Of a stretch of 64,000 nt of DNA, positions 1-64,000 are shown piece after piece. The translations under genes were made by a program, and so were the position numbers. Every line of letters begins with the position of its first letter. Position 1 is the first letter of the stretch. Source of the stretch: Muribaculum gordoncarteri (lineage in GTDB: Bacteria > Bacteroidota > Bacteroidia > Bacteroidales > Muribaculaceae). A model generated the notes under the pieces. It did not search any database and was not told where the DNA came from. It saw only the letters and a program-made list of their open reading frames with translations. The stretch is taken from contig NZ_CP039393.1 in NCBI RefSeq assembly GCF_004803695.1, forward strand, positions 930,001-994,000, written 5' to 3'.

Positions 1-2
1 CA

Positions 3-191
3 CGCCGATTGTACAGGATGTATCGCACAATATACTATCCGGGAATAACGGTGGTCCACCATCACCGTGCAGCTTCCTATCACAACAGCAGGATGTTGTG
101 GATTCACATCGTGAACATGATGAAATATTTTAACAAGTGGGGTTGGTTTTTCGACCGGGAGCGCAAGGAGTTTAATGCACGATTGCGTTGA
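3..191 (+). CDS. Glycosyltransferase family 2, C-terminal end only
   Basis: The reading frame is open from the window edge and ends at a stop at 189-191, so only the last ~62 residues are visible. They contain YYPGITVVHHHRAASYHN followed by an aromatic segment ending in FDRERKEFNARLR. This resembles the end of WbbL-like rhamnosyl/glycosyltransferases (GT2), where the PG..VVH.H stretch closes the catalytic fold and an amphipathic tail contacts the membrane. The substrate cannot be told. It would act at the inner face of the cytoplasmic membrane in surface polysaccharide or LPS synthesis. The family call rests on a short tail and is moderately sure. Confidence 0.6.
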   Translation, partial: RRLYRMYRTIYYPGITVVHHHRAASYHNSRMLWIHIVNMMKYFNKWGWFFDRERKEFNARLR

Positions 192-259
192 AAAGTGGGT
201 AAAATATCGTAGCTTTTCACTATTTTTGCAGTGAATTAAATCAAGGAAAACTATATAAA

Positions 260-2167
260 ATGAGCGATATAATAAAGCTGTTGCCCGATTCGGTGGCTAA
301 CCAGATAGCGGCCGGAGAGGTGATTCAGCGTCCCGCATCGGTGATAAAGGAGTTGGTCGAAAATGCTATAGATGCGGGAGCTACAATCGTAAAAATAATA
401 CTTAAAGACGCCGGACGCACTTTGATACAGGTTGTCGACAACGGTTGCGGAATGTCGCCTACCGATGCACGACTGGCATTTGAGCGTCACTCTACATCCA
501 AAATATCACAGGCCTCCGATCTGTTCTCGCTTCACACAATGGGATTCCGTGGCGAGGCTCTTGCTTCGATATGCGCCATATCGCAAGTCGAATTGCGCAC
601 TATGCGTAAGGACGACAACATAGGCACACGCATCGTCATCAGCGGCTCGACTGTTGAAAGCCAGGAGCCCGATGTGTGTACGCCGGGAAGCAACATGATG
701 GTCAAGAATCTATTCTTCAATGTGCCCGCAAGGCGAAAGTTCCTTAAAAGCGATCACGTTGAGATGAGCAACATACTCCGTGAGTTTGAGCGCCTTGCAT
801 TGGTCAATCCCAATGTGGAGTTTCTGTTGGTACATAACGACACGACTGTCCATCAATTGATGAAATGCTCGTTTAAGCAGCGTATAATCGACCTTTTCGG
901 CAAGGCTCTTGACAAGCAGCTTGTCCCGGTTGAAACCGACACTTCGCTCGTGCGCATATCGGGATTTGTCAGCCGACCGGAAAATGCGCGTAAGAGGGGA
1001 GCCTTGCAATATCTGATGGTCAACGGGCGCAATATGCGTCACCCCTATTTCCACAAGGCGGTGATGCAGTGTTACGACCAGTTGATTCCAGCCGATGAGC
1101 AACCGTGCTATTTCCTGAACTTCACGGTTGACCCCGATACGATAGATGTCAACATACATCCCACCAAGAACGAGATAAAGTTTGAGAACGAGCAGCCTAT
1201 ATGGCAGATTCTCACGGCTGTCATAAAGGAGGGTCTGGGTAAGTTCAACGCCGTGCCGTCGATTGAATTTGATGTCACCGATGCTCCCGATATTCCCGTG
1301 TTCAATCCCAATGCCAATGCCAGCCATGAGGTGAAAATCGACAAGTCATACAATCCTTTCAACACCACCTCCACGCGCGATTCATCGCCGTCGACATCGG
1401 GCGGTTCATGGCGAAGCGGATTGAATGACGCAACGCAGGATTGGGAGAAGCTTTACGAAGACTTTGCACGTAACCGTGATGAGTCCTACGAAACAATGCG
1501 CGGAAGTGCGTTGAACGACATGACCGATGATATCGACCTGTCGGCCGTATCGTCGACCATGAATGATGATGCCGCCGGGGAACTGGACTTTGGAGCGGTG
1601 ACCGACAGTCAGAGCGTAATGCAGCTTAAGAACCGTTACATATTGTCGCCCTCCAAGTCGGGGCTCATGGTCATCGATCAGCATCGCGCTCATGTGAGGA
1701 TACTCTATGACCGTTACATCGATCTTGCAAATCTTGATGCGTTGAGCACACAGCGTGTGATATTTCCCGAAGTCGTCGACCTTACCGCCGCGCAGAATGC
1801 CGTTATGGAGGGTATCGTCGATGAGGCAAATGCCCTCGGCTTCGACATCTCATGTTTGGGCGACAACTCTTGGACTCTTAACGGTATGCCTTCGGTAATG
1901 AACGATGTCAACCCGAGAGAACTGATGCTCTCGATGATTGACACTGTTGTCGATGGAAGCGGTAAGATAGCCGATGACCTGCGTCACCACATTGCATTGT
2001 CGATGGCGAGAGCCGCGGCGATAAAGCCGGGGCGTCAGCTTACATCGGCCGAAATGGAGCATCTGCTCGGCGATTTGTTTAAACTGACTACGCCCAACTA
2101 TACTCCCGACGGGAAAATTATAATAAACATCATAGCAATCGATGACATAGCGCGACTTTTTGCATGA
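260..2167 (+). CDS. mutL: DNA mismatch repair protein MutL
   Basis: MutL couples MutS mismatch recognition to strand removal. The N-terminal GHKL ATPase is intact: ELVENAIDAGA (about residues 31-41), DNGCGM (about 60) and FRGEAL (about 95). A charged, Ser/Asp-rich linker runs from about 370 to 450 and a C-terminal dimerisation domain follows. At residues 473-484 the sequence reads DQHRAHVRILYD. The endonuclease motif of MutH-less bacteria is DQHA-x2-E-x4-E, so both acidic metal ligands are changed (V479, D484), and the later ACR and CPHGRP motifs are also absent. Length 635 is normal. A -7-like TATTTTTG lies at 221-228. The identification is firm; loss of nuclease activity is inferred. Confidence 0.97.
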   Translation: MSDIIKLLPDSVANQIAAGEVIQRPASVIKELVENAIDAGATIVKIILKDAGRTLIQVVDNGCGMSPTDARLAFERHSTSKISQASDLFSLHTMGFRGEALASICAISQVELRTMRKDDNIGTRIVISGSTVESQEPDVCTPGSNMMVKNLFFNVPARRKFLKSDHVEMSNILREFERLALVNPNVEFLLVHNDTTVHQLMKCSFKQRIIDLFGKALDKQLVPVETDTSLVRISGFVSRPENARKRGALQYLMVNGRNMRHPYFHKAVMQCYDQLIPADEQPCYFLNFTVDPDTIDVNIHPTKNEIKFENEQPIWQILTAVIKEGLGKFNAVPSIEFDVTDAPDIPVFNPNANASHEVKIDKSYNPFNTTSTRDSSPSTSGGSWRSGLNDATQDWEKLYEDFARNRDESYETMRGSALNDMTDDIDLSAVSSTMNDDAAGELDFGAVTDSQSVMQLKNRYILSPSKSGLMVIDQHRAHVRILYDRYIDLANLDALSTQRVIFPEVVDLTAAQNAVMEGIVDEANALGFDISCLGDNSWTLNGMPSVMNDVNPRELMLSMIDTVVDGSGKIADDLRHHIALSMARAAAIKPGRQLTSAEMEHLLGDLFKLTTPNYTPDGKIIINIIAIDDIARLFA

Positions 2168-2211
2168 TTTTGTGCTTTTCGTCGATATTTCACGATTTTT
2201 ACACTTCGTTA

Positions 2212-2243
2212 TTGCGTAAATACGTTGACTATCGTTAACTTTG
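2212..2243 (+). promoter_or_regulatory. Bacteroidetes-type promoter for the 2263 gene
   Basis: TTG at 2212-2214 and TAACTTTG at 2236-2243 are 21 bases apart and end 19 bases before the ATG at 2263. This fits the sigma-ABfr -33/-7 consensus. Confidence 0.6.
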
Positions 2244-2262
2244 TGCTAAAATAACATTATAA

Positions 2263-2880
2263 ATGAGAAAGTATATTCTATGTCTTGCCCTCGTGGCTTC
2301 AATGATAGGCGCATTCAGCGCATCGGCTCAATTCCGTTACGGCCCTATGCTGGGAATCGATATCACCAATCTTAAATTCCGTCAAGACTTGATCACAGTC
2401 GACAAGAGTGTGGGATTCTCAACCGGTATTGCCACCGAAATGATGTTTCCCGGTATCGGTTTCGGTGTAAGTTCGGGAATTTTCTATGAGCAGCGCGGTG
2501 CCACATTGAATCTCGGCGAAAAGCTCGTGTGGGCTTCGCAGGGTTATGGCAAGGAGCGCAGCTATCTTCATTACATAGAGATACCTATACATCTTCGATT
2601 CAAATATACTCGTCTTAACGGAATGGAGGACTATGTCGCTCCCTTTGTGTTCGGTGGTCCGTCATTCAGCATCCTTGCCGCTCACAGCAATGTGAAGGCG
2701 TTGAAGTATGCCGGAGGCGAAATGGGACTTACCGTGGGATTGGGTGTCGAGATTTTCAAGAACTGGCAGGTACAGGCAAGCCGCACATGGGGTATGGTCT
2801 ATGCCGTCAAGACCAAGCTGCTCGATGATTTCAGTGCCAAGAACCGCACCTGGGACATTAGAGTGGTCTACCTATTCTAA
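2263..2880 (+). CDS. Porin-family outer-membrane beta-barrel protein (PorT-like)
   Basis: The protein has 205 residues. Residues 1-22 form a signal peptide ending ASAQF. The rest is alternating hydrophobic/polar strands with aromatic girdles and a C-terminal strand ending RVVYLF, a typical outer-membrane barrel terminus. It belongs with the small Bacteroidetes 'outer membrane beta-barrel' proteins (OMP_b-brl_2 type). Its 3' end overlaps the convergent 2872 gene by 9 bases. No specific substrate or role can be given. A similar protein lies at 4469-5155 on the other strand. Confidence 0.8.
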   Translation: MRKYILCLALVASMIGAFSASAQFRYGPMLGIDITNLKFRQDLITVDKSVGFSTGIATEMMFPGIGFGVSSGIFYEQRGATLNLGEKLVWASQGYGKERSYLHYIEIPIHLRFKYTRLNGMEDYVAPFVFGGPSFSILAAHSNVKALKYAGGEMGLTVGLGVEIFKNWQVQASRTWGMVYAVKTKLLDDFSAKNRTWDIRVVYLF

Positions 2881-3321
2881 ATCGGCGTAATCGGGAACTT
2901 CTTTCAAAAAATCGTAGGACATGTTGTCGTAGTCAATGCGGCAGCAATAGTGGTTCATGCCGTTTGACACGATGAGATAACGTGCATGGAGCACCATGTT
3001 GTAACGCACTATCTGGTCAAATGTCGACTGCGAAATCACTATTGACGACGCCTTATACTCGACAATCACCATCGGAGAGCCGTGCTTGTCAAATACCACC
3101 GTGTCACAACGGCGACGCGTGCCGTTGAGTGTTATCCCTATTTCATTGGCCATTAGCGATTCAGGGAATCCCTTATGATTTATCAGATAGTTCACGAAGT
3201 GTTGTCTTACCCACTCCTCGGGGGTGAGTATGATGAACTTCTTGCGCAATCGGTCGAAGATTTTTACACCTTCGTCGTCACGTTGCAGTCTTATGTCAAA
3301 TGATGGCAGATTCAGCTCCAT
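2872..3321 (-). CDS. Orphan type I restriction R-subunit N-terminal-like protein (HSDR_N family)
   Basis: The protein has 149 residues. The core shows a PD-(D/E)XK-like arrangement: an acidic residue in RRCDTVVFD (about 90-98) and VEYKAS (about 107-112), with hydrophobic strands before each. This matches the HSDR_N_2 fold, the nuclease part of HsdR. There is no helicase, methylase or specificity gene nearby, so it is not a working restriction system. Bacteroidales commonly carry such a gene next to holA, and its job is unknown. It could be a small DNA or RNA nuclease. It diverges from holA, with 67 bases between the starts. Confidence 0.75.
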   Translation of the reverse strand: MELNLPSFDIRLQRDDEGVKIFDRLRKKFIILTPEEWVRQHFVNYLINHKGFPESLMANEIGITLNGTRRRCDTVVFDKHGSPMVIVEYKASSIVISQSTFDQIVRYNMVLHARYLIVSNGMNHYCCRIDYDNMSYDFLKEVPDYADLE

Positions 3322-3388
3322 TCAATATTCTTGTTTGCGTCACTTATTTTCTGTAAATTTACAAAAAAAATTATTACCCTTATAAGTT

Positions 3389-4426
3389 ATGGCTCAGGCA
3401 TCGTCGGCAGTTACATTTGAAGGATTGAAATCGCAGCTCGCATCACGCAAATATGCTCCCGTATATTTGCTGCATGGCGAGGAGGGCTACTATATCGACG
3501 AGTTGCTGTCGATGTTTGAGAATATAATTCCCGAAGCCGACCGTGACTTTAATCTCTACACATTCTATGCCCCGGAAACAGGGCCTGACACGATAATGGA
3601 CGCATGTCGCCGTTATCCTATGATGTCGGATTATCAGGTGGTGATAGTGAAGGAGGCACAGGCCATAAGAGCCGACCAGCTTAACAGGTTTCATCTCTAT
3701 GCTTCACAGCCCACGATGTCGACTATATTGGTGATCAGCTGTCGTGGCGCGCAAGCCAAGGCCAAGGACCTGATAAAGCAGATAAACACCCATGGTGGGG
3801 TGGTGTTTGAGTCACAGAAGGTGACCGACCGCAATGCCGGGCCCATAATAAGCGGATTCATAAAGCAGAAGGGGCTTAACATCGAAACCAAAGGACTCGC
3901 CATGTTGCGTGACTACGTGGGTACCGACCTTTCGCGACTGTACAATGAAATCGACAAACTCACGGTGGCTCTTGCCCCCGGGTCAACGATAACCCCCGAG
4001 GTGATTGAACGCCACATAGGCATGAGCAAGGATTACAATAACTTTGAACTTGTGAACGCTCTTGCCTTGAAGGATTTCAACCGTGCCTTCAGGATTGTCG
4101 ATTATTTCCGCCGCAATCCCAAGAATAATCCTGTTGTAGTGACTATAGGCACTATATGGAACTATTTTTCCAATCTGTTGCTTGTCACCTACTGTCGCGA
4201 CAGAAGCGAGAGTGCGTTATGTGCCGAGATAGGAATACGCCGTTCATGGCTGCCCGACGATTACAAGCAGGGAATGCGCAATTACAATGCGTGGAAATTG
4301 ATTGAGATTCTGCACGAGATTCGTGTAGCCGATTGTCGCAGCAAGGGTGTGGGGTCGCGTATGGATTCCTACGACATCCTCAATGATCTCGTGTTTCACA
4401 TCCTCACCGCTCCCGGCAAGATTTAG
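3389..4426 (+). CDS. holA: DNA polymerase III delta subunit
   Basis: HolA opens the beta clamp within the clamp-loader complex. The 345-residue length fits. The N-terminal region has the family stretch PVYLLHGEEGYYIDELL (about 24-40). The AAA+-like core follows with IVKEAQ (about 88-93) and ISCRGAQAK (about 115). The C-terminal collar contains KDFNRAFRIVDYFRRNP (about 230-246). Delta subunits lack a working Walker A, and none is seen here. The stop TAG at 4424-4426 lies in a weak inverted repeat (AGAGCCG at 4425-4431, CGGCTCT at 4451-4457) that may help to end this gene and the convergent one. Confidence 0.93.
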   Translation: MAQASSAVTFEGLKSQLASRKYAPVYLLHGEEGYYIDELLSMFENIIPEADRDFNLYTFYAPETGPDTIMDACRRYPMMSDYQVVIVKEAQAIRADQLNRFHLYASQPTMSTILVISCRGAQAKAKDLIKQINTHGGVVFESQKVTDRNAGPIISGFIKQKGLNIETKGLAMLRDYVGTDLSRLYNEIDKLTVALAPGSTITPEVIERHIGMSKDYNNFELVNALALKDFNRAFRIVDYFRRNPKNNPVVVTIGTIWNYFSNLLLVTYCRDRSESALCAEIGIRRSWLPDDYKQGMRNYNAWKLIEILHEIRVADCRSKGVGSRMDSYDILNDLVFHILTAPGKI

Positions 4427-4468
4427 AGCCGTTGATATTTATTGTCGAACCGGCTCTTAGAAAGCTTA

Positions 4469-5155
4469 TTATTTCAGGCGATAGCTGTAGCCCAGGGTGA
4501 CGAGTATCGACATTCCTCGCGAGGCCGAGAATGTGTCACGACGCTCATCGGGGAATATGTTGCCGATTCCGAAGTAGTAACGTGCTTCGAGATTTATGAG
4601 ATGCTTGCGCTTGATTGTAAATTCAATGCCCGCACCGCCCGATATTCCGTAGTCAAACTTATTGGTGGGCTCCAATATCATCTGGTCGGTTTCGCGGTTT
4701 GGCGGAAAGTCGGGTATGTTGGCTATGTTGTGGACATCGAAGTTGGATGAATAGCTTGTGCTGATCATGTATCCCACCTCGGGGCCGAGATTGAAGAATC
4801 CTTTTACGGTGCGTCCTCCAAAGAATATGTGGGTGAGAAGCGGCAGCTGTATATAGTTGAGCTTGCGTTCAAAGCTGAACGGTGCACCCTCGAAATTCTC
4901 CTTCCATCCGCGTTGCTCCAGGTTTAACTCGGCTATCAGTCCGAAGTGACGCTCCTCCCAGTAGCGCACTGTTATACCCATCGTTTCACCTACTACAAAT
5001 GACTGCTTGGTGCTGGGCGCGAACGACATTTTGGAGAGTGTGACACCGGCTTTACCGCCTATTGCCACTTTTGAGGTATAGTGAGCCTGTGCCGATGCGG
5101 TCAAGCCGACGACCGACAGCAGCAGAGCCAATGCTATATTGCGAATCATGTTCAT
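4469..5155 (-). CDS. Porin-family outer-membrane beta-barrel protein (PorT-like)
   Basis: The protein has 228 residues, with a signal peptide at 1-22 (…GLTASAQA). Barrel strands follow, including a GGKAGVTLSKM-type first strand and a last strand ending TLGYSYRLK. The start ATG at 5155 directly abuts the TAA stop of the LysM gene (5156-5158), so the two are co-transcribed and probably translationally coupled. It may sit in the outer membrane over its LysM partner, which is inferred only from the layout. It is the same broad family as the 2263 gene but not a close duplicate. Confidence 0.8.
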   Translation of the reverse strand: MNMIRNIALALLLSVVGLTASAQAHYTSKVAIGGKAGVTLSKMSFAPSTKQSFVVGETMGITVRYWEERHFGLIAELNLEQRGWKENFEGAPFSFERKLNYIQLPLLTHIFFGGRTVKGFFNLGPEVGYMISTSYSSNFDVHNIANIPDFPPNRETDQMILEPTNKFDYGISGGAGIEFTIKRKHLINLEARYYFGIGNIFPDERRDTFSASRGMSILVTLGYSYRLK

Positions 5156-7009
5156 TTACAGTGGAAGTTTTTCGATTACTCCTGACGGACGGAAATTGAT
5201 GAAGTACAATCGGTCGTTTATTACACCTTCCGATTCGGCGGGCTTTGAGAAGTGATAGCCGCTTTGGATTCCGTCGTAAGAGTAATGTGAGTTGTTCAAC
5301 CCGTTGTTGTCACGGTGTATCGCATTGATCATATAGAATCCGGTGTCGAATCCGAGGATGCCCTGCACGGGAATCGCGCTCATCATGGGTGAGCCGTACC
5401 AACGCTTGTAGAGTTCGGCGAAGTCACGCGAGCGGTAGCTTGAGTCGTCATTGAAGAAGCGTGAGTAGATGGTTGAGTTCATCGTGTGCAGATTCTCGAG
5501 CATGTCGCTGCGGAATGTAATCCATTCGGGATAGCCGAAGAGGCGCACATTGTTGTAGTCCAGGAGATTTTCGCGATAGGTCTTCAGTGCTCCTATGATG
5601 TGAGAGAACTCGGTCTGTGTTCCCGATGCGGGTACGAATATGTAACGGTTGTCATGCTCAAGCTGTGCAAGGTCGCTCTCCTTCAGATAACCCGAATAGT
5701 GTATCTCGGTGAAGGGCAGGTTGCGTGACGACAGCTCGGAGCGGAGCTTGTTGATAAATTCAATCTTATCGGTCTTGCCTTCGTTGGGGATAAGCAGCAC
5801 GGGCATGTAGTCCATGTAGGAGCCGAGCAATGCGGTAACGGCTTCATCATACATGTCGGAGTGGGGGATGTTGGCCTGCATTACAGCCTTGTTGTTTTTG
5901 TACAACTCACTCTTTACGGCAAAGATGTTCATTACATTCATGTCGTGCTGTAATGCGAAGTCCGAGATGGCATTGAGCTGAGCCTCGTCATCAGGAGCGA
6001 TTATGATGTCATATACTCCGAAGTCGGGCGAGGTCATGAGGTTGCGCACGGTGTCGATGCTTGCCGCAGTGTCAAATGCGCGGATGTTGATTTTGCTGCC
6101 GATGTTGCGCAGGCTGTCGACTGCGATGAGGAATCCCTTGTAGAACTCGGTGTATAGCTGAGTCTGCTTGTCGGGTTTCTCCTGGTCGAGCATGAAGGGA
6201 AGCATCATGGCTATGTCGACGGAGTTGTCGACAATTGTAGAGTCGCTCTCCTCCGATTGTTCTTCGGTTGCTTCATCCTCCGACGGCTCTTCGGCATCGG
6301 CGTCCTCCTCGTTGTAATAGTCGTTGACGGTAGTCGTGGGGATGGCCGGCATTACAGGTTCACGTTTTAGTTCAGGTGCTGCTTTTTGCTCGGTTTCCGT
6401 TTCTTCAGCCACAACGGTGGTTTCGGTTTCGGGCTCTTGTTCCGGCTCGGTTGCAGGTTCTTCGTCCCTTGTATAGTTGTCGACTTCGGCTACATCAGCT
6501 TCCGATGATGTCGATGTCACGTGATTTCCGCTTTTGGGGATGTTGAGTACCACTCCCTGTTTGAGGCCGTGGGCTATCGATGGATTTGCCGCAATCAGCT
6601 CCTCTTCGGTTATTCCGTAGTGCTTGCTGATTCCGTAGATGGTTTCACCTTTCTCCACGAAATGGGTCGATGCTACCGATGCCACATCTATAGTCTTGGG
6701 CTTGGCCTTTTCTTCGGGAGCTTCCTTCTCCGCTGTGATTTGATCCATTTCGTCGACAGGGAAATAGAGAATCTGGTTGGCGCGCAATCCGTCGGCCACA
6801 ACGGGGTTGTATTTTATAAGTTCGGCTTTGGTCAGTCCGAATTGTTTGCACAAACTGTAGATTGTTTCTTTCGGCTTAACCTGGTAATAGTAGTATTCTT
6901 TACCGTTTATTTTCTTTATGGGAAGCTCAATTGCCTGCATTGCTCCTGCCGTGAGAATCAGCATCAAAGCGGAGGCTGTAAGCTTTATGAACGGGTTGCG
7001 AAATTTCAT
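5156..7009 (-). CDS. LysM-domain envelope protein with C-terminal periplasmic-binding-protein-like domain
   Basis: The protein has 617 residues. A hydrophobic export signal lies at about 8-27. LysM 1 spans about 39-85 (YQVKPKETIYSLCKQFGLT), and LysM 2 about 113-158 (FVEKGETIYGISKHYGIT). A strongly acidic Glu/Asp linker follows at about 168-260. The remainder reads like a type I periplasmic binding fold (VDIAMMLPFMLDQ at about 265, with a receptor-ligand-like core). It probably anchors to peptidoglycan. Whether the C-terminal domain binds a ligand is unknown. The gene heads a two-gene unit with the barrel protein at 4469-5155 and has its own promoter at 7036-7067. Confidence 0.85.
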   Translation of the reverse strand: MKFRNPFIKLTASALMLILTAGAMQAIELPIKKINGKEYYYYQVKPKETIYSLCKQFGLTKAELIKYNPVVADGLRANQILYFPVDEMDQITAEKEAPEEKAKPKTIDVASVASTHFVEKGETIYGISKHYGITEEELIAANPSIAHGLKQGVVLNIPKSGNHVTSTSSEADVAEVDNYTRDEEPATEPEQEPETETTVVAEETETEQKAAPELKREPVMPAIPTTTVNDYYNEEDADAEEPSEDEATEEQSEESDSTIVDNSVDIAMMLPFMLDQEKPDKQTQLYTEFYKGFLIAVDSLRNIGSKINIRAFDTAASIDTVRNLMTSPDFGVYDIIIAPDDEAQLNAISDFALQHDMNVMNIFAVKSELYKNNKAVMQANIPHSDMYDEAVTALLGSYMDYMPVLLIPNEGKTDKIEFINKLRSELSSRNLPFTEIHYSGYLKESDLAQLEHDNRYIFVPASGTQTEFSHIIGALKTYRENLLDYNNVRLFGYPEWITFRSDMLENLHTMNSTIYSRFFNDDSSYRSRDFAELYKRWYGSPMMSAIPVQGILGFDTGFYMINAIHRDNNGLNNSHYSYDGIQSGYHFSKPAESEGVINDRLYFINFRPSGVIEKLPL

Positions 7010-7035
7010 AATTCAAAACTGCGTTATTATCAACA

Positions 7036-7067
7036 CAAAGGTAAGAAACATTTTTCGTTATCTCAAA
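7036..7067 (-). promoter_or_regulatory. Bacteroidetes-type promoter for the LysM gene
   Basis: On the minus strand, TTTG (7064-7067) and TACCTTTG (7036-7043) are separated by 20 bases. This is a near-perfect -33/-7 pair, 26 bases before the ATG at 7009. Confidence 0.7.
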
Positions 7068-7092
7068 ACATTATGTTTAAAACCATAAAAAA

Positions 7093-7130
7093 TGAAAGGA
7101 CAGGAGAATATTTTCCCTCCTGTCCTTTCA
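7093..7130 (-). terminator. Rho-independent terminator of the ECF S-component gene
   Basis: A perfect 14-bp stem (7093-7106 with 7117-7130) has a 10-base loop. On the minus strand it is followed by a run of six T (7087-7092). Confidence 0.85.
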
Positions 7131-7149
7131 CTATGAGTTATTGCGTGAC

Positions 7150-7662
7150 TTACTTGTTGAGGATGTAGCGTATGGTGAGGTAGCCGCCTATTACCTGGAA
7201 AGCCAGTCCGGGAAGTCCGGTGGTAAGGTCGGAGAGTGCGGCTGAGAATGAGTTTATCATGAGTGCCTCAATGGCGGTTCCTATCAGCTGATAGCTGATG
7301 ACTATGCCAAGAATCACGATGATGGAGAGTCGGTTGAATTTATGAGCGAAGCATGATGCGGTGGCTGCAAGGATGAGGCTCTTCATCGTGATGATGGGGA
7401 GCGTCGCTACGGGAGGCATGCCAAACATCATGGAGTTGATGAGCGGTGACATAAGTGCGGTGATGACTCCGACGCGCCATCCGAATTTGTAGGCTCCAAC
7501 AAGGGTAAAGAAGTATATCGGCAACCAGGTGAGGCCGCCTCCGGGTACGAGGTGACATATCTGGGGCAAAACTACATTGCCTACGACAAAAAGTGCTGCG
7601 ATGATGTAGGTGCGTACATCGCGGTATTCAAGCGAATGAAGACGGATGGATTGTGCGGTCAT
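7150..7662 (-). CDS. ECF-type transporter S component-like membrane protein
   Basis: The protein has 170 residues from the start at 7662 (MTAQSIRLHSLEYRDVRT). Five or six membrane segments are visible, with the loop PGGGLTWLPIYFFTLVGAY typical of vitamin or nucleobase S components. S components bind the substrate and share the EcfT/EcfA module encoded elsewhere. The substrate is not recognisable. An upstream in-frame ATG at 7704 would overlap the promoter at 7693-7723, so the start at 7662 is preferred. The gene is monocistronic, bounded by its own promoter and terminator. Thiamine or a related vitamin would be a guess only. Confidence 0.75.
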   Translation of the reverse strand: MTAQSIRLHSLEYRDVRTYIIAALFVVGNVVLPQICHLVPGGGLTWLPIYFFTLVGAYKFGWRVGVITALMSPLINSMMFGMPPVATLPIITMKSLILAATASCFAHKFNRLSIIVILGIVISYQLIGTAIEALMINSFSAALSDLTTGLPGLAFQVIGGYLTIRYILNK

Positions 7663-7692
7663 GATTTTTGATGCTGTTAAATGTTTATGTTG

Positions 7693-7723
7693 CAAAATTA
7701 ACATTATTCTTCAATGTGGACAA
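7693..7723 (-). promoter_or_regulatory. Bacteroidetes-type promoter for the ECF S-component gene
   Basis: On the minus strand, TTG (7721-7723) and TAATTTTG (7693-7700) are 20 bases apart. The position rules out the ATG at 7704 as the start. Confidence 0.6.
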
Positions 7724-7749
7724 TCACAATGTCTTAAAAATGAAAAAAA

Positions 7750-7784
7750 ATCGGGATGCACTAACTGATATAGTGCATCCCGAT
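7750..7784 (-). terminator. Rho-independent terminator of the OmpA-family gene
   Basis: A perfect 14-bp stem (7750-7763 with 7771-7784) has a 7-base loop. On the minus strand it is followed by eight T (complement of 7743-7750). Confidence 0.88.
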
Positions 7785-7807
7785 GTGTTATGTCGCAATA
7801 TTGTAGA

Positions 7808-8506
7808 TTACAATGTTCCGTTCTCAGCGTCCTGAATCATTTGCGGACTTGCAGTGATGTAGATCTCCACACGACGGTTCTGAGCACGTCCTTCAGGAGT
7901 GTCATTTGATGCTACATAGTCGGCCATGGGCACACCCTGAGCTGAAAGACGGGTAGGCTGGATGCCCGAGTTGACGAGATAGGAGAGCACTGCATCGGCA
8001 CGACCGGTTGATACTCTCTCATTTACAGCGTAGCCACCGGTGTTGTCGGTGAATCCGAAAATCTGTACATCGGTGAGAGGATTTTCACGCAATGACACGA
8101 CAAACTTGGAAAGATCCTGCTTTGCCGACGGGCTGAGTGTAGTTCCGTTGGTGGGGAAGAGGATTCCGCCGGGGAATGTCACCTTGATTGCCTGTAATCC
8201 GTTCTGGTCGGTGGTCTGTTCAACCTTTGTGTCCTCGGGCAGAGCAGCCTGAAGTTCCTGCTGCTGCTTGTCCATCTTCTTTCCGATAAGGGCACCTGCT
8301 CCGGCACCTACTGCAGCACCGATTGCACTACCTATACCGGCACCTTTACCGCCGCCGATAAGAGCGCCTATGCCGGCACCTAAGGCACCGCCGCCACCGC
8401 CACCGATAAGAGCTCCCTTTCCGGTGTTGGTCATTGAACTACATCCCGATGAAACAAGAATGCACACGGCTAATAATGCCGCACCTGTAAGCTTAATAAG
8501 TTTCAT
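7808..8506 (-). CDS. OmpA-family lipoprotein with glycine-zipper region (YiaD-like)
   Basis: The protein has 232 residues. A lipoprotein signal ends LVSSGC (Cys22), so it should be lipidated. Residues 30-80 form a glycine zipper (GGGGGGALGAGIGALIGGG, GSAIGAAVGAGAGALIG) that can insert in or pack against membrane. The C-terminal OmpA domain (about 110-225) has FPTNGTTLSPSAKQDL, the peptidoglycan-binding loop GFTDNTGGYAVNERVSTGRA, and the ending EGRAQNRRVEIYI. It should link the outer membrane to the wall. A -7 box TAACTTTG lies on the minus strand at 8544-8551. It is monocistronic. Confidence 0.92.
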   Translation of the reverse strand: MKLIKLTGAALLAVCILVSSGCSSMTNTGKGALIGGGGGGALGAGIGALIGGGKGAGIGSAIGAAVGAGAGALIGKKMDKQQQELQAALPEDTKVEQTTDQNGLQAIKVTFPGGILFPTNGTTLSPSAKQDLSKFVVSLRENPLTDVQIFGFTDNTGGYAVNERVSTGRADAVLSYLVNSGIQPTRLSAQGVPMADYVASNDTPEGRAQNRRVEIYITASPQMIQDAENGTL

Positions 8507-8625
8507 AGTTTCTAATTTTACATTTTAACTTAATCCGAGATGGCAAAGTTAACATTTTATTTTACTCGCACTCTATCTCGAAGTGATTTTATTTACTTAT
8601 AAATACAAGAGAAAAGGTTGAATTG

Positions 8626-8658
8626 TTTGCCGTTTGTGCGAAATTTTGAGTAAGTTTG
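8626..8658 (+). promoter_or_regulatory. Bacteroidetes-type promoter for the EamA gene
   Basis: TTTG (8626-8629) and TAAGTTTG (8651-8658) are separated by 21 bases, upstream of the ATG at 8686. Confidence 0.6.
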
Positions 8659-8685
8659 CACAAAAGTTTTTAATAGGGCGTTTAT

Positions 8686-9594
8686 ATGAGCGTTAATTTA
8701 AGAGCAAATCAGTCAAAGGCATTGTGGTATCATCTTGGCGCACTGCTCACTGTCACTGCATGGGGCGTTTCGTTTGTGTCGACCAAGGTTCTTCTGGAGC
8801 ACGGGATTAACCCGACTGAAGTATATGTGGTGAGAACCCTTCTTGCCTATTTGCTTGTGCTGTGTGTGTGCCATAAGCGTATATTTTCCAACTCGCTTCG
8901 CGATGAATTGCTCTTTGTTTCATGCGGCCTTTGCGCCGGATCTCTCTATTTCATCGCTGAAAACACGGCGCTTGAATATACGCTTGTATCCAATGTATCG
9001 CTCATTGTAACCCTTTCACCGCTTATTACGACACTCTTGGTGGGTGCCATCTACAAGAATGAACGCCCGGGCAAGGGCGTGCTGATGGGCTCGCTTATAG
9101 CATTCCTTGGCGTGGGATGCGTCATTTTCAACAGTAGCTTTGTGCTGGATGTGAAGCCGTTGGGCGACTTGTTGTCGCTTTCGGCTGCAGTGTGTTGGTC
9201 GGTCTACAGTCTTGTGCTCAGGAAACTGAGTGCGTTCTACACCGTCATGTTTATCTCGCGCAAGACATTCTTTTACGGAATGGTGACGGCAATTCCTTTT
9301 TTGATAGCCATTCCCGAGCACACTCCGCTTGATGTGTACCTGCAGTTTGATGTATGGAGCAATTTCTTGTTCCTTGGTGTGTTCTGTTCGATGATAGCCT
9401 TCATTATATGGGCTTTCACCATAAAGGGACTGGGTGCAATAAAAGCCAACAATTACCTTTACATACAACCTATAATAACACTGATAGCATCGGCGTTGCT
9501 ATTGGGTGAAAAGGTGTCGATTGTCGGCTATGTAGGTTGTTCGCTGATCCTGTTGGGAGTGTGGATCAGCGACCGCATGAGTCGATGCCGTTAA
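8686..9594 (+). CDS. EamA/DMT-family transporter (RhaT/RarD superfamily)
   Basis: The protein has 302 residues with ten predicted membrane helices in two EamA repeats (about 17-145 and 160-295). Recognisable stretches are TAWGVSFVSTKVLLEHGINP at the first helix, AENTALEYTLVSNVSLI in repeat 1, and LLGEKVSIVGYVGCSLILLGV near the end of repeat 2. It is a drug/metabolite transporter, probably an exporter of amino acids or small metabolites. The substrate is unknown. It converges on the alkylation-repair gene with no base between the stop codons. Confidence 0.9.
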   Translation: MSVNLRANQSKALWYHLGALLTVTAWGVSFVSTKVLLEHGINPTEVYVVRTLLAYLLVLCVCHKRIFSNSLRDELLFVSCGLCAGSLYFIAENTALEYTLVSNVSLIVTLSPLITTLLVGAIYKNERPGKGVLMGSLIAFLGVGCVIFNSSFVLDVKPLGDLLSLSAAVCWSVYSLVLRKLSAFYTVMFISRKTFFYGMVTAIPFLIAIPEHTPLDVYLQFDVWSNFLFLGVFCSMIAFIIWAFTIKGLGAIKANNYLYIQPIITLIASALLLGEKVSIVGYVGCSLILLGVWISDRMSRCR

Positions 9595-10143
9595 TCAATT
9601 TTCTTCTTCCAGAAAACTTATTTCGTTGAGCAACGGACGGCACACCGATGCCGTGAGGCTGCAGCCGCGCTGCATTTCGCTTTCGGCGTAGGCTTTCACT
9701 TCGGTTATGCGATTGGGCAGCAGGTTGAACATCAACCGCAATGCCGTGTATCGCACCATGTCGTTTTCCGACAATATAAGCTCATCGGCAAGCTGTGATG
9801 CGAAATCCATGTGTCGCAGCAGTTTCATGCACAGAATGTCGGCCACTTCGGGGGTGGTTATGCCGTTGCTCCAGCGGCGTGCGGTGGCGATGTCATATTG
9901 CTCTTGCGGGTATATCATGGGCGCGAGCAGCATGCTTTCGCGGGTCGAGGTGTTGTTCCAGAGAGCCTCGGCCATTTCGGCCGACTTGGCCGTGTTGCGG
10001 GCTATTTCGGTGAGCTGCGGGAGGTTGACTCCGAATATTATGCGGTAGGGTGCCCCCTGTCGACGCATATTATCGGCTATAGCGCCGTTGCGCATTGCAT
10101 AGAATTGATGCTTTATATGCTGCATCGGATTGAATTCAGTCAT
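9595..10143 (-). CDS. DNA alkylation repair HEAT-like protein (AlkD family)
   Basis: The protein has 182 residues built of short helical repeats. The N-terminal GVNLPQLTEIA and the middle RESMLLAPMIYPQ and TALRLMFNLLP stretches match the DNA alkylation repair (PF08713) solenoid. AlkD homologues flip-independently excise N3/N7-alkylpurines. This protein is shorter than AlkD (about 230), so fewer repeats are present and the activity is inferred. It is placed 3' of thiH, 75 bases downstream, perhaps by read-through of the thiamine operon. Confidence 0.78.
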   Translation of the reverse strand: MTEFNPMQHIKHQFYAMRNGAIADNMRRQGAPYRIIFGVNLPQLTEIARNTAKSAEMAEALWNNTSTRESMLLAPMIYPQEQYDIATARRWSNGITTPEVADILCMKLLRHMDFASQLADELILSENDMVRYTALRLMFNLLPNRITEVKAYAESEMQRGCSLTASVCRPLLNEISFLEEEN

Positions 10144-10217
10144 ATAGCGGTAATGATGATTAGTGTTTATTAAGCTGTGGCTGAAATGCGGTCAGCCACA
10201 GCTCTTGATTGTTACAT

Positions 10218-11327
10218 TCAGTCAAAGATTTTGTCCCAGTCCTTCCACACGACTTCGTAGCCGAGTTCGCGTATGCGTCGGGCCACGTTGACGGGTGAGC
10301 GGTCGTCGCTGACCTCAAACTGCTCCAATGAGTCGGGTTCAACCGAGTAACCTCCCGGGTCGGTCTTGCTGCCCGCGCTCATCGATGTCACGCCGAGCTT
10401 CATCATGTTGTCGCGGAATGCAGGATTTTCACGAGTGGAGTAGCTTATGTCGACATCGTGGTCAAAGATGCGGAATGCGAATGTCACCTGTGCGAGTTCG
10501 CGGTCCGACATTACCACATTTGGCTGGAAATGACCTTCCGACGGACGCATTCTCGGGAAATTGACCGAGTATTTCGTCTTCCAGTAGTTTTTGCGCAGGT
10601 AACGCAGGTGACGCGCCATCATGGTTATGTCGGTGCGCCAGTCCTCAAGGCCGATGAGCACTCCCATGCCTATCTTGTGTACGCCGGCTTGTCCCATTCG
10701 GTCATATCCGTTGAGTCGCCAATCGTAGATCGACTTCATGCCTGCCGGATGATACTTCTTGTAGTTGGCCTCGTTGTAGGTTTCCTGGAAGCACACCACG
10801 CCGTTGAGTCCCGACTTGGTGAGCCGGTAGTAGTCGTCGGACTTCATTGGCTGAACCTCGATAGTGAGGTTGTTGAAGTAGGGACGACATGTCTGTAACG
10901 CCTTCTCAAGATAGTCGACACCCGCCTTGGCCGGATTCTCGCCCGTGACAATCAAGAGGTTCTCAAACGGGCCGAGGTTGCGTATGGCCTTGCACTCCTG
11001 CTCGATTTGCTCCATGGTGAGGATTGTGCGCTTAAACGGATTGTTGTGATTGAATCCGCAGTAAACGCATGAGTTGGTGCATGAGTTGGTGATGTAGAGC
11101 GGAATGTACATGCTGATTGTCTTGCCGAATCGCTCCTGAGTGTAACGCTGGCTCAATTGTGCCATAGGCTCGATGTAGGCTGCTCCGGCAGGAGAGATAA
11201 GAGCCATGAAGTCATCGATGCTCAGATTCTCCTTGCCGAGTGCAATCTCGACGTCACGCGCTGTTTTTGATGCTATGCAGCGTGTGGTGTCGTTCCAGTC
11301 ATATTTTTTTATTTCGTCATAAAACAT
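10218..11327 (-). CDS. thiH: 2-iminoacetate synthase ThiH
   Basis: A radical-SAM enzyme that cleaves tyrosine to p-cresol and dehydroglycine (2-iminoacetate), the glycine-derived part of the thiazole ring. The CxxxCxxC cluster motif is at C83, C87 and C90 (CTNSCVYC). The length of 369 is standard. The C-terminal segment SMSAGSKTDPGGY (about 325-337) is characteristic of ThiH. It is the last gene of the thiamine operon, 13 bases after thiC. Use of ThiH rather than the oxidase ThiO fits an anaerobe. Confidence 0.97.
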   Translation of the reverse strand: MFYDEIKKYDWNDTTRCIASKTARDVEIALGKENLSIDDFMALISPAGAAYIEPMAQLSQRYTQERFGKTISMYIPLYITNSCTNSCVYCGFNHNNPFKRTILTMEQIEQECKAIRNLGPFENLLIVTGENPAKAGVDYLEKALQTCRPYFNNLTIEVQPMKSDDYYRLTKSGLNGVVCFQETYNEANYKKYHPAGMKSIYDWRLNGYDRMGQAGVHKIGMGVLIGLEDWRTDITMMARHLRYLRKNYWKTKYSVNFPRMRPSEGHFQPNVVMSDRELAQVTFAFRIFDHDVDISYSTRENPAFRDNMMKLGVTSMSAGSKTDPGGYSVEPDSLEQFEVSDDRSPVNVARRIRELGYEVVWKDWDKIFD

Positions 11328-11340
11328 TGTCGTAGCTTAT

Positions 11341-13074
<1,734 letters not shown>

Positions 13075-13845
13075 CTAATCGAGAAACGAGGTTAGGGGAG
13101 AGGTTGCTTGCGCGAATGTGCTTTGTCTGCCGAGTCCTGCGAGATAAGCTTTGCGCCCGGCTTCGACTGCGAGCTTGAAGGCTACGGCCATCTCCACCGG
13201 ATTGCCGGCAACGGCTATTGCGGTGTTCACCAGTACGGCATCGGCACCCATCTCCATTGCATCGGCGGCATGTGACGGAGCCCCGAGTCCGGCATCGATT
13301 ACTACAGGAACGCGGCTCTCGGCTATTATTATCTCAAGAAGGTCGCGGGTTTTCAGCCCCTTGTTGGTGCCTATGGGTGCGCCGAGCGGCATTACGGCAG
13401 CCGAGCCGACCTCTTCAAGGCGTTTGCACAGCACCGGATCGGCCTGAATGTAGGGCAGCACCACAAATCCCTCGCGGGCAAGTACCTCGGTGGCTTTCAG
13501 CGTTTCGATGGGGTCGGGGAGCAGATATTTCGGGTCGGGATGGATTTCAAGTTTGATGAAGTCGGTCCCGAAGCAGTCGCGTGACAATTTTGCGGCAAGA
13601 ATAGCCTCCTCGGCGTTGCGCACGCCCGATGTGTTTGGGAGAAACTGAACTTTGTCGCGATTGATGTGACGCATCATGTCGTCATCCTCCTCATGCTGCA
13701 TGTCGATGCGTTTCATCGCTACGGTAATCATTTCGGAGCCTGATGCGAGGATGGATTCAAGCATAAGCTTGTTGGAGGGAAACTTTCCCGTGCCTACGAA
13801 AAGGCGTGAGCTGAAGTCGCGTCCTCCGATTTTAAGTAAGTCCAT
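13075..13845 (-). CDS. thiG: Thiazole synthase ThiG
   Basis: ThiG condenses deoxyxylulose-5-phosphate, dehydroglycine and ThiS-thiocarboxylate into the thiazole phosphate. The (beta/alpha)8 protein has 256 residues. K98 in FIKLEIH is the imine-forming lysine. The phosphate-binding region is visible in the [10 protein letters not shown] and [12 protein letters not shown] stretches. It follows thiE by 39 bases. ThiG works with ThiH and ThiS from the same operon. Confidence 0.97.
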
Positions 13846-13884
13846 TGTCGTGTTAATGATATAATTATGTTATTGTTACTATTG

Positions 13885-14502
13885 TTACTTTTTAAGACGC
13901 GATATTACCTCTTCAGTGTATTTCACAGGGTCGTCGGCGTTGATTATCGAACCGGCCATGGCGACGCCTTGAACGCCTGTCGACATGATGTCATCGATGT
14001 CGTCGAGCGTTATGCCTCCTATGGCTACTATGGGAAGTTCGTTGCCGGCCTTGCGCACTTCGTCAACTATCTTGCGGTAGCCGTCGAGGCCGATTACGGG
14101 CGACAGATTCTTCTTTGTCGTGGTGTAGCGGAACGGGCCGAGTCCCACATAGTCGACATCGATGCCCTTGAACGACAATATGTCGTCGGCCGTGTTGGCG
14201 GTTACTCCTATTATGGCATGAGGGCCGAGATATTCACGAGCTTTGGCGGCCGGCATGTCCTCCTTTCCGAGATGAACGCCGTGAACGTGCAACTCCTTTA
14301 CGAGTTCCACATTGTCGTCGATTACGAGAATCACATCGTTTTCGCGGCATACGGGAATTATTTCAAGTGCCGTTTCGCGCAGTTGCTCGTAGGTGGCATC
14401 TTTCATGCGCAACTGTATCCATTTGCAGCCGCCTTCAATGGCCATCTGCACCTCTTCGGCTATGGAGTATTTATCGGATGCGTTTGTTATAAATTGTAGC
14501 AT
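13885..14502 (-). CDS. thiE: Thiamine phosphate synthase ThiE
   Basis: ThiE joins HMP-PP and thiazole phosphate to give thiamine phosphate. The protein has 205 residues. Family motifs are QLRMKD (about 31-36), the Mg-binding aspartates in IDDNVEL (about 81-87), GVHLGKEDMP (about 95-104), GLGPFRYTTTKKN (pyrophosphate loop, about 140-152) and AIGGI (about 180). It is the intact, catalytic copy of two adjacent ThiE/TenI-fold genes. It lies 12 bases after the TenI-like gene. Confidence 0.93.
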   Translation of the reverse strand: MLQFITNASDKYSIAEEVQMAIEGGCKWIQLRMKDATYEQLRETALEIIPVCRENDVILVIDDNVELVKELHVHGVHLGKEDMPAAKAREYLGPHAIIGVTANTADDILSFKGIDVDYVGLGPFRYTTTKKNLSPVIGLDGYRKIVDEVRKAGNELPIVAIGGITLDDIDDIMSTGVQGVAMAGSIINADDPVKYTEEVISRLKK

Positions 14503-14514
14503 TGCTGATTTATG

Positions 14515-15099
14515 TTATAATGTTTGCTTGAATTCTTTAAGTCTTTGTCGGAATTCATCGATGCTGCCGGAGTTGAACAGATAGCCGAGCACGGCATATC
14601 CAATGAATGGATATCGATTGACGGCATCGATGCGTGATGGCGTTACCCCGCCAAGGGCTACGGCATTGCGGCATTTCATGGCTGACAATTGGTCGGATGA
14701 AAACGCCGATGTATAGCCGGGTTTTGATATGCTGTCGAAAATGGGGCTGAGCGTGACATACTCCATGTCGCCAAACCGCTCGGCCTCGTCGATAGCGTGA
14801 CATGTGCGGCTAATCTTGCCGCTATAGAGCCGTGGAGCTTCGGGACAACGTGAATTAAGATGTATTCCACCGAGATTGAATTCATTCAGCAGCTCAAAGT
14901 GACCGTGTAGTTTCAATCGGTTGTGGAGTCGCTGGGGGATTGCCTCGATCAGGCGGCGCATGTCGTGAGTCGTTGCCGACGGATGGCGCAGATGCACGTA
15001 ATCCCACCCGTCCTCAAGTATCGCGACTACATATTCATGTTCGTCGACAATGGGAACGGGTGGAGTTATAGCGATCTTCATCATTGGCTTATCCGCCAT
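14515..15099 (-). CDS. TenI/ThiE-fold protein, probable thiazole tautomerase
   Basis: The protein has 194 residues and the ThiE/TenI barrel. LSPIFDSISKPGYTS (about 117-131) matches the pyrophosphate loop, and VALGGVTPSRI the last strand. The ThiE aspartates are lost: IDDN is replaced by LHGH, and the acidic pair of HLGxED by HLNSRCPE. This argues against thiamine phosphate synthase activity. TenI of Bacillus aromatises the ThiG product and uses a histidine in a VHS-type segment; H101 here (SRTCHAIDEAE) may correspond. The start at 15099 overlaps thiS by 11 bases. A later ATG at 15081 is possible. Confidence 0.82.
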   Translation of the reverse strand: MADKPMMKIAITPPVPIVDEHEYVVAILEDGWDYVHLRHPSATTHDMRRLIEAIPQRLHNRLKLHGHFELLNEFNLGGIHLNSRCPEAPRLYSGKISRTCHAIDEAERFGDMEYVTLSPIFDSISKPGYTSAFSSDQLSAMKCRNAVALGGVTPSRIDAVNRYPFIGYAVLGYLFNSGSIDEFRQRLKEFKQTL

Positions 15100-15289
15100 A
15101 GAAAGGCTTTATAATGATGATTGAGTCGCCCTCGTGGAGCTCGGTCGTGTCACGCTCTATCATGGGAACCACATTGCCGTTGAGGCCTGTAGCGATTCCG
15201 TCGGGAGCGATTCCGTTCAAGTTCAATGCACCCTGAAGCGTTGTGCCTTCGGGTACAGTCACCGATTTGTCATTAATTTTTATTTCCAT
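15089..15289 (-). CDS. thiS: Sulfur carrier protein ThiS
   Basis: A ubiquitin-fold carrier of 66 residues that ends in the required di-glycine (PFYGG). The C-terminus is adenylated and converted to thiocarboxylate before giving sulfur to ThiG. It is the second gene of the thiamine operon, 2 bases after thiD. The activating enzyme ThiF is not encoded in the operon. Confidence 0.95.
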   Translation of the reverse strand: MEIKINDKSVTVPEGTTLQGALNLNGIAPDGIATGLNGNVVPMIERDTTELHEGDSIIIIKPFYGG

Positions 15290-15291
15290 AA

Positions 15292-16122
15292 CTATATAGG
15301 GTTAGTTGGTTCTAATCGACGGGGCTCAAACAGGTGGTTGACCGGTCCGTGTCCGTGTCCTATTGTAACATCGGCACCGTTGCGCAAAGCGGCCGAGATG
15401 TACTCCTTGGCAGCGATGACACTGTCGCGCATTGACATGCCGAGAGCCAGGCAGCTTGCTATGGCCGATGACAAGGTGCATCCTGTGCCGTGTGTGTTGG
15501 CGGTGTTGACGCGTTCATTGGAGAGGCGCATGATATTGTCGCTACCTTCAAGTGACAGATAGTCGGTCGAGGTGCCTGAGTCCGATGACTTGTCGCCGCC
15601 TTTCAGCAGAATGTCGTGAGCTCCGAGTGCTCGTAACGCTTTAATCTGGAGTGCCGTGTCGTCGGTGCCGCTAAGAGCCCGGGCTTCATTGACATTCGGG
15701 GTTATGATGCGTGACATTGGCAGGAGGCGACGCTTTATCAGCTCGATTGCTTCGTCGTCAATCAGCGTGTCGCCCGAGGTGGCAATCATTACCGGGTCAA
15801 GAACTATGTTGCGTGCTTTGTTGCGCTCAAGAGCGTCGGCTACAGCTGCAACAATGTCGGGCGAGAAGAGCATTCCTATTTTCACCGCATCGGGACGGAT
15901 GTCACGGTAAACGGCATCAATCTGCCCGGCAACTATGTCGGGCCTTATCCCTTGTACATCGGTGACGCCGAGAGTGTTTTGCACCGTTATAGCGGTTATC
16001 GCCGTCATGGCGTAAACACCAAATGCCGACATTGTCTTGATGTCGGCTTGTATTCCTGCGCCTCCCGAACAATCGGAGCCTGCTATAGAAAGTGCTGTGC
16101 GGTAAGTCTTCATTTTGCTCAT
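15292..16122 (-). CDS. thiD: Hydroxymethylpyrimidine/phosphomethylpyrimidine kinase ThiD
   Basis: ThiD phosphorylates HMP and HMP-P to HMP-PP. The ribokinase-fold protein has 276 residues. Motifs are SIAGSDCSGGAGIQAD (about 13-28) at the substrate site, VLDPVMIATSGD (about 107) and the anion hole NTHGTGCTLSSAIA (about 220). It is the first gene of the thiamine operon, 50 bases after the TPP riboswitch. The start used gives MSKMKTYRTALS; the Met at residue 4 is an alternative. Confidence 0.95.
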   Translation of the reverse strand: MSKMKTYRTALSIAGSDCSGGAGIQADIKTMSAFGVYAMTAITAITVQNTLGVTDVQGIRPDIVAGQIDAVYRDIRPDAVKIGMLFSPDIVAAVADALERNKARNIVLDPVMIATSGDTLIDDEAIELIKRRLLPMSRIITPNVNEARALSGTDDTALQIKALRALGAHDILLKGGDKSSDSGTSTDYLSLEGSDNIMRLSNERVNTANTHGTGCTLSSAIASCLALGMSMRDSVIAAKEYISAALRNGADVTIGHGHGPVNHLFEPRRLEPTNPI

Positions 16123-16172
16123 AAGTTCTCATAAAGGCAAAAAGGGTAGACTCACTAATGGATGAATTGTCC

Positions 16173-16253
16173 GACAATCCCTGCGCCGGTGTTGTCCGTT
16201 TCAGGTTCGGAGGGTATGATCTCAGCTCACATCGTCAGTGGCACCCCTTTGTC
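16173..16253 (-). promoter_or_regulatory. TPP (THI-element) riboswitch
   Basis: Read on the minus strand, the conserved core is present: GGGGTGCC, GCTGAGAtcATACCC, CGAACCTGA and the 3' GCGCAGGGA. P1 closes with GACAA (16249-16253) and TTGTC (16173-16177). The TPP aptamer controls thiamine synthesis or uptake genes. The space before the thiD start (16123-16172) shows no strong hairpin with a T run, so translational control is more likely than termination. This is inferred. The aptamer starts within a few bases of the predicted transcript start. Confidence 0.95.
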
Positions 16254-16260
16254 TGTGATG

Positions 16261-16292
16261 CAAAATTATATAGTTCTTGCATCATAACCAAA
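16261..16292 (-). promoter_or_regulatory. Promoter of the thiamine operon
   Basis: On the minus strand, TTTG (16289-16292) and TAATTTTG (16261-16268) are 20 bases apart, immediately before the TPP riboswitch. Confidence 0.72.
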
Positions 16293-16327
16293 TGTTAGCC
16301 CCACTTTTTGCTTATATCTATAACGAT

Positions 16328-17116
16328 TCAGAGCAACTCAAAGTTGTCACCTTCAAGATAAACGGGAAATTTATTGCGGAATCCGACGAGCGATTCCATC
16401 GACAGCTGTGCCTCAACGGCTACAGGTGTGACAATCGTTTCAATAGTATGGCCTTTCGGCTCGATTATGTGGGATGTGCCGGAGTAGACTCCGAATTTGT
16501 CGGAACCCGAGCGGTTGCATCCTATGACATAGGCTTGATTCTCGATGGCCCTTGCTATGAGCAACTGTTGCCAGGCGTAGGCGCGCGAGTCGGGCCAGTT
16601 GGCCATTACGATAAGCAGGTCGTAGGCTTTGCCACGGTTGCGGAGCCATGCCGGGAAGCGGAGATCGAAGCAAACGGCAAAGGCCACATTCCATCCACGG
16701 AAGGCCACGACGGGCATCGCGCTTGAGCCTCGCGTGTAGACCGAGTCCTCGCCGCTCATGGTGAACAGGTGGCGCTTGTCGTAGAATGTTTCCTCGCCTG
16801 ACGGGGTGATGAAGAATGCCCGGTTGAAAATCAGGTCGTTGTCGCGGGCGATGAAGCTTCCGCATATAGCAGCGTCATATTGGCGTGACCATTTGCGCAC
16901 CATCTCCATTGTCGTGCCGTCCATAGGCTCGGCCAATCGACAGGCCGCCTCCTTGTCGCAGATAAATCCGGTGGAGAACATTTCGGGCAGCACGATGATG
17001 TCGACATTGCCCGGCAGTGCCGACAGCTCTTCGTCAACAGCCTTGAGGTTGCTTGCGGAATCGCCCCACACAATGTCGTGTTGCAGTGCTGTTACTTTCA
17101 GAGACTCCTTAATCAT
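16328..17116 (-). CDS. Nitrilase-family hydrolase, probable omega-amidase (YafV/Nit2-like)
   Basis: The protein has 262 residues. The Glu-Lys-Cys triad of the carbon-nitrogen hydrolases is complete: E45 (VLPEMFSTGF), K114 (YDKRHLF) and C149 (AVCFDLRFP). The KRHLF and CFDLRFP contexts match omega-amidases, which hydrolyse alpha-ketoglutaramate or 2-oxosuccinamate as a metabolite-repair step. It is cytoplasmic. It overlaps the upstream acyltransferase gene by 8 bases and is the last of three minus-strand genes. The exact amide substrate is inferred. Confidence 0.88.
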   Translation of the reverse strand: MIKESLKVTALQHDIVWGDSASNLKAVDEELSALPGNVDIIVLPEMFSTGFICDKEAACRLAEPMDGTTMEMVRKWSRQYDAAICGSFIARDNDLIFNRAFFITPSGEETFYDKRHLFTMSGEDSVYTRGSSAMPVVAFRGWNVAFAVCFDLRFPAWLRNRGKAYDLLIVMANWPDSRAYAWQQLLIARAIENQAYVIGCNRSGSDKFGVYSGTSHIIEPKGHTIETIVTPVAVEAQLSMESLVGFRNKFPVYLEGDNFELL

Positions 17117-17660
17117 CTTCGTCGGCGGTTATGAATTTTTCGGGATATTTGGCGTGAAATTTACTGTAGAATTTTTTTATGGCTTTCATGTCGTTGTCGA
17201 CATTGCCGGTGGGAGTGAATTCGGTTGTGATTTCGATTTTTTTCAATTTGTAATCGATGGCTCCGAGAAGCAAGGGCACTTTTGCGTCGTGGGCTATGTA
17301 GAGGAATCCTTTTCGCCATTTGGCCGTTCCCTTGCGGGTGCCTTCGGGCGTTATGGCTATGGCCATTCGCTGTGAGGCGTTGAATTTTTCGACAATTGAT
17401 TCGGTGAGCGCACTTCCTCGTTTTCGAGGCACGGCGATGCCTCCTATGGCTCGGAAAAAGTAGCCGAGAGGCCATTTGAACCATTGTTCCTTCATCAGGA
17501 ATCCGGCTCGTCGGCCTACCGACAGATAGGCCAGCTCACAGAGTATGAAATCCCAGTTGCTTGTGTGCGGAGCTACACATATCAAGCACTTGGGGTAGTC
17601 GGGTGTGGTGATTTCCACCTTCCACCCGAATACCTTAAGCAGCCATTTCGACAGGTTCAT
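17109..17660 (-). CDS. Lysophospholipid/1-acyl-glycerol-3-phosphate acyltransferase-like protein (PlsC family)
   Basis: The protein has 183 residues. The acyltransferase motifs are HTSNWD (HxxxxD, about 32-37) and TPEGTR (about 103-108), with GGIAVPRK in between. The protein is shorter than typical PlsC and lacks a clear N-terminal membrane helix. This form is common in Bacteroidetes as a '1-acyl-sn-glycerol-3-phosphate acyltransferase' paralogue. The acceptor is unknown. It is co-transcribed with the 17694 gene and the omega-amidase. Confidence 0.85.
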   Translation of the reverse strand: MNLSKWLLKVFGWKVEITTPDYPKCLICVAPHTSNWDFILCELAYLSVGRRAGFLMKEQWFKWPLGYFFRAIGGIAVPRKRGSALTESIVEKFNASQRMAIAITPEGTRKGTAKWRKGFLYIAHDAKVPLLLGAIDYKLKKIEITTEFTPTGNVDNDMKAIKKFYSKFHAKYPEKFITADEDD

Positions 17661-17693
17661 TGTCGAGATAATTTTTTTGTTGAAGTTGATGCG

Positions 17694-18056
17694 TTATTTT
17701 TCGGCGCGAGCCTTGTTGGCGGCTTTCTGCTGTTCGCCAAGCGATGAGTTCATGCGGGCAATAATGTCGTCTACGCCCTTCTTGAAGTCGTCGTTAAGTT
17801 TCTTGTAAGCTGTCTTGTAATATTTTGCGCGGGCTTTCTTGTATTCGTGACGCGAATCGAAGCTCTTTTCGGTCTTGTCAAATGAGAAGCTGACATTGTC
17901 GATTGACACATACTGAAGGTCGGCTATGTCAAAGAATATATCGGTCATTTTCTTGCGGTCGATTCCGGGTACAAGATCACGAGCTATAAGACATTCTCCG
18001 GCCAAGTCGCCGCATGCGGCTTTGATGGCTTTTTTCAAATTGCGTTTGTTTGCCAT
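17694..18056 (-). CDS. Small basic protein of unknown function
   Basis: The protein has 120 residues and is rich in Lys and Arg. It has no export signal and no membrane segment. It is mostly helical, with a Lys/Ala-rich tail (GEQQKAANKARAEK). The stretch CGDLAGECLIARDLVPGI near residues 15-32 contains two cysteines. No family is recognised. It is first in a probable operon with the acyltransferase and the omega-amidase (33 bases to the former), so it is likely translated. It could be an RNA- or DNA-contacting protein, but nothing specific supports this. Confidence 0.65.
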   Translation of the reverse strand: MANKRNLKKAIKAACGDLAGECLIARDLVPGIDRKKMTDIFFDIADLQYVSIDNVSFSFDKTEKSFDSRHEYKKARAKYYKTAYKKLNDDFKKGVDDIIARMNSSLGEQQKAANKARAEK

Positions 18057-18161
18057 GTCATTTTTAGGTTTGAGTGAATAATATTCCGCTAATATAGCAA
18101 TAATTTAAATTTATCGCGGCATATTGTTGAAATAAAAAATCGCGAATATTGTGCGACAGGC

Positions 18162-18638
18162 TTATAACCTGAACGTTATAGGCATTATATAGTAAACGGG
18201 CACGGGGATGCCGTCGACGCGTCCGGCATTCCATTTCGGCATTGAGTTGAGCACCCTCACAGCTTCGCGGTCAAGCGACGGCTCGACGCTCTTCAATACG
18301 TTGATGTGGGTTATCTCTCCGTCGGGCTGGACTATGAATGAGCACAGCACACGACCGTGTATGCCGTTGTTGAATGCTTTGGTGGGATATTTGCGTGATG
18401 AGTTAATGAAATGAACGAGTGCGTTGGTTCCGCCGGGAAATGTGGGCTGTTCGTCGACCCATTCGCAACTCCAGGCCTCGACGACTTCGCTGCTTATGAC
18501 CATGTCGGGACGCATTTCCGTTATGGCAAGTGACTGCTCGGTGGTATGCACAACCATTCGTAACATCTGAGCCTGAAGCGGAACTATCGAGATGATGAAT
18601 ATTATCAGTGGTATGATTCTTTTCAGGTTGAATTTCAT
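18162..18638 (-). CDS. TonB C-terminal-domain protein (energy transducer TonB-like)
   Basis: The protein has 158 residues from the ATG at 18638. The longer frame to 18713 would include the promoter. An N-terminal hydrophobic helix (RIIPLIIFIISIVPLQA) acts as anchor or signal. The TonB_C domain spans about 75-158: FPGGTNALVHFI, VLCSFIVQPDGEITHINVL and MPKWNAGRVDGIPVPVYYIMPITF. Such proteins transmit proton-motive energy to TonB-dependent receptors, or are periplasmic relatives. It stands alone, with no ExbB/ExbD in the window. Confidence 0.87.
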   Translation of the reverse strand: MKFNLKRIIPLIIFIISIVPLQAQMLRMVVHTTEQSLAITEMRPDMVISSEVVEAWSCEWVDEQPTFPGGTNALVHFINSSRKYPTKAFNNGIHGRVLCSFIVQPDGEITHINVLKSVEPSLDREAVRVLNSMPKWNAGRVDGIPVPVYYIMPITFRL

Positions 18639-18660
18639 ATATGTGATTGAATTGTGTATG

Positions 18661-18692
18661 CAAATATATGCAGGCGTCATCATAATTGCAAA
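18661..18692 (-). promoter_or_regulatory. Bacteroidetes-type promoter for the TonB-like gene
   Basis: On the minus strand, TTTG (18689-18692) and TATATTTG (18661-18668) are 20 bases apart. The position excludes the ATG at 18713 as the start. Confidence 0.68.
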
Positions 18693-18799
18693 TGGCATTA
18701 CAATAATTAGCATTTGTTTAGCTATGTTTCAGTTTTGTTTGCAATTTAAATATGGGGTCGGGCAATATGGCGTTATGGGGTTACGTTAATATTAACGTT

Positions 18800-19804
18800 A
18801 TGAAGCGTAACGTGATTGCATTTATCGTAGCGATACTTTCGGCTGTCAACGCATCGGCATTTGACGATGTGTCAACGGCCTACAGCTTTCTTGACATAAC
18901 ATCGTCGAGTCATGTCTACGGACTTGGCGGCGTGAATGTGTCGCTTATCGATGACGATATAAACATTGTGGAGCAGAATCCCGCTTTGCTCGGCCCTGAA
19001 CTGGGAAGCCAGCTCGGAGTCAACTACATGCGTTATATAGGGTCGTCCAACTTTGCAGGGGTGAAGTACGGACATTCGGCCGGAACTCACGGCGCATGGG
19101 CAGCGTCAATGCAATATTTCGGCTACGGCGAGATGAAATCGACCGATGTCACAGGCAGCGTCACAGGCACGTTCAGCCCCAAGGATATATGCTTTTCGGG
19201 AACCTACAGCCACGACATAACGACCGCTTTGCGAGGCGGCGTGACGCTTAAAGGAATATATTCCGACTATGAAGCATATTCGGCCTTTGCGCTTGCCGTG
19301 GATCTCGGCCTGAACTACTATGACGGCGACAATGACATGTCGCTGTCGCTTGTCGTCACCAATCTCGGCGGACAGCTGAAGCGTTTCAACGAGGTTTACG
19401 AGCGGCTTCCGGTAGATGTGAGAATAGGCTGGAGCCAGGGGTTGCACGGCCTGCCTTTCAGGCTGTCGATAACGGCCTGGAATCTTACGCGATGGCATCT
19501 CCCTTACTATGACACAGGCGACGGCACAGGCCACGATAGCGTTAAACTCAAGGACTCGTTCATGTCCAATCTTTTGCGTCACCTTGTCTTTGCCGGAGAG
19601 TATGAGCCTAACGAAAACTTCTACATAGGCATAGGCTACAACTATAAGACGCGCACCGACATGAACACCTATTCGCGCAATTTCTTCTCGGGATTTTCGA
19701 TAGGCTCGGGAATACGCGTGCGTCAGTTCGGCATAGGTGCCGCTCTAGCTCAGCCCCATGTAGGAGCGATGACATTCATGTTCAATCTTGCCATGCGCCT
19801 GTAG
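18800..19804 (+). CDS. porQ: Type IX secretion system protein PorQ
   Basis: The protein has 334 residues from the ATG at 18800, with a signal peptide MKRNVIAFIVAILSAVNASA. The PorV/PorQ (FadL-like) barrel opens with YSFLDITSSSHVYGLGGVNVSL and DDDINIVEQNPALLGPELG, the PorQ signature. The C-terminal strand ends FMFNLAMRL. PorQ is an outer-membrane part of the type IX attachment complex. It implies that this organism can export sorting-domain proteins such as the C10 protease at 28865-31303. No other T9SS gene is in the window. The in-frame ATG at 18752 gives no signal peptide and is not preferred. Confidence 0.9.
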   Translation: MKRNVIAFIVAILSAVNASAFDDVSTAYSFLDITSSSHVYGLGGVNVSLIDDDINIVEQNPALLGPELGSQLGVNYMRYIGSSNFAGVKYGHSAGTHGAWAASMQYFGYGEMKSTDVTGSVTGTFSPKDICFSGTYSHDITTALRGGVTLKGIYSDYEAYSAFALAVDLGLNYYDGDNDMSLSLVVTNLGGQLKRFNEVYERLPVDVRIGWSQGLHGLPFRLSITAWNLTRWHLPYYDTGDGTGHDSVKLKDSFMSNLLRHLVFAGEYEPNENFYIGIGYNYKTRTDMNTYSRNFFSGFSIGSGIRVRQFGIGAALAQPHVGAMTFMFNLAMRL

Positions 19805-19828
19805 ACGATTGCATGACCGTTCACTTTT

Positions 19829-19860
19829 TTTGAATCTTACAGCTTTTTATCTTATCTTTG
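19829..19860 (+). promoter_or_regulatory. Bacteroidetes-type promoter for the cmk-ispH operon
   Basis: TTTG (19829-19832) and TATCTTTG (19853-19860) are 20 bases apart and end 26 bases before the ATG at 19887. Confidence 0.72.
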
Positions 19861-19886
19861 TCACATATAACCAAATATGCAGATAT

Positions 19887-20585
19887 ATGTCCAATGACAA
19901 AATAATAATTGCCATCGACGGATACTCTTCGTCGGGCAAAAGTTCCATGGCACGTGCGCTTGCCTCGGCTATAGGTTATCGTTACATCGATTCGGGAGCC
20001 ATGTACAGGGCCGTGACATTATGGGCCATGCGTCATGGAATGGTAAATGACGGCACTGTCGATGTTGACAATCTTGTAGCCGCTCTTCCTGAAATAAAGA
20101 TAGACTTCAAGCCTATGCCCGACGGGTCGCAGCGCACCATACTGTGCGGTGAGGATGTCGAGGATGAGATAAGGCGATTGAACGTTTCAAACAATGTGTC
20201 GCAGGTGTCGGTGATTCCGGCTGTGCGTCACAGTCTTGTCGCCATGCAGCAGGCTCTCGGTAAAGGCAAGGGAATAGTCATGGACGGCCGTGACATAGGC
20301 ACGACGGTGTTTCCCGATGCCGAGATGAAGGTGTTTGTCGACGCATCGGCTCAGACTCGTGCCCAGCGTCGCTTCTCCGAGTTGGTCGAAAAAGGATTGC
20401 AGGTATCTTACGAGGAGGTGCTTGCCAATGTGGTGCATCGTGATCACATTGACGAAACCCGTGAGGAGAGTCCGCTCCGCAAGGCCGACGATGCCGTTTC
20501 GCTCGATAACTCCGAGATGACCATAGAGCAGCAGAACAAGTGGCTGCTCGACCTGTATAATCGCATACTTGCTCAAAAAGCCTGA
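19887..20585 (+). CDS. cmk: Cytidylate kinase
   Basis: Phosphorylates CMP/dCMP. The protein has 232 residues from the ATG at 19887; the extension to 19788 crosses the promoter and porQ. Motifs are the P-loop IDGYSSSGKSS (about 8-18), the CMP-binding YIDSGAMYRAVT (about 32-43), and VMDGRDIGTTVFPDA (about 130-144). The lid region carries RR and RD residues. It is followed by ispH after 4 bases; these two plus four or five downstream genes appear to form one transcript. Confidence 0.96.
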   Translation: MSNDKIIIAIDGYSSSGKSSMARALASAIGYRYIDSGAMYRAVTLWAMRHGMVNDGTVDVDNLVAALPEIKIDFKPMPDGSQRTILCGEDVEDEIRRLNVSNNVSQVSVIPAVRHSLVAMQQALGKGKGIVMDGRDIGTTVFPDAEMKVFVDASAQTRAQRRFSELVEKGLQVSYEEVLANVVHRDHIDETREESPLRKADDAVSLDNSEMTIEQQNKWLLDLYNRILAQKA

Positions 20586-20589
20586 TAGA

Positions 20590-21456
20590 ATGCGAATCGA
20601 GATAGACCGTGATTCGGGATTCTGTAACGGTGTGGTCAGCGCCATCCGTAAAGCCGAGGATGAGCTTGACGGTGCCGGGAAACTATATTGCCTTGGTGAC
20701 ATCGTGCACAACAGTGACGAGGTGGAGCGATTGCGAAAGCGCGGACTTGTCACGATAACCCACGACGACCTGAAGTCGCTTCACGGAGTGAAGGTGTTGC
20801 TGAGGGCCCACGGCGAACCTCCGTCGACTTACCGGCTCGCACAGGGCAACGACATAAACATAATCGACGCTACCTGTCCGGTGGTGCTTCATCTGCAGCG
20901 CCGCATAAAGGCGTCCTACGACAATCGCAAGCCGGGTGAGCAGATTGTGATATACGGCAAGAGAGGTCACGCCGAGGTGAACGGACTTGTGGGTCAGACC
21001 AACGGCGAGGCTATCGTGGTGGAGGACCTTGACGGTCTTGACCGGCTTGACTATACCAAGGATATAATATTGTATTCGCAGACCACCAAGTCGCTTCATG
21101 GCCTGTCGGACATGATTGCCGAGATTGAGCGACGCAAGAGTCCCGAAACTTCATTCAGATATTACGACACGATATGCCGACAGGTGGCCAACCGTGTTCC
21201 GCAGTTGCGCAAATTTGCCTCGAAACATGAGGTGATCCTGTTTGTTACCGGCAAGAAGAGTAGTAACGGACGCATACTTTACGGTGAATGTCATGATGTC
21301 AACCCCCGCACTTATGCCATAACCAATCCCGATGAGATAGATGCCCAATGGCTTGACGGCATCGAGTCGATAGGTATATGCGGAGCCACTTCGACTCCGC
21401 GATGGCTCATGGAAACCGTAAAGGAACGTGTAAAGGAGTTGTGCCCCAATGGATAA
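20590..21456 (+). CDS. ispH: 4-hydroxy-3-methylbut-2-enyl diphosphate reductase
   Basis: IspH makes IPP and DMAPP, the last step of the MEP pathway. The protein has 288 residues from the ATG at 20590. The three cluster cysteines are seen at C12 (SGFCNGV), in the DATCPVV segment (about 97) and in the GICGATSTP segment (about 265). Histidines in DIVHNSDEV and RAHGEPP bind the diphosphate. It overlaps the exonuclease gene by 8 bases. IspE of the same pathway is encoded at 27454-28287, and a polyprenyl synthase lies downstream in the same operon. Confidence 0.97.
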   Translation: MRIEIDRDSGFCNGVVSAIRKAEDELDGAGKLYCLGDIVHNSDEVERLRKRGLVTITHDDLKSLHGVKVLLRAHGEPPSTYRLAQGNDINIIDATCPVVLHLQRRIKASYDNRKPGEQIVIYGKRGHAEVNGLVGQTNGEAIVVEDLDGLDRLDYTKDIILYSQTTKSLHGLSDMIAEIERRKSPETSFRYYDTICRQVANRVPQLRKFASKHEVILFVTGKKSSNGRILYGECHDVNPRTYAITNPDEIDAQWLDGIESIGICGATSTPRWLMETVKERVKELCPNG

Positions 21457-21967
21457 TTTCATCGCCATAGATGTGGAAACGGCCAACAATCAGCCGTCGA
21501 GCATTTGTGCCATCGGGGCTGTAAAGGTTGTCGACGGTGTTATAGCCGATCGGTTCTATCAGCTTGTAAAGCCGGAGCCTGAGTGGTATATACGACATTT
21601 CTCGGAAGAGATTCACGGGATATTTCCCGAGGACACACGCGATGCTCCCACATTTGACCGAGTGTGGATGTCGATGCTCGAGCATTTCGGCATTGCGGGT
21701 AATTGGGACAATGCCGTGTTTGTGGCGCATAACAAGGCTTTTGACGAGCGCTGTCTTAGAGCGGCATTCAAGGTCTACGGCATGACATGGCCCGACAATC
21801 CGTTTGGTTGCACTCTACAGAAAGCCCGCCGCACGATACCGCGACAACTGGTGGGAAGCTATTCGCTTCCTTACGTGTGTGAATTTATGGGAATACCTTT
21901 TTATAACCATCACAACGCTTTGGCCGACGCCGAAGCTTGTGCCAAAATAGCTATGACATTGTTATGA
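21449..21967 (+). CDS. 3'-5' exonuclease of the DEDDh (DnaQ-like) family
   Basis: The protein has 172 residues. Exo I is IDVETANN (D8, E10), Exo II VAHNKAFDERCL (about 92-103), and Exo III the HNALADAEACA stretch (about 155-165) with the DEDDh histidine and aspartate. It is a stand-alone exonuclease domain of the type seen in polymerase III epsilon and RNase T relatives. The substrate, DNA or RNA, is open. The reading frame overlaps ispH at its 5' end and the lipoprotein gene by an ATGA at its 3' end. Confidence 0.9.
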   Translation: MDNFIAIDVETANNQPSSICAIGAVKVVDGVIADRFYQLVKPEPEWYIRHFSEEIHGIFPEDTRDAPTFDRVWMSMLEHFGIAGNWDNAVFVAHNKAFDERCLRAAFKVYGMTWPDNPFGCTLQKARRTIPRQLVGSYSLPYVCEFMGIPFYNHHNALADAEACAKIAMTLL

Positions 21968-22269
21968 GGATTTTATTGTTTGCTTCATTGGCCGCGATGA
22001 TGGCTCTTGCAGCATGTTCATCGGAGGAGTCACGAATAAAGGAGGCGGCCCGACAGCTTGGTAAAAACGATGCCCGGGAACTTGTGGATGACGCTTCGTC
22101 GCTGTCCAAGATGGAATTAGAAGGGCGTGTGCTTGAAATAAGAGTCAAGGAGTCGACCTACCGTGAGGATGGATATGAAAAGGCGGCCGATGCCTATGTC
22201 GAAGCATTTGAGAGCGGTATGATGGAATACAGCGACTCGCTTGCACGAGTAATGATGATTAAACGTTGA
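21964..22269 (+). CDS. Small putative lipoprotein, function unknown
   Basis: The protein has 101 residues from the ATG at 21964, which overlaps the exonuclease stop (ATGA). Signal MRILLFASLAAMMALAAC ends in a lipobox with Cys18. The mature part is short, charged and helical (ARELVDDASSLSKMELEGRV; YEKAADAYVEAFESGM). The translational coupling and the clean lipobox support a real gene. No family is recognised. Confidence 0.72.
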   Translation: MRILLFASLAAMMALAACSSEESRIKEAARQLGKNDARELVDDASSLSKMELEGRVLEIRVKESTYREDGYEKAADAYVEAFESGMMEYSDSLARVMMIKR

Positions 22270-22291
22270 AAACAACAATAGAGTTATACTT

Positions 22292-23257
22292 ATGAGGACT
22301 TCAGCAGAGTATATCGATAGCATAAACAGGCTTATTGCCGGGATTCCATATCCTGAAGAGCCCCACGGCTTGTATGAACCCATAGCTTACACTCTTGATT
22401 GCGGAGGAAAGCGGTTGCGCCCTATATTGCTGCTTGCATCATGTGACGCGGTGGGCGGCAACATGGATGGGGCCGTTAACCAGGCATTGGGAATCGAGAT
22501 GTTTCACAACTTCACCTTGCTTCATGACGATGTGATGGACCGTGCCGACAAGCGTCGTGGAAAGCCTACCGTGCATTGTAAATGGAACGAGGCCACCGCA
22601 ATACTGTCGGGCGACGCAATGCTGACAATGGCGTCGCAGCTTGTGGGGTCGGGGTGTAACGACAAGTTGAGCGAAGTGCTTGACCTGTTTCACGGAACGG
22701 CCATGGAGATTTACGAGGGACAGCAGTATGACATGGGCTTTGAAAGCCGCGATGATGTCACGGTGGCCGAATACATCGAGATGATAAGACTCAAGACATC
22801 GGTGCTGCTCGGATGTGCCTGCAGGCTCGGAGCATTGATGGGAGGAGCCGACATCGAAGTTCAGGAGGCTCTTTATCGTTATGGAATATCGCTTGGCCTC
22901 GCTTTCCAGCTACAGGACGACTGGCTTGACACCTACGGCGACCCCGAGGTATTCGGCAAGAATATAGGCGGCGACATAATGAACGACAAGAAGACATTCC
23001 TGCTGATAACGGCAATCAACAAGTCGGATGCCGCCCGTCATGAGGAGTTGCTGTCGATGTTGGGTAGCCGCAGTGCCGACAAGGTGGAGCGTGTCAAGGC
23101 CATTTACGACGCACTGAACGTGGGTGATGAGTGTCGTGAGCTGATTGAACGTTATGCCGCCGATGCCGTGTCGGAGCTTGACAAGGCAGGTCTTGACGGT
23201 GATGCCCGTGAATTTTTCGTCAACATAGCCAAAGCATCGCTTACACGCCGTTCATGA
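22292..23257 (+). CDS. Polyprenyl diphosphate synthase (trans-isoprenyl, IspB-like)
   Basis: The protein has 321 residues and is all-helical. It has the two aspartate-rich Mg sites: LLHDDVMDRADKRRGKPTVH (first DDxxD, about 78) and LQDDWLDTYGDPEVFGKNIG (second DDxxD, about 208). GGKRLRPILLL (about 37-47) binds IPP. Chain length (for quinone or undecaprenyl precursors) cannot be read from the sequence with confidence. Menaquinone side-chain synthesis would fit, as menD is at 47.7 kb. It overlaps tatD by 4 bases. Confidence 0.93.
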   Translation: MRTSAEYIDSINRLIAGIPYPEEPHGLYEPIAYTLDCGGKRLRPILLLASCDAVGGNMDGAVNQALGIEMFHNFTLLHDDVMDRADKRRGKPTVHCKWNEATAILSGDAMLTMASQLVGSGCNDKLSEVLDLFHGTAMEIYEGQQYDMGFESRDDVTVAEYIEMIRLKTSVLLGCACRLGALMGGADIEVQEALYRYGISLGLAFQLQDDWLDTYGDPEVFGKNIGGDIMNDKKTFLLITAINKSDAARHEELLSMLGSRSADKVERVKAIYDALNVGDECRELIERYAADAVSELDKAGLDGDAREFFVNIAKASLTRRS

Positions 23258-24024
23258 TAGTAGACACTCATACACATCTGTATCTTTCCGAATTTGAGAA
23301 TCCCGACGATGCAGTGACACGTGCACTTGAGGCCGGAGTGGGGCACATGTTGTTTCCTAATGTCGATGTAGGCACCATTGAGCCTATGAAGAGTCTTCAT
23401 GCGCGATTTCCCCGTGTCACCTCAATGGCTATGGGACTGCATCCCACCGAGGTGAACGAAAATTGGCGAGAGGCTCTCGACATTGTTGAGCGTGAGCTTG
23501 ATTCGGGTACACGTTACGTGGCTGTAGGAGAGGTGGGAATGGATCTCTACTGGGACAAGACATTCCGGGCCGAGCAGCGGGAGGTGTTTGCCCGTCAAGT
23601 CGATTGGGCTGCGAGCCGCGACTTGCCGGTGATAATACATTGCCGTGACGGACTGGACGATACGCTCGATGTGCTTGCTTCGGCCAAGCAATTGCCCAAG
23701 GCGGTGTTTCACAGCTTTGGCGGAACGGCTGAGGATGTAGAGCGAATAAGGAAGATAGGCGATTTCTATTTCGGAATAAACGGTATTGTAACGTTTAAGA
23801 ACTCCAAGCTGCGCGATGTGTTGCCTGTAATCGGCCTTGATAGAATAGTGCTTGAAACCGACGCTCCCTATCTCGCTCCGGTGCCTCACCGGGGAAAGCG
23901 TAACGAGTCGGCATTTATAATCCATACCGCCGCCCATGTGGCGTCGGCGCTTCAATTGCCGGTCGATGAGGTGTCGGACATGACAAGTAACAATGCAAAG
24001 GCGCTTTTCAGCCTTGACATCTGA
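23254..24024 (+). CDS. TatD-family metal-dependent hydrolase/DNase
   Basis: The protein has 256 residues and a TIM-barrel amidohydrolase fold. Metal ligands are in DTHTHLYL (about 4-11), GEVGMDLYW (about 92-100), VIIHCRDG (about 128), FHSFGG (about 153) and LETDAPYLAP (about 205). TatD proteins act as 3'-5' exonucleases in DNA repair and turnover. The start ATG overlaps the stop of the prenyl synthase gene. It ends the cmk-to-tatD transcript, with a terminator at 24045-24082. Confidence 0.93.
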   Translation: MIVDTHTHLYLSEFENPDDAVTRALEAGVGHMLFPNVDVGTIEPMKSLHARFPRVTSMAMGLHPTEVNENWREALDIVERELDSGTRYVAVGEVGMDLYWDKTFRAEQREVFARQVDWAASRDLPVIIHCRDGLDDTLDVLASAKQLPKAVFHSFGGTAEDVERIRKIGDFYFGINGIVTFKNSKLRDVLPVIGLDRIVLETDAPYLAPVPHRGKRNESAFIIHTAAHVASALQLPVDEVSDMTSNNAKALFSLDI

Positions 24025-24044
24025 CCGTCACGACTACATAAAAT

Positions 24045-24082
24045 AACAAAGCTCCGCACCAATTACGATGCGGAGCTTTGTT
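24045..24082 (+). terminator. Rho-independent terminator after tatD
   Basis: A perfect 14-bp stem (24045-24058 with 24069-24082), 10-base loop, followed by T-rich sequence (TTTGTTTCACTT). Confidence 0.8.
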
Positions 24083-24158
24083 TCACTTATATATGATTTG
24101 TTGGTCGGAATGATTCAAATTTATTAATTTTGTCGATGCTATAATTAACCTTAAAAAC

Positions 24159-25409
24159 ATGTTTCGATCATTTATAACATTCTTATCACTATTGGGTATA
24201 TTTGCAACAGCTAATGCGGAATTTAAAGTAACCGACTTGATGACCGATCATGCTGTTACTCCCATGGGTATAGATAATCCTCGCCCTATCTTCAGTTGGA
24301 AAATGAATGACCCCAATCCCGGAAAACATTCGTTTCAGAGAGCTTATCAAATAATTGTCAAGGATGAGAACGGTAACGGTGTGTGGGATTCGGGTAAAGT
24401 CAATGACGGAAGTTCCATCAATATTCCTTATCAGGGAACAGTTCTCATTCCATGCTCCAGATACAGCTGGACTGTAACTGTATGGAACAAGAAAGGAGAA
24501 TATGCCAGCACTTCTTCATGGTTTGAAACCGGTATTATGAATCAGAACGGGTAGAATGGAGCGCAGTGGATAAGCGCCGATGATACCGAAGGTTCAACAA
24601 AAATCCTCGGCAAAACCGATGATGCCGCTATGTTCAACAAGTATCGAGATGAGCGTATTAGAATGTTCAATGACATCTATATCGACCCGATAACCCACAA
24701 GACCCGCTTCTCATCGTTCATAGCCGAGAGAGAGGGAGAGCTGGTGGACATACAGACGAGCTATGCCCTTCCTCTACAATTTGGATTGGTTGACAAGTTT
24801 CACCGAAAGGAATTTATCGCAAACTTCCGCAATACGCTGACACGCAATAATGTCACTGATAGTGGAATAGAATGTGAACCTTACTCTCTTATGACCGGAT
24901 TCATAGGTACGGCATGGATAAATCAAGCGCTGTCATCCTCAGGCAACTCTTATGATGCTTACAAACTGTTGACACAAGAGGAATATCCATCATGGATTTA
25001 TCCGATAAATCAGGGTGCAACAACAGTGTGGGAAAGACTGAATTCTTATACTCATAAGGACGGGTTCGGAAGCAACAACAGTATGAACTCATTTAACCAC
25101 TACTCCTTTGGTGCTATAGGAGCATGGTTGATCAACAACAGCATCGGCATAACAAGAGATGAAGAGGCTCCCGGATTCCGACACTTCTATCTGTGTCCTG
25201 AAGTAGACCCTTCCAATTCCATCTCTTATGCGTCAGGATACTTTGAATCGCCCTATGGCAGAATAGAGAGTTCCTGGACAAAGGATGGCGATAATGTCAA
25301 ATGCCACTTCATGGTTCCTGCAAATACATCAGCTACACTTATTATAAATGGTAAGAAAATAGCGGAACTTTTACCGGGACGGCACAATTTATCCTTGCCA
25401 ATCAAATAG
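24159..25409 (+). pseudogene. Alpha-L-rhamnosidase (GH78) remnant: internal deletion plus nonsense codon
   Basis: One continuous frame runs from ATG 24159 to stop 25409, broken only by TAG at 24552-24554. The first 131 codons give a signal peptide and the N-terminal Ig-like domain of bacterial rhamnosidases (FKVTDLMTDHAVTPMGIDNP, RPIFSWKM). The context NQNG-stop-NGAQWIS suggests a Trp codon changed to TAG. About 20 codons later the sequence jumps to the end of the catalytic six-hairpin domain (ILGKTDDAAMFNKYRDERI, then WERLNSYTHKDGFG and FNHYSFGAIGAWL). Full enzymes have about 850-1000 residues, so roughly half the protein is missing. The locus is AT-richer than its neighbours. Confidence 0.85.
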
Positions 25410-25439
25410 TATTAAACCGTTAGTATTATAACAATTATA

Positions 25440-25478
25440 AAAAAGAGCCACTTAGCATTATGCTAAATGGCTCTTTTT
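25440..25478. terminator. Bidirectional terminator between the GH78 remnant and dnaJ
   Basis: A long stem (AAAAAGAGCC…GGCTCTTTTT) with a TTAGCA/TGCTAA apical helix and a TTA loop. T runs flank it on both strands, serving the convergent genes. Confidence 0.85.
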
Positions 25479-25528
25479 ATGTTTTGGGAATATAAGCAGC
25501 GTCAAATTCTCGTTATTTTAACGCAAAC

Positions 25529-26695
25529 TTATTCAAATATGTGGCGCAATTTGCTGAATATGCGTTTCTTTACCGAGTCGGTGGGCTTGATGTTGGCCGA
25601 ATCGCGCAGGCTTTCTATAGCCGCTTTCTCCTTGTCGTTGAGGTTTTCAGGTATATATACCATTATGTTGACAAGCAGGTCGCCTGTGCCGTAGCCTTCG
25701 GTCGAAGGAAGTCCCTTGCCGCGTAGTCGCAATACCTTTCCTGGCTGTGTTCCGGCCGGAATTTTCACTCTTGCTCGGCCCGTTATTGTAGGTATCTCTA
25801 CTGCACCGCCGAGAGCTGCGGTGGGTATATCGAGCATGAGATTGTATATAAGGTCGTTTCCGTCACGAATCAAGTCAGGATGCGGTTCCTCTTCAATTAC
25901 TACAAGCAGGTCGCCGTTTATGCCTCCGTTGCGTGCCGCATTTCCTTTTCCCTTGAGCGAAAGAGTCATTCCGTCGGTTACGCCTGCGGGTATGCTGAAC
26001 GAAACGACTTCCTCCTGACGCACAATGCCCTCGCCGTTGCAATATTGACACTTCTGGGTGATTGTCTTGCCCTCGCCGTTACATTCGGGACAGGTGGCTG
26101 TCGACTGCATCGGGCCAAGGAATGTCTGTTGCACGTGGTCGATTACTCCTGAACCGTGGCAGCGTGTACATGTCTGGAATGCGGTGCCGTCCTTGGCTCC
26201 CGTTCCGGAGCAGTGCTGACATTGTACATAACGGGGAATTTTCAGTTTCTTGGTCACGCCTTCCGATATCTCCTGGAGGGTCAGCTTCACCTTTATGCGC
26301 AGGTCGCTTCCCTTAGGCTGACGACGACGGCGAGCACCGCCTGTAGCTGATCCGAATCCACCGAATCCGCCAAATCCGCCGCCTCCGAATATGTCGCCGA
26401 AGTTGGCGAAAATATCCTCCATCGACATTCCGCCGGCGTGGAATCCTCCACCGCCTCCGCCAAATCCCGAAGGACCCATGTTGTGGCCCCACTGGTCATA
26501 TTTTGCACGCTTGTCGGGGTCGCTCAATACATCGTAGGCTTCGGCAGCTTCCTTGAATTTCTCCTCGGCTTCCTTGTCGCCGGGATTCTTGTCGGGGTGA
26601 TACTTCAGCGCCAGCTTACGGTAAGCTTTTTTAAGCTCATCGGCGGTGGCGTTTTTCTGTACACCGAGTATTTCGTAATAATCTCGTTTTTCCAT
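25529..26695 (-). CDS. dnaJ: Chaperone protein DnaJ
   Basis: Hsp40 co-chaperone of DnaK. The protein has 388 residues. The J domain (1-70) has HPD at 33-35. A Gly/Phe-rich region (73-120) follows, then a zinc domain with four CxxCxGxG repeats (Cys 159/162, 176/179, 202/205, 216/219). The substrate-binding C-terminal domains follow. It lies 19 bases downstream of grpE. dnaK is not in the window. No CIRCE-like element was seen upstream of grpE. Confidence 0.98.
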
Positions 26696-26714
26696 AAGTC
26701 AGGTAGCTTTAATG

Positions 26715-27320
26715 TTATTGTCCTACGACTACTTTAGCATGACGAAGCACCTTTCCGTTGAGGGTGTAACCCTTCTGGATGGTGTCGATTACTTTGCCTT
26801 TCTGCGACTCGTCGTCGGTGGAGAATGTTGTTACCGCTTCGTGAATTTCAGTGTCGAATTCATTACCGGCATCTGAAGCAATGGGCTTTACACCGTTCTG
26901 GTCAAGATATTTTACAAATTTATTGTAGATAAGCTCGATGCCGTCCTTAATGGCTTCGGCGTCGGAGGTTTCCTTCATGGCCTGAATCGAACGCTCAAGG
27001 TCGTCTACAACGGGGAGTATTCCACGCATTGCATTTTCGCCTCCGTTCTTTATGAGCTCGCTCTTCTCCTTGAGAGTGCGCTTGCGGAAGTTGTCAAATT
27101 CAGCCATCAGGAAGAGATACTCCTTTTTCTCCTTTTCGAGCTGAGCCTTTGTGTCGGCAAGCTCTTTTTCAAGAGCTTCTTCCTTGGTGAGTTCTTCCTG
27201 AGCCATCTCCTTGGCGGCTTCGGCGTCGACCTCTTCGGGGGTAGCTTCTACATCGTTTATTTCGATATCGTCATTCCTGACTTCTTCAGGATTGTTGACC
27301 TTGTCATAATTTTTGCTCAT
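26715..27320 (-). CDS. grpE: Nucleotide exchange factor GrpE
   Basis: Releases ADP from DnaK. The protein has 201 residues. The acidic N-terminal tail is followed by a long coiled coil (about 45-100, KEALEKELADTKAQLEKEKK). The family core FDNFRKRTLKEK (about 93-104) and the C-terminal beta domain ending HAKVVVGQ are present. It is first in a grpE-dnaJ operon. The 130 bases upstream contain a -7-like TGTTTTTG on the minus strand but no clear -33 box. Confidence 0.96.
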   Translation of the reverse strand: MSKNYDKVNNPEEVRNDDIEINDVEATPEEVDAEAAKEMAQEELTKEEALEKELADTKAQLEKEKKEYLFLMAEFDNFRKRTLKEKSELIKNGGENAMRGILPVVDDLERSIQAMKETSDAEAIKDGIELIYNKFVKYLDQNGVKPIASDAGNEFDTEIHEAVTTFSTDDESQKGKVIDTIQKGYTLNGKVLRHAKVVVGQ

Positions 27321-27453
27321 ATCTCGTAATGATTTTATTGATTTCAGTTAGCTGTAATGTTGAGTGCAAAAACATTGCCAAAAATGCCCGTTTTTGCACA
27401 TTATCTATAAAATCATAACAACTTTGGGCTTGGAACGTTCATTTTAAAGGCTG

Positions 27454-28287
27454 TTAAGCGAGTGGCGAACAATGTATGTCACATCCTTTGAAGAGCCGGT
27501 TAAGCTCATCTGCCAATATGTCACCACGTGATGCAGGAAACAGGCCGAACACCGAGGCTCCCGAGCCGCTCATCGATGCATAGACGGCTCCGAGGTCGTA
27601 GAGCATCGATTTTACCTCGCTTATTTCGGGGTGGGATGGGAATATTGACTCCTCAAAGTCATTGGCAACGTTGTCGCGCCACGACTCAACGGGCATGGCC
27701 AGCGCCATGTCGAGCGGCAGCGACGGCAGTCGCGGAGTGACTCCCGAATAGGCTTCGCGTGTCGACACTGACGCATGGGGCTTGACAATTGCGATGCAAT
27801 AGTCGCTCAGGTCGATGTCGGCGGGAGTGAATATGTCGCCTATGCCGGTTGCGAGCATCGGCGTGTTGTAGATGAAGAAGGGACAATCGGCACCTACAGT
27901 CGACGCTATGGAGGCAAGACGCTCCTTGGGCAGCTCGAGTTGCAGCAGCTCGTTGAGGCCGAGCAGGGTGAACGCCGCATCGGCACTGCCGCCTCCCAGT
28001 CCGGCTCCGTCGGGAATCACCTTGTGCAGATAGATGTCGACCGGAGGTAGGGGGACAACGCTGTCGAGCGCCCTGTAGGCTTTCATCACAAGGTTCTTTT
28101 CAGGCTCACACTCTACTTTTCGGCCTGTCACGGTGAGAGTGGTGGTGTCGCCGTGAGCGGGCACGATTTCGAGTATGTCACGCCACTTTACCGGATAGAA
28201 GCAAGTCGAGAGGTCGTGATAGCCGTCGTCGCGGCGACGCGTTATGTACAGACCCAGATTGATCTTGGCATTGGGAAACAGTATCAT
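27454..28287 (-). CDS. ispE: 4-diphosphocytidyl-2-C-methyl-D-erythritol kinase
   Basis: MEP-pathway GHMP kinase. The protein has 277 residues from the ATG at 28287 (MILFPNAKINLGLYITRRR), which matches the IspE N-terminus. The extension to 28377 is not needed. The ATP loop is PDGAGLGGGSADAA (about 90), and the C-terminal GHMP motif is YASMSGSGASVFG (about 240-252). It is the last gene after the C10 protease and its lipoprotein (11 bases from the latter), an unusual setting for a housekeeping isoprenoid gene. Confidence 0.95.
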   Translation of the reverse strand: MILFPNAKINLGLYITRRRDDGYHDLSTCFYPVKWRDILEIVPAHGDTTTLTVTGRKVECEPEKNLVMKAYRALDSVVPLPPVDIYLHKVIPDGAGLGGGSADAAFTLLGLNELLQLELPKERLASIASTVGADCPFFIYNTPMLATGIGDIFTPADIDLSDYCIAIVKPHASVSTREAYSGVTPRLPSLPLDMALAMPVESWRDNVANDFEESIFPSHPEISEVKSMLYDLGAVYASMSGSGASVFGLFPASRGDILADELNRLFKGCDIHCSPLA

Positions 28288-28298
28288 GTCGCAGTGTA

Positions 28299-28868
28299 TT
28301 ATTCTTGCAGGTGATATACTTGCGGGGCCATGAGGACTTTGCAGCCGGGAAGGCCTTCGCGTATAAGGCTGTTGCAACGGGCGGTGTCGGTTGCCGCCTG
28401 CGATGTGGTCATCGGAAGCTCCACTATCTCGGTCACCTTGGCTCCGGGTATTATCGACTTTATGAGCTGTGACGCATCGGGGGCTGTTGACAGTGCCGAG
28501 TAACGGCTGTAGGTGTAGGAGGTGAATGCCGTAGTGGGGCTTATTCCCCGTCGGTCGAGGAGATATCCGTCGGCGAGAGGCAGGGGAGCTGACGCGCTGC
28601 TTATGTCGCTCGGGGCGGGATAGGATATGAGTTGACTGCCGTCGGCGTTCATCGTTACGGGTACATTGTCGTTGTAATTGCCGTTGGTCTTGTAGATGTG
28701 GGCCTTGGGCATTACGCCCGCCTGAGAGGGTGATGACATTGCGTTTTTGTGTTGGGCCGAAACTGAGGGGATGGGCGCGTTGTCGCGTCCATCCCTTTTT
28801 GTTGTCGAGCAGTTGACGGTCAGTAATGCCAATGCTATTACGACCGACTTGACTGTCAGATGTTTCAT
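28299..28868 (-). CDS. Putative lipoprotein translationally coupled to the C10 protease
   Basis: The protein has 189 residues from the ATG at 28868. The longer frame to 29093 only reads antisense-like into the protease C-terminus. Signal MKHLTVKSVVIALALLTVNC gives a lipobox with Cys20. The ATG overlaps the protease stop as ATGA, so the two are translated together. The mature part contains YKTNGNYNDNVPVTMNADG and SYPAP-rich stretches and a C-terminal alpha/beta segment. No family is recognised. In Bacteroides fragilis, C10 proteases are paired with small inhibitor proteins. A role as inhibitor or as companion is therefore possible, but it is based on position only. Confidence 0.75.
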   Translation of the reverse strand: MKHLTVKSVVIALALLTVNCSTTKRDGRDNAPIPSVSAQHKNAMSSPSQAGVMPKAHIYKTNGNYNDNVPVTMNADGSQLISYPAPSDISSASAPLPLADGYLLDRRGISPTTAFTSYTYSRYSALSTAPDASQLIKSIIPGAKVTEIVELPMTTSQAATDTARCNSLIREGLPGCKVLMAPQVYHLQE

Positions 28869-31303
28869 TGCTTTATAAGCCGTTTGGTGATTGTCTTGTT
28901 GCCGGTGACTATTCTCACGATGTAGATGCCCTGGGGCAGTGACGATACATTGAGGTCGATCGATGTCGACGAGCCGTTGACCGCCTGCTTCATTGCCTGT
29001 GAGCCGTTGAGTGTGAAGAGTTCTACCGAGGTTATGGGGCTGTCGGCGCTTATTGTAACGTTGTCGACGGCCGGGTTGGGGTAGAGGGTGCATCCTCCGT
29101 CATCGGTTATGTCTTCGATGCCGAGAGGCTTTGCAAGGGTGAATGACACCTTTGTGCGTGTGAGCTGGGTGCTGTTCTGGAACAGATAGGCCAGATAGGT
29201 CGAACCTACGGTTCCGTTGAGGAATGAACCGGTGGCTGTGAATGTCACGGTTTCACCCGCTTTGGCTGTAATGGGGTCGGTGTTGAATGCCGCTACCGAA
29301 GTGTTGCTTCCGCTTGCAAAGAGTGCCACTGTGAGTACATTGTTGAAGAATCCCGATTTGCAGGTCAATAAACCGGTGAATCTGATGTCGTTCATCGGCA
29401 CCGAATTGGCATTTTCATTGGCGAGCTTGAAGTCGTTGATGGTTATTTCGGTCGATGCGGTGCTGTACTCGACGGGAAGTCGGGCGCTTATTATTTCACC
29501 GTCCGACGACAAGAGCACCAAGTCGTAGGTTCCTGCCATCAGCTTGTCGGTGAACTTTGATGTATAGTTCAGCTTCATCGTTTCGTTGGCCGGGACATCA
29601 AGCAGCATGCTTTCCGATTGGGCGAGAACGTTATTGGTTCCGGTGCGCAGAAGTGCTGTCGATATGAAGTCGTAATATTCGCGTCCGCGGTTTTCGACAT
29701 TGGCTGTGATTGTGAATGTGGTGTTATAGAACAACGGTGTTTCGAGCTTCATGTCACTGATTGTGAAGTCGCTTGCTATGTCAGGCTCCGAGAACGAGAG
29801 GGTTGCCGGTGTTGCCGTGAGGTTGAGATAGGGGGTGTTGTATATGGGCATCAACACATCGTGCCATGTCTTGGCATCTTCTATATATACGGCAGGATAA
29901 ACTTTATAGGATCCGGTGACGGTTATTTGGTTGGAATTTATCTCGTAAGTGGAGTAACCGTAACCTGCTTCCATGGAGTTTTTATAATTGTTCGATTTTA
30001 TATAGGAGGCATTGCCTGATGCATTGACCAGCTTGAGGCCGTATACCACGTTATAGGTTTCGGTGCTGTAGTTGTAGAATCCGGTGAAGGTGAGGGCGGT
30101 GTTGGTGTTGCGTGACGATGTTTCGGGAGTCACTTCCCAGTTTTCACCCATGTAGAACATTATAGGTGCCTTTGAGCCCTCTTCGGCCTTCTTGATTCCC
30201 ACAATGGCTCCTTGTCCGTAATTGAATCCGCTTGCGCCGCCGCCTGTGCCCTGGCTGCCCGGGTCGAGAGCCGTGAGCTTGAAGTATCCGTCGCTCATTC
30301 CGCTCCATCCCCAGTTGATGTGGTAATATCCGTCGCGGTATCCGTCACACACAAATTCGTGTCCCACCTGGTTGTCTTGTCCTAAATTGGATATACCGTC
30401 GTAGAGTACCGGACGCTTGGCTGCGAGTTCGTTGTATATGATCTCCTCCCACTGGTTGATGCCGTAGCAGTCGCGCTGCAGGTAGGCCATCCCTTTGTCA
30501 TAGCCGAAATAGGTTGACAGAGCTCCGGGAATCTTTGATGACTGCGCTCCGCTGGCACCGGTGCCGTAGCCCATGTCGACACTTACGCCGCAGTTATACA
30601 TAAGCTTCGCTACAGCGTCATTCTGGGCTGTGGTGCTTGTCGAGGTGTACTCGTCGAGCATGTTGGCCCAGTCGTAGGCGGTGTTGAAGCTTGCCGAGAG
30701 AGTTTTCTTTTCGCCATTTTCGGTAGTCCAGGTGTAGGAGTGCGAGCCGGTGCCTCTTGTAGGCCATTCATGGTACTTCATCACCTGGGCCATGGCTGTT
30801 GCCACACAGCCGGTATAGGTGCGGGTCGACCCGACGAGCGGACATTTGTTGTTGTAAGGCGCTCCTTGGTCCCACTTTGTCTTCACGAGCGGAGCCACTT
30901 CGGTGCGTGACGACGATGAGCCTGCCTCGTAGCGGATTCCGCGTGCCGAAGCCCAAGCTATCTGTCGTTGGTAGCCTTCAATCCATGCCTTGAGGTTGTC
31001 GGGCATGTTGCGGGGGTCGAAATCTCCCTTGTCGGTATATCCAAGCAATGGAGCTGCGCAGTCGTCGGCCGACACTATCATATATCCGTCGCCGGCCGAT
31101 GCATTGAATATGTACAGGTCGGCATTGTCGTCGGTCTTGGCCGTGTAGACCAAATTTGACATCCGCGTCATGTCGACGGCTCTTGATTGAGGTCCTGCGG
31201 CCGTCCTGACACGGGCGAGCGCCTGCTCGGGGGTTAATTGCTCGGCTTGACAGTAGCCGGCAGTGATGATTGCGGAGAATAGAAGGAGTAAAGATTTCTT
31301 CAT
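28865..31303 (-). CDS. C10-family cysteine protease (SpeB/streptopain-like) with T9SS sorting domain
   Basis: The protein has 812 residues. The signal peptide covers 1-20. A SpeB-type inhibitory propeptide spans about 21-135 (GYMIVSADDCAAPLLGYTD). The catalytic domain has C166 (YTGCVATAMAQ), H315 (GHEFVCDGY), N330 and the NWGWSG signature at 330-335. Beta-sandwich domains follow. The last ~75 residues form a type A sorting domain: LYPNPAVDNVTI, then VELFTLNG and PQGIYIVRI ending KRLIKQ. It is probably secreted by T9SS and attached to the surface, consistent with porQ at 18.8 kb. A -7 box TATTTTTG lies on minus at 31328-31335. Confidence 0.93.
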   Translation of the reverse strand: MKKSLLLLFSAIITAGYCQAEQLTPEQALARVRTAAGPQSRAVDMTRMSNLVYTAKTDDNADLYIFNASAGDGYMIVSADDCAAPLLGYTDKGDFDPRNMPDNLKAWIEGYQRQIAWASARGIRYEAGSSSSRTEVAPLVKTKWDQGAPYNNKCPLVGSTRTYTGCVATAMAQVMKYHEWPTRGTGSHSYTWTTENGEKKTLSASFNTAYDWANMLDEYTSTSTTAQNDAVAKLMYNCGVSVDMGYGTGASGAQSSKIPGALSTYFGYDKGMAYLQRDCYGINQWEEIIYNELAAKRPVLYDGISNLGQDNQVGHEFVCDGYRDGYYHINWGWSGMSDGYFKLTALDPGSQGTGGGASGFNYGQGAIVGIKKAEEGSKAPIMFYMGENWEVTPETSSRNTNTALTFTGFYNYSTETYNVVYGLKLVNASGNASYIKSNNYKNSMEAGYGYSTYEINSNQITVTGSYKVYPAVYIEDAKTWHDVLMPIYNTPYLNLTATPATLSFSEPDIASDFTISDMKLETPLFYNTTFTITANVENRGREYYDFISTALLRTGTNNVLAQSESMLLDVPANETMKLNYTSKFTDKLMAGTYDLVLLSSDGEIISARLPVEYSTASTEITINDFKLANENANSVPMNDIRFTGLLTCKSGFFNNVLTVALFASGSNTSVAAFNTDPITAKAGETVTFTATGSFLNGTVGSTYLAYLFQNSTQLTRTKVSFTLAKPLGIEDITDDGGCTLYPNPAVDNVTISADSPITSVELFTLNGSQAMKQAVNGSSTSIDLNVSSLPQGIYIVRIVTGNKTITKRLIKQ

Positions 31304-31425
31304 ACAGTGGCATTAATTGTTATTCTGCAAAAATAGTTAAATTATGATATTTTTGCTAATCATATTCTATAAATATTAATGATAAATGAAGATGGTGGCA
31401 TAATTATATAATTTTACTTAATATA

Positions 31426-31458
31426 TTGGACTCATTTGGCGATTAGTGACTATATTTG
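31426..31458 (+). promoter_or_regulatory. Bacteroidetes-type promoter for the GH43 gene
   Basis: TTG (31426-31428) and TATATTTG (31451-31458) are 22 bases apart. The -7 box is strong, the spacing slightly long. Confidence 0.55.
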
Positions 31459-31476
31459 CACATAATACCTATTTAC

Positions 31477-31529
31477 GAAGAAGACAGTTCTAATATCCTT
31501 ATTTATTTTATGAAGAAGACAGTTCTAAT
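31477..31529 (+). repeat. 18-base direct repeat spanning the GH43 start codon
   Basis: GAAGAAGACAGTTCTAAT occurs at 31477-31494 and 31512-31529, a 35-base period. The second copy is codons 2-7 of the GH43 gene after ATG. The first copy is preceded by ACG where the second has ATG. It looks like a small tandem duplication of the gene start. Confidence 0.85.
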
Positions 31530-33585
31530 TATTGCACTCCTGATTTCGGCTATCGGTGCATTCGCCCAGACCAAATCATGGACGGCCGACAATGGCAACG
31601 GCACATTTACCAATCCTTTGATGTACGATGAATTTTCCGACCCTGACATATTGCGCGTGGGCGATGACTACTACCTCGTAGGCACTACTATGCACACTGT
31701 TCCCGGACTTGTGATACTTCACTCGCGCGACCTTGTAAACTGGGAGAATGTGGCTTACTGCTTCGACCGGTTTGACTTTGACGACGATGCATTTTCGCTT
31801 AAGAATGGAAAAGAGATTTACGGACAGGGTATATGGGCGCCTTGCATCCGCTATCATGACGGCAAGTTCTACATCTACTCCAATGTCAACGGCAAGGGGC
31901 TTCAGTGCTTTGTCAGCGACAAGATCGAGGGTCCGTGGAAACACATTAACATGAACGGTCGCATCTACGACCTCAGCGTCCTCTTTGACGATGACGGCAA
32001 GATATACGCAATACACGGCTACGGTGAGGTGAAGTGCACCGAGCTGAAGCCCGACATGAGCGGCCCGATTGAAGAAACCGAGCGCGTAATCATCCCCGAA
32101 GGCAGTGCTGTGGGCGAAGGCCATCACATGTACAAGATTGACGGAATGTACTATCTTATATCAACCGACTATGTTCCCAACGGACGCACACTCTGTTCGC
32201 GCTCCAAGAGCATCTGGGGACCCTATGAAACCTGTGTGATAACGGCCGATGAAACATTCGGTTACCACGCTTCGCCCATGACCGAGATTAAGGGTCGCAT
32301 CATGCCCGACGGATATCCTGTGAGCATCACGCCTCCCGATCCCGACAAGGTGAGGGCTTCCAACATTCATCAGGGCGGCATCGTGTCGACTCCCGACGGT
32401 CAGTGGTGGGCACTGCTCATGATGGACTTCCACTCGCTGGGACGCACCGTGACTCTGGCTCCTATCACCTGGAAGGACGGATGGCCCATGCTTGGTCTTG
32501 AGGGAAATCTCGGTCGCTCGCCCCGCACATGGCTGAAGCCCAACACTCCCTATCGCGACACCGAAGTGCCTCATGCTCCCTATGAGCGCAGCGACAACTT
32601 TGATGGAAAGACCCTTGCCCGTGTGTGGCAGTGGAATCACAATCCCGATGACAAGATGTGGAGCCTCACCGGCGGTAAGCTCCGATTGCGCACAATGCCT
32701 GCCGACCAGCTGATGTGGGCCCGCAACACTCTCACCCAGCGTGCAATAGGCCCCGAGTCAATAACCACTGTAGAACTTGATGTGAAGAATCTTAAGGACG
32801 GTGATGTGTGCGGACTCGGCAACATAAACGTTCCATGCTCATGGGCCGGAATTGTCAAGGATGGCAAGACGCTCACATTGCGTTGGTTTGAGCAGCTCGA
32901 CAACGACACTATCGACACTCCCGTCGTGCTTCCCGACAACCGTATATGGTTGCGATTTGTAGGTGATTTCGACAACGATAAGGGACACTATGCCTACTCA
33001 CTTGACGGAAAAGAGTTTCATCAGCTTGGACGCGAAATGACTTTGAGCTATCAGCTTATCACATTCCAGGGCGCACGCCTGTCGCTGTTTGCATTCAATA
33101 AGCTTGGAAAGAACGGTGGATATGCCGAGTTTGACAACTTTACCGTGGAGGAACCCAAGGCCGACCGCACCGGTTACATCCCGTTTGGCAAGACCTTCCG
33201 CATAATAAACGTGGCCACCGGTCTTCCGATGCACGCCACACCCCACGGACTCATGTATGACACGGCTGCCGACAATGATTCGCCGCAGACCCGCTTCCGT
33301 GTCATCGACCGTGGAAACGGAAAGGTGATTCTGCAGTGTGCCGATGGTCGTTACGTGTTCTCCTCCGGATTCGGTTTGCCGGGTGATGTTCGTTTAACCG
33401 ACGACATAAATCTTGCCGAAGAGTTCATGTGGCAGGACTATCTCAACCGTGAATTCATGCTCATGTCGATGCGCAATCACCGTTACGTAGGCAAGAGCCC
33501 CACAACCGGAAGTCCCTATTCGATGGACTACACCGGAGCCGATCCCGCTCGCCGCAACGGTGCTGTTCTTCGCTGGGAAGAATAA
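31510..33585 (+). CDS. Glycoside hydrolase family 43 (beta-xylosidase/arabinofuranosidase-like)
   Basis: The protein has 691 residues from the ATG at 31510, with signal peptide MKKTVLIIALLISAIGAFAQ. The five-blade propeller starts with EFSDPDILRVGDDYYLVGTT, whose D44 is the expected general base. The acid E203 lies in GEGHHMYKIDGMYYLIS. A second beta-sandwich domain (about 370-570, concanavalin-like, as in GH43 xylosidases) and a C-terminal RICIN/lectin-like repeat region (ADGRYVFSSGFG, NHRYVGKS) follow. It should act on xylan- or arabinan-derived side chains in the periplasm or at the surface. Codons end mostly in C or G, which suggests high expression. Upstream ATG 31456 overlaps the promoter. 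Confidence 0.92.
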   Translation: MKKTVLIIALLISAIGAFAQTKSWTADNGNGTFTNPLMYDEFSDPDILRVGDDYYLVGTTMHTVPGLVILHSRDLVNWENVAYCFDRFDFDDDAFSLKNGKEIYGQGIWAPCIRYHDGKFYIYSNVNGKGLQCFVSDKIEGPWKHINMNGRIYDLSVLFDDDGKIYAIHGYGEVKCTELKPDMSGPIEETERVIIPEGSAVGEGHHMYKIDGMYYLISTDYVPNGRTLCSRSKSIWGPYETCVITADETFGYHASPMTEIKGRIMPDGYPVSITPPDPDKVRASNIHQGGIVSTPDGQWWALLMMDFHSLGRTVTLAPITWKDGWPMLGLEGNLGRSPRTWLKPNTPYRDTEVPHAPYERSDNFDGKTLARVWQWNHNPDDKMWSLTGGKLRLRTMPADQLMWARNTLTQRAIGPESITTVELDVKNLKDGDVCGLGNINVPCSWAGIVKDGKTLTLRWFEQLDNDTIDTPVVLPDNRIWLRFVGDFDNDKGHYAYSLDGKEFHQLGREMTLSYQLITFQGARLSLFAFNKLGKNGGYAEFDNFTVEEPKADRTGYIPFGKTFRIINVATGLPMHATPHGLMYDTAADNDSPQTRFRVIDRGNGKVILQCADGRYVFSSGFGLPGDVRLTDDINLAEEFMWQDYLNREFMLMSMRNHRYVGKSPTTGSPYSMDYTGADPARRNGAVLRWEE

Positions 33586-33610
33586 ACGATAGAATTTTAA
33601 CCTGATATAG

Positions 33611-33649
33611 AAAGACTGCCGATGAGGATTCCCCTCGCCGGCAGTCTTT
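33611..33649 (+). terminator. Rho-independent terminator after the GH43 gene
   Basis: An 11-bp stem (33611-33621 with 33639-33649), apical partial pairing, then a T-rich tail (TTTTGTTTAT). Confidence 0.82.
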
Positions 33650-33669
33650 TGTTTATATGCACCCTGTAC

Positions 33670-33793
33670 TTAACCGCGGGTTGGCCGTAGGCCTACCCGT
33701 GGACGCGAACGACCCCTCGTCCCTCAACACTTTGCGGGTTGCACCCCATGCACCAGCAACCTCTGTCCTCCAACTCGGCACTAACCCGGGTAA
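33670..33793. repeat. GC-rich structured intergenic element with imperfect terminal inverted repeats
   Basis: About 124 bases, much richer in G and C than the AT-rich gap around it. The ends are TTAACCGCGGGTT (33670-33682) and, inverted, CTAACCCGGGTAA (33781-33793). An internal hairpin CGGGTtGGCC-gta-GGCCtACCCG covers 33677-33699. No coding frame with a start is seen. It resembles a dispersed REP/MITE-like sequence, but copy number cannot be tested here. Confidence 0.4.
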
Positions 33794-34008
33794 TATTCAC
33801 CCCTATCCATTTGTTACATACGAAACATAACGCTCAATCCTCGCCTCGGCATAACACACTATCCTCAAGCCCATTACCACAACCCTGCAAAATATCTGCG
33901 AAATGCGATTTGTAACATTTTTCATTTGCGAAATATTTGCGCAATCGAAAATTTGGATATTAAAGCCAATTTAACTCTCTTTGCAGAAACAAAAAAATCA
34001 CTCCGTAT

Positions 34009-34110
34009 ATGAAAAAAATACAAGCACGATTATCATTCTGTCAAGAATCTGTCAAGGCCCCCAAAATGAACTTGTCAAGGATTTGTCAAGGAAAAAATTT
34101 GCGAAGATAA
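34009..34110 (+). CDS. Mini-ORF 1 of the iterated module array
   Basis: 33 codons from ATG 34009 (MKKIQARLSFCQESVK…) to TAA 34108-34110. It follows a promoter-like pair by 25 bases. The 3' half is made of the two TGTCAAG repeat units, which read as SFCQES and SRICQGK. The stop lies between the -33 and -7 boxes of the next module. It may be a short leader peptide, a decayed gene start or simply the transcribed form of an operator. No family is recognised. Confidence 0.35.
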   Translation: MKKIQARLSFCQESVKAPKMNLSRICQGKNLRR

Positions 34111-34148
34111 CCCCATTTAACTTCATTTGCGGAAAAAATTAAACACAA

Positions 34149-34277
34149 ATGATAACAACTGCAATCCCGCGCCTCACGGCTTATCAACTAACACCAAGCA
34201 AGTTAAGCCGATTTTGCGAATTTTTGCGAAATTCACAATTGTTAAATCTTAAGCTTTGCGAATTTTTGCGAAATTGA
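34149..34277 (+). CDS. Mini-ORF 2 of the iterated module array
   Basis: 42 codons from ATG 34149 (MITTAIPRLTAYQLTPSK…) to TGA 34275-34277. The second half contains the TTTGCGAATTTTTGCGAA unit twice, which reads as CEFLRN repeated, the second copy being the very end of the peptide. It has the same position relative to the promoter boxes as mini-ORF 1. Translation is not proven. Confidence 0.35.
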   Translation: MITTAIPRLTAYQLTPSKLSRFCEFLRNSQLLNLKLCEFLRN

Positions 34278-34330
34278 AAACTTGCAAATATAAACAACGA
34301 TTCATTCCTTTGTATGCAAATAAAACGACA

Positions 34331-34486
34331 ATGAAACCATTCATCCCATTTTCAACACCCCGAAGCATGATGTTGAATTATATGATTAATCATCAGCGCA
34401 ATAACTATCAGCATGCACACTTTTTGCACACTGCCGGAATAGCTCATGTGCAAAATGCACACTTTTTGCACACTGAAAAATTTTGA
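34331..34486 (+). CDS. Mini-ORF 3 of the iterated module array
   Basis: 51 codons from ATG 34331 (MKPFIPFSTPRSMMLNYMI…) to TGA 34484-34486. The end carries the TGCACACTTTTTGCACACTG unit twice, read as AHFLHT repeated. The stop overlaps the -33 TTTG of module D. An ORF reading further upstream from 34256 runs through the previous operator and is not preferred. Confidence 0.35.
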   Translation: MKPFIPFSTPRSMMLNYMINHQRNNYQHAHFLHTAGIAHVQNAHFLHTEKF

Positions 34487-34581
34487 TTGATAAACTTATT
34501 TTACTCCCTTTGCAGCAATAAAAAACTTCAACCTGTATGAAAAATTCATCACTATTATTGATTATATGATTTTCATTCATC

Positions 34582-36720
34582 GTGTCGTGTCTGCTGATGT
34601 GCGACCTCCATGCTTCGGGCAACGCCTCACCCCGACAAATTAGCCTCGCTCCCGCCGACTCGGTGAATGTTGACAGCATAAAGCCCGCCGTGTCGCTCGA
34701 TGAGGTAACGGTCGAGGCAAGCACGATAAGCCACCGAGGGACTCGCGACTCCTATATGATAACACAGGATATGAAGCGGGGACTCAGGACGGCCGGCGAG
34801 CTACTGATGCGGGTCAACGGGGCTTTCTACAACCCGGTGAGCCATGATCTCACCTATCTCGGGTCGAGCAACATCGTGCTCCTCGTCGACAGCATTGAGC
34901 GCGGAGCCGACTACATAAAGCGGCAGTCGCCCAACCGCTTCGACCGCATCGATGTGGTGCACCAGCCCACGGGAAAGTACTCGGGCTACGACGCGCTCAT
35001 CAACTTCCACACGCGCCCCACCTACCGTGGCTCCGAGTTCAACATCGGTGGCAACACGTGGATACGCCCCGACGGTGTAAACGGACGGGGAAGGGACTTC
35101 AACAAGACGAGTCCGTGGGCCGACTTCACCTACACCGAGGATAAGTGGAACGTGCAGGCCGACGCCTCATGGCAATGGGAACAGTCGGGAATGTCGACCT
35201 ACACCACCAGGACATTCCCGCTCAACAACTACGAGGAGCGCATGCTTGAGCAGGACCCCAGGGATCCCACCGACTTGATGCGCCGCCGCAGTCTGGCTCT
35301 CGAAACTGCTGTCGACTACCGCATAAACGACAGGCACATAGTGTCGGCGCTGGTTGGCGTAAGCACCACCGGTTTCGACCGCACGCTTAAAAGCCGAATG
35401 GTCACCGGCAACATCAACTCGGTGCTGCGCGACACCATCGGACACATATCGCGGTTGATTGAGAACAACTACCTCGGATGGGCGTTCGGAATATATCACC
35501 GTGGCCTTGTGGGCAAGTGGAACATAAACACCTCGCTCACCTACAACACATCGGCATGGGACTACAAGCGCAACGTGTCGCGCACGAGCGGATACTCGGT
35601 CGACGACCTGCGCCGCAAAAGCTCCGATTATTTTTGGGGCAACTTCAGCGCCTACCGAACGCTCTTTGGCGGCAAGGCGGGACTCGACCTGTCGGAAACA
35701 TTGCTTTCGATGGACTACAAGGAGAAGCGCCTCGGCACCGATATCGTGTTAAGCAACAACTCGGTGATAAGCAGCACAACCTACGCATCGCTGCAGTACT
35801 TCCCGTCAAACAAGCTGTCGCTGACCGCCAATGTCGGAGTGTTTGTGTACCACAACAGCGAGGGCGACACCCACACGACGAGCGTAAAGCCGCGACTTCA
35901 GGCCAACGCATTCTGGCGCCCGAGCAAGAAGTTTGTGACACAGCTGGTGTATAGTGCAAGCTCGTCGAGCCCCAACCTCATACAGATGTCGGGCTACGGT
36001 CAGTTCACCGATTCGCTGGAGTACCAGTCGGGCAATCCGTCGCTGAAGGCCACCACCACCCACAGCGTCATGCTCAACCTCACGTTCTTCAGCTCGCTCA
36101 CGCTGTCGACTACATTCACCCACGGCGACGGCTCCATCTACGACATCACCGAGGCTGCCTACATGAACGGAACTTCCGGCGAGCGCATTCCCTATGCCGT
36201 CACCATTCCCGAAAATGGACATTTCAACCAGTGGAAGTTCCGCATCAACTACAACAAGAGGTTCTCCGACAGGGTGGAGAGTGCACTGGCCGGGTCGCTC
36301 ACCGGAACCACGGCGCGTTACATGAACTACCGACGCGAGAAGTGGATTCCCACAGCCGACTGGTACATGATCTACCGCGTGGCCCCTATAGCGATGGACT
36401 GTGTACTCAGCTACGGAATAATCGGAAGCAGCACTATCACTCCTCAGTCGCGCTATTGGGAGTTGCGCGACGGATTCGGATTAGCCCTGCAGAAGAACTT
36501 CCTTAACAACCGACTGCAGTTATCGGTATTGTGGAGCCCCGACATACACTTCATGCCGGGCAAGGCACACACCTATCGCTACTCGCCCGCGCTCAACACC
36601 GTGGGATGGAGCGATGCGAATTTCCGCTCCAACAACATGATAAATTTCTACATAGCCTACCGGCTTGCCCGGGGCAAAAAGGTGCGCAACTACAAACATC
36701 AGACACATATAGTTGAATAA
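34582..36720 (+). CDS. TonB-dependent receptor-like outer-membrane protein; signal peptide interrupted by a stop codon
   Basis: The longest open stretch (712 codons) starts at GTG 34582. The natural start is ATG 34537: MKNSSLLLII, then TGA (34567-34569), then FSFIVSCLLMCDLHASG in the same frame, together a good signal peptide. From 34582 alone the signal lacks its positively charged start. Mature protein: plug-like region (VTVEASTISHRGTRDSYMIT, VLLVDSIERGADYI, IDVVHQPTGKYSGYDALINF at about 35-145), then a large barrel ending FYIAYRLARGKKVRNY. It would import a ligand in a TonB-dependent way if made. Coding sequence is markedly GC-rich compared with the flanks. Without read-through or restart it is a pseudogene. 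Confidence 0.75.
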   Translation: MSCLLMCDLHASGNASPRQISLAPADSVNVDSIKPAVSLDEVTVEASTISHRGTRDSYMITQDMKRGLRTAGELLMRVNGAFYNPVSHDLTYLGSSNIVLLVDSIERGADYIKRQSPNRFDRIDVVHQPTGKYSGYDALINFHTRPTYRGSEFNIGGNTWIRPDGVNGRGRDFNKTSPWADFTYTEDKWNVQADASWQWEQSGMSTYTTRTFPLNNYEERMLEQDPRDPTDLMRRRSLALETAVDYRINDRHIVSALVGVSTTGFDRTLKSRMVTGNINSVLRDTIGHISRLIENNYLGWAFGIYHRGLVGKWNINTSLTYNTSAWDYKRNVSRTSGYSVDDLRRKSSDYFWGNFSAYRTLFGGKAGLDLSETLLSMDYKEKRLGTDIVLSNNSVISSTTYASLQYFPSNKLSLTANVGVFVYHNSEGDTHTTSVKPRLQANAFWRPSKKFVTQLVYSASSSSPNLIQMSGYGQFTDSLEYQSGNPSLKATTTHSVMLNLTFFSSLTLSTTFTHGDGSIYDITEAAYMNGTSGERIPYAVTIPENGHFNQWKFRINYNKRFSDRVESALAGSLTGTTARYMNYRREKWIPTADWYMIYRVAPIAMDCVLSYGIIGSSTITPQSRYWELRDGFGLALQKNFLNNRLQLSVLWSPDIHFMPGKAHTYRYSPALNTVGWSDANFRSNNMINFYIAYRLARGKKVRNYKHQTHIVE

Positions 36721-36725
36721 TGTTG

Positions 36726-36759
36726 TTGTCGATGCAACCTATCTTGGTTGCATCGACAA
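36726..36759 (+). terminator. Rho-independent terminator after the receptor gene
   Basis: A perfect 14-bp stem (36726-36739 with 36746-36759), 6-base loop, then seven T. Confidence 0.92.
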
Positions 36760-36804
36760 TTTTTTTATGCTGTTCCGAAATTTTTTGGGTGTATAAAATG
36801 AAAC

Positions 36805-36862
36805 GTAGGGACGGGGTGACAAATGATGATATTGATGCGGACGCGATGTATCGCGTCCCTAC
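36805..36862. repeat. Palindromic miniature element (GTAGGGAC … GTCCCTAC)
   Basis: The outer arms GTAGGGAC (36805-36812) and GTCCCTAC (36855-36862) are inverted. The right part is a self-complementary GGACGCGAT-gt-ATCGCGTCC (36839-36858). No ORF. It resembles the widespread 'GTAGGGACGCGAT' dispersed repeat of bacterial intergenic regions. Confidence 0.55.
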
Positions 36863-36876
36863 CGGGGGAAAATAAA

Positions 36877-36900
36877 AAAGGCTCGCGAAAGCGAGCCTTT
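36877..36900 (-). terminator. Rho-independent terminator of tRNA-Cys
   Basis: A 10-bp stem (36877-36886 with 36891-36900) with a GAAA/TTTC tetraloop. On the minus strand it is followed by a T-rich run. Confidence 0.85.
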
Positions 36901-36901
36901 G

Positions 36902-36972
36902 AGGTTCCTAGCAGATTCGAACTGCTGTAAACGGTTTTGCAGACCGGCGCCTAACCACTCGGCCAAGGAACC
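36902..36972 (-). tRNA. tRNA-Cys (anticodon GCA)
   Basis: Read on the minus strand, a complete cloverleaf of 71 bases: acceptor GGTTCCT/AGGAACC, D arm GGCCGAGTGGTTAGGC, anticodon loop CTGCAAA (anticodon GCA) closed by CCGGT/ACCG pairing, and T arm AGCAGTTCGAATCTGCT. The discriminator is U73, as expected for Cys. CCA is not encoded. Confidence 0.97.
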
Positions 36973-37057
36973 TTGTTGCGGTTAGCGAGTGCAAATTTAC
37001 AATCAATTTTTCAGATGTGCAAATGCGCAATGTAAAAAATTTGAGATAAAAATATCC

Positions 37058-38338
37058 TTATTCCTCTACTGTGCTTGAAATCTGATGCTTAGGCAATGCG
37101 CGGATCTGTTCTATTGCGAGAATCAGTGCGGTCATTGATGCCCTTACTATCACACGTTGACGGTTGCCGGGGAAGTGATGGCTCATGCTGATAATGCCTC
37201 CGGGGGTCTTTACGGCTATGCAAACGGTGCCTACGGGCTTTTTGTCGCTTCCTCCCGACGGTCCGGCTATTCCCGAGGTTGCAATGGCGCAATCCGACTT
37301 CATTGCCTGGCAGGCGCCTATCACCATCTGCTCGACAACTTCGCGGCTCACAGCTCCGCACTCCTCAAGAGTCTGTGCCGATACTCCGAGTATGTTGCGC
37401 TTCACATCGTTGCTGTAGGCGACCACACCACCGTTGAAGACTGCCGAACTTCCCGGAACCGAGGTGAGCAGGTGGGCAATGTTGCCACCCGTACAGCTTT
37501 CGGCGGTTGACAGTGTGAGGCCGTGCGCTTTGAGCTCGAGCAGCAGTATTTCCTCGACTGGTACATCGTCGTCAAATAGCACGTTGTCGCCCAGCATTTT
37601 CACGAGATGGTTGTGATAATGGTTGATTTCGCTTATCAGCAGAGCCTTGTCCTGATGCTGTCCGTCGATGCGCAGCCTTACAAGGCCGGGCTTGGGGAGA
37701 TATGCGAGGTGAAGGAACGGAGGCAGCGACTCCTCCCAGTCGGCAATTTTCATGGCAAGCAGCGACTCGCTGTAGCCTACCACCATTAGCGTGCGATGTT
37801 CGATGGCCGTATTGGTCGGGAATTTCTCAATCAACATTGGCAGAACCGCAGCGTCGAGCATTTCGCGTGTTTCAAAGGGCACTCCCGGCATCGACACGAG
37901 AACCTTTCCGTTGCGCTCCCACCACATTATGGGTGCTGTGCCCACGATGTTTTGGATGACATTGCACGATGACGGAACGATGGCCTGACGCGCTGTAAGG
38001 TCGTTGAGCACCAGGCCGCGGTCGGCGATAACCTGCTTTACGTTTTCAAGCACATCGGGATTCTCGACCATCTCGCCTCCGAAGTATTGGCACAGTGTGG
38101 TTTTGGTTATGTCGTCCTTTGTCGGGCCGAGGCCGCCGGTGGTTATTACGATGTCGCTTGTTTCAAATGCGCGATCGATGGCGCGTTTTATTTCATCGGC
38201 ATCGTCGGCAACGACCTGCACATCGTTGACTTTCCATCCGAGCGGATTTATGCGTCGTGCAATGTCGCCTGAATTGGTGTCGATAACTTGCCCTATAAGG
38301 AGCTCGTCGCCTATGGCTATGATTGAAATGTTCATCAT
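37058..38338 (-). CDS. cinA: CinA family protein (competence/damage-inducible; NMN amidohydrolase)
   Basis: The protein has 426 residues. The N-terminal MoCF-like domain (ISIIAIGDELLIGQVIDTN, TTGGLGPTKDD) is followed by a C-terminal amidohydrolase domain (STAESCTGGNIAHLLTSVPG, ATSGIAGPSGGS). It recycles nicotinamide mononucleotide to nicotinate mononucleotide and cleaves ADP-ribose-type compounds. It lies 16 bases after tsaD. The Met at residue 2 (38335) is an equal alternative start. Confidence 0.95.
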   Translation of the reverse strand: MMNISIIAIGDELLIGQVIDTNSGDIARRINPLGWKVNDVQVVADDADEIKRAIDRAFETSDIVITTGGLGPTKDDITKTTLCQYFGGEMVENPDVLENVKQVIADRGLVLNDLTARQAIVPSSCNVIQNIVGTAPIMWWERNGKVLVSMPGVPFETREMLDAAVLPMLIEKFPTNTAIEHRTLMVVGYSESLLAMKIADWEESLPPFLHLAYLPKPGLVRLRIDGQHQDKALLISEINHYHNHLVKMLGDNVLFDDDVPVEEILLLELKAHGLTLSTAESCTGGNIAHLLTSVPGSSAVFNGGVVAYSNDVKRNILGVSAQTLEECGAVSREVVEQMVIGACQAMKSDCAIATSGIAGPSGGSDKKPVGTVCIAVKTPGGIISMSHHFPGNRQRVIVRASMTALILAIEQIRALPKHQISSTVEE

Positions 38339-38354
38339 TTATGTCGGTTTTGGT

Positions 38355-39371
38355 TTATATCTTTACTCGGGCGTAGGGAGCCTCGTCGTAGTTGCAGAAA
38401 ATTCCGTCAAGGTATTTGAAGTGTCCGGCTATGGCCACCATTGCGGCATTGTCGGTGGTGAATGTGCGTTGAGGGATGAATGCGGTCAGGTTACGTGCCT
38501 CGCAGTAGTCGGCCACGGCTTTTCGCACTCCTGAATTGGCCGACACGCCTCCACCTATGGCTACGGTCTTCACTCCGGTCATGTCGACTGCTTTGCGCAG
38601 CTTGTCGAGGAGAATCTCTATTATTGTCGATTGAAGCGATGCGGCCAGGTCGGCTTTGTTTTTCTCGATGAAGTCGGGGTCGAGCTTGATGTTGTCGCGC
38701 AGTGTGTATAGAAACGATGTCTTCAGCCCGCTGAAGCTATAATCGAGGCCTGCGATGTGCGGCTTGGCAAATTTGAATCGCTTGGGATCGCCTTCGGCTG
38801 CAAGGCGGTCGATGTGCGGTCCGCCGGGATAGGGGAGTCCCATGACCTTGGCGCACTTGTCGAATGCCTCACCGGCGGCATCGTCGATTGTCTGTCCGAG
38901 CACTTCCATGTCCGACGGACTTTTGACCAGTATTATCTGGGAGTTGCCTCCCGAAATCAACAGGCATATATATGGAAATTCGGGAACTACATCGTCGGGC
39001 TCGGTGCGGATGAAGTGTGACAACACATGACCGTGCAGATGATTCACATCGATGATGGGAACTCCGAGTCCGAGCGACAGACCCTTGGCAAATGAAGTAC
39101 CCACAAGGAGCGAGCCTAACAAACCGGGACCGCGGGTGAACGCAATAGCCGACAGATCGTGCTTGTCGATTCCGGCCCGCTTGATGGCTGTGTCGACTAC
39201 CGGCACGATGTTCTGCTGGTGGGCGCGGGATGCGAGTTCGGGCACCACGCCGCCATACTCTTCATGTACTTTCTGGCTTGCTATTACGTTGCTTAACAGG
39301 ATTCCGTCGCGTATTACCGCTGCTGAGGTGTCGTCGCATGACGATTCTATTCCAAGGATGATTATGCTCAT
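38355..39371 (-). CDS. tsaD: tRNA N6-threonylcarbamoyladenosine transferase TsaD
   Basis: Universal t6A modification enzyme. The protein has 338 residues. The ASKHA start is GIESSCDDTSAAV (about 6-18), and the iron site is in NHLHGHVLSHF (about 110-120). SGGNSQIILV (about 138) and the C-terminal GGGVSANSG (about 273) complete the nucleotide pocket. It is the first gene of a tsaD-cinA pair with its own promoter. Confidence 0.97.
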   Translation of the reverse strand: MSIIILGIESSCDDTSAAVIRDGILLSNVIASQKVHEEYGGVVPELASRAHQQNIVPVVDTAIKRAGIDKHDLSAIAFTRGPGLLGSLLVGTSFAKGLSLGLGVPIIDVNHLHGHVLSHFIRTEPDDVVPEFPYICLLISGGNSQIILVKSPSDMEVLGQTIDDAAGEAFDKCAKVMGLPYPGGPHIDRLAAEGDPKRFKFAKPHIAGLDYSFSGLKTSFLYTLRDNIKLDPDFIEKNKADLAASLQSTIIEILLDKLRKAVDMTGVKTVAIGGGVSANSGVRKAVADYCEARNLTAFIPQRTFTTDNAAMVAIAGHFKYLDGIFCNYDEAPYARVKI

Positions 39372-39396
39372 GTTATAATAACCAAAATTCAGGATG

Positions 39397-39427
39397 CAAA
39401 GTTATTTATTTGCTCAATTATTTCAAA
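39397..39427 (-). promoter_or_regulatory. Bacteroidetes-type promoter for tsaD-cinA
   Basis: On the minus strand, TTTG (39424-39427) and TAACTTTG (39397-39404) are 19 bases apart. Confidence 0.68.
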
Positions 39428-39497
39428 ACAATTGAGTGCAACTATTGCGGGTCGACAAATGTATTTGCCTGTGACTTGTGAATTTGTTGGCCTTTTA

Positions 39498-39529
39498 TTG
39501 GCATTTTAGCGCGTTTTTGTGTAAGTTTG
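39498..39529 (+). promoter_or_regulatory. Bacteroidetes-type promoter for tamB
   Basis: TTG (39498-39500) and TAAGTTTG (39522-39529) are 21 bases apart, upstream of the ATG at 39552. Confidence 0.58.
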
Positions 39530-39551
39530 CAGTGATTTTCAGTGATTTTTA

Positions 39552-42500
39552 ATGACTCGATTATATAAGGTAATACGTACTATTATCGTAAGCGTTCTGG
39601 CGGTAGTCATCCTTGTGCCTGCGATGCTATATTTAGTGCTGTCGTTACCGTCGGTGCAAAAACATATATGTCACATAGGAGAGCGTGAGCTTACGCAGCT
39701 TCTCGGAGCCAACGTGAGCATAGGCTCGGTGAACATAAGTCCGTTCAACAAGTTGGCGGCAAATGACGTGACTGTTGAGGTGGCACCCGGCGACACGGCA
39801 TTGCGCGTAAAGCGACTTGGCGCCGGTATAATGCTTGGCAAGCTTATTTTTGACGGCAGAGTTGTAATCTCGTTTGCCGAGCTGATTGGTGTCGATGCGC
39901 GTCTGTCGCGCGACTCGTCAAACGCTCCGCTTAACATACAGCCGATTATCGACCGACTGAACCCACCGAAGAATGACGATAACCCTACATTCTACGACCT
40001 GCGCATCAATAACATAGTCATACGCCAGGGCGCTGTGTCGTATGATGTCATTAACGCCGAACGTAAACCCGGCCGGACTCTCGACTTCAACCATCTGCGG
40101 GTCTATGACATAAAGGCCGACATACTGCTTCCTCGAATTAAAAATGACGATTACTCGGTTGACCTCAAGCGTCTTGCCCTTGCCGAGCGTTCGGGGTTGC
40201 GCATCGAGTCGCTCAAGGGAAAATTCCTTGTGTCGGACTTGGGAATAAAGGTCGATGACTTTGCTCTTGTCATGCCGTCGTCGGAACTCCGGTTAGGTGA
40301 GCTTTCGGTGCAATATGACGGATGGCAGGACTTGAAGTCGCGATTGCTCGGCATTCCCTTCAACCTGTCGATTCTTGAAGGCTCGCACATCTCACCCAAA
40401 GACTTTTCGCCGCTTGTGTCGGCACTGGCTCCTCTTGATATGCCGGTGTCAATTTATGCCGACATCGACGGCCCTGTCGATTCCATAGTCGTGAATCGAT
40501 TCATGCTGAATGCGGCCGACAACAGCTTGAAAGCAAATATTGTGGGCGGTGTAGCCGGGTTGCCCCGTGTCGATTCGCTCACGATCGACTTCCCGGTGTT
40601 TGATGTCACGGCCTACGGCTCCGATGTGCTTGATTTGGCAAGTGCATTCAAGCCGCTGAGCCCCAAGCTTGCCGAGATTATACTGAATATCGGTAATTTC
40701 AATATGCGCGGAGCATTCAACGGCTATCCGGGATATGCCGCATTTGACGGTACGGCTGCTACATCGCTCGGCACTCTTGACATCAATGCCGATTACGAGC
40801 ATCTTGACGAACACGGTTCGCCGTGCGTTAACGCAGAGGTGGTTACCGAAAATTTCTCATTGGGCGAGTTGATAGGCAAGCGTGACATAGGCACCATAGG
40901 CCTTAACGTTAAGGCTCACGCCGATTTTACCAAAAAGGGTGTTTCAGGCACTCTTGACGGTGTAATAGGGCGGTTCATTTACAAAGGCTACACTTACGAC
41001 GATGTAGAGATGTCGTTGTCGCTTGATGACAAGCTGCTTGGCGGTACATTGATTTCACGTGACGAAAACATCGACATGCAGATTGCCGGAAGCATGGATT
41101 TCGTAAAGGACAATTACTCCTGCGACCTGCACGCCGATATAAATCGCATCAATCCCCACGCCTTGAATCTTACTCCGGCCTATGACGGATACAACCTTTC
41201 ATGCGTCGTAACGGCATCGTTGAACGGCGCCGATGTCGAGAGCATGGACGGTGACATAAACTTGCGTGACTTCAGTTTTGTGAACGAGTCGGATAACGGA
41301 ATAAGGCTTTCCGACTTCGCGCTTGAGGCATCGGGCTCTACATCACCGCAATTCATCGACATAAAGTCGGATGTTATTGACGGCCGCATCGAAGGCCACT
41401 ATCGATTTAAGGACATAGTGCCGGTGGGCCGTGGTATAATGCGCAATGTGTTCCCTGTGTTTTTTGCCGAGGAAACCACAAAATCGACCAAGCGTACAAA
41501 GTCGCGGAAATCTAAGAAAGAGGAGCCAGCGTCACTTGACATGAGGCTCAATCTCGAGTTGAAGGAGAATGAAACCACTGCCGAGTGGCTTAACTTTTTC
41601 CGCTCTCCGGTAAGAATATTGCATCCCGTGACGGTTGCGGGAATGATAGATTCGCGTGACACCACCATTACACTTGACATCGATGCTCCTTATCTGATGC
41701 AGAAGGATAAGTTCATCGACAACACCGCGCTGCGTGTCGATGTAAGAGGTCGTGAACATGACGCCGACTTATACTTCACAACGTTATATCCCACCAAAAA
41801 GGGCAATGCCTCCATAACGCTGGAAGGATCGGCTCATGAGGACCGTGCCGATGTGGCATTGAACTGGAGCATTGACCGCAGCCGTCTGTTCAAGGGTGCC
41901 GTGGAGCTGTCGTCGCTATTCACCCGTGACGAAGAGGGTGGACTTGTAACCGACATTGCCATAAATCCCAGCGAGATGGTGTTTAACGACACGATATGGA
42001 GCGTGCATCCGTCATCGATCAACGTGCATGACAAGTATGTCGCCGTTAACGGATTTGATGTAAGCCGTGACAAGCAATACATAAAAATCGACGGCGTAGC
42101 ATCGGATAACGATGACGACGAGGTGTGTCTTCAGCTGCTCGATGTCAACCTTGACTATATATTTGAAACTCTTGACATAGGAAACGCCATGTTTGGCGGC
42201 ATTGCTACAGGTAAGTTCTACGCCTCAAATCTTTTCAGCAAGGAGCCGCATCTGCGCACTCCGGGACTGCACGTGGAGCGCATCAGCTACAATCAGGCCA
42301 TGCTCGGCAATGCCGACATAGTGAGCGAGTGGGACAATGCCACACGCGGTGTGGCTATAAAGGCCGAGATAAAGCAGCCCAACGGTCGAAGCTCCTATAT
42401 CGACGGTGCCATATTCCCGCTAAACGACTCGCTTGACTTCCACTTCTCGGCCGATAAGATAGATGTGAGGTTCATGCGTCCGTTCATGGAGGCGTTTACA

Positions 42501-44189
42501 TCCGATGTAAGCGGTTACGCTTCGGGAAAGGCGCGTCTATACGGTACATTCAAGTATATCGACATGGTGGGCGAGGTCTATGCCGAGGATCTTAAGCTGA
42601 AGCTCGACTTTGTGAATACCTACTACTCATGCACCGATTCAATTCATCTTACTCCCGGACGAATCGACTTCCATGATGTCGTGTTGAAGGATATATTCGG
42701 CAATAAGGCGCAGCTTAACGGATGGGTGACGCATGAGTGTTTCAAGAAACCGCGCTTTGAGTTCAGGGTGACCGATGCGCGTAACTTCCTGTGCTTTGAT
42801 GTCACCGAGCGCATAAGCCCCGACTGGTTTGGCCGCATTTTCTGTAACGGAGGAGCATTTGTAAAGGGAATCCCCGGCTTCATAGACATAAACGTGAACA
42901 TATCCACGGCGCCCAACTCTACGTTTACATTTGTGCTTTCGGATACGGAGGCGGCGGGCGAGTACACATTCCTCACGTTCCGCGACCGTGCCGAGCTTGA
43001 CGGTGACATAAAGTATGCCGGCGAGGATCCGCGCATAGCGGCAGTGAAGCGATTGAAGGATAGGCTGTCGAAGCGTAACGATGAGGAGGAGCAGGCGACG
43101 GTGTACCGAATGAATCTTCAGGTTGCCGCCAACCCCGACGGAGAGATGATACTTGTCATGGACCCGATAGGCGGCGACCGTATGCGTGCACGCGGTAACG
43201 GAAACCTCAGAATAGAGTATGAATCGGCCAACGACGAGATGAAGATGTTTGGTTCATACGCGCTCACCCAGGGAAGCTATAACTTCACGCTTCAGGATAT
43301 AATAATAAAGGACTTCACGATAAAGCCGGGCAGCTCGATAGCGTTCCATGGCGACCCGCTTGCGGCCACTCTTGACATTCAGGCGGTCTATTCGGTAAAC
43401 GCCAACCTCAGCGACCTTGACGAGTCGTTCCTACAGGACAAGGACCTGAACCGCACAAATGTTCCCGTGCATGCGCTGCTGAAGGTGTCGGGCGACATGC
43501 AGCAGCCCGACATAAGCTTCGACCTTGAATTTCCGACATTGACTCAGGACACCTATCGCAAGGTGAGGAGTATCGTGAGCACCGAGGACATGATGAACCG
43601 ACAGATAATATATCTGTTGGCGCTGAACCGCTTCTATACACCCGACTATATGGGTGCGACAACCAAGGGCAATGAGCTGGTATCGGTGGCATCGTCGACA
43701 ATATCGTCGCAATTGAGCTCGATGCTCGGTCAGCTTAGCGATAACTGGAGCATAGCTCCTAACTTCCGAAGCGACAAAGGCGATTTCAGCGATATGGAGG
43801 TCGATCTTGCGCTGTCGAGTTATCTGCTCAACAACCGACTGCTCTTCAACGGAAACTTCGGCTATCGCGACAAGGCACTTAACAATAACTCGTTTATCGG
43901 TGACTTTGATATAGAATATCTGCTCAATAAATCGGGAAATATACGCCTTAAAGCCTATAATCGCTACAACGACCAAAACTATTATGTGAAATCAGCGTTA
44001 ACAACACAGGGTGTAGGCATCATGTTCAAGCGTGATTTCGACAATATATTCTCGTTCCTTCGACGACTGAAGAAAAAGAACAACGACAAAGATGATGACA
44101 AGAAGGAGAGCGAGAACGAAAAGAACAGGAAGCTGCTTGAGCGCGAAGAGGTGACCGATACGCTTTTAATGATTGTCCCACGACAATGA
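39552..44189 (+). CDS. Translocation/assembly module TamB-like protein (AsmA/DUF490)
   Basis: The protein has 1545 residues. A single N-terminal membrane helix (IIVSVLAVVILVPAMLYLVL, about 10-29) anchors a very long beta-taco rod. The C-terminal DUF490/TamB domain is seen from about 1190 to 1480 (GNLRIEYESANDEMKMFGSY, GSYNFTLQDI). TamB-like proteins span the periplasm and help lipids or outer-membrane proteins to move. The protein ends in a Lys/Asp/Glu-rich tail (about 1505-1530). The stop codon lies in an inverted repeat CCACGACA/TGTCGTGG (44178-44185, 44194-44201). The gene downstream is a symporter 43 bases away. Confidence 0.9.
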   Translation: MTRLYKVIRTIIVSVLAVVILVPAMLYLVLSLPSVQKHICHIGERELTQLLGANVSIGSVNISPFNKLAANDVTVEVAPGDTALRVKRLGAGIMLGKLIFDGRVVISFAELIGVDARLSRDSSNAPLNIQPIIDRLNPPKNDDNPTFYDLRINNIVIRQGAVSYDVINAERKPGRTLDFNHLRVYDIKADILLPRIKNDDYSVDLKRLALAERSGLRIESLKGKFLVSDLGIKVDDFALVMPSSELRLGELSVQYDGWQDLKSRLLGIPFNLSILEGSHISPKDFSPLVSALAPLDMPVSIYADIDGPVDSIVVNRFMLNAADNSLKANIVGGVAGLPRVDSLTIDFPVFDVTAYGSDVLDLASAFKPLSPKLAEIILNIGNFNMRGAFNGYPGYAAFDGTAATSLGTLDINADYEHLDEHGSPCVNAEVVTENFSLGELIGKRDIGTIGLNVKAHADFTKKGVSGTLDGVIGRFIYKGYTYDDVEMSLSLDDKLLGGTLISRDENIDMQIAGSMDFVKDNYSCDLHADINRINPHALNLTPAYDGYNLSCVVTASLNGADVESMDGDINLRDFSFVNESDNGIRLSDFALEASGSTSPQFIDIKSDVIDGRIEGHYRFKDIVPVGRGIMRNVFPVFFAEETTKSTKRTKSRKSKKEEPASLDMRLNLELKENETTAEWLNFFRSPVRILHPVTVAGMIDSRDTTITLDIDAPYLMQKDKFIDNTALRVDVRGREHDADLYFTTLYPTKKGNASITLEGSAHEDRADVALNWSIDRSRLFKGAVELSSLFTRDEEGGLVTDIAINPSEMVFNDTIWSVHPSSINVHDKYVAVNGFDVSRDKQYIKIDGVASDNDDDEVCLQLLDVNLDYIFETLDIGNAMFGGIATGKFYASNLFSKEPHLRTPGLHVERISYNQAMLGNADIVSEWDNATRGVAIKAEIKQPNGRSSYIDGAIFPLNDSLDFHFSADKIDVRFMRPFMEAFTSDVSGYASGKARLYGTFKYIDMVGEVYAEDLKLKLDFVNTYYSCTDSIHLTPGRIDFHDVVLKDIFGNKAQLNGWVTHECFKKPRFEFRVTDARNFLCFDVTERISPDWFGRIFCNGGAFVKGIPGFIDINVNISTAPNSTFTFVLSDTEAAGEYTFLTFRDRAELDGDIKYAGEDPRIAAVKRLKDRLSKRNDEEEQATVYRMNLQVAANPDGEMILVMDPIGGDRMRARGNGNLRIEYESANDEMKMFGSYALTQGSYNFTLQDIIIKDFTIKPGSSIAFHGDPLAATLDIQAVYSVNANLSDLDESFLQDKDLNRTNVPVHALLKVSGDMQQPDISFDLEFPTLTQDTYRKVRSIVSTEDMMNRQIIYLLALNRFYTPDYMGATTKGNELVSVASSTISSQLSSMLGQLSDNWSIAPNFRSDKGDFSDMEVDLALSSYLLNNRLLFNGNFGYRDKALNNNSFIGDFDIEYLLNKSGNIRLKAYNRYNDQNYYVKSALTTQGVGIMFKRDFDNIFSFLRRLKKKNNDKDDDKKESENEKNRKLLEREEVTDTLLMIVPRQ

Positions 44190-44232
44190 TTGATGTCGTG
44201 GTGATTGTTAACCACACTTTTATCCAAGAAAT

Positions 44233-45636
44233 ATGATAGATTGGCTTAATGACATATTGTGGAGCTATGTATTGATTGCTCTGCTGCTGTTCACAGGCAT
44301 ATATTTTACATTGCGCAGCCGAGGCGTACAGTTCAGGATGTTTGGAGAGATGATTCGCCTCTTGTGCTCGTCGGGAAAGCGTGAAAGCGGCGATTCGTCG
44401 GCCGACGGTGACACGCACCACACTGTAAGTTCGTTTCAGGCGTTTGCCGTTTCGATCGCCAGCCGTGTGGGAACGGGAAATCTTGCCGGCGTGGCAACCG
44501 CTATCGCCATAGGTGGAGCCGGCTCAATATTCTGGATGTGGATAATAGCATTACTTGGTTCGGCCTCGGCTTTCGTCGAGTCAACATTGGCGCAATTGTA
44601 TAAGGTAAAGGGCAAGGACTCGTTTATGGGCGGTCCGGCTTACTATATACAGAATGGAATAGGGCGGCGATGGTTTGCAATCCTGTTTGCCGTGCTGATA
44701 ACGTTTACCTTCGGAATCGCCTACAATTCGGTTCAGTCCAATACTATTTCGGCGGCCTTGAAGGTGTCGTTCGGCTTTTCGCCGGTTGTCGTGGGAATAA
44801 TCTTAGCGGTGATGACGCTCCTTATTATATGCGGAGGCATTCAGCGAATATCCAAGTTCAGCCAGATTGTCGTGCCTATAATGGCACTGCTTTATATTGC
44901 GCTTGCCTTGGCTATTGTCGTGATGAATATAGACAAGATTCCCCATGTGCTCGACATGATATTCACCGAAGCGTTTACCGGCAGTGCGGCACTTGGCGGC
45001 GGAATGGGAATGGCATTGATGATGGGAATAAAGCGAGGCTTGTTCAGCAACGAGGCCGGACAGGGTTCGGCTCCTAATGTCGCCGCTACGGCATCGGTCA
45101 GCCACCCGGTCAAGCAGGGGCTTATCCAATCGTTTGCCGTGTTCACCGACACCATTCTTATATGTTCATGCACCGCATTCATAATCCTGTGCAGCGGGAT
45201 ATTCGAGAACGGAGCGTCGGGCATCGAGTTGACGCAGATGGCGCTTGAAAGCGAAGTGGGGCAGATAGGCTCGACATTCGTAGCCATAGCAGTATTCTTC
45301 TTCGCCTTTACGAGCATCGTGTCAAATTACTATTACGGAGAAACCAATCTGCACTTCATCTACAAGAGCCGCACGTTGATAGTGATATATCGGTTGTGTG
45401 TGGGCGCAATGGTGCTTATTGGCGCAGTGTCGCCGCTTGACTTCGTGTGGGCTCTCGCCGATTTGTCGATGGGTCTGATGACGCTTGTCAACATTGTGGC
45501 GATATTGATTCTCGGAAAGTATGCGATGATACTGCTCAAGGATTACGATTCACAGCGCACAAGAGGATACAATCCGCAATATCATACTTCGACGATACCG
45601 CAGATTGCATCGGAAACTCCTTGCTGGCCAAAATAA
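44233..45636 (+). CDS. Alanine/glycine:cation symporter (AGCS family)
   Basis: The protein has 467 residues with about ten to eleven membrane helices. AGCS landmarks are SFQAFAVSIASRVGTGNLAGVATAIAIGG (N-terminal cation/amino-acid site, about 70-98), GGPAYYIQNGIGRRW, and KRGLFSNEAGQGSAPNVAA (about 270-288). It imports alanine or glycine with sodium or protons. It may be co-transcribed with tamB, or have a start in the 43-base gap. It converges on nadE. Confidence 0.93.
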   Translation: MIDWLNDILWSYVLIALLLFTGIYFTLRSRGVQFRMFGEMIRLLCSSGKRESGDSSADGDTHHTVSSFQAFAVSIASRVGTGNLAGVATAIAIGGAGSIFWMWIIALLGSASAFVESTLAQLYKVKGKDSFMGGPAYYIQNGIGRRWFAILFAVLITFTFGIAYNSVQSNTISAALKVSFGFSPVVVGIILAVMTLLIICGGIQRISKFSQIVVPIMALLYIALALAIVVMNIDKIPHVLDMIFTEAFTGSAALGGGMGMALMMGIKRGLFSNEAGQGSAPNVAATASVSHPVKQGLIQSFAVFTDTILICSCTAFIILCSGIFENGASGIELTQMALESEVGQIGSTFVAIAVFFFAFTSIVSNYYYGETNLHFIYKSRTLIVIYRLCVGAMVLIGAVSPLDFVWALADLSMGLMTLVNIVAILILGKYAMILLKDYDSQRTRGYNPQYHTSTIPQIASETPCWPK

Positions 45637-45651
45637 TCGAGTAACAGTCCG

Positions 45652-47592
45652 TTAAAGCTCGTCGCACTCGGCAAGCCATAATGCCGAAGATGCATCGGAG
45701 GGCATGCGCCAGTCGCCTCGGGGAGAGAGGCACACGCTTCCCACCTTGGGTCCGTCGGGCAGACATGAGCGCTTGAACTGTTGGTTGAAGAATCGGCGAC
45801 AGAAGGTCTTGAGCCAATGCTTGATTGTCGCGCAATCGTACACTCCGTTAAATGCATGACATGCCATGAAATAGATGCGGCGCGGCGAGAATCCGTAACG
45901 TAACGTGTAGTAGAGGAAGAAATCGTGCAGCTCGTAGGGGCCTACGAGGTCCTCGGTCTTCTGCTTGATGTTGCCCTTGCTGTCGGCCGGAATCAGTTCG
46001 GGGCTTATGGGGGTGTCGATTATGTCGTTCAAGGCGGTGCGCTCGTCATTGTCGGATGTGCGTATGGCAAACCATCTCACAAGATATTTAACAAGCGTCT
46101 TGGGCACGCCTGCATTCACGCCATACATCGACATGTGATCGCCGTTGTAGGTAGCCCATCCCAATGCAAGTTCCGAAAGGTCGCCCGTGCCGAGTACCAT
46201 TCCTCCAATCTGGTTGGCAATATCCATGAGCAGCTGGGTGCGTTCGCGAGCCTGCGAATTTTCGTAGGTGACATCGTGCTGTGCCGGGTCGTGGCCTATG
46301 TCCTTGAAGTGTTGCTCCACAGCCGGAACGATTGATATTTCACGTATTGTGACGCCGAGAGCCTTCATCAATGTCATGGCGTTGTTGTAGGTTCGTCCGG
46401 TGGTGCCGTATCCCGGCATTGTCACTGCCACCAATCCCTTGCGGTCGAGTTTCAGTCGGTCGAAGGTGTGTACGGCAACAAGCAGGGCAAGCGTGGAGTC
46501 AAGTCCGCCTGAAATTCCTATCACAAGCTTGCTCGTGTGAGTGGCCGAAAGGCGTCGGGCAAGTCCTGCTACCTGGATGTTGATAATCTCCTCGCATCGA
46601 CGATCGACTATGTGCTCGCTGTCGGGGACGAAGGGGTGGGGATCGATGCTGCGCAACAGGTCGGTGTTGATGCGCTGGTCGATGAGTGAGTCGACAATGC
46701 GGTATCGCGAGGGTTCGCGCATGGCTGTGTCGCCAAACGACATTATGTGAAGACGGTCGCGGTTGAGTGCGTAGATGTCGATGTCGGCAATGACACATGA
46801 CGGCTCGGTCGACCATCGGGCGTTGGCCTGAAGCAGTGTGCCGTTTTCGGCGATTATGGTCTTTCCGTCAAACACGAGGTCGGTCGACGACTCTCCGAAT
46901 CCCGCTCCCGAATATACGTAGGCGGCTATGTTGCGTGCCGACTGCTGCTTTATAAGGCTGAGCAGATAGTCATATTTTCCGATGAGGTCGTTGGACGCCG
47001 AGAGGTTGAGCAGTATCTGCGCTCCGCTGAGTGCAGCATGGGTCGACGGCGGAATTGGAGTCCACAGGTCCTCGCATATCTCGATGCCAACAAGTGCGTC
47101 GTCGACGCTCAACACAATATCGGTGCCAAACGGAATCGGTGCCTCCTGGACAGGGAGCGTGGTTTCTATGGAGCAGTTGACGGCATCGGGCGATGCAAAC
47201 CAACGCTTTTCATAAAACTCGTTGTAGTTGGGGATATATGTTTTCGGCACAATGGCTCTTATAGTTCCTCCGCTAATGGCTACGGCGCAGTTGTAGAGCT
47301 GCCCCTCGACACGTAACGGTGCGCCTGCTACAATGAGCGCATCAATGCCTGTTGATGCCTTGGCAATCCGTGACAAACCGTTAATTGCGGCATTAAGCAG
47401 CGGGCTTTGATGAAACAGGTCGGCGCAAGTATAGCCGGTTATCGACAGTTCGGGAAACAGGATTATGGACGCGCCCTCATCGGCGGCTTTTCGTGCCATG
47501 TCGATGATTTGCACTACGTTGTAGTCTACATCGGCCACATTTACTCTTGGTGCTATTGATGCCACCCTTATATATCCGTTGTTCATTGTCAC
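45652..47592 (-). CDS. nadE: Glutamine-dependent NAD+ synthetase
   Basis: The protein has 646 residues in two domains. The N-terminal nitrilase glutaminase has E47-type [27 protein letters not shown] and the nucleophile in GIEICEDLW. The C-terminal NAD synthetase has the PP-loop [15 protein letters not shown] (about 358-372). It amidates nicotinate adenine dinucleotide, using ammonia channelled from glutamine. The -7 box TATATTTG lies on minus at 47614-47621. Starts at 47592 and 47586 are both possible. Confidence 0.97.
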
Positions 47593-47709
47593 TTGAATTT
47601 TATGTTTTCACTGCAAATATAACGATTTTGTCAGTAGTGAGGTTGATGAACGAGGTGCAAATCCAAAAAATGACTACCTTTGCATGGCTTAAAAATATTG
47701 TCACACGTT

Positions 47710-49404
47710 ATGAAGACTACCGATAAGGATTCTTGTTTGATACTTGTGTCGTTGCTTGTCAAGCACGGTGTGAGGCATGTTGTCATATCGCCGGGTTCGC
47801 GTAACGCTCCGCTCGTTGTTGCATTGGCGCAATGTGACGCGATTGAGAAGACGGTTGTGATCGATGAGCGTAGTGCCGCGTTCATCGCTCTCGGCAAGGC
47901 TTCGATTGTCGACGGTGCCGTAGCGCTTGTGTGTACTTCGGGCACTGCCGTCCTGAATTATGCGCCCGCTATAGCGGAAGCCTACTATCGCAAGCTTCCG
48001 ATTGTCGTAGTGTCGGCCGACAGACCGATGGAGTGGATCGACCAGGATGACAGCCAGACCCTTCGCCAGTATGAGGCGTTGTCACACTATGTGAAGCGCA
48101 GCTACAACATCCCGTCACGGTGTGACAATGACACTTCGCGATGGTATGTCAACAGGGTGGTAAACGACGCCATGTTGTGTGCCTTGAGCGGACGACGTGC
48201 TCCCGTACACATAAATCTGCAGCTTGACGAGCCTCTTAACGTGAGAAAACCCGCTGAGGCTACGCACTGGACCGAACGGTTCATAGGACATGTGGCCCCC
48301 GGACGCATATTGACCGACAGTGAGCTGACGCACCTTGTCGAGCGATTGTCGTCGCCCAATAAGGTTCTTGTCATAGGCGGTTTCCACAAGCCTGACACTC
48401 TTCTAAACGAGTCGCTCGGCAGGCTTGCCATGATGCCTAATGTAACGGTGCTGTGTGAAAGCATCGCCAATATACACAACCGACTGTTCATCGACTCGAT
48501 TGACTCCACCTTGAGCATTCTCGACGACGAGGGCAAGCGCAGCCTCACTCCCGATGTGGTGATAACTTTCGGAGGCGCGCTGGTGTCACGTTTCGTCAAG
48601 CAGTATCTTCGCAATTACAGGGTGGGCGAGCATTGGCATGTAGGCATGACCGACAATACTATCGACTGCTTTCAGTCGCTTACATTGCGCATCGACATGG
48701 AGGCGGGCTCGTTTTTCGCGCAGATTGCCGATGCAATGCGCGAAAGCGTCGACAGCGATTACTCGGCACGATGGCATGAGGTGGCCCGGGAGGCGCGACA
48801 GCTCCACGACAAGTATGTGTCATCAATCCCTTGGAGCGACATGTCGGCCATGTCAGTAATAATGTCGATGTTGCCCCATGACTGCAACCTGCAGCTCTCC
48901 AACGGCACCTCGATACGTTACGCTCAACTCTTTTCGTCGCGTGACATTCGTCGCAGCGACTGCAACCGTGGTGTAAGCGGAATTGACGGATGCACATCGA
49001 CGGCGATAGGCGCCTCGACAGTTTATGACGGCGTTACGGTGCTGATTACCGGTGACATGAGCGCTCAGTATGACATAGGCGCGTTGACGGTCGACTGCAT
49101 ACCGCCGCGATTCAAGATGATTGTAATGTGCAACGGCGGCGGAGGTATATTCCGCTTCATTTCGTCGACATCCAATCAGCCCGAGCTTGAGGAGTACTTT
49201 GTGGTGAAGCGACATTTTCCGTTGCAACAGATGGCCGAGGCCTACGGATTCCGATACTTTGAAGCCGACTCGGAAGAGTCGTTGAGGCATAACTTCCAAA
49301 ATTTCATGGAGGTTTCCGACCGACCGTCCATAATGGCCGTCCACACACCAGCCGAAGAGAGCGCCGAAGTGTTGCGCGGATACTTTAAACGACATGCCCG
49401 ATAA
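47710..49404 (+). CDS. menD: 2-succinyl-5-enolpyruvyl-6-hydroxy-3-cyclohexene-1-carboxylate synthase MenD
   Basis: ThDP enzyme of menaquinone synthesis, joining isochorismate and 2-oxoglutarate. The protein has 564 residues from ATG 47710; the ATG at 47680 overlaps the -7 box TACCTTTG (47675-47682). Motifs are VVISPGSRNAPLV (about 25-37), IDERSAAFIALG with the ThDP glutamate (about 55), and the GDMSAQYDIGAL ThDP fold (about 448). The C-terminal 12 codons lie in the 92-base target duplication of the neighbouring IS, but the gene itself is intact. Other men genes are not in the window. Confidence 0.96.
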   Translation: MKTTDKDSCLILVSLLVKHGVRHVVISPGSRNAPLVVALAQCDAIEKTVVIDERSAAFIALGKASIVDGAVALVCTSGTAVLNYAPAIAEAYYRKLPIVVVSADRPMEWIDQDDSQTLRQYEALSHYVKRSYNIPSRCDNDTSRWYVNRVVNDAMLCALSGRRAPVHINLQLDEPLNVRKPAEATHWTERFIGHVAPGRILTDSELTHLVERLSSPNKVLVIGGFHKPDTLLNESLGRLAMMPNVTVLCESIANIHNRLFIDSIDSTLSILDDEGKRSLTPDVVITFGGALVSRFVKQYLRNYRVGEHWHVGMTDNTIDCFQSLTLRIDMEAGSFFAQIADAMRESVDSDYSARWHEVAREARQLHDKYVSSIPWSDMSAMSVIMSMLPHDCNLQLSNGTSIRYAQLFSSRDIRRSDCNRGVSGIDGCTSTAIGASTVYDGVTVLITGDMSAQYDIGALTVDCIPPRFKMIVMCNGGGGIFRFISSTSNQPELEEYFVVKRHFPLQQMAEAYGFRYFEADSEESLRHNFQNFMEVSDRPSIMAVHTPAEESAEVLRGYFKRHAR

Positions 49405-49460
49405 TAAATTATCAATAAAAAAGCGGGCAAAACTTGCATAGGTGGGAAAAATTTAGTTAC
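49369..49460. repeat. Left 92-base target duplication of the IS1634-type element
   Basis: Identical base for base to 51484-51575. It contains the end of menD and the spacer up to TTAGTTAC. The -7 box of the rpmB promoter is broken here (TTAC followed by CCAT from the IS). Confidence 0.97.
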
Positions 49461-49488
49461 CCATCTTTTACAGTCCAAAAACGAGCAA

Positions 49489-49528
49489 ACCCTTTTGTAC
49501 ATTGGCGTGAAGCCATGTGCAAAAGGGT
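49489..49528 (-). terminator. Hairpin downstream of the IS transposase
   Basis: Stem ACCCTTTTG (49489-49497) with CAAAAGGGT (49520-49528), extended by an ACAT/ATGT inner helix. On the minus strand it is followed by a T-rich run. It would stop transposase transcription and shield the menD side. Confidence 0.65.
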
Positions 49529-49563
49529 CTATATATGTAGCACTGGAATGGGGTTATCTATAT

Positions 49564-51369
49564 TTAACCTTTTTTAATATTAGCAATAATCTGTTTGATT
49601 TTCTGACGAGTAACAATCTCGGTGTCGAGTCTGAAGCCGGCTTTGGCATGTAGGTCATCGGTAAGATCATCCCGTGTGAAGTTAGGCTTGTAGCCTTCTC
49701 CCTTGACTATGTTCATAGTCATTGACCGTAGTTTCTCAATTATAGCGGAGGATGTGTATTTATAGTTCAGTTCCTTTTCCATTATTCTGAAGAGCAGTAG
49801 TGTGATAAAGCAGACAATGAAGTGGGCCCTTATGTGTTCCGCCGTCCAGACGAAGACGGGTCGACCCTTGAAGTCAGTCTTGATGACCCTGAAGGCATCC
49901 TCCGACTCCCAGCGGTTATGGTTCAGTTCGATGATTTTCGTCACATTGTCAGACAGATCCGTACATATCGCATAGAAGCCGTCATATTTTTCTTCTTCTG
50001 ATATGGCGTCAAGATTCAGGGAGACGGTTCTGAATACCGCAACCTCGCCGTCTTCTGTGGCGTAGGTCTCGGAAAGGAACCTGTCAGGGCTCTTATAAGA
50101 TTTGGTCAATGTCCTGTTTCCACGTGCATTGCTGTCAGCCTTGTCAATCTCGCGTTGACGCAGGAATCGGAGGTAGTCGCGGTATTTGTATGAAAATGTC
50201 ACAATCAATCTTTGAGAGAACTTTGTCTTTTCATTGACAATCCAACGCTCGCGATAAAAAGTGCGGTCTCCGTAATAACGGGCAGTATCGGCATCAGTCA
50301 GGTCAAACTCCAGTTCATCCTCGTCTGCATCCCGGTACCGCTTGTCTTTTTGTACCGTGTCGGACTTTACAAGTTTCCATCCTGTCGGTTCCAGACACCA
50401 GTCCCTGAGATTATCCTCCAGTTTCTTTATTGACTGCACCGTTATGAATGATCTTTCTGCTGTGGAGTTATATGACCGGTTGCCTTCAGAAGAGAGACCT
50501 CCGTCTGTACAGACTACAATCTTGCTGACCCCCATCTTCTCAACTATAATCTTTTCAGTTGGAATCAAGGTAGTCTGTTCGTTGGCATTGCCGGGATTGA
50601 TGCACATCGCAACCGGCATGCCGGAGTTGTCGATGAACATACCCATCTGTACGATGGGGTTCGGTCGATGTTCCTTGGAGACTCCGTACTTGCGTATACG
50701 TTCATGAACGTTCCCTTTTTTGTCTGTCACATAGTCCGGATCGGCAGATTCTCTCTCGAAAAAATAGTTGGTGCAGTCATAGTACATGACGGTCGTATCC
50801 CGTTCGACAACCTTTGACGAATTAAGGAAAAGTCTCTTCTGGATGTATTCACCGTGTCTGTCCAGGATATCCAGACTCCTGTAGATATGCTGTTTTTCTA
50901 TATCAAAAGGCTCGATATAGCTTCCGCTCCTGCGATAATTACCTAGTTTTGAAGCCGGTCTCAAAAGCCGTTCGTAGACCATCAGCTCCAGAACTTTGTT
51001 GAAATCGAAGTCGAACTTATGTTTACGTGAGATTGCCTCGCATATCCTGTCCATCCCGACCTTATGGTACAGCCGTTTAAGAAACAGATATCCGCTCTCG
51101 CAACTCTGAGCCTCGCCTTTTTCAATAAGCTTTGTGGGCGACAGACGTGATATTATCACCTGCCGGCCCTCCTTCTCCTGTGCCGTAAGCCTGGCGATAT
51201 ATCCCCTGGCCCATTCAACAGGATCTCTGTCTCCGCATCTCTGACGAACTTCCTCAAGCGTTCCAAGGCGCTCATGGATTCTTGAGGTACTTTTGCCGTT
51301 CTTGTCCCTGTATGCCTTCTGTACATAAAGGATGGAAGTCTTTTTTGTCTTGGTTATTTTCAGCTTCAT
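49564..51369 (-). CDS. IS1634-family DDE transposase
   Basis: The protein has 601 residues. An N-terminal DNA-binding region (1-190) precedes the DDE_Tnp_1 catalytic core. D198 lies in MYYDCTNYFF, D289 in VVCTDGGLSS, and E490 in NRWESEDAFRVIK, the 'RW-x-x-E' signature. The frame is complete and has no internal stop, so the element may still be active. Codon use is plainer and more AT-rich than that of menD. The ATG at 51369 gives a sensible start MKLKITKTKKTSILYVQ. Confidence 0.95.
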   Translation of the reverse strand: MKLKITKTKKTSILYVQKAYRDKNGKSTSRIHERLGTLEEVRQRCGDRDPVEWARGYIARLTAQEKEGRQVIISRLSPTKLIEKGEAQSCESGYLFLKRLYHKVGMDRICEAISRKHKFDFDFNKVLELMVYERLLRPASKLGNYRRSGSYIEPFDIEKQHIYRSLDILDRHGEYIQKRLFLNSSKVVERDTTVMYYDCTNYFFERESADPDYVTDKKGNVHERIRKYGVSKEHRPNPIVQMGMFIDNSGMPVAMCINPGNANEQTTLIPTEKIIVEKMGVSKIVVCTDGGLSSEGNRSYNSTAERSFITVQSIKKLEDNLRDWCLEPTGWKLVKSDTVQKDKRYRDADEDELEFDLTDADTARYYGDRTFYRERWIVNEKTKFSQRLIVTFSYKYRDYLRFLRQREIDKADSNARGNRTLTKSYKSPDRFLSETYATEDGEVAVFRTVSLNLDAISEEEKYDGFYAICTDLSDNVTKIIELNHNRWESEDAFRVIKTDFKGRPVFVWTAEHIRAHFIVCFITLLLFRIMEKELNYKYTSSAIIEKLRSMTMNIVKGEGYKPNFTRDDLTDDLHAKAGFRLDTEIVTRQKIKQIIANIKKG

Positions 51370-51483
51370 ATTATGCCGCCCTGCCGTTGATTGCTACACG
51401 GTGCTACAAAGATAGTAATAAAATTTGACACGTGCAAGCGTGCCAGCAAAAAAGATTCATGAAAATGCAACTGTCAAACTACC

Positions 51484-51575
51484 GTGTTGCGCGGATACTT
51501 TAAACGACATGCCCGATAATAAATTATCAATAAAAAAGCGGGCAAAACTTGCATAGGTGGGAAAAATTTAGTTAC
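51484..51575. repeat. Right 92-base target duplication of the IS1634-type element
   Basis: Perfect copy of 49369-49460. It holds a useless copy of the last menD codons and rebuilds the complete rpmB promoter at its right edge. Confidence 0.97.
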
Positions 51576-51579
51576 TTTG
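51549..51579 (+). promoter_or_regulatory. Promoter of the rpmB-rpmG operon, rebuilt by the target duplication
   Basis: TTG (51549-51551) and TTACTTTG (51572-51579) are 20 bases apart. The duplication ends at 51575, in the middle of the -7 box. Transcript start should lie near 51586, about 120 bases before rpmB, a leader length usual for ribosomal-protein operons. Confidence 0.6.
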
Positions 51580-51705
51580 CACCTGTTTTATGGCTCATCC
51601 TGTAAAGTTGTTGAGAATGATGCACTTAGCAATGATATGAGAACTGAGATGGCGGCCATATAACCAAAGTTAATTAAATAACGAACTCAAAAGATAAAAA
51701 CAGCC

Positions 51706-51969
51706 ATGTCAAAGATTTGTCAAATCACAGGCAAGAAAGCAATGGTGGGCAATAATGTGTCGCACTCCAAGCGTCGCACCAAGCGCGCGTTCAATGTCAA
51801 CCTTTTCGAGAAGAAGTTCTTCTGGGTTGAACAGCAGGCGTGGATTCGTCTTACTATTTCAGCTGCCGGTCTTCGCACTATCAACAAGCTCGGTCTTAAC
51901 GCTGCTATGATGCAAGCTGCCGAGAAGGGTTATTTAACTGGTAAGGATATTAAATTTTTAGAATTCTAA
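51706..51969 (+). CDS. rpmB: 50S ribosomal protein L28
   Basis: The protein has 87 residues. [27 protein letters not shown] is the L28 N-terminus, and [16 protein letters not shown] the conserved second half. It is the first gene of rpmB-rpmG-DUF4295, a fixed Bacteroidetes order. Six bases separate it from rpmG. Confidence 0.98.
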
Positions 51970-51975
51970 GGTATT

Positions 51976-52164
51976 ATGGCAAAGAAAGCTAAAGGTAATA
52001 GAGTACAGGTGATTCTTGAATGCACCGAGCACAAGGCAAGCGGTATGCCCGGCACTTCTCGTTACATTACCACCAAGAACAGAAAGAATACCCCCGACCG
52101 CCTGGAGTTGAAGAAATACAACCCCATTCTCAAGCGAGTAACCGTTCACAAAGAAATTAAATAA
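51976..52164 (+). CDS. rpmG: 50S ribosomal protein L33
   Basis: The protein has 62 residues: [20 protein letters not shown], then [21 protein letters not shown] and VTVHKEIK. Only one Cys is present, so this is the zinc-free form. Sixteen bases separate it from the DUF4295 gene. Confidence 0.98.
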
Positions 52165-52180
52165 TAACCCCCTCTAAGAT

Positions 52181-52330
52181 ATGGCAAAGAAAACCGTAGC
52201 ATCACTGCAAAAAGGTGAAGGACGTACATACAGCAAGGTTATAAAGATGGAGAAGTCACCCAAGACCGGCGCTTATGTATTCAAGGAAGAGATGGTGCCT
52301 AACGATGCTGTTAAGGCCGCTCTTAAGTAA
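52181..52330 (+). CDS. DUF4295-family small basic protein
   Basis: The protein has 49 residues: MAKKTVASLQKGEGRTYSKV then IKMEKSPKTGAYVFKEEMV and the end AVKAALK. It always follows rpmG in Bacteroidetes, as here. The basic composition and the place in the ribosomal operon suggest a ribosome-associated role, which is inference. The ATG at 52181 and the stop at 52328-52330 are clear. Confidence 0.9.
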   Translation: MAKKTVASLQKGEGRTYSKVIKMEKSPKTGAYVFKEEMVPNDAVKAALK

Positions 52331-52356
52331 AATAGACAATCTCAACTTTTCTATAC

Positions 52357-52386
52357 GAGGCTGCCGACTGTATTGTCGGTGGCCTC
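52357..52386 (+). terminator. Terminator of the rpmB-rpmG-DUF4295 operon
   Basis: Stem GAGGC-tg-CCGAC with GTCGG-tg-GCCTC (52357-52368, 52375-52386), a small internal loop, then ATTTTTGAT. Confidence 0.8.
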
Positions 52387-52445
52387 ATTTTTGATAAGAC
52401 AATATCGTGCCGACATGATTGTTGTCGGTTATCATTATGTGACCT

Positions 52446-53657
52446 ATGAGTGCTTGCGAATCAACCACATCCGACTCGCTGAAGTCGGAACGGCTTTGGA
52501 ACCCCAATTACCTGAAGGTGATGACCAGCAATTTCCTGCTCTTTTTTGCCTTCTACATACTCACTCCGCTGCTGCCCATATATCTTGATGCACAGTTTGC
52601 CGCCGATAAGGACATGATAGGACTTGTGCTGTCGGGCTATGTCGTGGCAACGCTTCTTATCAGGCCTTTCAGCGGATTCATAGTCGACAGCTTCAATCGC
52701 AAGAAAGTGCTGATGCTGTGCTTCTTTGTATTCTTCATCTGCTTTGCGGGATACATTGGGGCCGGCACGTTGCTGATGTTTGCCATAGTGCGTACAATGC
52801 ACGGCATCCCTTTCGGCGCGGCCACCGTGGCCAACAGCACCGTGGCTATCGATGTGCTTCCGTCGTCGAGGCGCAATGAAGGCATAGGCTTCTACGGATT
52901 GAGCAACAATCTTGCCATGGCCGTGGCTCCGTCGATAGGAATATACATATATTCGGCTACCGGAAATTTCTCGCTTCTATTCTGGATAGCACTGGCACTG
53001 GCGTTGGCGGGATTCTGCAGCGCATCGTCAGTAAAGATTCCACAGCGTGAGATAGTGCTCAACAAGCCCAAGCTGAGCCTCGATCACTTTTTCCTGGGGC
53101 GTGCATGGCTGATGGCTGTAAACATATCATTGTTCGGGTTGTGCTGGGGCATAATGAGCAATTACGTGGCCATATACGGCCAGGAGGAGCTTGGCATAAC
53201 CGACGGAACGGGTATATTCTTCATGATACTGTCGGGCGGACTGTTTGTGTCGCGACTCTTCGGCTCAAAGGCGTTACGTGCCGGGAAGCTGACGCAGAAC
53301 TGCGCCCGCGGAGTGTTGTGCTCGCTTGCAGGATTCACTCTCTTCGCACTGTCGCTCGGTGAATGGAGCTACTATCTGTCGGCGTTGCTTGTGGGACTTG
53401 GCAACGGACAGATGTATCCCGCCTTCCTTAATATGTTCATAAAAGTGGCGCGGCATGATCAGCGCGGTACAGCCAATTCATCCATCCTGATATCCTGGGA
53501 TCTCGGAATGGGCATAGGCATCCTTGTGGGCGGATTCATGGCCGAATATATCAGCTATGAAGCTGCGTTCTGGGTCGCAGCGGCTATGCAGGGCACCGGA
53601 GCCGTGCTGTTCCTGTTGGTCACCCGTTACTTCTTCCAGAGGCGTCGTCTTGAGTAG
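52446..53657 (+). CDS. MFS transporter
   Basis: The protein has 403 residues with twelve predicted helices. The loop 2-3 motif region reads GLVLSGYVVATLLIRPFSGFIVDSFNRKKVL (about 61-91), the MFS motif A variant. GIPFGAATVANSTVAIDVLP marks the 4-5 region. The second half repeats the pattern with RLFGSKALRAGKL and ISYEAAFWVAAAMQGTGAVLF. It is probably a drug or metabolite exporter; the substrate is unknown. A typical -7/-33 pair was not found upstream. The ATG at 52446 is accepted because the N-terminus is then cytosolic and polar. Confidence 0.9.
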   Translation: MSACESTTSDSLKSERLWNPNYLKVMTSNFLLFFAFYILTPLLPIYLDAQFAADKDMIGLVLSGYVVATLLIRPFSGFIVDSFNRKKVLMLCFFVFFICFAGYIGAGTLLMFAIVRTMHGIPFGAATVANSTVAIDVLPSSRRNEGIGFYGLSNNLAMAVAPSIGIYIYSATGNFSLLFWIALALALAGFCSASSVKIPQREIVLNKPKLSLDHFFLGRAWLMAVNISLFGLCWGIMSNYVAIYGQEELGITDGTGIFFMILSGGLFVSRLFGSKALRAGKLTQNCARGVLCSLAGFTLFALSLGEWSYYLSALLVGLGNGQMYPAFLNMFIKVARHDQRGTANSSILISWDLGMGIGILVGGFMAEYISYEAAFWVAAAMQGTGAVLFLLVTRYFFQRRRLE

Positions 53658-53679
53658 TGACAATTTCCAATTGCATATA

Positions 53680-53710
53680 TTTGTGATTACGATTTAAATG
53701 TCTACTTTTG
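53680..53710 (+). promoter_or_regulatory. Bacteroidetes-type promoter for the 53734 gene
   Basis: TTTG (53680-53683) and TACTTTTG (53703-53710) are 19 bases apart and end 23 bases before the ATG. Confidence 0.65.
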
Positions 53711-53733
53711 TGAAAAAGTAATTTACCGATGCT

Positions 53734-54159
53734 ATGGAACGAAAGTTATATTCATTTGATATATTAAGTAAGTCGACGCTATTGATGTCGATTCTCGATG
53801 CCCGCATTTCGACATACTGTATGCTTTACATTATGACGATGCTCTCGTTTTCGCCCATGATTGATTTTAACAAAGTCGACTTCGCTACAGTGGCGGTGAT
53901 AGGTGCGGCGACAGCGGTGTTGATTACATGGATTGTGTGGATAGCATTGGTTGTTGTAAAGCATCTGCCCGTGAAGCCATGCTCAGGCACGTGGGACCGA
54001 TTTGTAAACTATTTAAGCGGACTGTTGCTTGGAGCCTGGATGATGGGAGCGATATTCTCATGGACGACTTTAAACATGGTGGTGGCCGCTGTGGCCGTGG
54101 TTGCGTTGTCGGCTTCGTTCTTGCGCTTTGTGTTCATCGACTCCAAGATGGAATCATGA
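53734..54159 (+). CDS. Small four-helix membrane protein of unknown function
   Basis: The protein has 141 residues. Hydrophobic segments lie at about 27-44, 51-75, 92-112 and 112-132. A short cytosolic-type loop HLPVKPCSGTWDRF joins helices 2 and 3. The N-terminus MERKLYSFDILSKST is polar. No conserved catalytic residues are evident and the family is not recognised. A good promoter supports expression. It sits immediately upstream of the tyrosine recombinase, in the accessory pocket. Confidence 0.7.
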   Translation: MERKLYSFDILSKSTLLMSILDARISTYCMLYIMTMLSFSPMIDFNKVDFATVAVIGAATAVLITWIVWIALVVVKHLPVKPCSGTWDRFVNYLSGLLLGAWMMGAIFSWTTLNMVVAAVAVVALSASFLRFVFIDSKMES

Positions 54160-54189
54160 TAAATGATTTCGGTAAAATCATATCGATTT

Positions 54190-54221
54190 TTTGTCGAATT
54201 GAAATAAAACATTTATTTTTG
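54190..54221 (+). promoter_or_regulatory. Bacteroidetes-type promoter for the recombinase
   Basis: TTTG (54190-54193) and TATTTTTG (54214-54221) are 20 bases apart. The leader to the ATG at 54369 is about 140 bases and contains two inverted repeats. Confidence 0.65.
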
Positions 54222-54318
54222 TGACAATATTATTGTCCCCGAGTATCTCGACCGATTGATCTAAACATTACTATAGCAAGTGCCTGTATTCCTGCGATTC
54301 AATGAATTGTGGGAATTA

Positions 54319-54359
54319 GCTTTATGTGATTAAATCAACCATCTAAAAATACATAAAGC
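54319..54359. repeat. Inverted repeat in the recombinase leader
   Basis: GCTTTATGT (54319-54327) and ACATAAAGC (54351-54359) are perfect inverted 9-mers with a 23-base loop, ending 9 bases before the start codon. A second imperfect hairpin (ATTCC…GGAAT) lies at 54288-54316. Confidence 0.6.
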
Positions 54360-54368
54360 ATTTTGATT

Positions 54369-55601
54369 ATGGCATCAGTAAAGGTAAAATTCAGATCATC
54401 CGCTGTAGACGGCAATGTGGGAGCTGTTTACTATCAGATTATTCATGACCGCAAGGTGCGTCGTTTGCCGACCGATTATCGCATATATCCCTCGGAATGG
54501 AGCGACAGCAGTTCGACGGTAGTTACGACCATGAGGTCGGAGCGATATCCCGTAGTCATTTCAATCAGGGAAAATATCAATCGTGACATAGAACAACTGT
54601 CCAGAATTGTAAAGCGATTTGAAACGAAAGGGTTGTTGTTTAGTGCCTCCGACATCGTGAATGAGTTTCAGCGATATGAACAGGAGTGTTCGCTGCTCAA
54701 TTTCATGGGTGAGATAATCGTAAAGCTTAAGCAGAACGGAAAGATAAGGACAGCCGAAACCTATATATCGGCATTGAACAGTTTCACGAAGTTTATCGAC
54801 ATCTCCAAGGCCAAGGGACACTATTTCATGGGAAATGAGATTATGCTTTACGGCATAACATCGGATATTGTCGAGTACTATGAATCATATCTGCATAGCC
54901 GTGGCGTTACACCCAACACAATTTCGTTTTACATGAGAATTTTGCGCGCCGTTTACAATCGCGCCGTTGAGAAGGATCTTATTGAGCAGTCGTTCCCGTT
55001 TCGTCACGTTTACACCGGAATCGACAAGACCGTTAAGCGAGCTCTTCCGTTGGCTGTGATAAAGAAAATCAAGGCGCTTGACCTGTCGTTGTGCCCGGCT
55101 CTTGACTATGCGCGTGACATGTTTTTAATGAGTTTCTATCTGCGCGGAATGAGCTTTATCGACATGGCGTTTCTGCGGAAGAGCGACTTGAGGAACGGCC
55201 ATGTGCTCTATCGTCGCCGTAAGACGGGGCAGCGCTTGACTATAGAGTGGACCAAGGAGATGCAGGTTGTGATCGATAAATATCCTGAATCGAGAGCGGG
55301 CTATCTGCTGCCTATAATACGCAATACGGGGATTAACGAGCGGTGTGCCTACCGTAACATGAGCTACAATATAAACCGCAGCCTAAAGAAGATAGCCCAG
55401 ATGATAAATGCCGACATTCCGCTGACGCTATATGTGGCGCGACACAGCTGGGCTTCGGCGGCAAAATCAAAGGGAATACCCATAAGCGTGATAAGTGAGG
55501 GGATGGGGCATGACAGTGAAACCACCACTCGCATATATCTCGCATCGCTCGACACCGCGGTTGTGGACCGAGCCAATTCAATAATACTGAAATCGCTTTA
55601 A
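54369..55601 (+). CDS. Tyrosine-type site-specific recombinase
   Basis: The protein has 410 residues from ATG 54369. The N-terminal arm-binding region (1-90) is followed by a SAM-like core-binding domain (about 100-205) and the catalytic domain. Box I Arg is R259 (YLRGMSFID), and the box II Arg R358 sits in YVARHSWAS, where the usual HxxR His is Tyr. The motif H is in GMGHDSETT, and the nucleophile Y390 in RIYLASLD. This is the common Bacteroidales recombinase type, used for mobile elements and for DNA inversion. No clear element ends are found around it, and palindromes flank it on both sides. Confidence 0.93.
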   Translation: MASVKVKFRSSAVDGNVGAVYYQIIHDRKVRRLPTDYRIYPSEWSDSSSTVVTTMRSERYPVVISIRENINRDIEQLSRIVKRFETKGLLFSASDIVNEFQRYEQECSLLNFMGEIIVKLKQNGKIRTAETYISALNSFTKFIDISKAKGHYFMGNEIMLYGITSDIVEYYESYLHSRGVTPNTISFYMRILRAVYNRAVEKDLIEQSFPFRHVYTGIDKTVKRALPLAVIKKIKALDLSLCPALDYARDMFLMSFYLRGMSFIDMAFLRKSDLRNGHVLYRRRKTGQRLTIEWTKEMQVVIDKYPESRAGYLLPIIRNTGINERCAYRNMSYNINRSLKKIAQMINADIPLTLYVARHSWASAAKSKGIPISVISEGMGHDSETTTRIYLASLDTAVVDRANSIILKSL

Positions 55602-55624
55602 CGAGGCGAGAAAATCATTAAACG

Positions 55625-55682
55625 ATTACGGATACAGGACGACAACGACATTGCTACATGCCTATGTGCCTGTATCCGTAAT
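55625..55682. repeat. Perfect 14-base inverted repeat downstream of the recombinase
   Basis: ATTACGGATACAGG (55625-55638) and CCTGTATCCGTAAT (55669-55682) enclose 30 bases. A second imperfect inverted pair (GACAACGACATTGC and GCAGTGTCGTAACGAC) is interleaved. There is no T run, so it does not look like a terminator. Confidence 0.7.
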
Positions 55683-55704
55683 TGTGGCAGTGTCGTAACG
55701 ACAG

Positions 55705-56181
55705 CTATTTCAAGCTGTTACGAATGAATCTCACCATCTCTATATGATTGTCGCAGCTTAGTACATATTGCTTCTTGTTTTTCAGCTTTATGCAGAAACT
55801 CTGGCTGCGGTCGGCATAGTAACCGAAATACTGGCCGATGATGATGTCGCTGAAATATCCCTAATAGCCAAAGAAACCTCCGCTTCCGCACAGTCTTAAT
55901 GCTCCGGGCGAGGGATAGAAGGTGTCGATTGATTCAATGTCGGAATAATTAAATGTTTTGTCGCCCGACAAGAGCCGATGAATCTTGACCGACTTGGAGT
56001 CGGCAGCGACGCTTATCGGACAATAGTATAGGCCCGCGAGGGTGGCCAATGCAGTGATTATGCATAAAATCAGGCACTTGGGCGATTCATTGCGGGTTGA
56101 TACTATACCTACAACAAATAGTGCGAGTACTGCTATCGTTATTATGGTGCAGTAGGTTGAAAAATGTACTTTGCTTTTCAT
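55705..56181 (-). pseudogene. PH-domain-like membrane protein gene interrupted by a stop codon
   Basis: From ATG 56181 the frame reads 106 codons to TAG (55861-55863). It then continues in the same frame for 51 further codons (GYFSDIIIGQYFGYYADRSQ…) to a natural TAG at 55705-55707. Together the 158 codons give two membrane helices (about 8-28 and 36-58) and a bacterial PH domain (DSKSVKIHRLLSGDKTFNYSD, GSGGFFGY-stop-GYFSD). The strongly conserved G-G-FFGY-x-G turn contains the stop, likely a Trp, Leu or Gln codon changed to TAG. The function of intact relatives is unknown. Confidence 0.8.
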
Positions 56182-56192
56182 CTTGTTAAGTT

Positions 56193-56393
56193 TTAATCGT
56201 TGTCTTCGAGAATAAATATCGATTCGACGGGCTTGGAGAAGTACCGTGCTATTTTGAGTGCGAGAGGGGTTGAGGGGAGAAACCGGTTTTTCTCAATGGC
56301 AACAATCGTCTGTCGGCTTACTCCCACCGCTTCGGCCAACTGTTGCTGAGTTATGTCTTTTTCTGCCCGCTCGACTTTAATCCTGTTCTTCAT
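56193..56393 (-). CDS. Helix-turn-helix (XRE/Cro) transcriptional regulator
   Basis: The protein has 66 residues from ATG 56393 (MKNRIKVERAEKDITQQQLA); the upstream ATG at 56444 is not needed. The HTH is seen in TQQQLAEAVGVSRQTIVAIEKNRFLPST. It belongs to the short YozG-like regulators that are usually paired with a membrane protein. It overlaps the upstream membrane protein gene by 17 bases, so the two are one unit. Confidence 0.92.
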   Translation of the reverse strand: MKNRIKVERAEKDITQQQLAEAVGVSRQTIVAIEKNRFLPSTPLALKIARYFSKPVESIFILEDND

Positions 56394-56790
56394 CGTCGCA
56401 TATTTTGTTGTAGCGGTACATTTCAAGCCGGAAAATAAGGACATAAATCATCGGGAGCAAAACGAGATTTATGATCGCAAATTCCATGAATGCGATTCCG
56501 TTTATCAGCAGTGTACTTGTGATGAGCAGAATCACATAGATGTATAGTGAATTAAGTAGTGCGGCCAACCTTATGGAGCGTGTCATTTCATCCTCGTTGA
56601 CCTCCTTTGAGCACACAATAAACACGGCGCCAAGTGCAATGCCTATTATTACTGCATCATTGACCACTGTTTCCGCGATTCCTGATAAAGAGCATAGATT
56701 CATATAGATGAGTATGCCCATTATGGTTGCAGGGATAAAGAGCAGCCATCCGATTGTGCGGAATCCTTTGGGAAAAAGAATATTTTTCAT
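56377..56790 (-). CDS. Membrane protein paired with the HTH regulator
   Basis: The protein has 137 residues with four hydrophobic segments (about 13-31, 43-60, 76-95 and 100-122) and an acidic end CDDEEQD. The loop CSKEVNEDEMTRSIRLAALL between helices 2 and 3 is typical of the DUF2178/DUF3796-like proteins found next to YozG-type regulators. The family call is tentative. The function is unknown; the pair may sense an envelope condition. Its frame runs into the regulator gene. Confidence 0.78.
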   Translation of the reverse strand: MKNILFPKGFRTIGWLLFIPATIMGILIYMNLCSLSGIAETVVNDAVIIGIALGAVFIVCSKEVNEDEMTRSIRLAALLNSLYIYVILLITSTLLINGIAFMEFAIINLVLLPMIYVLIFRLEMYRYNKICDDEEQD

Positions 56791-56973
56791 AATCCGGGGT
56801 TATTAGGTTATTTATTCAACGATGCAAATGTAAATAAAACTTTACATTTAGGCAAATAAATTTTACTTTTTGTTGGAAATTATAGCATTGTCGCCCCGAT
56901 TGCATCGTTGCATAGACCGGATGAAAGGATGCTTCCTGATTGCGGGTTGTGCCGTTATGTGCGGTTGCCACGG

Positions 56974-57534
56974 TTAATGGCGACGGTGTTTCTTGCGGTT
57001 GTGACAGGAGTGCTTGTGGCGCAGCAGTTTCTCGAGTGTGCTTTTGCCGGGACCGTTTTCAGTTGTTGTCGGGGAGGTGGATGGTGTTATTTGAGGCTGC
57101 TCGCAAGGTGCCGGATTGGGCTGCGCGGCCTGTTGCGTGACTGCGGGCGCGGCTTGGGGTTTTGGGGGCTTTGGTTGTCGGTTTGGGACTTGTTGTGTCG
57201 GTTTAGGCTGCGTTTCGTTGTCCTGTCGGGATGCACAGCGGCGTGATGGAGTGGATTTTGCAGCTTTGGTGGCGGCTTTGCGGGCGCGTGCAAGGCGACG
57301 CAATTCACGTGCGCGATAGCGGCGGCGGATTGTGGGCATGATGAGCATGAATATGGCTCTTGGCACGCCGGGTGTAACCTCGATTACAGTCAAGTCGCGC
57401 TGATAGGCTTCGATTGCGGCGCATATTTCGTCACGGTAATGCTTGGGTAGACGGTCGACTGCGTCCTTCCATTCCTGATCAAATTTTAGGCTTTTGCCTC
57501 GGCGGCTCGGTGAGTTAGTTGCTGTATTTTCCAT
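56974..57534 (-). CDS. Pro/Gln/Thr-rich protein with basic N-terminal domain, function unknown
   Basis: The protein has 186 residues. The first 80 hold a compact helical part (SLKFDQEWKDAVDRLPKHYR, RDEICAAIEAYQRDL, FMLIMPTIRRRYRARELRRL) that resembles the DUF6291-type small domains of Bacteroidales mobile genes. The rest is low-complexity Pro, Gln and Thr sequence (QPKPTQQVPNRQPKPPKPQA) with a basic end. No signal peptide is present. The gene is probably real, because the frame stays open through the biased tail. The 180 bases between its stop and the membrane protein gene show nothing further. Confidence 0.6.
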   Translation of the reverse strand: MENTATNSPSRRGKSLKFDQEWKDAVDRLPKHYRDEICAAIEAYQRDLTVIEVTPGVPRAIFMLIMPTIRRRYRARELRRLARARKAATKAAKSTPSRRCASRQDNETQPKPTQQVPNRQPKPPKPQAAPAVTQQAAQPNPAPCEQPQITPSTSPTTTENGPGKSTLEKLLRHKHSCHNRKKHRRH

Positions 57535-57645
57535 AATTACTTTTTTTCAGCAAATATAATGCGCCGAAATCCCCGATTTCACCCCATAATGTCGCGAAGC
57601 CCATTTTATCCCGCAAAATTTTAAAATCTCGCTCCCCAATATTTG

Positions 57646-57689
57646 AACTGCACCCCAAAAGTTTTGTGTCTAACTTTTGGGGTGCAGTT
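57646..57689. repeat. Perfect 18-base inverted repeat; terminator or fused IS ends
   Basis: The arms at 57646-57663 and 57672-57689 are fully complementary, with an 8-base loop. The arm AACTGCACCCCAAAAGTT begins like the terminal repeats of IS3-type elements. On the plus strand a T-rich run follows, so it also works as a terminator candidate for the neighbouring dpp gene. Confidence 0.6.
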
Positions 57690-57694
57690 TATTT

Positions 57695-60004
57695 TTATCG
57701 GGGACCTGCCGGGAGATTGTCGAGCCAATATTTTGCCATTGTCTTGCGAAGGTGCAGTGTGGTGCCCGGTCGCTCATAGATGCCGTGGCTGCGCATGGGA
57801 TAGCTTACCTGGCTGAAAATCTTGCCGTGGCGTATGAGCTCATTGACAAGCAGCTCGCAGTTCTGGTAGTGAACATTGTCGTCGCCTGTGCCGTGAATTA
57901 GCAGCAGATTGCCTTTAAGTCCCTCGACATGGCTTATGGGAGAGCCCTTCACATATCCCTCGGGGTTGTCCTGCGGGGTGTTCATGTAGCGTTCCTGATA
58001 GATGGTATCGTAGGTGCGCTGGTCGGCTACAAAGGCTATCGCTATTCCTGTGTGGAATATGTCGGGGTAACGGAACATGGAGTTCAGAGTCTGGCTGCCG
58101 CCTCCGCTCCATCCGGTTATGCCTACTCGCGTCGAGTCGATGAATGAGTATTGACGGGCAAGGTCCTGCACTCCACGGGCCTGATCCTCCGACGCAAATG
58201 TGCCCACTTCACCGTAGATGCATTTGCGCCACTCGCGGCCACGCGGCACATTGGCTCCTCGGTTGTCGATGCTTACAACGATATAGCCGAGATTGGCCAT
58301 GTATTGATTCCACAAGTCGCCTCCTCCCCACACATCCTGCACGGTGGAGCTTGCCGGTTCGCCGTAAACTTCCACGATTACGGGATATTTTTTGGTTGAA
58401 TCGAAGTCGACAGGCTTTATCATCCATGCGTCAAGCGTGAGCTCTCCCGACTTTACCTTTACAAATTCCTTGGGATTTAGCCCCAATGCCTTGTAGCGGT
58501 CACGAGCGTCGGCGTTGTCCTCGATGGTTCTGACCGACTGATGTTTCGGGAATGATACCATGTCGATTATCGACGGTGTTGCAGCGTTGCTGAATGTGTG
58601 TACCGCCCACTTTCCGGTCGGTGACATGTTGTAGCGGTGCTGTCCCTCCTGATTGGCGGGGCTGAGTCGCTTCACAGTGCCGTCGCCAAACAGCTCGGCG
58701 CTGTAGAGGTAGCGTTGGGTGTAGTTGTCGGGCGATGCGATGAAGTAGACGAGTCCCTTTTTAAGGTCGGTTCCTACGGGCGATATGTAGTCGAAGTCGC
58801 CTTTGGTTATGGGCACCATCTGCTTTCCGTCGCGGCTTATGCGATAGAGATGACGCCACCCGTTACGCTCGCTTGCCCATGTGAACCAACTGTTGTCGTT
58901 GAGCCACAGGATGTTGTCGTTGGTGTCGAGCCATGCGGCATCAGTGTCGGTGAATATTTTTCTTGGGGCGTTATCGTCAAGCGACGCAATCCACACATTG
59001 TTGGTGTTTTGCTGGCGGTTCATCTGCTGAATGAACAGCTCGTTGCTTTCGGGAATGAACTCCATGCGAGGGATGTAGTTGTTGCGAGGGTCGCCGGGAA
59101 GTTCAATCCATGATGTGGGGCCTCCCGAGGCTGAAACGTAACCCACCTTTACCGCCGAGTTGGTGCTTCCGGCCTTGGGGTAGGGGAAGTGCATTATTGT
59201 GGGGTAGATTGAGTCGACATTGTTGATGATGTCGAAAGTTCCGGTTCCTTCGGTGTCGCTTTGCCAATAGGCGATGTATTTGCTGTCGGGGCTCCAGCGG
59301 AATCCGTCACGGCAGCCGAACTCTTCTTCATATACCCAGTCAAATGTTCCGTTGACTATCGTGTCGCTGCCGTCGTCGGTTATGCGCTTGATGTTGCCGG
59401 TAGGGAGATTTTCGACATATATGTTGTTTTGCGACACGTAGGCCACATTGTTTCCGTCGGGAGAGAATTTGGCGAACATCAGCGACGATTCGGGAAGGCC
59501 CTTGCCCAATTGACGGAATGTGCCGTCGTTGAGATCGAGCACCCAATAGTCGCCGCGGGTGTCGTAGCGCCATACACGCCGGGTGTTGGTGTAGACAAGC
59601 ACTTTGTCATTGTCGTTGCTCCAGATTATGCTTCTTATGGGAACGTGGTTTCCTGTCGACTTGTCGATGAACATCGACGACGGTATTATGACTTCGCGAC
59701 GGTTGTCCTTGGCACGATAGGCAACGACATCCATCCCGCCGGTAGCTTCATTGGGTTCAAGACGGCTGTAGCGCTCACCGTCCTTCATCCAGTCTATAGC
59801 TCCGCTGCCACGTGTGGGCACGAGGTTGCCGTTGACGACATCCTCAAGTAGCAGATGCCCTTTGCGTACTTCTTGTTTTGCACTCTGAGTGAATGGGTTG
59901 TCATCGTTTTCCCTGCGGTTTTCCCAGGGCATGATCTGTGCCATTGTAATGTTTCCGGCAAGTGTGATGAATAGGACCGGAGTGATGAATTTCGTTAGAT
60001 TCAT
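57695..60004 (-). CDS. Dipeptidyl peptidase IV-like S9 serine protease
   Basis: The protein has 769 residues from ATG 60004 (MNLTKFITPVLFITLAGNI, signal peptide to about 22). The N-terminal eight-blade DPPIV propeller (about 100-500) includes WVYEEEFGCRDGFRWSPD with the double-Glu of DPPIV that holds the peptide N-terminus. The C-terminal hydrolase has S633 (GWSGGGS), a likely Asp in HGTGDDNVHYQN and H740 (RSHGIYE). It removes X-Pro or X-Ala dipeptides in the periplasm and probably feeds peptide uptake. The in-frame ATG at 60034 adds no useful sequence. Confidence 0.95.
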   Translation of the reverse strand: MNLTKFITPVLFITLAGNITMAQIMPWENRRENDDNPFTQSAKQEVRKGHLLLEDVVNGNLVPTRGSGAIDWMKDGERYSRLEPNEATGGMDVVAYRAKDNRREVIIPSSMFIDKSTGNHVPIRSIIWSNDNDKVLVYTNTRRVWRYDTRGDYWVLDLNDGTFRQLGKGLPESSLMFAKFSPDGNNVAYVSQNNIYVENLPTGNIKRITDDGSDTIVNGTFDWVYEEEFGCRDGFRWSPDSKYIAYWQSDTEGTGTFDIINNVDSIYPTIMHFPYPKAGSTNSAVKVGYVSASGGPTSWIELPGDPRNNYIPRMEFIPESNELFIQQMNRQQNTNNVWIASLDDNAPRKIFTDTDAAWLDTNDNILWLNDNSWFTWASERNGWRHLYRISRDGKQMVPITKGDFDYISPVGTDLKKGLVYFIASPDNYTQRYLYSAELFGDGTVKRLSPANQEGQHRYNMSPTGKWAVHTFSNAATPSIIDMVSFPKHQSVRTIEDNADARDRYKALGLNPKEFVKVKSGELTLDAWMIKPVDFDSTKKYPVIVEVYGEPASSTVQDVWGGGDLWNQYMANLGYIVVSIDNRGANVPRGREWRKCIYGEVGTFASEDQARGVQDLARQYSFIDSTRVGITGWSGGGSQTLNSMFRYPDIFHTGIAIAFVADQRTYDTIYQERYMNTPQDNPEGYVKGSPISHVEGLKGNLLLIHGTGDDNVHYQNCELLVNELIRHGKIFSQVSYPMRSHGIYERPGTTLHLRKTMAKYWLDNLPAGPR

Positions 60005-60017
60005 GGTTATATTAATT

Positions 60018-60053
60018 ACGCATATTCCGTTCACCGGCGAACGGAATATGCGT
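60018..60053. terminator. Hairpin between the DUF1846 gene and dpp
   Basis: A perfect 15-bp stem (60018-60032 with 60039-60053) and a 6-base loop. The T run is weak on the minus strand, so it may be a partial terminator or attenuator. Confidence 0.5.
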
Positions 60054-60071
60054 TTTGTTATGGTTGATTAT

Positions 60072-61532
60072 CTATTTGAATACAGGTTCGCAGGTTAGAC
60101 CTACGCCGAGTTTTTTGAATATCTTGTGGTCGACTTCGCCGAGCATTACGGTGCAGTGAACCTGGCATCCGTTTAGTTCGGGAAGCTTTTCAAGCGCACG
60201 GCGACAGTTTTCGTCATGCGTGCTGAGTACCGACAGGGCCACCAATACTTCATCGGTGTGGAGTCGCGGATTACGGCTGCGCAGATAGTTGAGCTTGGTG
60301 TGCTGTATCGGTTCTATCATCTGCTGCGGAATCAGTTTTATCGAGTGGTCGATTCCTGCAAGATGCTTTATCGTGTTCAAAATCAATGCGGCGCTCGGTC
60401 CGAGAAGCTCACCCGACTCGGCAGTGATGATGGTGCCGTCGGCAAGCTCGATTGCCGAGCATGGCTTGCCGCTGAGTGCGGCGCGATCCTTGGCTGCCTT
60501 TACAGGACGGCGGTAGGACACATCGATCTTTGCCTGCTTGAAGAGCAATGCGATTTTATTGAGTTCGCTGTCGCTGCCGTCACCTAACGCCAGTCGGTTT
60601 AGGGCGGTGTAGTAGCGGCGTATGATTTCGTTCTTGGATGCGTCGCAGCACACTTCGTCGTCGCTGATGCAGAAACCCACCATGTTTACGCCCATGTCGG
60701 TGGGCGATTTGTAGGGATTTTCGCCGTATATGCCTTCAAACAAGGCGTTTAGTACAGGGAATATCTCTATGTCACGGTTGTAGTTTATTGCAGTCTTCCC
60801 ATAGGCTTCGAGGTGGAAGGGGTCGATCATGTTTACATCGTTGAGGTCGGCCGTAGCAGCTTCGTAGGCTATGTTGACCGGATGCTTCAGTGGAAGATTC
60901 CACACGGGGAATGTTTCAAATTTAGCATATCCGGCTTCAATGCCGCGCTTGTGCTCGTTGTAAAGCTGGCTAAGGCACACTGCCATCTTTCCGCTGCCGG
61001 GTCCGGGTGCCGTTACAATTACCAACGGACGGGTGGTGACGATGTAGTCATTGTTTCCGAATCCCTCGTCGGAGGCAATAAGACCCACATTGTTGGGATA
61101 ACCCTCGATTGTGTAGTGATAATAGGTGGTGATGCCCATGCGCTCTAGTCGGCTGCGGAACGAGTCAGCGCTTATCTGGCCGTTGTAATGGGTTATTACC
61201 ACTGAACTTACCATGAATCCTCGTTGCTGAAATTCATTTCGGAGGCGAAGCACATCCATGTCGTAGGTGATGCCCAGATCCTGACGCACTTTGTTTTTTT
61301 CGATGTCGAGTGCGCTGATAACGATCACAATCTCGGCATGGTCGCGCAGCTGGCTCAGCATTCGCAACTTGATGTCGGGTTGAAATCCGGGGAGTACACG
61401 ACTTGCGTGATGGTCGTCGAATAGTTTACCTCCAAGCTCGAGATAGAGCTTGTTTCCGAACTTGGCGATACGCTCTTTGATGTGTTCGGACTGAATTTTC
61501 AGATATTTGTCGTTGTCAAAACCGTATATCAT
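60072..61532 (-). CDS. DUF1846-family protein
   Basis: The protein has 486 residues from ATG 61532 (MIYGFDNDKYLKIQSEHIKE); the ATG at 61619 gives no homology-like extension. It contains the DUF1846 core: IERIAKFGNKLYLELGGKLF, DHHASRVLPGFQPDIK, VTAPGPGSGKMAVCLSQLYN (a P-loop-like GPGSGKMA about residue 165) and FPVWNLPLKHPVN. DUF1846 proteins are conserved and structurally known, but no activity is established. It is transcribed alone. Confidence 0.92.
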   Translation of the reverse strand: MIYGFDNDKYLKIQSEHIKERIAKFGNKLYLELGGKLFDDHHASRVLPGFQPDIKLRMLSQLRDHAEIVIVISALDIEKNKVRQDLGITYDMDVLRLRNEFQQRGFMVSSVVITHYNGQISADSFRSRLERMGITTYYHYTIEGYPNNVGLIASDEGFGNNDYIVTTRPLVIVTAPGPGSGKMAVCLSQLYNEHKRGIEAGYAKFETFPVWNLPLKHPVNIAYEAATADLNDVNMIDPFHLEAYGKTAINYNRDIEIFPVLNALFEGIYGENPYKSPTDMGVNMVGFCISDDEVCCDASKNEIIRRYYTALNRLALGDGSDSELNKIALLFKQAKIDVSYRRPVKAAKDRAALSGKPCSAIELADGTIITAESGELLGPSAALILNTIKHLAGIDHSIKLIPQQMIEPIQHTKLNYLRSRNPRLHTDEVLVALSVLSTHDENCRRALEKLPELNGCQVHCTVMLGEVDHKIFKKLGVGLTCEPVFK

Positions 61533-61699
61533 AACGGAATGCAAAGATAGATAAAAAATGGCACAAGACGAAAACTCAGTATATGATTTTTCATCTTGTG
61601 CCTCAATGAATGAATTCATTACACTCTAATGTCGTAACAAAAGAGATTGTTCCATGTATTATAATGTGTTATTTATAATAGAGGATTGATTTTTCTCTG

Positions 61700-62098
61700 C
61701 TAGCGCTTGATGGACATTATGTCGTCGGGTGAGAGGGGAGTGTAGGGGCCGTCCTTCACCTCGAATATCACCGACGGCTCGATGACCTCGAGAGTGTGCC
61801 ATTGGCCTGACGGAATGTGCACTCCGTAGTTGCCCTCCGATGGATTCAATGTGAACCGTTCGGTTTCATTGCCCTCGGAGTCGTAGAACATGACATTGAT
61901 CAGTCCCCTAAGCAAGATGTAGGTTTCGGCAGTGTGGCGATGACGGTGTACCGGTAGATGTGTCCCCGGTTCGAGCGCGTTGAAAAGACGTTGTGCCTTT
62001 GCATCGAGCGATTCATGAAGGTTGTAGTTCATTCGCAGCCGCTCAGATTTGCGGGCCTGTTGCGAAACTTGATTCAGAAGCTTATCGTCGATAATCAT
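61700..62098 (-). CDS. WbuC-family cupin metalloprotein
   Basis: The protein has 132 residues. It starts IIDDKLLNQVSQQARKSERL, the WbuC N-terminus. The cupin metal site is in GTHLPVHRHRHTAETYILL (about 45-63) and HIPSGQWHTLEV. WbuC genes lie in O-antigen and capsule loci; their biochemical task is not fixed. It overlaps the transferase gene by 4 bases (ATGA). Confidence 0.9.
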   Translation of the reverse strand: MIIDDKLLNQVSQQARKSERLRMNYNLHESLDAKAQRLFNALEPGTHLPVHRHRHTAETYILLRGLINVMFYDSEGNETERFTLNPSEGNYGVHIPSGQWHTLEVIEPSVIFEVKDGPYTPLSPDDIMSIKR

Positions 62099-63066
62099 AA
62101 TTTATTTTTAGATTTCAGATATTCGAGGTGCAGATGGAAATATTTCCGTTGGAAAACTGTATATCCGGCCGACAGGACTGCGATCACCGAAATGAAGTAG
62201 ACCCATTCGTTGATGTGTAGATAGAGAGCCCCAAGTGATATCGTGGTCTGCAATGCGAAGTATATTGTCGACACCAAAGTATGGGGCATCCCAAGCTCAT
62301 TGGCCATAATCTGATAGGCGTGTTTGCGGTGTGGCTTGAATATGTTCTCATGCAGCATCAGTCGGTGGATTATGGTCAGGACGGAGTCGACTCCGTATAC
62401 GGCAAAGAAAATGAGATACCAAACCTGCCCGGTGGCCATTATCAGCGCTCCCAGCATGAACAGCAGAATGAAGGCTATCGACACCGAACCCACATCGCCT
62501 GCGAAGCATCGTGCCCTTTTTCGGAAATTGAATATGCAGAATACGAGCACGCTAATGCCGATTATATAAATCATTGACCGGTCGATGAATCCAATGTGAC
62601 TGTTCACGATTGCCAGTGGAATCAGTATGGCAATCGAATAGGCACCCGTTATTCCGTTTATGCCATCCATGAAGTTGTAGGCGTTTATTATTCCTGTACA
62701 CACAATCAATGCCGCGATTGAAATCCACCAGGACTCAAGTGTCAGGAATCCGAGTTGGTGAAACATCAGGAGCATGGCTATGAACTGAATCATCAGCCTG
62801 ATGCGGTTTGGCATCGAATGAAGGTCGTCGACGAAGCTTACAGCGGCAATCATCGTCAGTCCCAGCATAAACCACGGATAGGCGCCGTGCGACACAATGA
62901 AGTAGGCCATAGCACCGAAATAGAAGACTATGCCTCCTCCTCTAAGTGTTATTGTGGTGTGTGACGACCTAAGATTCGGCTTGTCTATTATATTGAATCG
63001 GTCGGCGAGTTTGAAGTATGCCAGTTCGGCCGCCATGAGGATGACGGAGATTATCAGATAGGTCAT
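62095..63066 (-). CDS. WecA/MraY-type glycosyl-1-phosphate transferase (GT4 family)
   Basis: The protein has 323 residues with about ten helices. It transfers a sugar phosphate to undecaprenyl phosphate, the first step of O-antigen or capsule assembly. Signatures are FVDDLHSMPNRIRL (about 78-91, metal Asp pair), NAYNFMDGINGITGAY (about 128-143) and HRKHAYQIMANELGMPH near residue 260. The sugar is not known. It sits between the epimerase and WbuC in a single minus-strand unit. Confidence 0.93.
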   Translation of the reverse strand: MTYLIISVILMAAELAYFKLADRFNIIDKPNLRSSHTTITLRGGGIVFYFGAMAYFIVSHGAYPWFMLGLTMIAAVSFVDDLHSMPNRIRLMIQFIAMLLMFHQLGFLTLESWWISIAALIVCTGIINAYNFMDGINGITGAYSIAILIPLAIVNSHIGFIDRSMIYIIGISVLVFCIFNFRKRARCFAGDVGSVSIAFILLFMLGALIMATGQVWYLIFFAVYGVDSVLTIIHRLMLHENIFKPHRKHAYQIMANELGMPHTLVSTIYFALQTTISLGALYLHINEWVYFISVIAVLSAGYTVFQRKYFHLHLEYLKSKNKL

Positions 63067-63082
63067 TGTAGGTGGTTGGACG

Positions 63083-64000
63083 CTATTTTGAAATGAAACT
63101 CTTAATGGTATGGGTCAGGCCGTCATAGGCTCTCACCGGCATTCGGTCAATTCCTAAGGCCTTCTTTATCTTGTCGTTTGACACGACATAGCTTTCGGTC
63201 AGCTTGTCAAGTCGGAATGTGTTCAAAGGCAGATGCAGCACATCGCCAATTCGTGCCGATGCATTGATTATTCCGCGCGGGAGTTTTATTATGCGGGCTT
63301 TTTTGTCCATGGCTTTGCACATTACCCTGATGAGTTCGTTGGTGGATAGGGCTTCGTCGTCAGCCATGTTGTATATGCCGCTTTCCATGTGTGATGAGAG
63401 GATGCGACCGATTACGAATGTTAGATTGTCAATGGATGTGAATGTCCGTCGGTTGTCAAATGCCCCCAGAGGCCAGGGAATTCCTTTGCTGATTACACCG
63501 TAGAGCAGATTGAGGTTGCCCTTGTTGCCCGGTCCGTGAATCATGCAGGGGCGCATGATTATCACATCTCGGCCGGTGTAGGCTGCGGGCTCGTCACTCA
63601 GTCGTGCAAGGATGTATTCCTCGGCGCGCACCTTGCTCTCTCCATAAGGTCCGACGGGACATGGCGTCACATCCTCGGTGAGTATCTCGCCGGGAACCCT
63701 GTCAACGGCCGCCTTTACCGAGCTGAAGAAAATGAATTTTTCAATGGATTTATGAGTCGTGAAGTAATCGAATACTTTTTTAGTGAGGTCGGTGTTAACT
63801 TTGAAATACACATCGGCCGCCGACTTGTTCTTAGTGTCATGGGCCTTGCCTGCGAGATGGATTATGGCATCGACCCGAGGAATTTTGTTATTTTCAAGGT
63901 CGTCCCAAGAGAATGTCCTTATGACACCGTCCTGCTCGGGGCTTATGATGTCAAGGCCGTAGATATCGTAATGATTTTTTAGTGCCTTGACAAGATTTGT
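63083..64000 (-). CDS. NAD-dependent sugar epimerase/dehydratase, 5' end outside the window
   Basis: The frame is open to the window edge, so about the first 10-15 codons, including the GxxGxxG turn, are missing. Visible SDR features are IYGLDI, AIIHLAGKAHD, the Ser of FFSSVKAA, and YGESKVRAEEY with the Tyr/Lys pair (the YxxxK). It resembles epimerases paired with WecA-like transferases, such as those making the lipid-linked first sugar. It is 16 bases upstream of the transferase gene and in the same operon. Confidence 0.9.
   Translation of the reverse strand, partial: TNLVKALKNHYDIYGLDIISPEQDGVIRTFSWDDLENNKIPRVDAIIHLAGKAHDTKNKSAADVYFKVNTDLTKKVFDYFTTHKSIEKFIFFSSVKAAVDRVPGEILTEDVTPCPVGPYGESKVRAEEYILARLSDEPAAYTGRDVIIMRPCMIHGPGNKGNLNLLYGVISKGIPWPLGAFDNRRTFTSIDNLTFVIGRILSSHMESGIYNMADDEALSTNELIRVMCKAMDKKARIIKLPRGIINASARIGDVLHLPLNTFRLDKLTESYVVSNDKIKKALGIDRMPVRAYDGLTHTIKSFISK

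Follow-up and report, generated by a model that had tools for sequence, protein, structure and literature searches.

Four tandem promoter modules before a receptor gene of Muribaculum gordoncarteri as candidate targets of membrane-bound TPR-TM-HTH regulators

The modules and the receptor gene

Why does one receptor gene stand behind four promoter-like modules whose repeats differ from one another? We considered this question for a locus in the window, by which we mean the whole 64,000-nucleotide stretch of DNA of the gut bacterium Muribaculum gordoncarteri analysed here. The four modules lie between 33897 and 34539, and all of them are on the + strand. Module A (33897..34011) carries the half-sites TGCGAAA at 33927 and TGCGCAA at 33938, a lone TGCGAAA at 33897, a -33 TTTG at 33952, a -7 TTTG at 33980 and an ATG at 34009. 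Module B (34039..34151) has TGTCAAG at 34039, 34050, 34073 and 34084, followed by TTTG at 34098 and 34126 and an ATG at 34149. In module C (34215..34333), TGCGAA occurs at 34215, 34225, 34257 and 34267, and CTTG at 34281, TTTG at 34309 and ATG at 34331 follow. Module D (34414..34539) consists of TGCACAC at 34414, 34425, 34456 and 34467, TTTG at 34482 and 34509, and an ATG at 34537.

The first-pass annotation of this DNA had described four modules, each with paired repeats, two boxes and an ATG. The repeats and the layout were confirmed, but module A has only one good pair besides its lone TGCGAAA, whereas modules B, C and D have two pairs each. Paired direct half-sites are present in all four modules, at a spacing of 11 bases in A, B and D and of 10 bases in C. 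The distance from one pair to the next is 34 bases in B and 42 bases in C and D, that is, about three or four helical turns. The copies of the half-sites are intact (four identical TGTCAAG, four identical TGCACAC), and the array contains three clearly different addresses, TGCGAA, TGTCAAG and TGCACAC. Pairs that agree at 7 of 7 bases with a spacing of 11 have 12 start positions within 33880-34540, as compared with 2 elsewhere in the 64 kb.

The position of the promoter with respect to the repeats is constant. In each of the four modules, 42 bases separate the first base of the last half-site from the first base of the -7 TTTG. The probability that a TTTG falls at 42 or 43 by chance is 0.010 for A, 0.024 for B, 0.015 for C and 0.034 for D, and the product of these four values is about 1e-7. 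The upstream box begins 27-28 bases before the start of the -7 TTTG, and it is TTTG in A, B and D and CTTG in C. The earlier remark that the repeat sequence varies while the layout stays the same is, in our view, the key observation at this locus: the repeat that varies behaves as an address would, with different ones for different regulators.

For the housekeeping sigma factor of Bacteroides, the consensus given in the available text of PMC7366714 is TAnnTTTG at -7 with TTTG near -33. The -7 boxes that had been proposed for the modules agree with this consensus in having TTTG in all four, but of the TA in TAnnTTTG only the first base is kept. Since the modules keep the TTTG without the A of TA, their promoters look weak and may depend on an activator. 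When we looked for inverted repeats such as would flank an invertible (phase-variable) promoter, we found one perfect 11-base pair (34359-34369 / 34609-34619) around module D, and longer inverted pairs are 71-92% complementary.

The receptor frame extends over 34537..36720 of the + strand. The ATG of module D at 34537, which had been taken as the start of the receptor, is in this frame, but it runs into a TGA at 34567-34569 after 10 codons; the frame is open from a GTG at 34582 for 712 codons. The encoded protein matches OMP_b-brl_3 (PF14905) with 45.8 bits against a cut-off of 27, and no other Pfam family matched it at E <= 0.1. Among the other PF14905 receptor loci of this genome (15 loci), no second operator-like case was found beside the array. 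These loci covered 1500 bases before the matched domain, and some promoters therefore lie outside them; one further spaced repeat in one locus (L096) and two in another (L101) were set aside as unlike operators. Among 31 receptor matches listed from the searched genomes, 3 are within 8 kb of a listed regulator of the family described below, one of them in genome G088, 848 bases behind the regulator, and two in genome G002. These neighbours modestly link receptors of the OMP_b-brl_3 type to such regulators.

TPR-TM-HTH regulators and the promoters behind them

When the DNA of the array was searched against its own genome, it hit promoters behind two genes for TPR-TM-HTH regulators. Module C resembles the promoter at 2749.9 kb behind the 2749-kb regulator (79% over 94 bases), and the promoter of module D together with the first codons behind it resembles the DNA at 784.3 kb (74% over 116 bases). 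A TPR-TM-HTH regulator is a membrane protein in which a TPR part and a single membrane helix are followed by a helix-turn-helix (HTH) at the C-terminus. By simple rules, all 27 aligned regulators have, ahead of the HTH part, a hydrophobic stretch that could form a membrane helix, and a lipobox-like motif is present in 13 of the 23 that start with M. From these two features, a periplasmic location of the TPR part is possible. In one Bacteroides member, the C-terminal 110 residues were modelled as seven helices with a mean pLDDT of 96.7. Records that carry the family are labelled Bacteroides, Phocaeicola, Prevotella, Xylanibacter, Mediterranea and Muribaculaceae. In our search of 297 family genomes the best four candidates at most were scored in each genome, so that the numbers of regulators are lower bounds.

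A regulator gene of this family is commonly followed at once by its own promoter, and the paired repeat recurs there. Behind the regulators of 32 loci, three of which belong to the window's own genome, a 7/7 repeat at a spacing of 11 was found in 23, and each other spacing from 6 to 40 in at most 3. For 80 named regulator loci, of which 77 were long enough, the spacing-11 repeat was present in 43 of 77, whereas a control on the 250 bases upstream had it in 7 of 77; spacing 12 was present in 18 of these 77, and in the upstream control spacing 22 was present in 13. After the loci had been merged and de-duplicated, the spacing-11 repeat followed the regulator stop in 50 of 90 (shuffled expectation, 1.65), spacing 12 in 17 and spacing 10 in 7. 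A further 71 regulator loci gave spacing 11 in 38, and the next best spacing in 9. The half-site sequences differ between the regulator loci. Among the 90 loci, 33 have half-sites of the TG type, and a TTTG lies at 42 or 43 in 22 of these (12 at 42 and 10 at 43), where about 0.4 would be expected per position.

The layout thus recurs behind TPR-TM-HTH regulator genes, but no second array was found: the array DNA matched only its own genome in a search of 40 relatives, and it had no match in plasmids. Taking the repeats, the geometry and the linkage to regulators together, we are highly confident that the modules belong to the operator-promoter family of the TPR-TM-HTH regulators. Each repeat is very probably read by a member of this fast-diversifying family of membrane-bound regulators.

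The genes behind the regulators were picked by a simple rule; in 33 of 70 named loci, the first of them is that of a small DUF3244 protein. The regulator clusters of this genome contain GLPGLI proteins. They also contain what we take to be a small peptide rich in Cys, radical SAM-like proteins, a peptidase-ABC-like transporter and receptors of the outer membrane; on this reading, small Cys-rich peptides and radical SAM-like proteins occur in the 2743- and 2749-kb clusters.

A candidate recognition code and the probable assignment of the modules

We compared protein columns with half-site bases in 29 loci, which remained when 58 TG-type operators were reduced to 40 with the correct geometry and then de-duplicated at 80%. 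Among the 460 column-base pairs tested, the top two are both in the recognition helix: residue 8 paired with base 3 reached z 8.8, and residue 4 paired with base 5 reached z 7.9. No column outside the recognition helix scored above z 4.9. As to residue 4, E goes with C at base 5 in 7 of 7 cases, D with C in 1 of 1, S with A in 8 of 8, T with A in 2 of 2, N with T in 2 of 2, and Q with T in 3 of 4, the fourth being G. Single cases are V with T, K with G, and A, M and C each with A. Some of these cases are related, since three have the helix start HSESSVSL in common.

Leave-one-out prediction with loci of at most 60% identity was correct for base 5 in 18 of 19 cases and for base 3 in 20 of 23, and none of 2000 shuffles was as good. 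At 50% identity or less with the geometry filter on, the values were 14 of 16 and 18 of 21 (1 and 2 of 2000 shuffles as good), and without the geometry filter (42 loci) they were 31 of 36 and 31 of 38. A pre-set hold-out of 73 loci yielded 8 usable TG-type operators, for which the prediction of base 5 was right in 3 of 5 and that of base 3 in 2 of 2; many of the hold-outs have another type of helix (SRRE.L), so that this test has little power. Two cases go against the code: the 784-kb regulator has its own operator TGTAAAA where TGC is predicted, and the second half-site of module A has C at base 5.

The genome contains three close regulators, at 784, 2743 and 2749 kb. A profile of 27 relatives gave them 571-608 bits, and no further match exceeded 66 bits. 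The same profile had no match inside the window, and the six-frame list of 28-40 kb, read by eye, contained no regulator gene directly upstream of the array. We compared the promoters by alignment z-scores for the stretch between the last operator pair, which was included, and the start codon. The 784-kb promoter aligns with module A (z 19.6) and with module D (z 20.4), and A and D align with each other (z 15.9). Module C aligns with the 2749-kb promoter at z 15.1 and module D with that at 2743 kb at z 9.1, while module B aligns weakly (5.9 with A and 5.2 with D).

The operators can also be compared with the code. Module C fits regulators with S at both residues 4 and 8, as those at 784 and 2749 kb have, and module A fits them in one half-site. 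Module D fits the E4/S8 regulator at 2743 kb. The gene of this regulator is followed by three TGCGCAC pairs, from which the operator of module D differs by one base per half-site; the operator is identical to one behind a regulator (L063) of another genus. Since its TGCACAC operator stands on a promoter of the 784 type, module D looks as if the address had changed and the promoter had stayed. Module B would demand S at residue 4 together with any residue but S at residue 8, a combination found in 0 of the 3 regulators, and no partner for it was found among them. Homology and code thus suggest that modules A and C are linked to the 784- and 2749-kb regulators and module D to the 2743-kb one.

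Outside the array, the TGTCAAG pair has one site in its own genome, on the reverse strand at 3281.7 kb, in a hairpin without the promoter. Among 397 family genomes it occurs in 10, and more than once only in the window's genome; outside that genome, the locus read was L016. The TGCACAC pair occurs twice in its own genome, both times in module D; in its exact form, it has one or two sites in every one of 7 genomes searched. Second TGCACAC sites with the right geometry are located within the cluster in two genomes (G414 and G415) and 237 kb away from the regulator in a third (G023), where the site precedes a gene for a 284-residue protein with a secreted-like beginning; thus, unlinked targets exist. 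The sites at L290, L291/L296 and L294 are without the promoter geometry. Of 13 genomes searched for the exact TGTAAAG pair, 4 have it, always behind the regulator, and there is one further site without the geometry. We therefore regard the addresses of these regulators as nearly private.

Possible function of the stack and comparison with known systems

We propose that the HTH of a regulator would bind two half-sites, or two or more pairs, 10-11 bases apart; half-sites at this distance are on one face of the DNA. The bound HTH may then assist RNA polymerase at a TTTG promoter that is weak and lies 42-43 bases further on. The half-site specificity of each regulator would be set at least by helix residues 4 (for base 5) and 8 (for base 3). 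At this locus, modules A and C would be the targets of the 784- and 2749-kb regulators and module D that of the 2743-kb regulator, and module B would answer to a regulator that is lost or unrecognised. Several circuits would in this way feed one receptor through four tandem promoters. The first-pass annotation had offered alternative promoters before one surface protein as one explanation, and this fits four modules with the geometry of regulator-linked operator-promoters. We lean slightly toward the reading as a whole, that is, four operator-promoters of this family stacked as a multi-input promoter before one receptor. For the multi-input (OR-type) function of the stack, we see about an even chance.

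The other explanation offered earlier was a nested cascade, in which translated mini-ORFs, through their product or their translation, control the next module. The mini-ORFs exist on the + strand behind module A (34009..34110, 33 codons), module B (34149..34277, 42 codons) and module C (34331..34486, 51 codons), and they extend across the repeats of the next module as had been described. But such lengths are expected by chance: the three longest ORFs of shuffled sequence of the same composition average 53, 41 and 33 codons, and the third-longest reaches at least 33 codons in 44% of shuffles. In module C, the first ATG after the TTTG is not the one at 34331 that had been used but another at 34314, which gives 6 codons. 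By the same shuffled-sequence test, we found no support for leader-peptide (uORF) control, and because of their chance lengths the mini-ORFs were dropped as a functional element. Considering also that the first gene behind regulator-linked promoters is often that of a DUF3244 protein, the nested cascade is hardly credible. It is also very unlikely that the stack titrates the regulators as decoy sites or makes short RNAs and that the receptor is not its target. This idea would agree with unlinked sites that have the TTTG geometry and with the presence of only short frames behind A to C, but relatives of the receptor occur behind such regulators elsewhere, and a strong + strand terminator was not found between the modules. 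The terminator candidates were 2 on both strands against 1.1 expected, and the one between the modules is weak (34447-34461).

A decaying locus is the main rival, because of the in-frame stop in the receptor and the orphan address of module B. In this case, the modules would be of the same family but would be remnants of lost or recombined regulator clusters beside a dying receptor, with no present function. The locus has no regulator, and the homology of module D to the 784-kb promoter extends into the first codons of the gene behind it, as it would after recombination. On the other hand, none of the four modules has lost its half-sites or its 42-base geometry, and apart from the stop the receptor frame is open over its 712 codons, so that any decay must be recent. 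We consider decay the less likely account, at somewhat under one chance in three, and we think that the stack may still work as a multi-input promoter. Extending this reading, we tentatively suggest that Bacteroidales possess a large, rapidly re-coding family of membrane regulators with near-private operators that two helix residues would suffice to read, and that the serial addresses of this receptor form a combinatorial promoter which answers several insulated systems of a peptide or bacteriocin type; this wider proposal we hold to be possible but short of probable.

What these results offer is an address code, open to test, for envelope regulators of one family, which stand next to secreted DUF3244 proteins and RiPP-like clusters. 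If the code is true, protein sequences would allow targets to be predicted, and gut commensals could be supplied with regulator-promoter pairs that are nearly insulated. Stacks of this kind would then show how circuits that are otherwise separate come together at one receptor.

Among known proteins, the BT3442 family TPR protein (NF053779) matches most of the regulator pieces weakly, and it is also encoded beside secreted proteins. The scores were 54.4 and 27.5 bits against a curated cut-off of 940, with both queries lacking part of the N-terminus. The name BT3442 is that of a B. thetaiotaomicron gene adjacent to the MACPF gene, and the account in the available text of PMC2954219 is concerned with TPR motifs and protein interaction, not with DNA binding or an operator. 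Two Bacteroidales RiPP clusters contain TPR-domain genes that were suggested to regulate expression (PMC10352776); the accessible part of that paper gives no operator, promoter geometry or recognition code. The HTH itself resembles those of the LuxR/FixJ type, with weak matches to PdeL (E 0.016) and RcsB (E 0.77). GerE (PF00196) reached 13.0 bits in one of two regulators, below the cut-off of 23.5, and it was not among the 25 families listed for the 27 regulators.

In overall design, the regulators resemble CadC, ToxR/ToxS and VtrA/VtrC, which span the membrane and have a cytoplasmic DNA-binding domain and a periplasmic part; according to the available portion of PMC9214523, such one- or co-component regulators evolve fast, and some control neighbouring genes. 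As that portion describes it, the HTH of CadC is N-terminal, whereas that of the TPR-TM-HTH regulators is C-terminal behind the TPRs. In the full-text literature, with most subscription papers outside its scope, we found neither a regulator-operator pairing nor a promoter stack of this kind. Membrane one-component regulators are already known, and the readable code and the stack appear to us to be new. Unlike the regulators of the CadC type, each TPR-TM-HTH regulator has a repeat to itself, and this repeat and the recognition helix covary.

The DNA around the promoter array

When the receptor frame was counted from the ATG at window position 34537, codon 11 was an in-frame TGA (34567-34569), which would fall within the putative signal peptide of the receptor. 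We also observed that module D, the last of the four stacked operator-promoters, and the receptor start are flanked together by a perfect inverted repeat of 11 bases (34359-34369 and 34609-34619).

On the upstream side of the array, positions 33665-33702 are occupied by a dispersed intergenic repeat with the sequence TTAACCGCGGGTTGGCCG..CCCGTGG. Among the matches listed, copies were found at 8 other sites of the genome, and 3 of these lie immediately 5' of the 784- and 2743-kb regulators. Directly past the end of the upstream gene, at 33611-33649, there is a hairpin of 17 bases with 88% complementarity, and TTTTG comes after it. This hairpin is perhaps the terminator of that gene; the terminator scan did not flag it.

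The regulators and their neighboring genes

The three TPR-TM-HTH regulators of this genome are located at 8440-10182 of the extracted locus L020 and at 7031-8800 and 13997-15733 of L021. Their first ~127 residues are near-identical and the overall identity is about 45%. It is as if the N-terminal part had been homogenized while the remainder diversified.

The DUF3244 gene downstream of the 784-kb regulator has no ATG where one is expected (L004, about 1530-1570), and the sequence there is ATTATAAAAAAG. The listed start of this gene is a TTG farther upstream.

Elsewhere in this genome, at 1292-1296 and 1694-1703 kb (L116 and L117), more distant TPR-HTH-like genes adjoin further OMP_b-brl_3 receptor genes, and no spaced pairs of identical 8-base repeats were found at these two loci.

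A second class of operators

The regulator-linked operators include a second class, in which a direct pair is followed by an inverted copy of the same pair, as in TTACGG..TTACGG / CCGTAA..CCGTAA. Operators of this class, found at L074, L076, L079, L082, L083, L085, L086 and other loci, go with regulator recognition helices of the SRRE.L type.
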